Source of the DNA: Bacteroidales bacterium
GTDB lineage: Bacteria > Bacteroidota > Bacteroidia > Bacteroidales > UBA932
Direction of reading: 5' to 3'
DNA length: 34,388 nt
Assembly: GCA_017454265.1 (NCBI GenBank)
Contig: JAFTDJ010000044.1
Location: 1-34,388 of the forward strand
Position numbers and translations under genes: made by a program. Numbering within the stretch: position 1 is the first letter of the stretch; each line of letters starts with the position of its first letter. Positions 1 to 34,388 of this stretch are shown here, in pieces. Below the pieces are notes generated by a model. That model did no database searches, was not told the origin of the DNA, and was given only the letters and a program-made list of their open reading frames with translations.

Positions 1-1
1 G

Positions 2-112
2 ACTGTAACGACCATCGTCTTCAAATCGGAAGACGGTCAAACACTGCGCAAGGTCCAGCTCTCAAGTCCAGAGCAACTCGCCCTCAAGCCGCTGCTCAAC
101 GGGAAAATCTAA
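2..112 (+). CDS. C-terminal fragment of an unidentified protein
   Basis: An open frame runs in from the window edge and stops with TAA at 110-112, leaving 36 residues that end in LLNGKI. The fragment is hydrophilic with a beta-like alternation (TIVFKSEDG), and I do not recognise it. The gene's start and family lie outside the window. It is in the same reading frame as the beta-barrel remnant at 308-1006, but the two are separated by stop codons and by a repetitive stretch, and nothing suggests they were once one protein. Confidence 0.5.
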   Translation, partial: TVTTIVFKSEDGQTLRKVQLSSPEQLALKPLLNGKI

Positions 113-307
113 AAATGGGTGAATCTCGACGAAGTCGGGAACAACTACCGCCTCGCGAACGGTTTTCCTGCTGTTCTGCCGGCTTTTTGCTCTCGAAGAC
201 GCAAATCGGTCCTGCTTTGCCGCCTCGCGAACGGGGCTTATATCTCTTCTGCAATACGGCGGGAGCGGATTTGCTATTTTCGCTCCAGCAAAAGCCAAAA
301 TGATTAG
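113..307. repeat. Short repetitive, structured element between two gene fragments
   Basis: This stretch has no convincing gene. It contains a 15-base direct repeat, CCGCCTCGCGAACGG, at 148-162 and 220-234, spaced exactly 72 bases. It also has a loose inverted repeat: 181-213 read backwards resembles 261-297, sharing ATTTGC and a CAAAAGCC-like end. Because the direct repeat is 24 codons apart, overlapping short frames on both strands show repeated peptides such as RLANG or PPRER, so those frames look like products of the repeat rather than genes. It lies exactly where the downstream barrel gene loses its 5' part. It may be a small dispersed intergenic element, but copies elsewhere cannot be seen from this window. 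Confidence 0.4.
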
Positions 308-1006
308 TTTTGGAGTTTTAGACCAATTGTTTCCAGAGTCCTATTCCTCGATAAGCAAACAGTTCTATCAGATTATGATGGATATGTTGCTAAGGCGGGC
401 ACCATCCTCAATACATTTGATAATTCAAAGCAGCCAAGGATCAGCCTTTCAGCGCGGGTGTCTTATTCAGAAAGCATCCCTCGCCTCAATTTAAGGTATG
501 ATTATTCACTTACCGGCAACTATCTCAGGAGTCCTATGTACAGCGGCGGCGACCTTGTTCCGATGGATGAGACCAGTGTTCAAGGGGCGGTCAAGCTGGT
601 ATTCTCTCCTTCAAAAATGCTCAGGCTTAATAATTCTTTCTCGGCCTCCTATATCAATTCGTCCCGGCGTTCTGAAGTTCTCTCAGGAAGGATTCGCATA
701 AGCGATTCGTTCCAAACGGTTTGGTTCATTACCAAGTGGCTTAAGTTCCTAGGCGTTTATTCCTTGCAGGCGTTCCACTATACTGCGGGAACCGGCAATG
801 ACTTTTTCTCTCACATACTTGATGTGGGACTAGAAGCTCCTATTAGCCGTCAATGGGAAATTGGCCTTTGGGGATATGATATTCTCAAATCAAGCTCGCT
901 ATACACCACGGAAGTGAATGTTGCGATGATGTCCCAAACCTGGACCCCCACATACGGAAGAAACATAATGCTCAAACTGGCTTATAGGTTCAGGGATAAA
1001 AAATAA
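308..1006 (+). pseudogene. Truncated outer-membrane beta-barrel protein (TonB-receptor-like C-terminus)
   Basis: The frame after the stop at 305-307 reads continuously to TAA at 1004-1006, giving about 232 residues. It shows the alternating polar/aromatic strands of an outer-membrane barrel (for example LNLRYDYSLTGNYL and VGLEAPISRQWEIGLW) and ends in a typical last strand, NIMLKLAYRFRDKK. The pattern resembles the C-terminal barrel of Bacteroidetes TonB-dependent or OMP_b-brl_3-type proteins. There is no signal peptide, plug domain or credible start: the first ATG in frame is at 458, in mid-barrel. The 5' part appears to have been lost at the repetitive stretch ending near 307. Calling it a remnant is secure if the upstream sequence is correct; a misassembly at that join would be the alternative. 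Confidence 0.7.
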
Positions 1007-1026
1007 ACCTGCTACTATTCAAGCCG

Positions 1027-2703
<1,677 letters not shown>

Positions 2704-2725
2704 AGGTAGAATTGCTGGAATTTCT

Positions 2726-2733
2726 CAAATATA
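2726..2733 (-). promoter_or_regulatory. -7 box of the ettA promoter
   Basis: Read on the minus strand this is TATATTTG, an exact match to the Bacteroidetes -7 consensus TAnnTTTG. It would give a leader of roughly 16-20 bases before the ettA ATG. No good TTTG is seen at the -33 position. Confidence 0.5.
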
Positions 2734-2770
2734 GTCATTTTATTATCAATTACGGCACTTTCCCGATCTT

Positions 2771-2850
2771 TTGGGGTGCCTGTATACACACCCCGGACAC
2801 CGAAAATCCCCAAAACCGTTGTTTGGGGTGCCTGCATACACACCTCAGGA
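2771..2850 (+). repeat. REP-like repeat pair downstream of the transposase gene
   Basis: Two direct copies begin at 2771 and 2823, 52 bases apart, with the core TTGGGGTGCCTGYATACACA. Within copy 1, GGGGTG (2773-2778) can pair with CACCCC (2789-2794), enclosing the palindrome TGTATACA. Between the copies, CCCCAAA (2808-2814) can pair with TTTGGGG (2822-2828). The same pair with the same 52-base period recurs on the other side of the transposase gene at 3813-3898, which marks them as its cognate REP/BIME-type elements. Confidence 0.8.
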
Positions 2851-2867
2851 GCAGAATAGGTAGAGTA

Positions 2868-3731
2868 TCATATAAGGTTTAGAATGTCGGAAGCTTCTGA
2901 ATATGATATCCCCATTACCCTTGCCAACTGGTTGACATCGGCGCTGAACCGGAATCTTAATTGCCGTAGTAACTCGCTCATCTGTTGTTGATTAAGCTGC
3001 TCTATACCCTTTGCGCGAAACAATGAATAACACAGGTCTTTAGCCGATTCGGAAATGATCTGGTCCCTAAATGAAGGCGCCGCCTCCTTATCAAGATGCT
3101 TTCGTGCTTTTGATGAATTATTCAGAAAGTAGCGGAAGCTGTTGGCAGAGCGGAATACTGACTCGACAAATTTAACCGGTATGTATGACGAAGGGAGAAC
3201 GAAGTTGTCGTTGCTAAGCCGATAGTGGGAAGGGAGTTTTACGTTGCTTCTTATTAACCGGCACTGTGTCTTGTAACTGAGTTCTCCAAGCGCTCTGCCA
3301 TTGAGTTCAATAGCATTGAAGAATGTGTCGCCCGTTCCCCACGGGTACATGTTAGGGTAAGCACAAATGTTCGCGGCAACGCTGTTCATTATTACGTAGG
3401 CTATAGCCCTTTTTAATGACTCATCTTCCAAATACACTTCCCTTATATCTATCTTGACGAGCCTGAAGTATTCTTTGGAACCGTACTTGCCTGAATAGTA
3501 CCTTCCGTACAGGGTTTTAAACCTGTCGGCAAAAAGCTTGGCCTGACTGCGTGTGCATTCAAGCATAAAATGGACATGATTGGACATCAGAATGAAGGTC
3601 AGAACGTTAGCCCCGAGTGTGTAGGAAACTACGGCGACATAGTTCATGGCCACGCGGAAGTCTTCATTGTCCCTGAACCACAGACGATCAGAAAAATGAT
3701 CGGAAGTAACGAGAAAGAATTTCACAGTCAT
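2868..3731 (-). CDS. REP-associated tyrosine transposase (RAYT, Y1_Tnp family)
   Basis: This 287-residue protein has the hallmarks of the Y1 HUH transposase fold (IS200/TnpA_REP). The metal-binding HUH motif is MSNHVHFML (H52 and H54). A helix AYVIMNSVAANIC holds the likely nucleophilic Tyr112, followed by PNMYPWGTG, which matches the YxNPVRAG...YxWSS region of RAYT proteins. It is longer than IS200 TnpA: residues of about 190-287 form a helical extension ending in a putative helix-turn-helix (VNQLARVMGISYSEASDIL), a likely REP-recognition domain. Such enzymes nick and rejoin single-stranded DNA at hairpins. The ATG at 3731 follows a TACATTTG box by 27 bases. Flanking REP pairs support the assignment. 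Confidence 0.88.
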   Translation of the reverse strand: MTVKFFLVTSDHFSDRLWFRDNEDFRVAMNYVAVVSYTLGANVLTFILMSNHVHFMLECTRSQAKLFADRFKTLYGRYYSGKYGSKEYFRLVKIDIREVYLEDESLKRAIAYVIMNSVAANICAYPNMYPWGTGDTFFNAIELNGRALGELSYKTQCRLIRSNVKLPSHYRLSNDNFVLPSSYIPVKFVESVFRSANSFRYFLNNSSKARKHLDKEAAPSFRDQIISESAKDLCYSLFRAKGIEQLNQQQMSELLRQLRFRFSADVNQLARVMGISYSEASDILNLI

Positions 3732-3758
3732 AAGAATGTTTAGTGAAGTTTACAACCA

Positions 3759-3766
3759 CAAATGTA
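3759..3766 (-). promoter_or_regulatory. -7 box of the RAYT gene promoter
   Basis: The minus strand reads TACATTTG, an exact TAnnTTTG match, 27 bases before the transposase ATG. TTTG and CTTG sequences lie 16 and 20 bases further upstream, near the expected -33 position. The transposase therefore probably has its own promoter, although tex lies upstream on the same strand. Confidence 0.45.
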
Positions 3767-3812
3767 TGGTTCTTCCTTCAAACAAACAAGTTCTTCAAGA
3801 TAAAACTATCCG

Positions 3813-3898
3813 TTGAGGTGCCTGTATACACACCCCGGACGCCGAAAACCTCCCAAAATGACGTTTGAGGTGCAGGTTCCCACACCCCGGACGCCGGG
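3813..3898 (+). repeat. REP-like repeat pair upstream of the transposase gene
   Basis: Copies begin at 3813 and 3865, again 52 bases apart and in the same orientation as the pair at 2771-2850. Copy 3 reads TTGAGGTGCCTGTATACACA followed by CCCCGGACGCCG; copy 4 diverges in the loop (GCAGGTTCCC) but keeps CACACCCCGGACGCCG. Where the left pair has GGGG facing CCCC, this pair has GAGG (3867-3870) facing CCTC (3849-3852), a compensatory change that suggests selection for pairing between the copies. Copy 4 ends about 16 bases from the tex stop codon. Confidence 0.8.
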
Positions 3899-3913
3899 AA
3901 AGGGCGGGAGAAG

Positions 3914-6070
3914 CTACAGCAGGCTCAGGCTGATGCGGCGGCGGTCAGGATCGACCGAAAGAACGCGGACACGGATATGCTGGTGCAACCTCACTACCTT
4001 AGCGGGATTTGTACCGCGAGGTCCCATCTGGGACACATGTATCAGCCCGTTTTCGTGCAGACCTATATCTACGAACGCCCCGAAGGCGGTAATGTTGGTC
4101 ACGATGCCGGGAAGTTCCATCCCGGTCCTGAGATCTTCAATTTCATGGATGTCGGAGGCGAACTCGAACTCCGTGGCCTGCTCGCGCGGGTCCAGCCCGG
4201 GCTTGGCGAGTTCCTTGAGGATGTCGTTCACGGTTGGAAGACCTACATCTCCGCACACGAAATCTTCCGCCTTGATGCGTCCGATAAGTTCTGCATTTCC
4301 TACCAGTTCTTCAGCTTCCACCCCCAGCGAAGCGGCCATCTCGTCAACGACATGATAAGATTCAGGATGCACCGCAGAGGCGTCCAGCGGGTTCTTCGCT
4401 CCGCGGATACGAAGGAACCCCGCACACTGCTCGAAGGCCTTGGGTCCGAGGCGCGGGACCTTGAGAAGGTCACTGCGGCTGCCGAAAGCTCCATTGTCCC
4501 TTCGCCAGTTTACGATATTCTCCGCAAGTACCGGTCCTATACCGGAAACGTAGGCCAGCAAGTAAGGTGAGGCGGTATTGAGATTAACGCCGACGCTGTT
4601 GACGCACGACTCCACCGTATTGTCCAGCTTTTCCTTGAGCAGAGCCTGGTCCACGTCGTGCTGGTACTGTCCTATGCCCAGGTTCTTGGGGTCTATCTTC
4701 ACCAGTTCCGACAGCGGATCCATCAGCCGGCGGCCTATGCTCACTGCGCCGCGAACGGTGACGTCCTCGTCGGGAAACTCCTCGCGGGCAATCTCGGAGG
4801 CGCTGTAGATGGAGGCCCCGTCTTCGCTGACGGACCAAATTTTACATCCGTCCGGGAGCTGTACTTTCCTCATGAATTCTTCGGTCTCCCGGGATGCTGT
4901 CCCGTTCCCGATTGCGACAGCCTGGATGCGGTACTTCTCCAGCATCTGCTGGACAGCGACCAGCGCCTTCACCTTCTCGTTCTGCGGAGGATGCGGGAAA
5001 ATGATGGTATGATACAGCAAACCGCCCTGCTCGTCCAGGCAGGCTATCTTGCATCCGTTGCGGAAGCCCGGATCGACGGCCATCGTGCGCTTCTGGCCAA
5101 CGGGAGCCTGAAGCAGCAGCTGGCGGAGGTTCTCGCCGAAGACTTTGATAGACTCGATATCGGCGCGTTCCTTTGCTTCCCGGATGACTTCTCCGCTGAT
5201 GGACGGCTCCAGCAGCCGCTTGAAAGAGTCGGCGACGGCCTCCTTTATCTGCTCCGCCACGGCCGCCGAAGGGTAGCCCTGGGCCTGGCAGAAATCGTAG
5301 TAAATCTTGTTGCCGCATTTCTCGGCATCAGTGTCCAGGGAGATGCTCAGGAATCCTTCCTTTTCTGCACGCAGGACGGCCAGCAGGTTGTGCGACGGGA
5401 TCTTGTCCAGCGGCATACGGAAATCGAAGTAGTGGCGGTATTTGGCGGCGTCCGGATTGTCCTTTGCCGCCTTCGTGGCCTTGGCCTCCAGCCGGCGGGC
5501 CCGGAAGATGCTCCTGAGATTCTGCCGGATGACGGCAGCCTCGCTCAGCCGCTCGGCAATGATGTCCCGCGCACCGGAAAGCGCCGCGTTAATATCTTCG
5601 GCGCCCTGTTTGCCGTTCAATGCCTGGGCACCTTTTACAAAGGCTTTGGCAGAAGCCTTAGGGTCGCGTGTCCGGTTGTTCCACAGCAGGTCTGCAAGCG
5701 GCTCAAGCCCGAGCTCGCGCGCGACGGTAGCTCTGGTGCGCCGCTTAGGCCTCCAGGGGAGGTAAATGTCTTCCAGCTCCGTAGCGCTCACGCAGTTCTC
5801 AATCTTCGCCTTTAGAACTTCAGTAAGAGCGCCGGCTTCGTCTATGGTCTTCAAGACGGTGGATTTTCGCTTTTCCATTTCGTCATAGACGTCCACCCAG
5901 TGCTTTACTTCGGCTACGCTTGCATCGTCCAGACCGCCGGTTTTTTCCTTGCGGTAGCGGCTGATGAAGGGGATGGTGTCGCCGTCGGCGAACATGTCTG
6001 CGCAGTTCTCGACCTGCCAGACCTTCAGGCCGAGCAAAGCAGAAATCTGCTTAAGGTATATCTCTTTCAT
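3914..6070 (-). CDS. tex: Tex family RNA-binding protein (S1 domain)
   Basis: This 718-residue protein has the full Tex layout: an N-terminal Tex-like helical region, a YqgF/RNase-H-like domain (TMAVDPGFRNGCKIACLD), a helix-hairpin-helix segment (LLAYVSGIGPVLAENIV and VPRLGPKAFEQCAGFLRI), and a C-terminal S1 domain (GMELPGIVTNITAFGAFVDI ... GLIHVSQM). Tex is a conserved nucleic-acid-binding factor linked to transcription and RNA metabolism. The start MKEIYLKQ at 6070 is chosen because it overlaps the stop of the glycosyltransferase gene by one base (TAATG); the open frame extends further upstream, but only antisense to the overlap and with no Tex similarity. It is probably the last gene of a sirtuin-GT2-tex operon. 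Confidence 0.95.
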   Translation of the reverse strand: MKEIYLKQISALLGLKVWQVENCADMFADGDTIPFISRYRKEKTGGLDDASVAEVKHWVDVYDEMEKRKSTVLKTIDEAGALTEVLKAKIENCVSATELEDIYLPWRPKRRTRATVARELGLEPLADLLWNNRTRDPKASAKAFVKGAQALNGKQGAEDINAALSGARDIIAERLSEAAVIRQNLRSIFRARRLEAKATKAAKDNPDAAKYRHYFDFRMPLDKIPSHNLLAVLRAEKEGFLSISLDTDAEKCGNKIYYDFCQAQGYPSAAVAEQIKEAVADSFKRLLEPSISGEVIREAKERADIESIKVFGENLRQLLLQAPVGQKRTMAVDPGFRNGCKIACLDEQGGLLYHTIIFPHPPQNEKVKALVAVQQMLEKYRIQAVAIGNGTASRETEEFMRKVQLPDGCKIWSVSEDGASIYSASEIAREEFPDEDVTVRGAVSIGRRLMDPLSELVKIDPKNLGIGQYQHDVDQALLKEKLDNTVESCVNSVGVNLNTASPYLLAYVSGIGPVLAENIVNWRRDNGAFGSRSDLLKVPRLGPKAFEQCAGFLRIRGAKNPLDASAVHPESYHVVDEMAASLGVEAEELVGNAELIGRIKAEDFVCGDVGLPTVNDILKELAKPGLDPREQATEFEFASDIHEIEDLRTGMELPGIVTNITAFGAFVDIGLHENGLIHVSQMGPRGTNPAKVVRLHQHIRVRVLSVDPDRRRISLSLL

Positions 6071-6783
6071 TAGTTGAATTTTCGGAATCGGAGCTTGATT
6101 ACGCCCCAGAAGGCCTCGCCGAAAATGCTGCCGGACATCTTTGACGTCCCTTCTTTGCGGTTGATGAAAATAACGGGGACTTCCTCTATTCTGAATCCAA
6201 GCTTGTGGGCGGTGTACTTCATTTCTATCTGAAATCCGTATCCTTTCATCTGCACTCCGTCCAGGTTGATGGCCTCCAGAACCTTTCGGCTGTAGCAGAT
6301 AAAGCCGGCCGTGCTGTCGTAAACCTTGAATCCAAGGACCTTGCGCACATATACGGAAGCGAAATAAGAAATCAGTATCCGCCCTATAGGCCAGTTCACC
6401 ACACTCACTCCATTGCAATAACGGGACCCGATGGACATGTCTGCTCCATCGACGGTGCAGGCCCTCAGTAGGCGCGGCAGGTCTGCAGGGGCGTGGGAAA
6501 AATCCGCATCCATTTCGAAAACGTAGTCGTAGCCGCGCTCCAAAGCCCATTTGAAACCTGCAAGATAAGCGGTTCCAAGCCCCAGCTTGCCGCTGCGCTC
6601 CATAAGGTGAAGACGGCCGGAGAATGCATCCTGAAGACTTTTTACTACATTTGCTGTGCCGTCAGGGGAGCCGTCGTCTATGATAAGAATCTCGAAGCCC
6701 TCTTCAAGGGCAAAGACGGCGCGGATTATCTTCTCTATGTTTTCGACCTCGTTGTAGGTCGGTATTATCACCAGGTTCTTCAT
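6070..6783 (-). CDS. Polyprenol-phosphate mannosyltransferase-like GT2 glycosyltransferase
   Basis: The product is 237 residues, a single GT-A domain with no C-terminal membrane segments. It opens with VIIPTYNEVENIEKII, then IIDDGSPDGTANVV (nucleotide-sugar binding) and MDADFSHAPADLPRLL (the DxD metal site), followed by GSRYCNGVSVVNWP and YGFQIEMKY. These are the landmarks of DPM1/Ppm1-type enzymes, which move mannose or a similar sugar from GDP-sugar to a polyprenyl phosphate for use across the membrane. The exact sugar cannot be read from the sequence. I use the ATG at 6783; a TTG three codons upstream is also in frame. It lies 28 bases after the sirtuin gene and overlaps tex by one base. 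Confidence 0.85.
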   Translation of the reverse strand: MKNLVIIPTYNEVENIEKIIRAVFALEEGFEILIIDDGSPDGTANVVKSLQDAFSGRLHLMERSGKLGLGTAYLAGFKWALERGYDYVFEMDADFSHAPADLPRLLRACTVDGADMSIGSRYCNGVSVVNWPIGRILISYFASVYVRKVLGFKVYDSTAGFICYSRKVLEAINLDGVQMKGYGFQIEMKYTAHKLGFRIEEVPVIFINRKEGTSKMSGSIFGEAFWGVIKLRFRKFN

Positions 6784-6811
6784 ATCTTGCAAATATAAGA
6801 ATTTTCCGGCT

Positions 6812-7534
6812 TTAGACTATTTCCTTCAGGAACGTCCGCATTCCTGCGGTCGCTACATCGGTAATAACATGGATGCCGGCTCCTTCCAGCTGACGGCCGA
6901 GCCGTTCGTCGGGATCTATAAGCCATATGCTGCACCCTTCGGGAGCGTAATGGTAAAGGCTTGCTGCCGGATACACCTGCAGGGAGGTACCTACAATCAG
7001 CAGGATGTCCGCAGCGCTCACAAGCTGCGCAGCTTTTTCCAGGTTTGGCACCGCTTCTCCGAACCACACGATGTGCGGTCGCATCTGCCTGCCGCGAGTG
7101 CCTCCGGTGTCCCCGAGTGCAGTCGGCCTGTATCCGATGTCCTGCACATACTTCAACGAATAGCCGTCAGCGTCTGTGTAGCAGTCTTCCGGGCGTATTT
7201 TGGTAAGCTCCCCGTGAAGGTGAAGCACGCGGCTGCTGCCAGCACGTTCATGGAGATTGTCGACGTTCTGGGTAATCACGCAGACGTTGAAATCCTGTTC
7301 CAGTCCGGCCAGGGCCCTGTGTGCTTCGTTGGGCTCTGCATGCTCCAGCTGCGCACGCCTTTCGTTATAAAAGCGCAAAACCTTTCCGGGGTCGCGCCGC
7401 CAGCCTTCCGGGGTGCAGATTTCTTCCACCGGAACATTGTCCCACAGACCGTTGCCTCCGCGGAATGTGGAGATGCCGCTCTCGGCGCTTATGCCGGAAC
7501 CGCTCAGGACTACCAGATTCTTTTTAATTGCCAT
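6812..7534 (-). CDS. cobB: Sir2-family NAD-dependent protein deacylase (CobB-like, zinc cysteines missing)
   Basis: This 240-residue protein has the sirtuin motifs SGSGISAESGISTFRG (NAD binding), TQNVDNLHERAG, the catalytic histidine in HLHGEL, RPHIVWFGEAVP and GTSLQVYPAA. A YxxR motif in FYNERRAQ corresponds to the acyl-lysine pocket of class III sirtuins (SIRT5, E. coli CobB), suggesting removal of succinyl or malonyl groups as well as acetyl. The two CxxC pairs that normally hold zinc are absent; only one cysteine remains between HGEL and RPH. As far as I recall, related Bacteroidetes sirtuins also lack them, so this is probably a lineage trait rather than damage. The ATG at 7534 is preferred to a TTG two codons upstream. 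Confidence 0.9.
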   Translation of the reverse strand: MAIKKNLVVLSGSGISAESGISTFRGGNGLWDNVPVEEICTPEGWRRDPGKVLRFYNERRAQLEHAEPNEAHRALAGLEQDFNVCVITQNVDNLHERAGSSRVLHLHGELTKIRPEDCYTDADGYSLKYVQDIGYRPTALGDTGGTRGRQMRPHIVWFGEAVPNLEKAAQLVSAADILLIVGTSLQVYPAASLYHYAPEGCSIWLIDPDERLGRQLEGAGIHVITDVATAGMRTFLKEIV

Positions 7535-7537
7535 GCT

Positions 7538-7545
7538 CAAAGATA
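7538..7545 (-). promoter_or_regulatory. -7-like box directly before the sirtuin start
   Basis: The minus strand reads TATCTTTG, an exact TAnnTTTG match that ends only three bases before the ATG. If it is used, the transcript would be leaderless or nearly so. There is no good -33 element, so it may be a chance match. Confidence 0.3.
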
Positions 7546-7608
7546 GTCACATTTTTTTGTTTGATTGAAATATTTGATTTAATATTGCACCTGATAATAA
7601 CACAGGCT

Positions 7609-7995
7609 ATGAATTCAGACAGCAAGCGCAGACACGTTATCAGCCAGGAGAACCTCCCTGCGGACATCGCACAGTTGTTCAACGAGAAATATCCCAAGGG
7701 GTTCACAGACCTCCTTCCGGACCTTGTAAAGTACGCTCCGGGCGTCAATCCCAGGACCGGCAAGGAGATAACTCCGTTCTATGCAGTCACCATAGAGACG
7801 GACAATGATATCTACCTGGTAAAGATAAAGGTGGATATAGATAATCCTGAAGATGTGGAACGCTGGCTTGAGGGAGAAGAAGAAGCCGAGACGGAGGAAG
7901 TCGCAGGCACCAGTGGAGCGCCCGAGGGCGACGACACTCTCCCGGACGACAATATTTCCCAGTACGGTGGGGATGACGACTCGTCGGACGCATAA
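7609..7995 (+). CDS. Small conserved-looking acidic protein of unknown function
   Basis: This 128-residue protein starts at the ATG at 7609 (MNSDSKRRHVISQENLP). Residues of about 15-85 look like a compact alpha/beta domain (LPADIAQLFNEKYPKGFTDL ... FYAVTIETDNDIYLVKIKVD). The remainder, from about residue 88, is a low-complexity acidic tail with many E and D residues ending DDDSSDA. There is no signal peptide or membrane segment. I do not recognise a named family. Its last 23 bases overlap the start of the ClC gene, so the two are probably translated from one message. A weak promoter (TTTG at 7556-7559, TAATATTG at 7580-7587) lies upstream, back to back with the sirtuin promoter. Confidence 0.75.
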   Translation: MNSDSKRRHVISQENLPADIAQLFNEKYPKGFTDLLPDLVKYAPGVNPRTGKEITPFYAVTIETDNDIYLVKIKVDIDNPEDVERWLEGEEEAETEEVAGTSGAPEGDDTLPDDNISQYGGDDDSSDA

Positions 7996-9733
7996 AAAGT
8001 TTCTTCAACGATTACCGGAGAGAACCCGTCTGCTCCTGCTCAGTTTTGTAGTGGGAGTCTGCTCCGGGTTTGCTGCAGTATTTCTTACCTGGTGTATAGA
8101 CAGCATAAAGAATATCCTGGACGGGACTCTGTCATTCTCCAATAATCTTCAGTATCTCATCCTTCCTGGAGTGGGAATGCTGTTGTCTTTGCTGCTACTG
8201 CGGTACGTGGTGCGTGACAATATCAGTCACGGTGTTACCAAAGTGCTTCTTGCAGTGAGCAGGGGAGAGTCCAAGATAAAGCCGCACAACATGTGGTCCT
8301 CCGTGCTGACCTCTTCCATCACGATAGGATTCGGCGGCTCCGTAGGTGCGGAAGCTCCCATCGTATATACAGGTGCGGCAATAGGGAGCAATATCGGGCG
8401 GGTGTGCGACCTGTCTTACAGAAATATTACGGTGCTGTTGGGCTGCGGCGCCGCAGGTGCCATTGCCGGCATATTCAAGGCTCCGCTTGCCGGAGTCTTG
8501 TTCACGATGGAGATTCTGCTTTTCAACCTGTCCCTGTCGTCTATGCTCCCTCTGCTGATTTCTACCATTTCAGCAACAGTCGTAGCGTATATTTTCAGGG
8601 GCCAGACTCCTATGTTTGCCTGTGCATTGACTCCTTTCTCTATGGGGAACATCCCGTTCTACGTATTGATGGGGGTGATTCTGGGCTTCGGCTCGTTGTA
8701 TTTCACCGGTACTACATTGTGGCTTGAAGATAAGCTGGGAAAGCTCGGCAACGGCTACCTTCGCTGGGCTCTGTGCGCTGTTGCTCTGGGCCTTATGATT
8801 TTCCTTTTTCCACAGCTTTACGGCGAAGGCTACTCCGTTCTGGAAGACCTTCTGAACGGGCGCGATATCGCAGATGGACAGCATTCAGTGTTGAGGTTCA
8901 TACTCGGTTCAAACTGGGGCGTCGTGCTGTTCTTCCTGATGGTTTTCTTCGTGAAAGTGCTCGCAATGACAGCTACCAATGCCGGAGGTGGCAACGGCGG
9001 AACTTTTGGCCCCACACTGTTCTGTGGGGCTATTGCAGGCTTTGTGGTGGCAAGGACTTTCAACTTGATGGGCGCATCGGTGCCCGAACAGAATTTCGTG
9101 CTGGTGGGTATGGCGGCCATGATGGCTGGTGTGATGCAGGCGCCTATGACGGCTATCTTCCTCATTGCCGAGATATCCGGCGGATACGATCTGCTGGTGC
9201 CTCTGATTATTGCCTCAACCGTTTCCTACGGTACAGTGCGTCTGTTCAACAAGTATTCCATTTATACCAAGCGTATTGCGCAGAGCGGCGATTTGCTTAC
9301 GCACGACAACGACCAGGCGGCGTTGACGCTTATGAGTACGGCTTCCCTCATCAGGGACAAGTATCCGCGTATATACATAGGAGGACATCTGAGAGAAGTG
9401 GTGTCTGCCATCCAGGATAACAACGCAGCAGTTGCGGCTGTTCTGGACAAGAAGGGGCGCTTTCAGGGACTTATAGATATCGGCAATATACGCAAATATT
9501 TGTTGCGCACCGATTTATATGATATCGTAAAGGTTGTGAATGTGATGGAACAGGCTCCCGCCCTCATACTGGAAAACGAAAAAATGGAAAGCGTGATGCA
9601 GAAATTCGACACTACAGGTGCGTGGCGCCTTCCGGTAGTGGATGAAGCTCGTCACTATAAAGGTTTTATTTCCCGTTCCCGCCTGCTTATGGCATATAGG
9701 GAGGAACTCAAGATGATATCAAACTCAGACTAG
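7973..9733 (+). CDS. ClC-type voltage-gated chloride channel/transporter with C-terminal CBS domains
   Basis: This 586-residue membrane protein has the ClC signature motifs in order: GFGGSVGAEAPIV (the GxExP selectivity motif with the gating glutamate present), GCGAAGAIAGIFKAPLAGVLF, and GGNGGTFGPTLFCGAIAG, followed by MAGVMQAPMTAIFLIAEISG. After about residue 455 comes a cytoplasmic part consistent with two CBS domains. At the position equivalent to the inner proton glutamate of E. coli ClC-ec1 (E203), alignment by eye puts isoleucine (LFTMEILLF), so coupling to protons may differ; this is tentative. The ATG at 7973 is chosen because it directly precedes the membrane domain; it overlaps the small acidic gene by 23 bases. 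Confidence 0.92.
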   Translation: MTTRRTHKKFLQRLPERTRLLLLSFVVGVCSGFAAVFLTWCIDSIKNILDGTLSFSNNLQYLILPGVGMLLSLLLLRYVVRDNISHGVTKVLLAVSRGESKIKPHNMWSSVLTSSITIGFGGSVGAEAPIVYTGAAIGSNIGRVCDLSYRNITVLLGCGAAGAIAGIFKAPLAGVLFTMEILLFNLSLSSMLPLLISTISATVVAYIFRGQTPMFACALTPFSMGNIPFYVLMGVILGFGSLYFTGTTLWLEDKLGKLGNGYLRWALCAVALGLMIFLFPQLYGEGYSVLEDLLNGRDIADGQHSVLRFILGSNWGVVLFFLMVFFVKVLAMTATNAGGGNGGTFGPTLFCGAIAGFVVARTFNLMGASVPEQNFVLVGMAAMMAGVMQAPMTAIFLIAEISGGYDLLVPLIIASTVSYGTVRLFNKYSIYTKRIAQSGDLLTHDNDQAALTLMSTASLIRDKYPRIYIGGHLREVVSAIQDNNAAVAAVLDKKGRFQGLIDIGNIRKYLLRTDLYDIVKVVNVMEQAPALILENEKMESVMQKFDTTGAWRLPVVDEARHYKGFISRSRLLMAYREELKMISNSD

Positions 9734-9739
9734 AGTTTT

Positions 9740-9770
9740 TTTGCAGTTTCGCCGAAAAGGCTTATATTTG
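9740..9770 (+). promoter_or_regulatory. tRNA-Thr promoter (perfect Bacteroidetes consensus)
   Basis: TTTG at 9740-9743 is followed after exactly 19 bases by TATATTTG at 9763-9770, a perfect match to the -33/-7 consensus read by the Bacteroidetes primary sigma factor. The tRNA begins ten bases later. The promoter begins just seven bases after the ClC stop codon. Confidence 0.85.
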
Positions 9771-9779
9771 CAGTCCCAA

Positions 9780-9852
9780 GCCACTTTAGCTCAGTCGGTA
9801 GAGCAGCGCATTCGTAACGCGCAGGTCGTCAGTTCGAGCCTGATGAGTGGCT
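9780..9852 (+). tRNA. tRNA-Thr (anticodon CGT)
   Basis: The 73 bases fold as a standard cloverleaf. The acceptor GCCACTT pairs with GAGTGGC (one G-T), the D arm is GCTC...GAGC, the anticodon loop is TTCGTAA with anticodon CGT, and the T arm is GTCAG TTCGAGC CTGAT with one pair unmatched. The closing base pair of the anticodon loop is A-C rather than A-T. CCA is not encoded. The discriminator base T at 9852 is also the last base of the convergent AraC gene's stop codon. Confidence 0.95.
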
Positions 9853-10769
9853 CAAAATTCAGTCAGAGACTTTCTTGCGGAGTCCCGGTAGTCTGAGGGA
9901 GATACTCCCACCAGTCTCTTGAAATAGCGTCCGAACAGAGCCTGGGTAGGGAAATTCAATTCATACGCGATTTGCTGAACTGTATTTACGGTAGAATACA
10001 GTTGTGCCTTGGCATCCAGGATGACATAATCTTCAATCCACTGAATGGCGGACTTTCCGCTGGCATGCTTGATGAGCGTCGTCATATATTTGGCCGAAAG
10101 GTTCATCTGGTCCGCGTAGAACCTTACATCTCGGTGCTCGCGGTAGTGAAGCTTTACCAGTTGCAGAAATTGCATCATGACTTCGCCGTGGCGTTGCTGG
10201 TTCTCTTTTTCCGGTGACGGGATGTTGAGCATGGAGCTTGTCATTTGGAAAAACAACTTGCTGAGCAGTCTGAACACTTCTTCCGTATTAAAACTCCCTT
10301 CCTGAAGCTGCATCAGGTCGTTGCACAGTTTTGCGAAGGATCCGAAAGCATCTGCCGTTTTCTGGTCAAGTTTGCGGAAGGGGTTAGCTTCCACGCTTTT
10401 ATAGAAAAGGTAGGTGTCGCCCAGGCTAAGCCGTGAGACAAAGCGCTCTGAAATAAGAAAGAACGTTCCTTTGAAGTCATTGCTGAGCTCCTGGGAGGCC
10501 AGAATCTGACCAGGAAGTCCTATAAGCATGGAATTTTGGGTAATCTGGAATTGGCGCAGGTTTATGGATCCGCGGCCGGAACCTCCGTTGCAGAGCACTA
10601 TCAGGATATGCTTCATCTTGTATGGCTCCCAATTCACTTTAAAATGCGGGTTATGGAGTATAAGGACATCATCCTGGAGACGTTCAATTCCTCCTGCCTT
10701 AGGCAGGTCGATGAGGGACATCTGGAGAGATTCCAGCTGTTTTTGATTGAACTTTTCGTTTTGTGCCAT
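9852..10769 (-). CDS. AraC-family transcriptional regulator
   Basis: This 305-residue protein has an N-terminal cupin-like sensor domain (about residues 20-150; phrases such as LQDDVLILHNPHF and NSMLIGLPGQI) and a C-terminal AraC DNA-binding domain (about 205-305) with two helix-turn-helix units: VRFYADQMNLSAKYMTTLIK and VQQIAYELNFPTQALFGRYF, followed by KRLVGVSPSDYR. It is divergent from the DUF4493/PCMD operon across 161 bases that hold four copies of an 11-base half-site in two 21-bp-spaced pairs, so it very probably controls that operon and itself. The ATG at 10769 is preferred to a TTG two codons earlier. The 3' end abuts tRNA-Thr, with one shared base. Confidence 0.92.
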   Translation of the reverse strand: MAQNEKFNQKQLESLQMSLIDLPKAGGIERLQDDVLILHNPHFKVNWEPYKMKHILIVLCNGGSGRGSINLRQFQITQNSMLIGLPGQILASQELSNDFKGTFFLISERFVSRLSLGDTYLFYKSVEANPFRKLDQKTADAFGSFAKLCNDLMQLQEGSFNTEEVFRLLSKLFFQMTSSMLNIPSPEKENQQRHGEVMMQFLQLVKLHYREHRDVRFYADQMNLSAKYMTTLIKHASGKSAIQWIEDYVILDAKAQLYSTVNTVQQIAYELNFPTQALFGRYFKRLVGVSPSDYRDSARKSLTEF

Positions 10770-10782
10770 ATTCAATAAGAGT

Positions 10783-10864
10783 GCAATTGTTCCGTAAAAT
10801 TAAGCAATATTTCCACATTTGAACAAATAAAAGGAATAATTGCATAACAATAAGGAATTATTGT
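10783..10864. promoter_or_regulatory. Divergent AraC operator array: four half-sites, 21-bp spacing
   Basis: Four copies of a motif with consensus RCAATWDTTCC lie between the AraC gene and the surface operon. On the plus strand there is GCAATTGTTCC (10783-10793) and GCAATATTTCC (10804-10814). In opposite orientation there is GGAATAATTGC (10833-10843) and GGAATTATTGT (10854-10864). Starts within each pair are exactly 21 bases apart, two helical turns, as for tandem AraC half-sites. The pair nearest the operon ends 25 bases before its -7 box, so the last site lies just upstream of the expected -33 region, where an activator would touch RNA polymerase. The other pair lies over the regulator's own promoter region, suggesting autoregulation. 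Confidence 0.75.
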
Positions 10865-10889
10865 GAACAGAAATGCTGTGAGATTGGAG

Positions 10890-10897
10890 TATTTTTG
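10890..10897 (+). promoter_or_regulatory. -7 box of the surface-lipoprotein operon
   Basis: TATTTTTG matches TAnnTTTG and lies 33 bases before the first ATG. There is no TTTG at the -33 position (about 10867-10870), as expected for a promoter that depends on an activator. Confidence 0.5.
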
Positions 10898-10930
10898 CCG
10901 CTCGACAAAACGATAATTAGTTAGTGTAGT

Positions 10931-13117
10931 ATGAAGAATCATTTCTTGCAGTACATTCTATTGCCCTTCTTGTTGGCCGGATGTACAGCAGAAAAGTTTG
11001 ATGGTACGACAGCCTGCGAAGGCGCCATCAGGCTTTCTCTTTCGCAGGAGGGCCCGGAAACAAAATCCGTCTTGGAAGATCTGCCTTCGCTGGATGATTT
11101 TGAGGTGGAGATATACAGCGCGAACGCAATTCGCCTGTATCGCGATTCCTATGCACGTAGCAAAAACACCCTCATTAAACTCAATGCCGGCCAGTTCCGA
11201 CTGGTAGCTCATTATGGTGACACACTGGGCGCCGGTTTCGGGAAGCCATATTTTCTGGCCGATGAAGCTTTTACAGTACACGGATATGCAGAGAATAATG
11301 GCCGGCCGGACGAAGTGGCGGCTACTGCCCGTCTTTCCAATGTACGCATGACTGTGCAGCAGGGTACCAATCTCCGCAGCTCATACGAAGACGCTTACGT
11401 GGTGGTACGTCATGCCCGCTACACCAAGAAACAGGTGAAATTCGTTCAGGATGAAACCCGTTTCGGCTACATCCCCGGCGGAGACCTGTACCTGGAAGTG
11501 TACGCCAAGCTTTTTACCGGTGAATGGAAGTACTACAAAAGCGAGCCTGTCTCATACCTCCCCAACGACAACGTAACGTTCAAGGTGGATGCTGCCGGAC
11601 GCGACGGCTCCATCTCGGTGAACATTGAAGTGGACCGCAGCGTAGAAACCATAACCGTAGAGGAACTTATCGGAGAAAACGCCCTCCCCGCGCGTGAACC
11701 TTATTTCGTATTTAACGGTGACAAGGACGGCGATTATACTTACAGCTGCAATGCCGGTTTTGTAAAAACCGTGAGCGATGCCATCCTGACCCTAAGCGCA
11801 GGAGCCAGCACGGGTATTGCGAGCGTAGTGCTGCATACTGAGTCTGGCTTTGTCACTCTTCCCGACGTGGATCTGGTCTCCACTTCCGGTTCGGAAAAGC
11901 AGCTGCTGGTCTCCGCCGGTCTGGACTGGCAGGCAGGCGTCACCAGCAACCTGGGTTATGTTGACTTCAGCGGCCTCGTAAACCGGATGATAGAGAGCGG
12001 CGGCGCGGCATCGGCCAGCTTTACCCTTAGCTTCACCGACGGGGTTGGGCAGCAGGTGCAGGGCACCTTCTCGCTGGAAGTAAAGCCATTCAGCGCCACG
12101 GTAACGGTCCCGGATGTGAATATCTGGGCCTGGAAGATGACAGGCGTCACAGCTGTTGTGGAGGGTGTGGAAACTATTCCTTCCAATGCTGCCATGGGAC
12201 TGCAGTGGAGTACCGACGGCGTTTCCTGGAGTTCAGAGAAGGCACCGGAGTCTGTCAGCGGCAACACCCTTTCCTTCGGTGACATTACCGGCCTGAGCCC
12301 TGCTACGGCCTATCGCTTCCGGGTGGTGCCCATGCATATGGCAGACCGCGCTTCTGTAACCTCCGGCGCCTTCACCACAGAAGCTGCACTTCAGGTGGGG
12401 AACAACGGATTTGAGGAATATACGGCCCAAAGCTATACCACTCCGGTTACTTTGGCCAGCGATTTCAAGGTAACCTGGTGGCAGCTGTACGGCAATGCTT
12501 CAGGCGCCTGGTGGGGAGTAAACGCATTACAAACCATCGAGAGCGGCAAAGTGGCCACCGCATATCAGGACTATAAAACATATCCTTGTGTAGCGGTGTT
12601 CAATTCCGGATCCTATTCAGGAAACAGCGTGATGCTTGCTACCGTATATATCGGTAATTCCGTGGCGTCGGAAATCACTCATGGAGACACCAATTATCCC
12701 GGTGAAATTTTCCTCGGAACCGCCAATAACAAGAACAAGGGTTCCTGGGCCAAAACGTCCGAGGGCCATTCCTTTGCCAGCCGCCCGTCGGCCCTGTCTT
12801 TCATGCATCGTTTCAATCCCAACGGCCCGGCTTACTATGCGCAGATCCAGGTGTTGGATGCCTCCGGCAACGTGATAGGATCCGGTGAAAAGAATGACGG
12901 AACTGCTGCAGTGGACGCATGGACGCGGGTAACCATACCAATAACCTATACGGCTGTGAACCGGAAAGCTGCCAGCCTTCGTATCAGCATACGTTCCTCA
13001 AAGAATGGTGGCGAAGGCGCCCGTAAACTGTCGGACATTTCTACATTGTCTGGCACTCATAAGATTTACTGCGGCAACGCACTTTATGTAGATAACGTGG
13101 AACTCCTTTACCAATAA
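10931..13117 (+). CDS. Lipoprotein with DUF4493-like, Fn3-like and PCMD-like domains
   Basis: This 728-residue protein is the first gene of the operon. The signal peptide ends in the lipobox LAGC (Cys18), so the mature protein is lipidated. Residues of about 30-235 resemble DUF4493 (GAIRLSLSQ ... LDDFEVEIYSAN ... LIKLNAGQFRLVAHYGD). A fibronectin-III-like segment follows around 390-485 (MTGVTAVVEGVETIP ... GLSPATAYRFRVVP). The C-terminal 240 residues (NNGFEEY to YVDNVELLYQ) look like a jelly-roll related to the putative carbohydrate metabolism domain, but more diverged than in the fourth lipoprotein. The function is unknown; a glycan-binding or adhesive surface protein is inferred. The gene that follows starts six bases after the stop. 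Confidence 0.75.
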   Translation: MKNHFLQYILLPFLLAGCTAEKFDGTTACEGAIRLSLSQEGPETKSVLEDLPSLDDFEVEIYSANAIRLYRDSYARSKNTLIKLNAGQFRLVAHYGDTLGAGFGKPYFLADEAFTVHGYAENNGRPDEVAATARLSNVRMTVQQGTNLRSSYEDAYVVVRHARYTKKQVKFVQDETRFGYIPGGDLYLEVYAKLFTGEWKYYKSEPVSYLPNDNVTFKVDAAGRDGSISVNIEVDRSVETITVEELIGENALPAREPYFVFNGDKDGDYTYSCNAGFVKTVSDAILTLSAGASTGIASVVLHTESGFVTLPDVDLVSTSGSEKQLLVSAGLDWQAGVTSNLGYVDFSGLVNRMIESGGAASASFTLSFTDGVGQQVQGTFSLEVKPFSATVTVPDVNIWAWKMTGVTAVVEGVETIPSNAAMGLQWSTDGVSWSSEKAPESVSGNTLSFGDITGLSPATAYRFRVVPMHMADRASVTSGAFTTEAALQVGNNGFEEYTAQSYTTPVTLASDFKVTWWQLYGNASGAWWGVNALQTIESGKVATAYQDYKTYPCVAVFNSGSYSGNSVMLATVYIGNSVASEITHGDTNYPGEIFLGTANNKNKGSWAKTSEGHSFASRPSALSFMHRFNPNGPAYYAQIQVLDASGNVIGSGEKNDGTAAVDAWTRVTIPITYTAVNRKAASLRISIRSSKNGGEGARKLSDISTLSGTHKIYCGNALYVDNVELLYQ

Positions 13118-13123
13118 GCGAAT

Positions 13124-14368
13124 ATGAAAAAGATACTCTATATTGTCGCAGTCGCTGCCGCAGTTGCAGCCTGCACCGTACAAAAAACACCCGAAGGTAC
13201 CGGCATGCTTTCCCTGACGGCTGCGCAGGAGGGCGTTTATGCCACCAAGGCCAATGACGTGCTGGCCGATTTCGTAGTTGATATCGTACGTCCTTCCGAT
13301 GGCTGGACCAAGCACTACGACCGCTACATCGACATCCCCCAGACTATTTCCCTGGGCAGCGGGGATTATACCATTACCGTGGCTTCGCCACAGTTCAGGA
13401 ATGCCGCGTGGGATTTGCCGTATTACAAAGGAACTGCCGACTTCACCATTCGTGTTGACGAGTTGACTCCGGTCAATGTAACGGCTTCCCTTCAGAATAT
13501 GAAAGTGAGCTTTGTCCTTACTGACAACTTCAAGAATGAGCTCACTTCTTACACAATCGTTGTGACCAACGCTTCGTCCTGGGATGCATCCGATGCTGCA
13601 AGCAAGACACTTACCTGGTCTTCTGCCACCGGTGACGTGGAGCAGACTGCAGGTTACTTTTCTGTGGCTCCCCTTCGTGTAAAAGTGGATGGCTATCGCG
13701 CCATAGACAATAGCGAAACGCATTCCGAGCTGGTGATACCCAATGTGGCGGCTCAGGACTACCACATTATTACCCTGGACGCCCGTGTGACCGGCCAGAT
13801 GAACGGTATCAGCATAACCATCGACCCTTCTCTGAACGATCGTGAAAGCAGCGTTGAGGTGCCCGGCTGGGATGAAGTTCCCGTCGATGGAGGCAACGAC
13901 CCCGACCCTGAACCTGATCCTGGTCCTGGTCCTGATCCGCAGCCTGCTACCGCGCCGACAATGACCTGGGCTTCGAATCCGGAATTTGCCCGTACGCCGA
14001 TCCGCAGCGAGATGGATGTGAACATTACCATCAATGCCCAGGAAGGTATCCGCGACTTTGTGATTGATGTGGATTCCAGCATTCTGGGAGGAGTGATTGC
14101 CGGTATGGGCGGCGAGTCCAATTCTGACGGTACGGTGAAAATGGACCTGATTAATAACGCCTCTCTGGTGACGGCACTCGGAAACCTTGGCGTTCCTACC
14201 GGGGATCAACTCAAGGATAAGACGGAGGTTGAATTCTCGCTTTCCAATCTGGTTCCCATGATTCTGATGTACTCTCCGGCGAGCGGATCGGAGCATACCT
14301 TTACCCTGAAAGTGACCGACAACAAGAGCCAGAGTCTGGAGAAGGCCATAGTATTCTATGTGGAGTAG
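13124..14368 (+). CDS. DUF4493-like lipoprotein with Asp-Pro linker
   Basis: This 414-residue protein has the lipobox VAAC (Cys17). The N-terminal region (about 25-245) is DUF4493-like: GTGMLSLTAAQEGVYATKA, LADFVVDIVRPSDGW, LGSGDYTITVASP, VTASLQNMKVSFVL. A spacer made of alternating D-P, E-P and G-P follows at about 258-272 and is encoded by near-repeats of CCTGAT/CCTGGT. The last 140 residues form a separate domain that I do not recognise, ending KAIVFYVE. Unlike its neighbours it has no PCMD. The rigid Pro-rich spacer suggests that the last domain is held away from the membrane. Confidence 0.78.
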   Translation: MKKILYIVAVAAAVAACTVQKTPEGTGMLSLTAAQEGVYATKANDVLADFVVDIVRPSDGWTKHYDRYIDIPQTISLGSGDYTITVASPQFRNAAWDLPYYKGTADFTIRVDELTPVNVTASLQNMKVSFVLTDNFKNELTSYTIVVTNASSWDASDAASKTLTWSSATGDVEQTAGYFSVAPLRVKVDGYRAIDNSETHSELVIPNVAAQDYHIITLDARVTGQMNGISITIDPSLNDRESSVEVPGWDEVPVDGGNDPDPEPDPGPGPDPQPATAPTMTWASNPEFARTPIRSEMDVNITINAQEGIRDFVIDVDSSILGGVIAGMGGESNSDGTVKMDLINNASLVTALGNLGVPTGDQLKDKTEVEFSLSNLVPMILMYSPASGSEHTFTLKVTDNKSQSLEKAIVFYVE

Positions 14369-14372
14369 GAAG

Positions 14373-16511
14373 ATGAAAACCAAATTATACCTGATGGCGC
14401 TGCTGGCGCTGGTCGCCTGTTCGCGCGAGGCGGACCGGCTACAGGGTACCGGGTATCTGACTGTCAGGCTGGGTACAGACCTGACGGTAACCCCGGTGGT
14501 GAAATCCCAGGCCGGCGAGCCCGACCCTGTGTTCTCGTTGGAGATCGTTCCGGTGAAAGGAGGAGATTCCATCCATGTTAGCGATTACCGTACCCTGGAA
14601 AGTGAGCCGCTCACCTTGCCGGTAGGAGATTATTCTGTAAAAGCGGTTTCCGGTCCGGATACCAGCCTTAGCTGGGAAAACCCGCGCTATGAGGGGGAAG
14701 CCAATGTAAGCGTGCTTCCCGACCGCATTTGTGAGGCGGTGGTTACCGCTTCGCTTGCACGCACTATGGTAACGGTAGAATTCGATGCTGAAACAGCCGC
14801 TTATTTTACCGAATACCGTGTTACAGTAGCCAATGAGGGCGGAGACGCCCTGGTGTTCAGCCGTGGAAACGGCAACCTGTCCAGGACGGGCTACCTGGCT
14901 GCTTCCGCCTTGGACTGGGACCTTTATATGGTGAATACCCAGGGAACCGCTTACCGGGTTGGCCCGGTGGCTATCGAAAACGTGCAGGCACGGCAGCATT
15001 ATCACTTCAGTTTCAGTATTGACCGTTCGCGTGCCCAGGCAGGCTCGTCCCTGTTGCGCGTGCTGGTAGACGACTCACAGACGGAGAAATACTATCAGTT
15101 GAATCTGGACTTCGGCGTTGACGGGCTGCCCTCCATAAGCGGATATGGTTTCGACCTCTCCAATGGTATTTCCGTGAAAAAGGGAGACGTCAACAATCAC
15201 AGTATTGTGTTATTCAGCGCCCCGCAGGGAATGCGGTCCCTTACGCTCAGCCACAGTGATCCTACGCTTCTTGAGGCAGGTCTGCCGCAGTTCGTGGAAC
15301 TGGTCGATGCCTCGTCATCTACCGTTTCAAATCTTACGGGCGTAGGCGTAGGAGTGCAGGCCGTAGGCTATGGTACCACGGCCACAGAGGTGGACCTCGG
15401 TTCCTTCCTGGGCGGTCTTCCAATGGGCGAGTATTACCTCTCGCTGGATTTGATCGATACCCGTAATCGTTACAGTGCCGCTACAGTGGTGCTCTCCGTG
15501 ACTTCTCCCGTAGAAGCCGAAGCCACCACCGCTAAACCATGGGCCGGTTTTGCCATCCTCAATGGCCGCTGGTTTACCGAAGGACGTCCTTCCGGCCTCC
15601 GCTTCCAATGGAAAAAGGCAGGTGACGGCGAGTGGACCGATTATGCGGGAACCGTTACCTGCAACGATGCCGCTGCTACTTTCAGCGCCGAGTTATATGG
15701 CCTGCAGAGCGCAACTGCTTATATGTTCCGCGTAAAGACGGACAAGGACGAAGAGACGCGCGTAGTTAGCTTCACAACGACTGCGGCGGGAACCATTCCC
15801 AACCTGAGTTTTGACGACTGGTACCAGGACGGCAAAGTCTGGTATGCCGCATCCGGCGCATCTGCCCGCGTGTGGGATTCGGCCAACAAGGGCGCCGCCA
15901 CGTTTATTGGCAGTACCACCACGCCAGAAACTTCGGATGTGGTGCGTGGCAAGGCGGCCCGTATGGAGAGCGCCTACGCCGTGGTGAAGTTTGCAGCCGG
16001 AAACATCTATATCGGCTCTTTCGTGGGTCTGGCCGGTTTGGGCGCCGAACTGGATTGGGGCATGCCCTTCTCTTCCCGTCCGGTTGCCTTGCACGGATAT
16101 TACAAGTACAGCCCAAAGGCCATCGACTACACTGAATCGCCCTACGGTTCCAAGAAGGGGGAAATGGACGCCTGCTCCATAAAGATGTATCTTTGCGACT
16201 GGAGCGCTCCGTTCCGCGTGAACACCTCTACGAGTACATTCCTGCAGGATGACGATCCTTCAATCATAGCTATGTGCGATTTTACCTCAAACGTGGCTAC
16301 CAGCGGTTATGTAGAATTTACATTCCCGCTGCAGTACCGCGACGACCGTACTCCGAAGTACGTGGTAATCGTGGGTGCGGCATCACGCCTGGGTGACTAT
16401 TTCACCGGCGCCAAGGGCTCTATCCTTTGGTTGGACGAACTGTCGCTGGTATATGACGCCGGACAGCTCTCAGAGGAGGAACGCCAGTTGGTAGGTTATC
16501 GCAATCTCTAG
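14373..16511 (+). CDS. DUF4493-PCMD lipoprotein
   Basis: This 712-residue protein starts at the ATG at 14373, which gives a clean signal peptide with lipobox LVAC (Cys16); an ATG at 14358 is in frame but would add MWSRK and overlap the previous gene. The N-terminal part is DUF4493-like (GTGYLTVRLGTDLTV ... TLPVGDYSVKAVSG ... VTASLARTMVTVEF). An Fn3-like segment lies around 395-475 (YGLQSATAYMFRVKTDKDE). The C-terminal 230 residues are a PCMD: LSFDDWYQDGKVWY, RVWDSANKGAATF, RMESAYAVVKFAAGNIYIG, YFTGAKGSILWLDELSLVYD. Despite its name, PCMD has no established activity. The stop is two bases before the TTG start of the barrel gene. Confidence 0.82.
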   Translation: MKTKLYLMALLALVACSREADRLQGTGYLTVRLGTDLTVTPVVKSQAGEPDPVFSLEIVPVKGGDSIHVSDYRTLESEPLTLPVGDYSVKAVSGPDTSLSWENPRYEGEANVSVLPDRICEAVVTASLARTMVTVEFDAETAAYFTEYRVTVANEGGDALVFSRGNGNLSRTGYLAASALDWDLYMVNTQGTAYRVGPVAIENVQARQHYHFSFSIDRSRAQAGSSLLRVLVDDSQTEKYYQLNLDFGVDGLPSISGYGFDLSNGISVKKGDVNNHSIVLFSAPQGMRSLTLSHSDPTLLEAGLPQFVELVDASSSTVSNLTGVGVGVQAVGYGTTATEVDLGSFLGGLPMGEYYLSLDLIDTRNRYSAATVVLSVTSPVEAEATTAKPWAGFAILNGRWFTEGRPSGLRFQWKKAGDGEWTDYAGTVTCNDAAATFSAELYGLQSATAYMFRVKTDKDEETRVVSFTTTAAGTIPNLSFDDWYQDGKVWYAASGASARVWDSANKGAATFIGSTTTPETSDVVRGKAARMESAYAVVKFAAGNIYIGSFVGLAGLGAELDWGMPFSSRPVALHGYYKYSPKAIDYTESPYGSKKGEMDACSIKMYLCDWSAPFRVNTSTSTFLQDDDPSIIAMCDFTSNVATSGYVEFTFPLQYRDDRTPKYVVIVGAASRLGDYFTGAKGSILWLDELSLVYDAGQLSEEERQLVGYRNL

Positions 16512-16513
16512 CA

Positions 16514-17266
16514 TTGAAGAAAATAATCATACTGATTCTGACTGCCTGTCTCGCTGTTCCGGGACAGGCGCAGGAGAAGTTTACACGCGGATTTGAGGGG
16601 AAGAACAAGATTTTTATTCCTAAAAACAGCTTTGGAGGAGGCCTCAGCGCCTCCTGGCGAAAATTCTCGCTTGGTGAAGACGAAGGGTACACAGTTGTTT
16701 CCAAGTACGTTGGAGACCTGAAGGGCAGTTACAGTTCGGTAGGCGTGGCTCCTTCGTTTGAGTATTTCTTTGCCGACAATCTTAGTGCTGTGGCGCGTTT
16801 CGATTATTCCTTGCTTGGAGTAAACCTGGACAACGCATCAGTCAAAATATCGGACGACCTGGGGCTGAGCATCAGCGGACAATACTTCAAACGACAGTCT
16901 TATGCACTTGCTGCCGGTGTACGTTATTATGTCCCTTTTATGGGCAGCAAGATTTTCGGCTGGTTTGTAGAGGGAACTATCAACGGCGGTTTTGTCCAGA
17001 GTATGCTCTATGAGTATATAGAAGGCCTGAAACAAGGGACCTACGACGCCAACTGGAAACTGGCGCTCAGGGTCGATCCCGGTATTTGTTTTTTCGTACA
17101 GGAAAACTTTGATTTTGAGGTCTCAGTCGGACTGCTTGACCTGACATGGAATAATACGCGCCAAAACGAGAACCAGATAAAAAACAGCTCCGGGAGCAGC
17201 CTTGGAACAGGATTTAATATAGACCTTCTGTCTATCCGTTTTGGTGCGCATTTCTACATATGGTAA
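16514..17266 (+). CDS. Outer-membrane beta-barrel protein of the DUF4493/PCMD operon (TTG start)
   Basis: This 250-residue protein begins with TTG at 16514; no nearby in-frame ATG would keep the signal peptide (KKIIILILTACLAVPGQAQE). LTAC resembles a lipobox, but it comes very early, and a cleavage near GQA fits a barrel better. The body has alternating amphipathic strands (for example ALAAGVRYYVPFMGSKIFGW and FDFEVSVGLLDLTW) and ends with FGAHFYIW, an aromatic terminal residue typical of substrates of the BAM machinery. It resembles small Bacteroidetes OmpW/outer-membrane beta-barrel-domain proteins. It may anchor or export the co-encoded lipoproteins; that is inference. It overlaps the next gene by seven bases. 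Confidence 0.75.
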   Translation: MKKIIILILTACLAVPGQAQEKFTRGFEGKNKIFIPKNSFGGGLSASWRKFSLGEDEGYTVVSKYVGDLKGSYSSVGVAPSFEYFFADNLSAVARFDYSLLGVNLDNASVKISDDLGLSISGQYFKRQSYALAAGVRYYVPFMGSKIFGWFVEGTINGGFVQSMLYEYIEGLKQGTYDANWKLALRVDPGICFFVQENFDFEVSVGLLDLTWNNTRQNENQIKNSSGSSLGTGFNIDLLSIRFGAHFYIW

Positions 17267-18849
17267 AACGTTGGATACATATAGCCCTTTTCGGGCTGCT
17301 TGCAGTGGGCTGCGCTTTCCCTAACGACCTGGACTATCCCTGTGTGGTCGGAAGCATCGTGTCTCTGGATTTGGAAGGGGCCAAGGAGATACACATAGAT
17401 TCAGAAGCACGCGAGGTGTCCGTAGTCCTGGAAGAGTGGGCGGATATGAGCCACGTGAAAGTGAACGAGTGCACCTTGTCGGAGAATGCGAGCTGCACGG
17501 ACATAGGGATTTGGCTTGATCTTACCAAACCGGTGAAAGCCGTGCTGCGCACGTATCAGGACTACGTATGGACCATTACCGCCACTCAACCCATTGAGCG
17601 ATATGTGCGGTGTGCCGGACAGGCCAGGGAGGCGATGTTTAACCTTGAGTCAAGGCACGTGTATGTGTATTTGCCGGATACCCATCCTCTCACGAGCGTG
17701 ACCATAGAAGAAATGAAGCTGGAACCCGAAGGATCACACATAGTGAGTACCACAGGCTATGAGAGCGACCTGGAACATCTGACGCTTACCACCCGCACGG
17801 TCTCCTTTCCAATGACCCTGGACTGTGTGACCGAACGAAGTTTCTATGTGGAATGGCACGGCGAGGTGTACGAGTGGCATCTCAAGGCTTTGCAACTGAA
17901 GGTGTCTGCTGCAGTGAGCGAGGTGGAGGCCCATTGCTATTCGGCACGCATACGTGGAGTCTTCGCATCCGACGGCTCTTCCGTGGGGGTGGAATACAAA
18001 AAGGTGGAAGAAACGGAGTGGACGACTGCCGTAGATGTCACGGTTTCCGGAGTCGGAGTTACCGCCCGACTGACAGGCCTTACGCCCGGAACGGCATATG
18101 AGTGCAGGATTCGGGAGGGCGCGGAAGCGTCGGCGGCAACTCCGTTTCAGACGGAACAAGCCGTTCAGCCCGACAACCTTAACTTTGATTCCTGGCACGC
18201 CAACGGAAAGGTATGGAACCCTTGGAGTGAAGGCGGAGCCCGGGTGTGGGATTCAGCAAACAAGGCTACTGCATCCTTTACGGGAAGCGCAACGACTCCG
18301 GATGAGACATTCGTGGCTGTAAGCGGTCCGGGCAAGAAGGCCTGCCGGATGGAGAGCAGTTTTGCCGTGGTTAAGTTCGCCGCCGGCAGCGTGTTCACAG
18401 GGGAGTTCGTAAAGCTCCAGGGCCTGGGCGCAGAATTGGCCTGGGGAATCCCATTCACGGCAAAGCCCGTTTCCTTGAAGGGATACGCTGCCTATAAGAG
18501 CACACCGATTACCGATGCCGACAGTGCCCACGGCTATCTCAAGGGGAAGCCGGATACGGGACATATCCTTATAGCGCTTACCGACTGGTCTGACCAATTT
18601 CACGTAGTGAGCTCTACCGGCACGTATGTAGATTTCGATAATGATCCCTCCATTATCGCTTATGGCCGTTATGCCCTTTCGGAAACAACCGACAAGTACA
18701 TCTCCTTCGACATTCCGTTGGTTTACAGGAACACCCGTACGCCCAAATACCTGGTGATAGTTGCCTCCTCCAGCGCTCTTGGAGACTTCTTTACAGGCGG
18801 CCGGGGGAGCACTCTCTGGATTGATGAATTGGAGCTGGTGTACGATTAA
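17260..18849 (+). CDS. PCMD lipoprotein, last gene of the operon
   Basis: This 529-residue protein has signal peptide MVKRWIHIALFGLLAVGC with lipobox AVGC (Cys18). The N-terminal half differs from its sister proteins, with two tandem beta-rich segments (IHIDSEAREVSVVLEEW ... VKVNECTLSENAS, and YVYLPDTHPLTSVTIEEMKL). An Fn3-like segment follows (LTGLTPGTAYECRIREG). The C-terminal 230 residues are a full PCMD closely parallel to that of the third gene: LNFDSWHANGKVWN, RVWDSANKATASFTG, RMESSFAVVKFAAGSVFTG, DPSIIAYG, FFTGGRGSTLWIDELELVYD. No terminator follows: the last 59 bases overlap the 3' end of the convergent nhaA gene. Confidence 0.82.
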   Translation: MVKRWIHIALFGLLAVGCAFPNDLDYPCVVGSIVSLDLEGAKEIHIDSEAREVSVVLEEWADMSHVKVNECTLSENASCTDIGIWLDLTKPVKAVLRTYQDYVWTITATQPIERYVRCAGQAREAMFNLESRHVYVYLPDTHPLTSVTIEEMKLEPEGSHIVSTTGYESDLEHLTLTTRTVSFPMTLDCVTERSFYVEWHGEVYEWHLKALQLKVSAAVSEVEAHCYSARIRGVFASDGSSVGVEYKKVEETEWTTAVDVTVSGVGVTARLTGLTPGTAYECRIREGAEASAATPFQTEQAVQPDNLNFDSWHANGKVWNPWSEGGARVWDSANKATASFTGSATTPDETFVAVSGPGKKACRMESSFAVVKFAAGSVFTGEFVKLQGLGAELAWGIPFTAKPVSLKGYAAYKSTPITDADSAHGYLKGKPDTGHILIALTDWSDQFHVVSSTGTYVDFDNDPSIIAYGRYALSETTDKYISFDIPLVYRNTRTPKYLVIVASSSALGDFFTGGRGSTLWIDELELVYD

Positions 18850-20233
18850 CGATGCTTATCAGAACGCTGCCGAGGATGCCGGAGCAGACAGATCCCAGGA
18901 GGACTGCAATTTTTCCTGCGTCGCGAAGGTGCCGGGTCACTTCCGGCAACTGGTTTCCAAATGACAAAGTGTCAACGAAGATGCTCATCGTGAAGCCTAT
19001 ACCTCCCAGGCAGGCAACAGCAAAAAACATTTTCCAGTTTGCATTTTCCGGCATTGCCCCTATCTTGAACTTTATGGCAAGCCAGCTGAAAAGCGTGATG
19101 CCCAGCGGTTTGCCCAGTAAAAGCCCAAGGAAGATACCCATGGAAACGCTGCCCAGCGCCGGGTCGTACGAGAATATGTTGAAGTAAGACGCGTCGCTGA
19201 TCTCTACGCCTGCGTTGGCGAGAGCGAAGATGGGCATAATCAGGAAATTTACCCAGGGGCCAAGGGCGTGCTCCACACGGTAACTCATATCCATTGTGCC
19301 GTGGGCGATTCCTTCCAGTTTGCGCAGGCAGTGTTTCTGGGGCCCGTTGGGGAAGGGCTCACTGTCAATCCCTTCCATCTGGTCCAGCAGAGCTATATAG
19401 TGGTTGCGTTTGTGTATATACTGGGCCCGGTTGTAGCGGGATTGCGCAGGAATGAGGAAGGCCATCACGACTCCGGACATGGTTGCGTGTATGCCGCTGT
19501 AGTAGAATAGCGCCCAGACCAGAATGGCATTGAAAATATAGGGGAACATTTTCTTTTCGCCCATACGGCGCAGCAGCAGCGTAAACGCAATTACCAGTAC
19601 GGCAACGCCAAGCAGCGGCAGATTGATATTTCCGCCGTAAAACAGGGCGACCACAAGTATTGCGATGAGGTCGTCAGCTATGGCAAGGGCCGTGAGAAAA
19701 ACTTTCAGCGATATCGGGACCTTCTTGTCCAGCATGGAGAGGATGCATACGGCAAAGGCTATGTCCGTAGCCGTCGGAATACCCCAGCCGCTGGCGGCCG
19801 CTGTCCCGTGATTCACTATGGTGAAGATTACTGCCGGTGCAATTACGCCTCCAAAGGCGGCAATGACAGGGAGAAGAGCCTTTTTGGGGCTGGATAACTC
19901 TCCGTGGGCTACCTCGCGCCGTATTTCAAGTCCGACGGTAAAGAAAAACACCACCATCAGTATATCGTTGATGAACTTCTCGATAGTCAGGTCCCTTGGG
20001 AAAAGCAGATCTACTTTTCCGTCCGGACTTGAGAGATGCGCCTGCAGGTTTGTATGCAGAATTGAGTGGTAAAGGTCTTTGGTAAAAGGAAGATTGGCCA
20101 GCAGCATCGCCAGCACGACGCATCCCAAAAGCAAAACGCCCTGAAACCAGGGCTGTTTTGCAAGACGGTCGCTGTTTACGTTGAAACTGTGTACACTCTT
20201 ATTCCAGGTGTAGATAGGAATCAGTTTTGCCAT
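18791..20233 (-). CDS. nhaA: Na+/H+ antiporter NhaA
   Basis: This 480-residue inner-membrane protein has about eleven or twelve hydrophobic segments. The key motif TDIAFAVCILSMLDKKVP is followed by LTALAIADDLIAILVVALFY, which contains the two membrane aspartates D187-D188 that bind Na+ and protons in NhaA. FFFTVGLEIRREVAHGEL and LGGIGFTMSIFVDTLSFG are also characteristic. It is about 90 residues longer than E. coli NhaA, mostly through an extended N-terminus, a hydrophilic insert near residues 290-320 (IALLDQMEGIDSEPFPNG) and the C-terminus. The start overlaps the exonuclease stop by 13 bases. The 3' end runs 59 bases into the convergent lipoprotein gene, encoding the tail TPAPIHQSRECSPGRL. 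Confidence 0.95.
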   Translation of the reverse strand: MAKLIPIYTWNKSVHSFNVNSDRLAKQPWFQGVLLLGCVVLAMLLANLPFTKDLYHSILHTNLQAHLSSPDGKVDLLFPRDLTIEKFINDILMVVFFFTVGLEIRREVAHGELSSPKKALLPVIAAFGGVIAPAVIFTIVNHGTAAASGWGIPTATDIAFAVCILSMLDKKVPISLKVFLTALAIADDLIAILVVALFYGGNINLPLLGVAVLVIAFTLLLRRMGEKKMFPYIFNAILVWALFYYSGIHATMSGVVMAFLIPAQSRYNRAQYIHKRNHYIALLDQMEGIDSEPFPNGPQKHCLRKLEGIAHGTMDMSYRVEHALGPWVNFLIMPIFALANAGVEISDASYFNIFSYDPALGSVSMGIFLGLLLGKPLGITLFSWLAIKFKIGAMPENANWKMFFAVACLGGIGFTMSIFVDTLSFGNQLPEVTRHLRDAGKIAVLLGSVCSGILGSVLISIVNRTPAPIHQSRECSPGRL

Positions 20234-21051
20234 TTCAGTGCGAGTCTTTCCAGCTTATATTGCTGCTCCAGTTTTTCGAATTGCTTTTTTGTATCCAGGG
20301 TAAAGCTGCCCTGCTGTATCCAGGAGAAGTAAGAAGGATCTGAGTTGAAAACCTGCCTTGCAGTCTTGCCCTTATACTTTCCGAAGTTCACCACCGCCTC
20401 TCCGGCATCGTTCCAGACCAGGTAGCCGGAAAAATCAACATTCTTGCGGCCCACGAAGGACGACAACTGCTCCACGTCGTTCTTAATCTGCCCTGGATAG
20501 CGGTCGAGCTGTGCCTTAAGTACCTCGTAGGTGGCTACAGCGTCGGCCTCTGCCGTGTGTGCGTTTTCGAAGTCGCCGCCTCCACAGTAGAAACGGTATG
20601 CGGCCTTGAGGTTGCGGGGCTCCATCTGGTGATAGATGTACTGAACGTCAACCATACGAGGTGAGTGAAGGTCGATTTTGAGATCTTTCCCTGCCAGCGC
20701 CACGCGCTCGAACTCTTCGGCCAGCATGGGGAGGTCGAACTTTTGGGAATTGAATCCGGCCAGGTCACTGCCTTCTATCCAGGAAGCTATCTCCTCTGCA
20801 AGCTCGAAGAAAGTAGGGCAGCCGACGAGCATTTCGTCTGTTACGCCGTTGACTTCCGAGGCCCCGGGCTCGATAGGCCTCTGGCAGTTTCTATCATAGT
20901 CCCAAGGCTTTATTTTCCAGGTCTTTATACGTTCTTCACCACCTGGAAAAACCTTTACGAAACTGAGCTCGATAATAGAATTGACCGGAATAATAAGCCC
21001 CGTACTCTCTATATCGAAAAAGAGCAGGGGCCTTTGGAGATTGAGTTCCAT
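20221..21051 (-). CDS. DnaQ-like 3'-5' exonuclease (DEDDh)
   Basis: This 276-residue protein has an N-terminal exonuclease domain with all DEDDh residues visible: D13 and E15 in FFDIESTGLI, D106 in GFNSQKFDLPML, and H165 with D170 in NAHTAEADAVATYE. Residues of about 200-276 form an extra domain (VNFGKYKGKTARQVFNSDPS ... YFSWIQQGSFTLDTK) of the short type often fused to Bacteroidetes epsilon-like exonucleases. It starts six bases after dnaN and ends inside the nhaA start, which implies one transcript. Pairing with the clamp gene suggests a role in replication proofreading or repair. It resembles the epsilon subunit of DNA polymerase III but may act independently. Confidence 0.9.
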   Translation of the reverse strand: MELNLQRPLLFFDIESTGLIIPVNSIIELSFVKVFPGGEERIKTWKIKPWDYDRNCQRPIEPGASEVNGVTDEMLVGCPTFFELAEEIASWIEGSDLAGFNSQKFDLPMLAEEFERVALAGKDLKIDLHSPRMVDVQYIYHQMEPRNLKAAYRFYCGGGDFENAHTAEADAVATYEVLKAQLDRYPGQIKNDVEQLSSFVGRKNVDFSGYLVWNDAGEAVVNFGKYKGKTARQVFNSDPSYFSWIQQGSFTLDTKKQFEKLEQQYKLERLALKWQN

Positions 21052-21057
21052 AAGCGC

Positions 21058-22176
21058 TTATGAAATCATGATAGGCATAAGGATGCCGCAAATCTTTTCG
21101 CTTTCGGCTTCCTCTTCCGAAGGGATGATGAGGGCGGCCCTGCGGGCGTCCATGAACTTCATCACTACGGTCTCGCAGTTCATGTTTGCCAGGATATCCA
21201 CGAGGAAAGAAGACTTGAAGCCGATGGTAAGGTTGTCTCCCGCGTAGTCGCACTCGAGCTTTTCATATGCTGCGAGGGCGAAACCGAGGTCTTGTGCGGT
21301 AATCTCGAGCAGGCCGGGAGTAAGGTTGAGCTTTACGTGGTTCGAGGCTTTGTTCGCACATACGGAAACGCGCCGTACTGTGTTCAGCAGCTGAACCCTG
21401 TCTATGCGGAGGACGTTGGAATTGTTCTGGGGAATTACATCCCTGTACTTGGGGTACTTGCCCACTATAAGGCGGCAAACCATCATTGTGGTACCGTAGT
21501 TGAACACCACCCCGGTTCCGTCGAAACTCAGTTCTACATCACCTTCTTCCTTGTCCAGCAGCGAACGGAGCACTGCGGCGGGCTTCTTGTGAAGGATGAA
21601 AGCGGATTTCTGGGCGGCCTGCACATCACTGGTGGTGTAGCATATGAGCTTGTGGGAGTCCGAAGCTACAAGGGTGGTGCTGGCGGTATCGATGTCGAAG
21701 AAAATACCGTTCATGGCAGGTCTCATCTCATCGTCTGCAGTAGCGTAGATGGTACCGCTGATTCCGTCTGCAAGCGACCGGGCGGGAAATACCACCCTCT
21801 CTGCATCGGGCCCTACGGTCTTGATTTCGGGGAAGTCTGCGGCAGGGAAGAACGGAAGGGAAGAGTTACCGTTGTTCCATAGGCACTCGAAGGAGCCCTC
21901 TCCCTTCGTCTTGATGGTAAGCGGCTGGTCCGGCAGGGCCTTCAGCAAGTCAATTATCTGGCGGGCGGGCACGGCGATGCTGCCGCCTTCCTTGACATCA
22001 ACGGAGACTGAGGTCCGCAATGTAAGTTCCTGGTCGGAAGCTGTGATGTCCAACCTGCCTTCTCCCAGGACGAAAAGGAAGTTTTCCAATATGGGAAGGG
22101 ATGTCTTGGCGGGAATTGCCTTGGAGACATTGAGTACGCCCTTCAGTAGTTCTGCGCTAGATACGATGAATTCCAT
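21058..22176 (-). CDS. dnaN: DNA polymerase III beta subunit (sliding clamp)
   Basis: This 372-residue protein has the usual length and the three-domain pattern of bacterial beta clamps. It starts MEFIVSSAELLKGVLNVSKA, and the first domain carries PILENFLFVLGEGRLDITASDQE; the second carries AMNGIFFDIDTASTTLVASDSHKL; it ends with EKICGILMPIMIS, the C-terminal strand (usual MPMR-like end). The clamp encircles DNA and tethers polymerase and repair factors. A TATTTTTG box lies 23 bases upstream of the ATG. The DnaQ-like exonuclease and nhaA follow on the same strand. Confidence 0.97.
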   Translation of the reverse strand: MEFIVSSAELLKGVLNVSKAIPAKTSLPILENFLFVLGEGRLDITASDQELTLRTSVSVDVKEGGSIAVPARQIIDLLKALPDQPLTIKTKGEGSFECLWNNGNSSLPFFPAADFPEIKTVGPDAERVVFPARSLADGISGTIYATADDEMRPAMNGIFFDIDTASTTLVASDSHKLICYTTSDVQAAQKSAFILHKKPAAVLRSLLDKEEGDVELSFDGTGVVFNYGTTMMVCRLIVGKYPKYRDVIPQNNSNVLRIDRVQLLNTVRRVSVCANKASNHVKLNLTPGLLEITAQDLGFALAAYEKLECDYAGDNLTIGFKSSFLVDILANMNCETVVMKFMDARRAALIIPSEEEAESEKICGILMPIMIS

Positions 22177-22199
22177 ACGTTACTTTTGTTATATTCGCA

Positions 22200-22207
22200 C
22201 AAAAATA
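22200..22207 (-). promoter_or_regulatory. -7 box of the dnaN promoter
   Basis: The minus strand reads TATTTTTG, an exact TAnnTTTG match, 23 bases before the dnaN ATG. No good -33 TTTG is seen. Confidence 0.45.
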
Positions 22208-22276
22208 GTAATAATTCGTGATATTTGGCATACCTTTTGACTTTTTAGTACCCCGGAAAATTAATTTATTAAACAT

Positions 22277-23695
22277 ATGGCAAAAAATTTCATTACAGTA
22301 CTGGCTTCGGTCCTTTTGAGCGGCCTCACAGCCTACGGAATCGTTAAAGCGGCTACTCCGGCCGAGACTTCCACCCCAGTTTATAACGAGCAGGGCGAGG
22401 TGGTTAAAACTGTCAATTTGTCACTGTCTGATTATCCGGATTTTACTTTTGCCGCCGAGAATGCTGTGGAGGCGGTCGTGTATGTGCAGGTGACCGTAAA
22501 GTATCAGCAGCAGTATTTGATAGATCCCTTCTTCCGTTTCTTCTTCGGCGACGAGGCCCAGCCCCAGACCCGCGAACAGGAGCGGCAGGGCGCCGGTTCC
22601 GGAGTCATCATCCGCCCGGACGGCTATATAGTGACCAACAATCACGTGGTGCAGAATGCAACAAAGATAGAGGTTACTCTCAACAATAATAAGACCTATC
22701 CGGCAACGGTCATCGGTACGGATCCGGCAACCGATGTCGCCCTTATCAAGATAGATGCATCCGGCCTTCCGACCCTGAATTTCGCCGATTCCGACAAACT
22801 GCGCCTCGGCGAGTGGGTACTTGCTATAGGTTCGCCTCTCGGCAAGGAGCTCCGTTCCACGATTACCGCCGGTATCGTGAGCGCGAAGGGCCGTTCGATG
22901 CCCAACTACAACGGCGAGTTCAAGATTGAGTCTTTCATCCAGACGGATGCGGCCGTGAATCCCGGCAACTCCGGCGGAGCCCTTGTGAACAAAGCCGGCG
23001 AGCTCGTGGGTATCAATACTGCCATTATCTCCACTACCGGATCCTATACCGGCTATTCCTTCGCCGTACCTTCCAATATCGTTAAAAAGATTGTGAGCGA
23101 CCTCATCGACTTCGGCTCGGTGAAGCGCGCCAAGCTCGGAGTCACCATGAGTCCTCTCAGTGAGAAACAGGCAAAGGACGCAGGCCTGGCTACACCCGAC
23201 GGCGTGTATATCGCTGAGGTCTCCAAGGGCAGCGCGGCAGACAAGGCGGGAGTAAAGAAGGGAGATGTGCTTGTGGAAGTAGATTCCACTCTCATAAAGA
23301 CTCCTTCCGACCTCCAGGTTGTCGTGAACAATTTCCACCCGGGCGACAAGGCTACCCTAGAGCTTATCCGTGACGGCAAGCGTATCCAGCTGCCGGTGGA
23401 ATTCCAGGGCAGCGCTGAGGCGACGGGAACTGTTGCAGAGGACGGCAGCGTTGCCTTCTACGGGGCAAGGATAGGCCTCACCGGCAAGGGTGTTGAAATT
23501 CTCAGCGCCGGAAGCGGAAAACTGGCGCAGGCCGGAGGAGAAGACGGTTTCGTTATCAAGTTCGTCAACGACCAGAAGGTCAACAAGCCTCAGGATGTCA
23601 TAGACATAGCCAAGAAGGCCCGCCGAAGCATAGTAATCGAGGGAGTTACCTCTACCGGCCGCCAGGGCTACTTCGCCTTCGGCAAAGACGAATAG
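22277..23695 (+). CDS. degQ: Periplasmic HtrA/DegQ-type serine protease with PDZ domains
   Basis: This 472-residue protein begins with an N-terminal signal or membrane anchor (FITVLASVLLSGLTAYGIV). The trypsin-like domain carries the catalytic triad H123 (VTNNHVV), D153 (ATDVALIKID) and S232 (VNPGNSGGAL), so it should be active. The first PDZ domain is at about residues 290-375 (RAKLGVTMSPLSEKQAKDAG ... GVKKGDVLVEVD). The C-terminal region (GFVIKFVNDQKVNKPQDV) is a shortened second PDZ. Such proteases degrade or chaperone misfolded envelope proteins. It is monocistronic: it is divergent from dnaN and is followed by a strong intrinsic terminator. Confidence 0.95.
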   Translation: MAKNFITVLASVLLSGLTAYGIVKAATPAETSTPVYNEQGEVVKTVNLSLSDYPDFTFAAENAVEAVVYVQVTVKYQQQYLIDPFFRFFFGDEAQPQTREQERQGAGSGVIIRPDGYIVTNNHVVQNATKIEVTLNNNKTYPATVIGTDPATDVALIKIDASGLPTLNFADSDKLRLGEWVLAIGSPLGKELRSTITAGIVSAKGRSMPNYNGEFKIESFIQTDAAVNPGNSGGALVNKAGELVGINTAIISTTGSYTGYSFAVPSNIVKKIVSDLIDFGSVKRAKLGVTMSPLSEKQAKDAGLATPDGVYIAEVSKGSAADKAGVKKGDVLVEVDSTLIKTPSDLQVVVNNFHPGDKATLELIRDGKRIQLPVEFQGSAEATGTVAEDGSVAFYGARIGLTGKGVEILSAGSGKLAQAGGEDGFVIKFVNDQKVNKPQDVIDIAKKARRSIVIEGVTSTGRQGYFAFGKDE

Positions 23696-23716
23696 AGTCC
23701 TTGGTAAGCCATTGAA

Positions 23717-23755
23717 AAAAATCCGCCGCAAAGTTGAAACTTGCGGCGGATTTTT
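23717..23755 (+). terminator. Rho-independent terminator after degQ
   Basis: A perfect 15-bp stem (AAAAATCCGCCGCAA, 23717-23731, with its complement at 23741-23755) encloses a nine-base loop and ends in TTTTT. The A-run on the 5' side makes it potentially bidirectional. It separates degQ from the rpoD operon. Confidence 0.9.
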
Positions 23756-23782
23756 CCGTATATATGGTACAACTAAACTTTT

Positions 23783-24643
23783 ATGCGTCAGTTAAAAATT
23801 ACCAAGTCCATCACCAACCGCGAAAGCGCGTCTTTGGACAAATACCTTCAGGAAATAGGCCGGGAGGAACTTGTAAGCCCGGAAGAAGAAGTAGAGCTCG
23901 CACAGCGTATACGCAAAGGCGACCAGGCCGCTCTCGAAAAACTCACCCGCGCAAACCTGCGCTTCGTGGTGTCCGTGGCAAAACAGTACCAGAACCAGGG
24001 CCTCAGCCTTCCCGACCTCATCAACGAAGGCAATCTGGGCCTCATCAAGGCCGCAGAGAAATTCGATGAGACCCGCGGATTCAAATTCATATCCTATGCC
24101 GTTTGGTGGATTCGCCAGAGCATACTCCAGGCCTTGGCGGAGCAGAGCCGTATCGTGCGCCTGCCCTTGAACCAGGTGGGTTCGCTCAACAAGATCAACA
24201 AGGCCCTGGGCAAGTTTGAGCAGGAGAACGAGCGTCAGCCTTCGGCAGAGGAGCTCTCCGAGATGATCGACGTGCCCAAAGACAAGATTGCCGATACCCT
24301 GCGCGTCTCCGGCCGTCACGTAAGCGTCGACGACCCCTTTGTAGAGGGCGAAGACAACTCCCTGCTCGACGTGCTGCCCAACGACGACTCCCCGAGCGCC
24401 GACAAGGGCCTTACCAATGAGTCCCTGAGCACCGAGATTGAACGTGCCTTGCAGATTCTCACCCCGCGCGAGCGTGAGATTATCAAGAGTTTCTTTGGAA
24501 TCGGCTGCCAGGAAATGACTCTGGAAGAGATAGGCGAGAGACTTGACCTTACCCGTGAACGCGTACGCCAGATAAAGGAAAAAGCCATACGTAAGCTCAA
24601 GAAACCCTCTGCAAGCAAACTCCTTAAATCTTATCTGGGCTGA
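23783..24643 (+). CDS. rpoD: Primary RNA polymerase sigma factor RpoD (sigma-70 family)
   Basis: This 286-residue protein is short, lacks region 1.1 and has the wording of the Bacteroidetes housekeeping sigma factor. It starts [22 protein letters not shown]. Region 2 contains [33 protein letters not shown] and [16 protein letters not shown]; region 3 contains [16 protein letters not shown]; region 4 has the helix-turn-helix [20 protein letters not shown], followed by [10 protein letters not shown]. It would recognise the TTTG/TAnnTTTG promoters seen through this window. The stop overlaps the argS start by one base (TGATG), so the two are probably co-translated. The degQ terminator lies 28 bases upstream. 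Confidence 0.96.
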
Positions 24644-26373
24644 TGACCACCGAACAGTTTATTGCTTCCAAGGCTGTCGAGGCCGTCAAGGCCCTGTACG
24701 GGGCCGAGCTCCCTCGGGAGCAGATGCAGGTCGCAGTGACCCGCAAGGACTTTGAAGGCGACTATACCCTGGTCGTCTTTCCTCTTCTGAAAACGTCCCG
24801 CAAAGCTCCCGTGGCAACCGCACAGGAAATAGGGGAGTGGCTGACCGGGAACTGCCCCGAGTTCAGCGGATTCAATGCTGTCCAGGGCTTCCTTAACCTC
24901 AGCCTCAGCAATGTCTGGTGGCGCGGGAACCTTCAGGAGATCATCTCTGCAGATAACTACGGACAGCTGCCTTCTACCGGCCGCCGTGTAATGGTGGAGT
25001 TCTCGTCTCCCAACACCAACAAACCCCTTCACCTCGGGCATATACGCAACAATCTTCTCGGAGACAGCGTGTCCCGTCTTCTCAAGGCGGCGGGAAACGA
25101 AGTTATAAAGGCAACCCTGGTAAACGACCGCGGAGTGCACATCTGCAAGTCGATGTACGCCTGGGAGAAGCTCTTCGACGGAGCCACCCCCGAGAGTACG
25201 GGTATCAAGGGCGACCACCTCGTGGGCGACTGCTACGTTGCTTACGCCAAGCTTGAGAAAGAGCATCCCGAGGTTATCGACGACGTGCATAAGATGCTGG
25301 TACAGTGGGAGGAAGGCGATGCTCACGTGCGCTCCTTATGGGAGATGATGAACGGTTGGGTGTTCGAAGGCTTCGAACAGACCTACAAGGCGCTCGGCAT
25401 TACCTTCGACCGCACTTATTATGAGCACGACACTTACCTTCTGGGCAAGGAACTCGTGCAGAAGGGCCTCGACATGGGCGTGCTGGTGCGCGACCCCGAC
25501 GGCTCTGTATGGTGCGACCTCACCGCAGACGGACTCGACCGCAAGCTCCTTCTCCGTTCCGACGGCACGTCAGTCTATATGACACAGGATTTGGGCACGG
25601 CGGAGCGCCGTTTTGCAGAATACGACCTGGATTCCCACGTGTACGTGGTGGGCGACGAGCAGAACTACCATTTCCAGGTACTCAAGCTCGTGCTCAAGAA
25701 GCTCGGCTTCGGCTGGGCGGACCAGATTTTCCACCTCAGCTACGGAATGGTGGAACTCCCGGAAGGCAAGATGAAGAGCCGCGAGGGCACCGTTGTCGAT
25801 GCGGACGACCTCATAGAGAAGATGTATCAGGAGGCAAAGGCTACCAGCGAGGAATCCGGCAAGCTGGACGGCATTTCCGAGGAGGAAAAGGAGCGCCTGT
25901 ACCATATGATAGGTCTGGGAGCCCTCAAGTACTTCATACTCAAGGTGGACCCCAAGAAGAAGATGCTCTTCAACCCCAAGGAGTCCATAGATTTCAACGG
26001 CAATACCGGCCCCTTCATCCAGTATACTCACGCCCGAATCTGCAGTATTCTCCGCAAGGCTTCCGAGGCCGGCCTCCGGCCTGAACTGAGCCCGGATGCA
26101 ATTCTGAGCCCCAAGGAGATACGTCTCGTGAAGCTGTTGTCTGCTTATCCGCAGAGAATTGGAGAAGCCGCCGAGGCATATTCTCCCGCGCTCATCGCCA
26201 ATTATGCTTACGACCTTGCAAAAGAATTCAACCAGTACTACCACGAGACCCAGATACTCAAGGAACCGGATGCCGTGCTGCTCGGAATGAGGCTGTCTCT
26301 CATCAACGTGCTGGCGCAGACCCTGCGCAAGGCAATGGATGTACTCGGGATAGAACTTCCCGACAGGATGTGA
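24643..26373 (+). CDS. argS: Arginyl-tRNA synthetase
   Basis: This 576-residue class I synthetase charges tRNA-Arg. The N-terminal ~110 residues form the Arg-S add-on domain. The HIGH motif is HLGH within EFSSPNTNKPLHLGHIRNNL, and the loop around GMVELPEGKMKSREG stands in for KMSKS. The C-terminal anticodon-binding domain is helical (IQYTHARICSILRKASEAGL ... YAYDLAKEFNQYYHETQIL) and ends with the usual LGIELPDRM. The length is slightly short of the typical 580-600. The start overlaps rpoD by one base, and the stop overlaps the GTG start of ygiQ by four bases. Confidence 0.97.
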   Translation: MTTEQFIASKAVEAVKALYGAELPREQMQVAVTRKDFEGDYTLVVFPLLKTSRKAPVATAQEIGEWLTGNCPEFSGFNAVQGFLNLSLSNVWWRGNLQEIISADNYGQLPSTGRRVMVEFSSPNTNKPLHLGHIRNNLLGDSVSRLLKAAGNEVIKATLVNDRGVHICKSMYAWEKLFDGATPESTGIKGDHLVGDCYVAYAKLEKEHPEVIDDVHKMLVQWEEGDAHVRSLWEMMNGWVFEGFEQTYKALGITFDRTYYEHDTYLLGKELVQKGLDMGVLVRDPDGSVWCDLTADGLDRKLLLRSDGTSVYMTQDLGTAERRFAEYDLDSHVYVVGDEQNYHFQVLKLVLKKLGFGWADQIFHLSYGMVELPEGKMKSREGTVVDADDLIEKMYQEAKATSEESGKLDGISEEEKERLYHMIGLGALKYFILKVDPKKKMLFNPKESIDFNGNTGPFIQYTHARICSILRKASEAGLRPELSPDAILSPKEIRLVKLLSAYPQRIGEAAEAYSPALIANYAYDLAKEFNQYYHETQILKEPDAVLLGMRLSLINVLAQTLRKAMDVLGIELPDRM

Positions 26374-28190
26374 CGCCTGCAGAAGACTATATGTTTCCTA
26401 CCTCCGCAAAGGAGGTCCAGGCCCTTGGCTGGGACTGGATAGACATCATTTTCTTTACCGGAGACGCCTTTGTCGATCATCCCAGCTTCGGTACCGCCTG
26501 CATCAGCCGCTGGCTGCAGAAGGCGGGATACAGGGTGGCAGTAGTCCCTCAGCCCAACTGGCGCGACGACCTCCGCGACTTCCGCAAGCTGGGGCGCCCA
26601 AGGCTCTACTTCGCCGTCAATGCCGGCGCAATGGACTCAATGGTCAATCATTACACCGCTGCCAAGCGTCTGCGCCACGACGATGCCTACACCCCTGAGG
26701 GCCGCGCCGGCGCCCGCCCCGACCGTGCAGTCACAGTATATACCAGGATACTCAAGCAGTTGTGGCCCGACGTGCCCGTTGTCATCGGCGGTGTCGAGGC
26801 TTCCCTGAGGCGTCTGACGCATTACGATTATTGGGACAACCGCCTCATGCCGTCCATCCTGGTGGACAGCGGCGCCGACTGGCTCTGCTACGGCATGGGA
26901 GAAAAGCCGATGCTCCAGCTTACCCGCGCCATGGAGAAAGGCTGGTCGAAACGCCAGATCGAGCAGCTCCCACAGATTGCATTCTACCGTACCGGAAAAA
27001 CGCAATCTACTATCCCCCTGCACCCCCAAGGGACGGGGGGCGTTCCCCCCGAAACCCCCTGTGTCGCTTCGCTCCATAATCCTTCTGCGAATGGAGCAGC
27101 GCAGCCGTTCGTGCTGCATTCGTACGAGGAATGCTGCAACAGCAAGCAAGCCTTTGCGGAAAACTTCCACCATATCGAGATATACGCCAACATGCTGCAT
27201 CCGCCGGTGCTCATAGAGCCCGTAGGCGACGGTTACGTGCAAGTTAATCCCACCTGCGAGCCGTCGACCACGGAGGAGATGGACTCTTTCTGGGACCTGC
27301 CGTTCACCAAGCTGCCGCACCCACGTTACAAAGGCAAACGTATCCCGGCGTACGATATGATTAAGGATAGCATCATCACGCATCGTGGCTGCTTCGGAGG
27401 CTGTAATTTCTGCACGATTGCAGCGCATCAGGGAAAATTCATTCAGAGCCGCAGCGAGGAAAGCATACTCAAGGAGGTGAAAAAGCTTGCGGCGATGCCT
27501 GAATTCCACGGGAATATCTCAGACGTGGGCGCACCTACCGCGAATATGTACGGAATGACGGGGATGGACATGAGCCGCTGCGAAAAATGCCGGCGCAAAT
27601 CATGCCTGTATCCGGCACCCTGCGTAAATCTGGACCGGAGTCACGAACGCCTGTTGCGGCTGTATGAGAAGATTGATGCCGTAAAGGGAGTGCGGCACTC
27701 CTACATAGGCAGCGGAATCCGCTACGACCTGTTCCTCTCGGAGAAAGGCTTTGTAGATGAAACATCACGTCCGTACCTCGAAACTGTAGTGCTCAAACAT
27801 ACGTCCGGGCGTTTGAAAGTTGCCCCGGAGCACACGTCAGACAAGGTGCTGGACTACATGGCCAAGCCTTCTTTCAGGCTTTTTGAACGCCTTCGCAAGG
27901 AATTCGACGGAGTGAACCGTCGGGCGGGCACTCATGTCGAACTGGTCCCGTATTTCATATCATCCCACCCGGGATGCACCCTGCGTGATATGCAGGAACT
28001 GGCAAATCATCCTGCGCTTAAAGGCATCTGGATGGACCAGGTACAGGACTTTATGCCTACGCCCATGACTACCAGTTCCGTAATGTTCTACAGCGGAATA
28101 GACCCTCGCACTATGAAGCCTGTCTTTGTGGAAAGGGATCCCGAGCGCAAGAAAGCGCAGAAATCACAATTCTTTAAAAAGCATAAGTAA
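26370..28190 (+). CDS. ygiQ: YgiQ family radical SAM protein, with an in-frame insert
   Basis: This 606-residue protein matches YgiQ: an N-terminal B12-binding-like region (WIDIIFFTGDAFVDHPSFG ... VPVVIGGVEASLRRLTHYDY) and a radical SAM core with the cluster motif GCFGGCNFCTI near residue 340. The molecular role of YgiQ is not established. I use GTG at 26370, which overlaps argS by four bases (GTGA); an ATG at 26391 would start just before FPTSAKEV. Residues of about 208-245 (from TGKTQSTIPLHPQG to SANGAAQP) interrupt the conserved region between the helix ending AFYR and VLHSYEEC. They are encoded by palindromic C- and G-rich DNA and look like a repeat element translated in frame. The 3' end overlaps the GH109 gene by 17 bases. 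Confidence 0.9.
   Translation: MTPAEDYMFPTSAKEVQALGWDWIDIIFFTGDAFVDHPSFGTACISRWLQKAGYRVAVVPQPNWRDDLRDFRKLGRPRLYFAVNAGAMDSMVNHYTAAKRLRHDDAYTPEGRAGARPDRAVTVYTRILKQLWPDVPVVIGGVEASLRRLTHYDYWDNRLMPSILVDSGADWLCYGMGEKPMLQLTRAMEKGWSKRQIEQLPQIAFYRTGKTQSTIPLHPQGTGGVPPETPCVASLHNPSANGAAQPFVLHSYEECCNSKQAFAENFHHIEIYANMLHPPVLIEPVGDGYVQVNPTCEPSTTEEMDSFWDLPFTKLPHPRYKGKRIPAYDMIKDSIITHRGCFGGCNFCTIAAHQGKFIQSRSEESILKEVKKLAAMPEFHGNISDVGAPTANMYGMTGMDMSRCEKCRRKSCLYPAPCVNLDRSHERLLRLYEKIDAVKGVRHSYIGSGIRYDLFLSEKGFVDETSRPYLETVVLKHTSGRLKVAPEHTSDKVLDYMAKPSFRLFERLRKEFDGVNRRAGTHVELVPYFISSHPGCTLRDMQELANHPALKGIWMDQVQDFMPTPMTTSSVMFYSGIDPRTMKPVFVERDPERKKAQKSQFFKKHK
27012..27097. repeat. Palindrome-rich insert inside ygiQ
   Basis: Two potential hairpins lie within the coding sequence: GGGGGG (27035-27040) with CCCCCC (27045-27050) around CGTT, and GCTCCAT (27071-27077) with ATGGAGC (27091-27097). 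Homopolymer runs CCCCC recur at 27014, 27023 and 27055. Base use is strikingly unlike the flanking gene. The segment keeps the ygiQ frame open, adding about 38 residues. It resembles the in-frame palindromic insertions known from some bacteria. Confidence 0.6.
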
Positions 28191-29565
28191 AGCCCTTCAC
28201 CCGGTCCCATGCACCGCGGGTGAAGTCCGGTACTTCCACGGGGGCGCAGCCGTTTTCCAGCGAGATACGGGAAAGCTCCGTTACGCAGCACCATTCGGCA
28301 AGGTCGTACACGTCCATGTCAAGCGGCAGGCCGTGATTGAGGCAGTATATGAGCCTGTAGTCCATTATGAAATCCATTCCGCCGTGTCCGCCCACCTCGC
28401 GCGCCATCTGCTCCAGCTCCGGAGTCAGTATGGGGCTGCGGTATTGACTCAGCAGCTCATCAAGAGCGTCGCCGCTATATACTTTCTCCCGCCCGAGATT
28501 CTGGTAATCGACGTCATCAGCTCCCTCAGGACGCAGGCAAACCTGCTGAACCGGGTATTTGCCTGCATAACCGTCTGTCCCTACAAGTTGATACATACGG
28601 CTGTAAGGGCGCGGCGTCATTACATCGTGTTCCAGAAGTATTGTCTTTCCCTTAGCGGTGCGAAGCATGGTCATTGTCACATCCCCGTTAGCAAAATCGC
28701 ACGCTTCCGGCTCTGAAAGGCCGAGCCGTGCTGCTTCGTGCCTGGGGCCGTTGAACGGGTCGGTGTCCATTGCTACAAGCGTTGCAAGCCTGTCTCCGCG
28801 GTGAATGTCGAGAGCCTGGCAGATTGGACCGAAGCCATGAGTGGGGTACAAGTCGCCCCGGTTGTTTTTGTTGAACTCAAGCCGCCAGTTGTTCCAGTAA
28901 CGTTTCCAAAATGGATCCAGGTTGTGGTTATATGCACCTTCTGCGTGAATGATTTCGCCGAAAACCCCCTTCTGCGCCATTGTAAGCGCAGTGAGCTCGA
29001 AAAAGTCGTAGCAGCAGTTCTCCAGTATCATGCAGTGGCGGCGGGTGCGCTCCGATGTGTTCACCAGGTCCCAGCAGGCTTGCAGGGTCTCGGCGGAAGG
29101 TACCTCTATTGCCACGTGTTTTGCGTGTTCCATTGCGTACAGGGCCACCGGAACGTGGTGCAGCCAGTCTGTGCATATGTAAACCAGATCTACGTCAGGA
29201 TCCTCGCAAAGGGCTTCGTAAGAGAACTCCTTGCCACTGTAAACGTTTGCCTTAAGTCCCTTGCCGGCAAGATACTCAAGGCTGGCGGCTGCCCTGTCGC
29301 TTTCCACGTCGCAGACGGCGGCCACATGGCAGCCCGGTACGAAGCTCAGCCGTTCAACGGCGTCGGCCCCCCTCATTCCCAAACCTACCACGCCTATCCC
29401 CACATCTGCAATAGGCTCGGCGGCAAACTGTATCATATCCTGCTGTCCTGCGGGACGCGGAGGTACGGCGGTACGTATGGGCTCTACGGATTGCGAGCAG
29501 GCGGAGAGAGCCAAGGCGCAGCTCAAGGAAAGCGCCAGAAGGTCGTTAAGCAAAGTCCTGTTCAT
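28174..29565 (-). CDS. GH109-type glycosidase lipoprotein (Gfo/Idh/MocA fold; alpha-N-acetylgalactosaminidase-like)
   Basis: This 463-residue protein carries a lipoprotein signal with lipobox LSAC (Cys23). A Rossmann motif for NAD (VGIGVVGLGMRGADAV) opens the domain. Long stretches match glycoside hydrolase family 109: LVYICTDWLHHVPVALYAME, HVAIEVPSAETLQACW, CMILENCCYDFFEL, HAEGAYNHNLDPFW, YPTHGFGPICQAL, GGHGGMDFIMDYRLIYCL and PVEVPDFTRGAW. GH109 enzymes cleave terminal alpha-GalNAc by an NAD-dependent oxidation-elimination-addition cycle and are common in mucin-using Bacteroidetes. Other activities occur in this fold, so the substrate is inferred. It is divergent from the acyltransferase gene and overlaps ygiQ by 17 bases at its 3' end. 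Confidence 0.88.
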   Translation of the reverse strand: MNRTLLNDLLALSLSCALALSACSQSVEPIRTAVPPRPAGQQDMIQFAAEPIADVGIGVVGLGMRGADAVERLSFVPGCHVAAVCDVESDRAAASLEYLAGKGLKANVYSGKEFSYEALCEDPDVDLVYICTDWLHHVPVALYAMEHAKHVAIEVPSAETLQACWDLVNTSERTRRHCMILENCCYDFFELTALTMAQKGVFGEIIHAEGAYNHNLDPFWKRYWNNWRLEFNKNNRGDLYPTHGFGPICQALDIHRGDRLATLVAMDTDPFNGPRHEAARLGLSEPEACDFANGDVTMTMLRTAKGKTILLEHDVMTPRPYSRMYQLVGTDGYAGKYPVQQVCLRPEGADDVDYQNLGREKVYSGDALDELLSQYRSPILTPELEQMAREVGGHGGMDFIMDYRLIYCLNHGLPLDMDVYDLAEWCCVTELSRISLENGCAPVEVPDFTRGAWDRVKGFTYAF

Positions 29566-29606
29566 TGCGGTGTGTTGTATTTTTCGCTAATTTAAGATTT
29601 TTTGGT

Positions 29607-29614
29607 TATTTTTG
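29607..29614 (+). promoter_or_regulatory. -7 box of the acyltransferase promoter
   Basis: TATTTTTG matches TAnnTTTG, 26 bases before the ATG at 29641. The -33 position has no clear TTTG. No equally good box was found for the divergent GH109 gene. Confidence 0.4.
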
Positions 29615-29640
29615 AAAGTTGTAAGAATCAAAGTGTACTG

Positions 29641-30657
29641 ATGGCTGAACTTTGGGAGAAAGACAGGCTGTATTCTTTTTTGAGACCCTGGGTTGACTGG
29701 TGTACGAGGAGGAGTTTCTCTTCCCTGAAGGTACAGGGCGCATTGTCCCAAGACGGCCGGGCGGTAATCGTGGCTCCCAATCACTGCAATACGCTTATGG
29801 ATGCCCTGGTGGTGCTGCAGGCGCAAAAGGAGCCTATGGCCTTCGGCGCAAGGGCGGACATTTTCCGCAAGCCTTCGGCTGCAAAGGCACTTGGCTTCCT
29901 GAAGATACTTCCAATTGCAAGAAAGCGGGACGGTCTGCGGAGTGTTGCCCAGAATCTGGAAATAATTCCTGTGATTCAAGACGTTTTGCACCATGGTATG
30001 CCGTTCTGTATCTTTCCCGAGGGACGCCACAGGCCGATGTACTCGCTGCTGCCAATACACAAAGGAGTTGTTCGCATAGCGCTCAAGAATGCCGCCCACC
30101 AGCCTACCTGCATTGTTCCGACGGGACTGTACTACAGCAATTTCTTTCATTACCGCGGCACTTGTGAGATGCGATACGGAAAGCCGATAGACGTGAGCGA
30201 ATTCGTGGCTTCGCATTCCGGTCTCTCCAAACCTGAGCTGTACAAGGCTTTCAGCGCCGAACTCAGCCGTCGTATATCGGAGCTTATGCTTTTTATCCCG
30301 GACGACGAGAATTATGAGACCCGCCTTGCGGAACTTCGTCCTCCGCGCAAACGCCGCTGGTGGGATATTCCGCTGGCCATATGCGGCATGCCGGTATTCG
30401 TCGTTTCGGCACTTCTTTCGCTCCCTCTCTGGTGCGTAGCAGAATACATCTGCCATTTCAAGATAAAAGATAAGGCGTTCTGCAACTCGGTGCGTTTCCT
30501 GGTACGCCTTGTAGGGGAGCCCTTGTTTTTTCTCTTATGGGCAATAGCGGCTTTCCTACTGTTGCCTCCTCTTGGCGCAGCCGGCTTGCTGGCGCTTTAC
30601 GCCATTTCCTATTCAGTGTTTTACGACTGGCTTAATCTTGTGAACGGACGCCTCTAG
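29641..30657 (+). CDS. Membrane-associated glycerol(phosphate) acyltransferase (PlsC/LPLAT superfamily)
   Basis: This 338-residue protein starts at the ATG at 29641 (MAELWEKDRLYSFLRP). The acyltransferase motif NHCNTLMD places His48 and Asp54 with five residues between (HX5D instead of the usual HX4D), a spacing I associate with the GAT1/SCT1-like branch. CIFPEGRHR is the second conserved block and IHKGVVRIAL the third. The last 100 residues carry two or three hydrophobic helices (AICGMPVFVVSALLSLPLWC and LFFLLWAIAAFLLLPPL), which should anchor it to the inner membrane. It probably acylates a glycerol phosphate or lysolipid; the exact acceptor is unknown. Its stop codon shares CTAG with the stop of the convergent MBL gene. 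Confidence 0.85.
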   Translation: MAELWEKDRLYSFLRPWVDWCTRRSFSSLKVQGALSQDGRAVIVAPNHCNTLMDALVVLQAQKEPMAFGARADIFRKPSAAKALGFLKILPIARKRDGLRSVAQNLEIIPVIQDVLHHGMPFCIFPEGRHRPMYSLLPIHKGVVRIALKNAAHQPTCIVPTGLYYSNFFHYRGTCEMRYGKPIDVSEFVASHSGLSKPELYKAFSAELSRRISELMLFIPDDENYETRLAELRPPRKRRWWDIPLAICGMPVFVVSALLSLPLWCVAEYICHFKIKDKAFCNSVRFLVRLVGEPLFFLLWAIAAFLLLPPLGAAGLLALYAISYSVFYDWLNLVNGRL

Positions 30658-31562
30658 GGTGCTCTAAATATCACCTCAAGTCCGTCTTCTGCCGCCTTTA
30701 GTGGCTCGGGAAGCGATTTAAGTTCGCTGGCGGTGTGCAGGCTTTTGGCCATATGAGTCAGCCAAACATACTGTCCTTCAGCAAGGTGCAGTCTTTCTGT
30801 CTTCAGCAGGACCCTGACGGTGTTGGCCACCGCAGCAGTGCTGGAGTGGCAGTAGAGACGGAAGTCGTCGGGGTCGGCCATGGTAGCTTCCATGATGAGC
30901 CCGGTGATGCCGTAGCCCTCCCGGTGGCCGTCTATGCCTATCTTGCGAGCGGAGCGTCCCGGGATGCCGCTGGTATCAGTTGCGTACAAGAGACGTACGG
31001 GCCCTTTCTCCAACAGGTAAATCTGGGATTCTTCCATAACGTTGCCCGTAGGATGATTGGCAATCAGGGGCGTTACCCTGATGCTTCCAATCTGCACGGG
31101 GACGCCAAAGTAAGTGGGAATGAGCTCGGGCATGTCCACGCCAGCTTCGGCGGCGGCTTCCTTGTATGCATTCACGGCAACATCGTACCAGCTGTGGTTG
31201 AGGTAAACTCTCCTGATGCCGGTCTTGAGGGCGGCGGAGGGCTGGAAATGATCTTTGTGAGAATGGGTGTAGAACAGCACCTCGGGATGCACGCCTTCCG
31301 GAATCATATCCAGACTTTCGTCGGTAAGGTCTATGATGAACGAGTCGTCCACCAGCACGCTGCTGTGGCGCCGGCCTTTGCCATTCTTGCCTAAACCTCC
31401 TGCGGCACCGGTGCCGAGGAACTTTATTTTAAGGGATAAAACGTCCCGGGTCTTGTCTCCGGCAAGGCCTTTCAGGCTCTCCGGAACCTTGGCCTGGAGT
31501 GAGGTGCCGGCCGCTGCCAGGGCGGTGACGGCACCTATCTCCAAAAACTGTCTTCTGTCCAT
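30654..31562 (-). CDS. Exported MBL-fold metal-dependent hydrolase
   Basis: This 302-residue protein begins MDRRQFLEIGAVTALAAAG, a Tat-like signal with twin arginines. The metallo-beta-lactamase fold follows: IKFLGTGAAGGLGKNGKGRR, then the metal site THSHKDHF (H100, H102, D104, H105), IANHPTGNV, LLYATDTSGIP and a late histidine in WLTHMAK. GTGAAGG...RRHSSVLVD is reminiscent of PhnP and related cyclic phosphodiesterases, but the substrate cannot be fixed. It starts nine bases after the GatZ-like gene and is probably the third gene of that operon. The export signal is odd beside two cytoplasmic sugar-phosphate enzymes. Confidence 0.85.
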   Translation of the reverse strand: MDRRQFLEIGAVTALAAAGTSLQAKVPESLKGLAGDKTRDVLSLKIKFLGTGAAGGLGKNGKGRRHSSVLVDDSFIIDLTDESLDMIPEGVHPEVLFYTHSHKDHFQPSAALKTGIRRVYLNHSWYDVAVNAYKEAAAEAGVDMPELIPTYFGVPVQIGSIRVTPLIANHPTGNVMEESQIYLLEKGPVRLLYATDTSGIPGRSARKIGIDGHREGYGITGLIMEATMADPDDFRLYCHSSTAAVANTVRVLLKTERLHLAEGQYVWLTHMAKSLHTASELKSLPEPLKAAEDGLEVIFRAP

Positions 31563-31571
31563 TGACTGAGC

Positions 31572-32840
31572 TTATTTGCGGGTTGCATAGTTGTAGTCGT
31601 CGCAGACCACGCGTACGGCATCCAGCACCAGGGCGCGGGGGGAGAGCGTAAGGCGTCCGTCGCGCACTTCCACGTACTGCAGAGGCATATACTGATGCAG
31701 CAGGCCCATAGGAATGTCCGCCCCTTCCAGATTGGTGAACAATTTCTGCATGGCGGCCTCGATACGTGCGTCCGGCATATAGTAGCGGCTGCGGTCGGAG
31801 TAACTGTAGGCGCGTTTAAGTGCCTGCTCCTTGGGGGTGCCGTGGTAATACTTCTGCCAGTTCTTAGGGTCTTCCAGCATTACCTGCTCGACGGTCTGAA
31901 TATAATTGGACCGTTGCGAGGGGTTGTCTATGAGTTCGTCTTCGATGTGACTGAGGGCAAAGAGAGCTTCGCGTGCGGCGAATGTGAGCGCCGGGCCCAC
32001 CTTAAGGATGCCCACGCCGTCTTCCACCATCTGCCTGAGCGCCTGGGGAGACTGGTAATCGGTGGAGTGTCCTTCGAACATAAGCTCGGGGTAATCCTTC
32101 AGCTTGGCGCACAGGGACTTTGCATCGGTGCGGTTGTACATATGTACGTCGGCGTCTCCGAATTCAACTCCTGGCTGCACTACGACGGCAATCACATACT
32201 TCCATTTGTCGCTCAGGCCGTACTCGGAGAATACTTCTTCGTAGGCCTTTACAGTGGCGGAGAAAGCGTCAGGATCGGTAACCTGCATCTCTTCCTGAAC
32301 CTGGGCTCCGCCGGGGATTGGTACTTCGCTGCCTATGATGTAAACCGGGTGAAGGGCTTGCGGGTTCTGTGAGTGCAACTTCTCCCAGGCTTCTTCCGCA
32401 ACCTTCAGAAGTTCGGCTCCGCGGCGGGCTATGGTGCGGTCGCTGAGCGGCTGGCTGCGGTCGTCATCGGCGAGGCGCATGCTGGTATCCAGATGGATTT
32501 TGGTGTATCCGGCCGCCGCATACATGCGCACCATCTCGCAGGCCTTGGGCATCGCCTCGGCCTCCGGAAGGTTCTGGAACGGTTGGGGCCCGAGGTGGTC
32601 GCCTGCGAGGATGATTTTCTCACGCGGAAAGCCTATGCGGTCCGCAATACCCCATACGTAATTGCGGTAGTCTTCCGGAAGCATTCCGGTGTAGCCTCCG
32701 TACTGGTTTACCTGATTGCTGGTGGCTTCGATGAGGACTTTGTCGCTGAACCGCTTTGCCTGCTTCAGAACTCCTTCGATGGCGAGCTCATTTGCAGTGC
32801 AGTACGAAGGAGTCCCTGCCGGAATTATTTGATTTCCCAT
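31572..32840 (-). CDS. GatZ/KbaZ-like protein (tagatose-bisphosphate aldolase class II accessory-subunit family)
   Basis: This 422-residue protein has the family's recognisable blocks: GIPSYC-like AGTPSYCTANELAIEG, LIEATSNQVNQYGGYTGM, ILAGDHLGPQPFQNLP, YTKIHLDTSMRLADD, VYIIGSEVPIPGGAQ, FEGHSTDYQSPQALRQMVED and ILKVGPALTFAAREALFAL. GatZ and KbaZ support the catalytic subunits GatY/KbaY, which split tagatose-1,6-bisphosphate to DHAP and glyceraldehyde-3-phosphate. No GatY/KbaY partner lies in the window, so the protein may act alone or on another sugar phosphate. The start overlaps the G1P dehydrogenase-like gene by 16 bases. Confidence 0.87.
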   Translation of the reverse strand: MGNQIIPAGTPSYCTANELAIEGVLKQAKRFSDKVLIEATSNQVNQYGGYTGMLPEDYRNYVWGIADRIGFPREKIILAGDHLGPQPFQNLPEAEAMPKACEMVRMYAAAGYTKIHLDTSMRLADDDRSQPLSDRTIARRGAELLKVAEEAWEKLHSQNPQALHPVYIIGSEVPIPGGAQVQEEMQVTDPDAFSATVKAYEEVFSEYGLSDKWKYVIAVVVQPGVEFGDADVHMYNRTDAKSLCAKLKDYPELMFEGHSTDYQSPQALRQMVEDGVGILKVGPALTFAAREALFALSHIEDELIDNPSQRSNYIQTVEQVMLEDPKNWQKYYHGTPKEQALKRAYSYSDRSRYYMPDARIEAAMQKLFTNLEGADIPMGLLHQYMPLQYVEVRDGRLTLSPRALVLDAVRVVCDDYNYATRK

Positions 32841-34180
32841 ACGCCGCCTTTTCCGAATACCTTGTCCATGAGTTCATCGTAGAAGCATCCGCGCTTGGCA
32901 AGATCCAGGAGGTTGATTCTCCAGCGCATCAGCTGTACGTAGTCTGTAATCTTGCGGAGATCTGCACGCGTGGCGCCTATCTCCTCCGGAGTGGTGGGGG
33001 CACCGGCGCGCTTGAACATATCGCGCATCTTCTCGAAGCTCCACACCTGAGCCTGCAGTCTGGCTTTCAGCTCGGGCCAGTTGTCCTTGACCTTCTGCAG
33101 CTGTACGCGTACTTCTTCCTTGGGCTGCCATTTCTTGGTGATTTCTTCATAACCGAGGGTAGGTACGGGGAAGTCGGCGTAGATGCGTTTTGCACGCTCC
33201 TGCTCCTCTTCCAGCGACGGCCAGGCCTCGACACACTTGTCCACATCGAGCTTGCTGAGGTCCATCTGGAACAGGGCGTCGAAGAAAGCACACAGGGTGA
33301 GTTCACCGATTGCAACCTGAAAACCGTGACTTACGGGGCGGCCGTTGTTGGTATGGTGCGTCATGTCCCAATAGTGGCCGTAGAGGTGCTCGGCGCAGGA
33401 TGCGGGGCGGCTGGAACCGGCCACTTCCATTCCTATGCCTGCCAGGCTCAGGCCGAGGAAAAGCTTCTCGATTGCTTCTGGCTTGCCTTTGCGTACGCCC
33501 TCAGGGTCGTCCAGCATGTCTTTGAGGGAGTCCTGGGTGATGTGCCAGCTCGGCGGGTCGATGGGCTCGGTGCCGAAGAGGTCGGCAATCATCCATTCGG
33601 CACCTGAAGTCACTTTGGCAGCGAGGTCGGCATAGCCTGCGGCGGAAAGGAACCACGGCGCGGAGCCCAGTACCTTGGAGTCTGCTACAATCACCAGGGG
33701 GGCGTTGGACTTGATGTTGATCTTTGCGCCGCGTTCATCATTCACGATTGCCGAAGATGAGGTGTATCCGTCAACGGAAGCTGTGGTAGCCACGCAGATG
33801 TACTGACGGTCATGCCTCTTGGAACCAAGCTTGGCGAGGTCGTTAATGACGCCGGCCCCTACGGCCACAAATATGCCGTCAGGCTCGTCGTCCAGTACCT
33901 TGTCTACCATTTCAACGTACTTCCAGTCAGGGTGGAAACGGTCGTCCGTGATGAGGAAGGTGGTTGCGGGAACTCCTGCTTTGGCGAGTTCGTAAAATAC
34001 TCTCTCACCTGCCACTTTCCAGGTTATCTTGTCGGCGAAGACTATGGCTTTCTTTCCGTGGAAAAACTTGTTGAACAGGCCGGGTACGCGGTCCAGTATG
34101 TCTTCTCCGAATTCGAGTGCCTTGGTTGCAACTGAAACTTCAAGTGCTTGAGCGATTACTTTTTGTGTGTCCATTATCAT
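32825..34180 (-). CDS. sn-Glycerol-1-phosphate dehydrogenase-like protein (AraM/EgsA family)
   Basis: This 451-residue protein belongs to the iron/zinc alcohol dehydrogenase fold. Motifs are FVAVGAGVINDLAKLGSKR (nucleotide-binding GxGxxxD), VATTASVDGYTSSSAIV, SGAEWMIAD, then histidines in EHLYGHYWDMTHHTNN and RPVSHGFQVAIG that fit the metal site. These are hallmarks of G1P dehydrogenases, which reduce DHAP to sn-glycerol-1-phosphate. It is 50-60 residues longer than typical AraM, with extra helical C-terminal sequence. Two ATGs (34180 and 34174) are possible. It overlaps the GatZ-like gene by 16 bases; a minus-strand TAAATTTG box (34235-34242) could serve as its promoter. Confidence 0.85.
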   Translation of the reverse strand: MIMDTQKVIAQALEVSVATKALEFGEDILDRVPGLFNKFFHGKKAIVFADKITWKVAGERVFYELAKAGVPATTFLITDDRFHPDWKYVEMVDKVLDDEPDGIFVAVGAGVINDLAKLGSKRHDRQYICVATTASVDGYTSSSAIVNDERGAKINIKSNAPLVIVADSKVLGSAPWFLSAAGYADLAAKVTSGAEWMIADLFGTEPIDPPSWHITQDSLKDMLDDPEGVRKGKPEAIEKLFLGLSLAGIGMEVAGSSRPASCAEHLYGHYWDMTHHTNNGRPVSHGFQVAIGELTLCAFFDALFQMDLSKLDVDKCVEAWPSLEEEQERAKRIYADFPVPTLGYEEITKKWQPKEEVRVQLQKVKDNWPELKARLQAQVWSFEKMRDMFKRAGAPTTPEEIGATRADLRKITDYVQLMRWRINLLDLAKRGCFYDELMDKVFGKGGVWEIK

Positions 34181-34221
34181 GTATAATTAGTGTTTTTTCC
34201 GAACGTTAAAAATAGCATTTT

Positions 34222-34253
34222 TTTTCAGATTGGACAAATTTATCTTATCTTTG
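34222..34253 (+). promoter_or_regulatory. tRNA-Gln promoter, overlapping a divergent promoter
   Basis: TATCTTTG at 34246-34253 is an exact -7 match; TTTC at 34223-34226 lies 19 bases upstream, one base from the -33 consensus. The tRNA begins ten bases after the -7 box, the same distance as at tRNA-Thr. On the other strand, TAAATTTG at 34235-34242 could drive the G1P dehydrogenase gene, so the two promoters would overlap back to back. Confidence 0.65.
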
Positions 34254-34263
34254 CCCCCGGAAT

Positions 34264-34334
34264 TGAGGTATGGTGTAATGGTAGCACTACAGATTTTGGT
34301 TCTGTCTGCCCAGGTTCGAATCCTGGTACCTCAA
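34264..34334 (+). tRNA. tRNA-Gln (anticodon TTG)
   Basis: The 71 bases fold as a cloverleaf. The acceptor TGAGGTA pairs with TACCTCA; the anticodon loop is TTTTGGT, with anticodon TTG closed by ACAGA/TCTGT; the T arm is CCAGG TTCGAAT CCTGG; the discriminator is A. A T at position 1 and a short D arm (GGTG...AGCAC region) are usual for glutamine tRNAs. CCA is not encoded. Confidence 0.95.
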
Positions 34335-34374
34335 CAGAAACGAGCAGCCGCGGCTGCTCCTTTCTGTTGAGGTA
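34327..34374 (+). terminator. Long inverted repeat spanning the tRNA-Gln 3' end, terminator-like
   Basis: TACCTCAACAGAAA (34327-34340) is exactly complementary to 34361-34374. After one C-C mismatch, the inner part GAGCAGCC (34342-34349) pairs with GGCTGCTC (34352-34359). The whole is a nearly perfect 23-bp hairpin. The outer seven bases are the tRNA's own 3' acceptor strand. The inner GC-rich stem followed by CTTTCT could serve as a transcription terminator, although the T-run is short. Confidence 0.65.
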
Positions 34375-34388
34375 TTGCTGCGCCGAGA

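Follow-up and report, generated by a model that had tools for sequence, protein, structure and literature searches.

The question raised by this locus is whether the short region between an AraC-family regulator gene and a divergent surface-protein operon serves as an operator for both, and how it would act on each. The DNA comes from a Bacteroidales bacterium (GCA_017454265.1, contig JAFTDJ010000044.1), and the whole 34,388-nt stretch that was analysed is referred to as the window. The first-pass annotation had placed four copies of RCAATWDTTCC between the two transcription units, and all four were exact at the positions and on the strands claimed, as was the 21-bp spacing in both facing pairs. 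In the left pair, on the + strand, the outer half-site s1 (GCAATTGTTCC, 10783..10793) has the regulator start codon on one side and the predicted regulator -7 box on the other, and the inner half-site s2 (GCAATATTTCC, 10804..10814) lies immediately upstream of that box. The right pair, on the - strand, consists of the inner half-site s3 (GCAATTATTCC, 10833..10843) and the outer half-site s4 (ACAATAATTCC, 10854..10864), and the four sites together form a dyad centred at 10823.5. The whole window contained 6 exact matches to RCAATWDTTCC compared to 0.15 expected from 100 shuffles, and the remaining two, at 7949 and 18906, stand singly. When the intergenic stretch 10770-10930 was shuffled 20,000 times with its dinucleotides preserved, 19,952 shuffles had no match, 48 had one and none had two, against the four observed, which excluded a chance origin.

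The regulator gene (9852..10769, - strand) encodes 305 amino acids and was identified by Pfam HTH_18, the predicted structure and Foldseek. HTH_18 scored 65.5 bits against a cut-off of 33.6, and the sequence matched the DNA-binding domains of AraC and SoxS. The structure model (pLDDT 81.4, pTM 0.66) has strands at residues 27-107 and helices at 189-303, so that the protein is modelled as a cupin-like N-terminal domain followed by a C-terminal double HTH; in the sequence itself, Pfam found no cupin family up to an E of 1. At the domain level, Foldseek matched the regulatory domain of RhaR (TMt 0.73), the dimerisation domain of AraC (0.66) and BgaR, and for the DNA-binding part the domains of AraT and AdpA. 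The matches were good at this level only, and over the whole chain ToxT and Rns were matched loosely, with a TM of about 0.4. Since the matched entries include both fatty-acid-bound structures and sugar sensors, the fold leaves the ligand unnamed. The HTH_18 match and the AraC-like domains of the model agree with the AraC-type regulator that had been proposed from the sequence, and the DNA-binding region was nearly identical across 8 aligned regulator proteins. Translation most likely starts at the ATG at 10769 rather than at the TTG at 10775, as judged from an ATG at the aligned position in 17 of 18 loci. At its 3′ end the regulator gene adjoins a tRNA-Thr gene (anticodon CGT, 9780-9853) encoded on the opposite strand.

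The divergent operon lies on the + strand and begins with a DUF4493 protein that has a lipoprotein-like start, as judged by eye (10931..13117). It continues, by Pfam, with a second DUF4493 protein (13124..14368) and a protein with both DUF4493 and PCMD (14373..16511), then with a possible outer-membrane beta-barrel (16514..17266; a weak OMP_b-brl_2 match with an E of 0.0042, below the curated cut-off) and, again by Pfam, a PCMD protein (17260..18849). PCMD matched the solved structures 3hbz, 4jrl, 3s30 and 4het, whose depositions describe them as putative or hypothetical glycoside hydrolases, and the structure model of a DUF4493 protein reached a mean pLDDT of only 46.8 (5 sequences). The terms DUF4493 and PF13201 and the full name of PCMD were not found in the literature searched. 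Elsewhere in the window, a 287-aa open reading frame at 2868-3731 resembled REP-associated transposases by eye and had no Pfam match at an E of 0.001.

The close relatives comprised 20 loci after removal of duplicates, with regulator identities of 57-73%, in addition to the window. One of these (L008) had no upstream sequence, leaving 19 relatives and the window, 20 loci in all, for comparison of the operator. Both pairs were present in 19 of 19 such relatives by the model R1, with a worst E of 1.7e-4, where 18 of the 20 R1-positive loci (window included) made up the R1 training set and the other two were near copies. In the alignment A1, which covers the intergenic region of 18 loci, the mean column identity was 0.86 in the half-sites compared to 0.66 in the other intergenic columns, and when the site mask was moved along A1 in 141 slides, 0.86 was reached only by two one-base shifts. 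The conservation peaks in A1 coincided with the half-sites and two -7 boxes. Across these 18 loci s1 was the least conserved half-site, with a mean column identity of 0.79 compared to 0.82-0.94 in the other three, of which s2 had 0.94. The 21-bp spacing was kept in all aligned right pairs and in all aligned left pairs except that of L010, which is one base shorter. The gap between the pairs was 18 nt, and 19 nt in L011 and, with the same extra base, in L007; apart from these one-base changes the 21-29-21 layout was retained. Thus, across orthologous loci the sites were conserved above their neighbouring sequence, rather than lost from flanks that were kept. The consensus in the first-pass annotation fits the window and is too narrow for the family, as a broader half-site formula, T-N3-CA-N5-TTCY, was read by eye from alignments A2 and A3 of the 18 orthologous regions.

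The 21-bp period was also seen in a motif-free test, which scanned the 200 bp upstream of the regulator for 11-mers that recur, with 9 or more matching positions, at each lag. Among 8 close relatives, 7 had such a repeat at lag 21 and the other lags occurred in 0-3; among 41 distant homologues, lag 21 occurred in 2 and the other lags in 0-5. An operator common to all AraC homologues was rejected: in 48 distant loci R1, which was trained on the close clade and is to be read there accordingly, gave three weak part-matches with a best E of 0.0022. Upstream of three regulators at 43-45% identity the layout seemed by eye to be similar with changed bases, most clearly in L096 and L097; R1 gave E values of 0.006 and 0.13 in each of these two and none in L098. 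The genome collection contained 57 relatives of the regulator, including 9 loci at 59-73% identity, in entries titled Bacteroidales or Bacteroidia and in several cases from ruminants. Within the family, 5 of 249 genomes had regulator matches at an E up to 1e-60, and within the genus 19 of 400 did, both counts including the window's own genome and the three regulators at 43-45% identity; in a second genus 3 of 40 genomes had them, the same three as in the family search. The regulator is therefore uncommon.

The genes that the operator faces fell into two types. At 12 of 20 loci (the window, L004, L005, L007, L011, L085, L087, L090, L091, L092, L094 and L095) it faces a DUF4493/PCMD operon, which in L004 and L095 runs off the end of the contig or stretch. 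At the other 8 (L003, L006, L009, L010, L086, L088, L089 and L093) it faces a GT4 glycosyltransferase. Downstream of the regulator and on its strand, L010, L088/L186 and L089/L187 carry SDR, Steroid_dh, Oxidored_FMN, SDR and PCMD genes, to which L088/L186 and L089/L187 then add DUF1295; L086/L188 carries PCMD and DUF1295 genes there. In L093 the whole set of enzymes and PCMD lies downstream of the glycosyltransferase, and in L006 a PCMD gene does. A PCMD gene was thus found in runs leading away from the operator at 6 of 8 second-type loci, and the SDR/steroid-5-alpha-reductase-like/OYE cluster at 4 of 8; L009 is truncated on the side of the glycosyltransferase, and in L003 the stretch examined had no PCMD gene. 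Gene identities came from Pfam for L093, L006 and the L003 glycosyltransferase, from a search of its own for Steroid_dh and from tblastn at 73-95% for the rest, and we infer that these runs are operons. PCMD is common to both target types. Downstream of the DUF4493/PCMD operon in L005, L007, L011, L087, L090, L091 and L092, and of the GT4 gene in L003, there is a TMEM260-like (PF11028) homologue of protein O-mannosyltransferases, a call made by Pfam on the L005 fragment and by resemblance at the other loci. In the window, an NhaA-like gene takes its place, as judged by eye.

A gene set of the Steroid_dh, Oxidored_FMN and SDR kind has been described for Bacteroidetes in the available text of two articles (PMC12697870, PMC11271093). 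Where Steroid_dh genes lie away from the regulator, the operator was found in none of the eight surrounding stretches (2.4-3.5 kb each; seven in first-type genomes, one in the second-type genome G368), and a Steroid_dh match was absent from 7 of 19 genomes, the window's own included. Both results count against a tight link between the enzymes and the operator. The partner type did not quite follow a simple clade: the regulator tree requires two changes because L003, the sister of the window (100/99), has a GT4 partner. One genome, G499, carries three copies of the regulator and operator (L003, L011 and L083/L085), two of the first type and one of the second, and these paralogous loci would be useful for questions of cross-talk. 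One regulator clade has thus kept its operator while the target genes changed, and the new element here is that its partner genes are of two kinds.

The first-pass annotation had proposed the operator as a handle on the whole regulon; a wide one did not emerge. In the window's genome (75.65% complete, 150 of 666 R1 candidates scored) the two pairs of the window had E values of 1.6e-6 and 4.3e-6, followed by 0.022, 0.39 and 0.70, and no second paired site stood out within this scope; a weak target could escape a search of this extent. The hits at 0.022 and 0.39 were part-matches, each with one half-site-like stretch beside a -7-like box, either intergenic or close to an intergenic region. R1 includes the regulator -7 box, so ordinary promoters can score with it. 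Lone half-site-like matches beside -7-like sequences were likewise seen elsewhere in the genomes, and part of the R1 signal is therefore promoter sequence. For the fourth DUF4493 gene of the window's genome (on C28), no R1 hit was listed.

Further operators were found only in relatives, where convincing copies without a regulator gene occurred in 2 of 19 genomes, G470 and G585, each with the regulator on a different contig. The operator on G470:C11 precedes an SDR-DUF1295 pair that matches the second-type set. On G585:C26, one operator has a tyrosine phosphatase gene on one side and, on the other, the gene of a 445-aa protein that carries a Listeria-Bacteroides repeat domain, and another adjoins a DUF7064 gene. 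One pair is degenerate on G470:C11 (the regulator-side pair, 9.4 bits) and one on G585:C26. These three examples, few as they are, suggest that new genes can acquire copies of the operator. A worn four-site operator in G585 (L160, 7267-7341) lies beside an apparent alpha/beta-hydrolase gene fragment, the gene being called by eye. Weaker R1 hits, read by eye, were not counted: a part-match on G368:C40 (E 0.0046), a match common to G266:C8 and G570:C8 (E about 0.03) that spans most of a pair and could be a weak operator, and a single half-site beside a -7-like box common to G334:C1 and G382:C98 (E about 0.045). The remaining hits, with E values from 0.04 to 1, were inspected in part.

How the two pairs would act depends on where they lie relative to the promoters. 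According to the available text of PMC7366714, Bacteroides promoters have the consensus TAnnTTTG at -7 together with TTTG near -33. The predicted operon -7 box (TATTTTTG, 10890..10897, + strand) fits TAnnTTTG and, read on the other strand as CAAAANTA, occurred at all 18 aligned loci, at a distance of 25-26 nt from the core C of s4. The box between s1 and s2 (TAATTTTA, 10795..10802, - strand) has one mismatch to TAnnTTTG and is likely to be the -7 box of the regulator; an exact TAnnTTTG occupies this place in 6 of 18 aligned loci. With the -7 box at 10890, the operon -33 position would be at about 10866-10870. TTTG was found there in 0 of 18 aligned loci, which read GAACA or variants, and no conserved TTTG was seen by eye at the regulator-side -33 in A1. 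With its conserved upstream T, s4 extends to 10867 and contacts the -33 position, which it abuts like a class II activator site, in terms of position relative to a predicted promoter. The operon -7 box and s4 at its -33 therefore place the right pair in the position expected for an activator of the operon. The left pair spans the core of the predicted regulator promoter.

We infer from this arrangement that the region is probably a common operator of the regulator and the surface operon, where the right pair would serve to activate the operon and the left pair to repress the regulator's own gene. A regulator dimer would bind each 21-bp tandem pair, with one monomer per T-N3-CA-N5-TTCY half-site, and the cupin-like domain would presumably hold a ligand. 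The dimer on the right pair, upstream of a good -7 box without a recognisable -33, would switch on the DUF4493/PCMD operon, and the dimer on the left pair, around the regulator -7 box, would block RNA polymerase and limit synthesis of the regulator. These signs are favoured because the right pair abuts the -33 position and the left pair brackets the regulator -7 box, positions that are consistent with the activation of the operon and the autoregulation predicted in the first-pass annotation. Counting against this reading are the weak conservation of s1, the degenerate regulator-side pair of G470:C11 and the weak whole-chain fold matches. Moreover, at least four second-type regulators precede metabolic or PCMD genes on their own strand, and simple autorepression would repress those genes too.

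The orientation of the half-sites bears on the sign as well. In XylS, MekR and AraC sites the second of two boxes lies towards the promoter. The order of the boxes is fixed in these sites as PMC4514859 writes them. The right pair reads from CA to TTCC away from the operon, and if CA and TTCC are the first and second boxes, an assignment made by resemblance to XylS, MekR and AraC only, it points at the regulator and may serve both promoters. It is thus possible, though on the whole unlikely, that the right pair activates both promoters, so that the regulator switches itself on and the left pair merely caps its level. On this account s4 abuts the operon -33, and s3 has the usual XylS/MekR/AraC polarity for a site upstream of the regulator promoter, at 30 nt from the regulator -7 box compared to 25 nt from s4 to the operon -7 box. 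The lack of TTTG at -33, in all 18 aligned loci on the operon side and as a conserved box on the regulator side (by eye), speaks for it as well. However, s3 is about 5 bp farther from its -7 box than s4 is from its own, and the gap between the pairs differs by 1 bp in L007 and L011. The dyad symmetry of the pairs, which is retained in the aligned loci, would also suit a single repressor platform that holds both promoters off, perhaps by bridging the facing pairs, until a ligand releases it. This is improbable, as the right pair lies upstream of the operon -7 box and not over it, and the missing -33 box suggests a promoter in need of help. That the sites are AT-rich repeats with no role in binding the regulator, in a region that is indeed AT-rich, is scarcely credible given the shuffle controls, the limitation to one regulator clade and the operator copies before other genes.

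The preferred reading, activation of the operon and autorepression of the regulator, gives an uncharacterised surface-protein system a defined candidate switch. The enzyme cluster beside the operator in relatives is a first hint, and the best lead, on the signal. One target set would join this ring-reducing cluster to a GT4 glycosyltransferase, and the other, present in the window, would be a DUF4493/PCMD surface-lipoprotein machine. A speculative and rather doubtful reading is that in gut Bacteroidales the regulator clade senses a compound resembling steroids, bile acids or other hydrophobic lipids, with the four-site operator wired to either target set and PCMD as a lipid- or glycan-handling surface part. 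If true, it would provide a first signal and function for the DUF4493/PCMD proteins. Taken as sequence, the region has the marks of a real, conserved AraC-type operator of an ordinary kind, with a double facing layout and a change of targets that are less usual. No title or abstract opening among the literature matches listed described this operator.

The arrangement can be compared to several known systems. In the araI1-I2/araO1 region of Escherichia coli AraC, the regulator gene is divergent, the half-sites are in tandem and autoregulation acts from sites at the regulator promoter. In contrast, the present region has a second facing pair, with equal spacing, within the same short stretch. 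In the available text of PMC4514859 the AraC half-site is written TAGC-N7-TCCATA, which resembles the AGC-AATTTT-TCC of the window. For MtlR at PmtlE of Pseudomonas fluorescens, the available part of the description gives a 15-bp block at -72 to -58 and another at -50 to -36, both upstream of the -35. Given an operon start near 10903, the half-sites of the right pair would fall at about -70 to -60 and -49 to -39; in the MtlR system, however, the regulator gene is located elsewhere and there is a single pair. A likeness in spacing is seen with XylS at Pm and MekR at PmekA, whose site formulas, TGCA-N6-GGNTA-N6 and CACC-N5-CTTCAA-N6, both total 21 in the available text of PMC4514859, in agreement with the two-turn tandem spacing of AraC-type sites that had been proposed for this locus. 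As here, each has two bipartite half-sites in direct repeat with a 21-bp period, whereas the present operator has other bases, two pairs that face each other between divergent genes, and promoters of the Bacteroidetes type.
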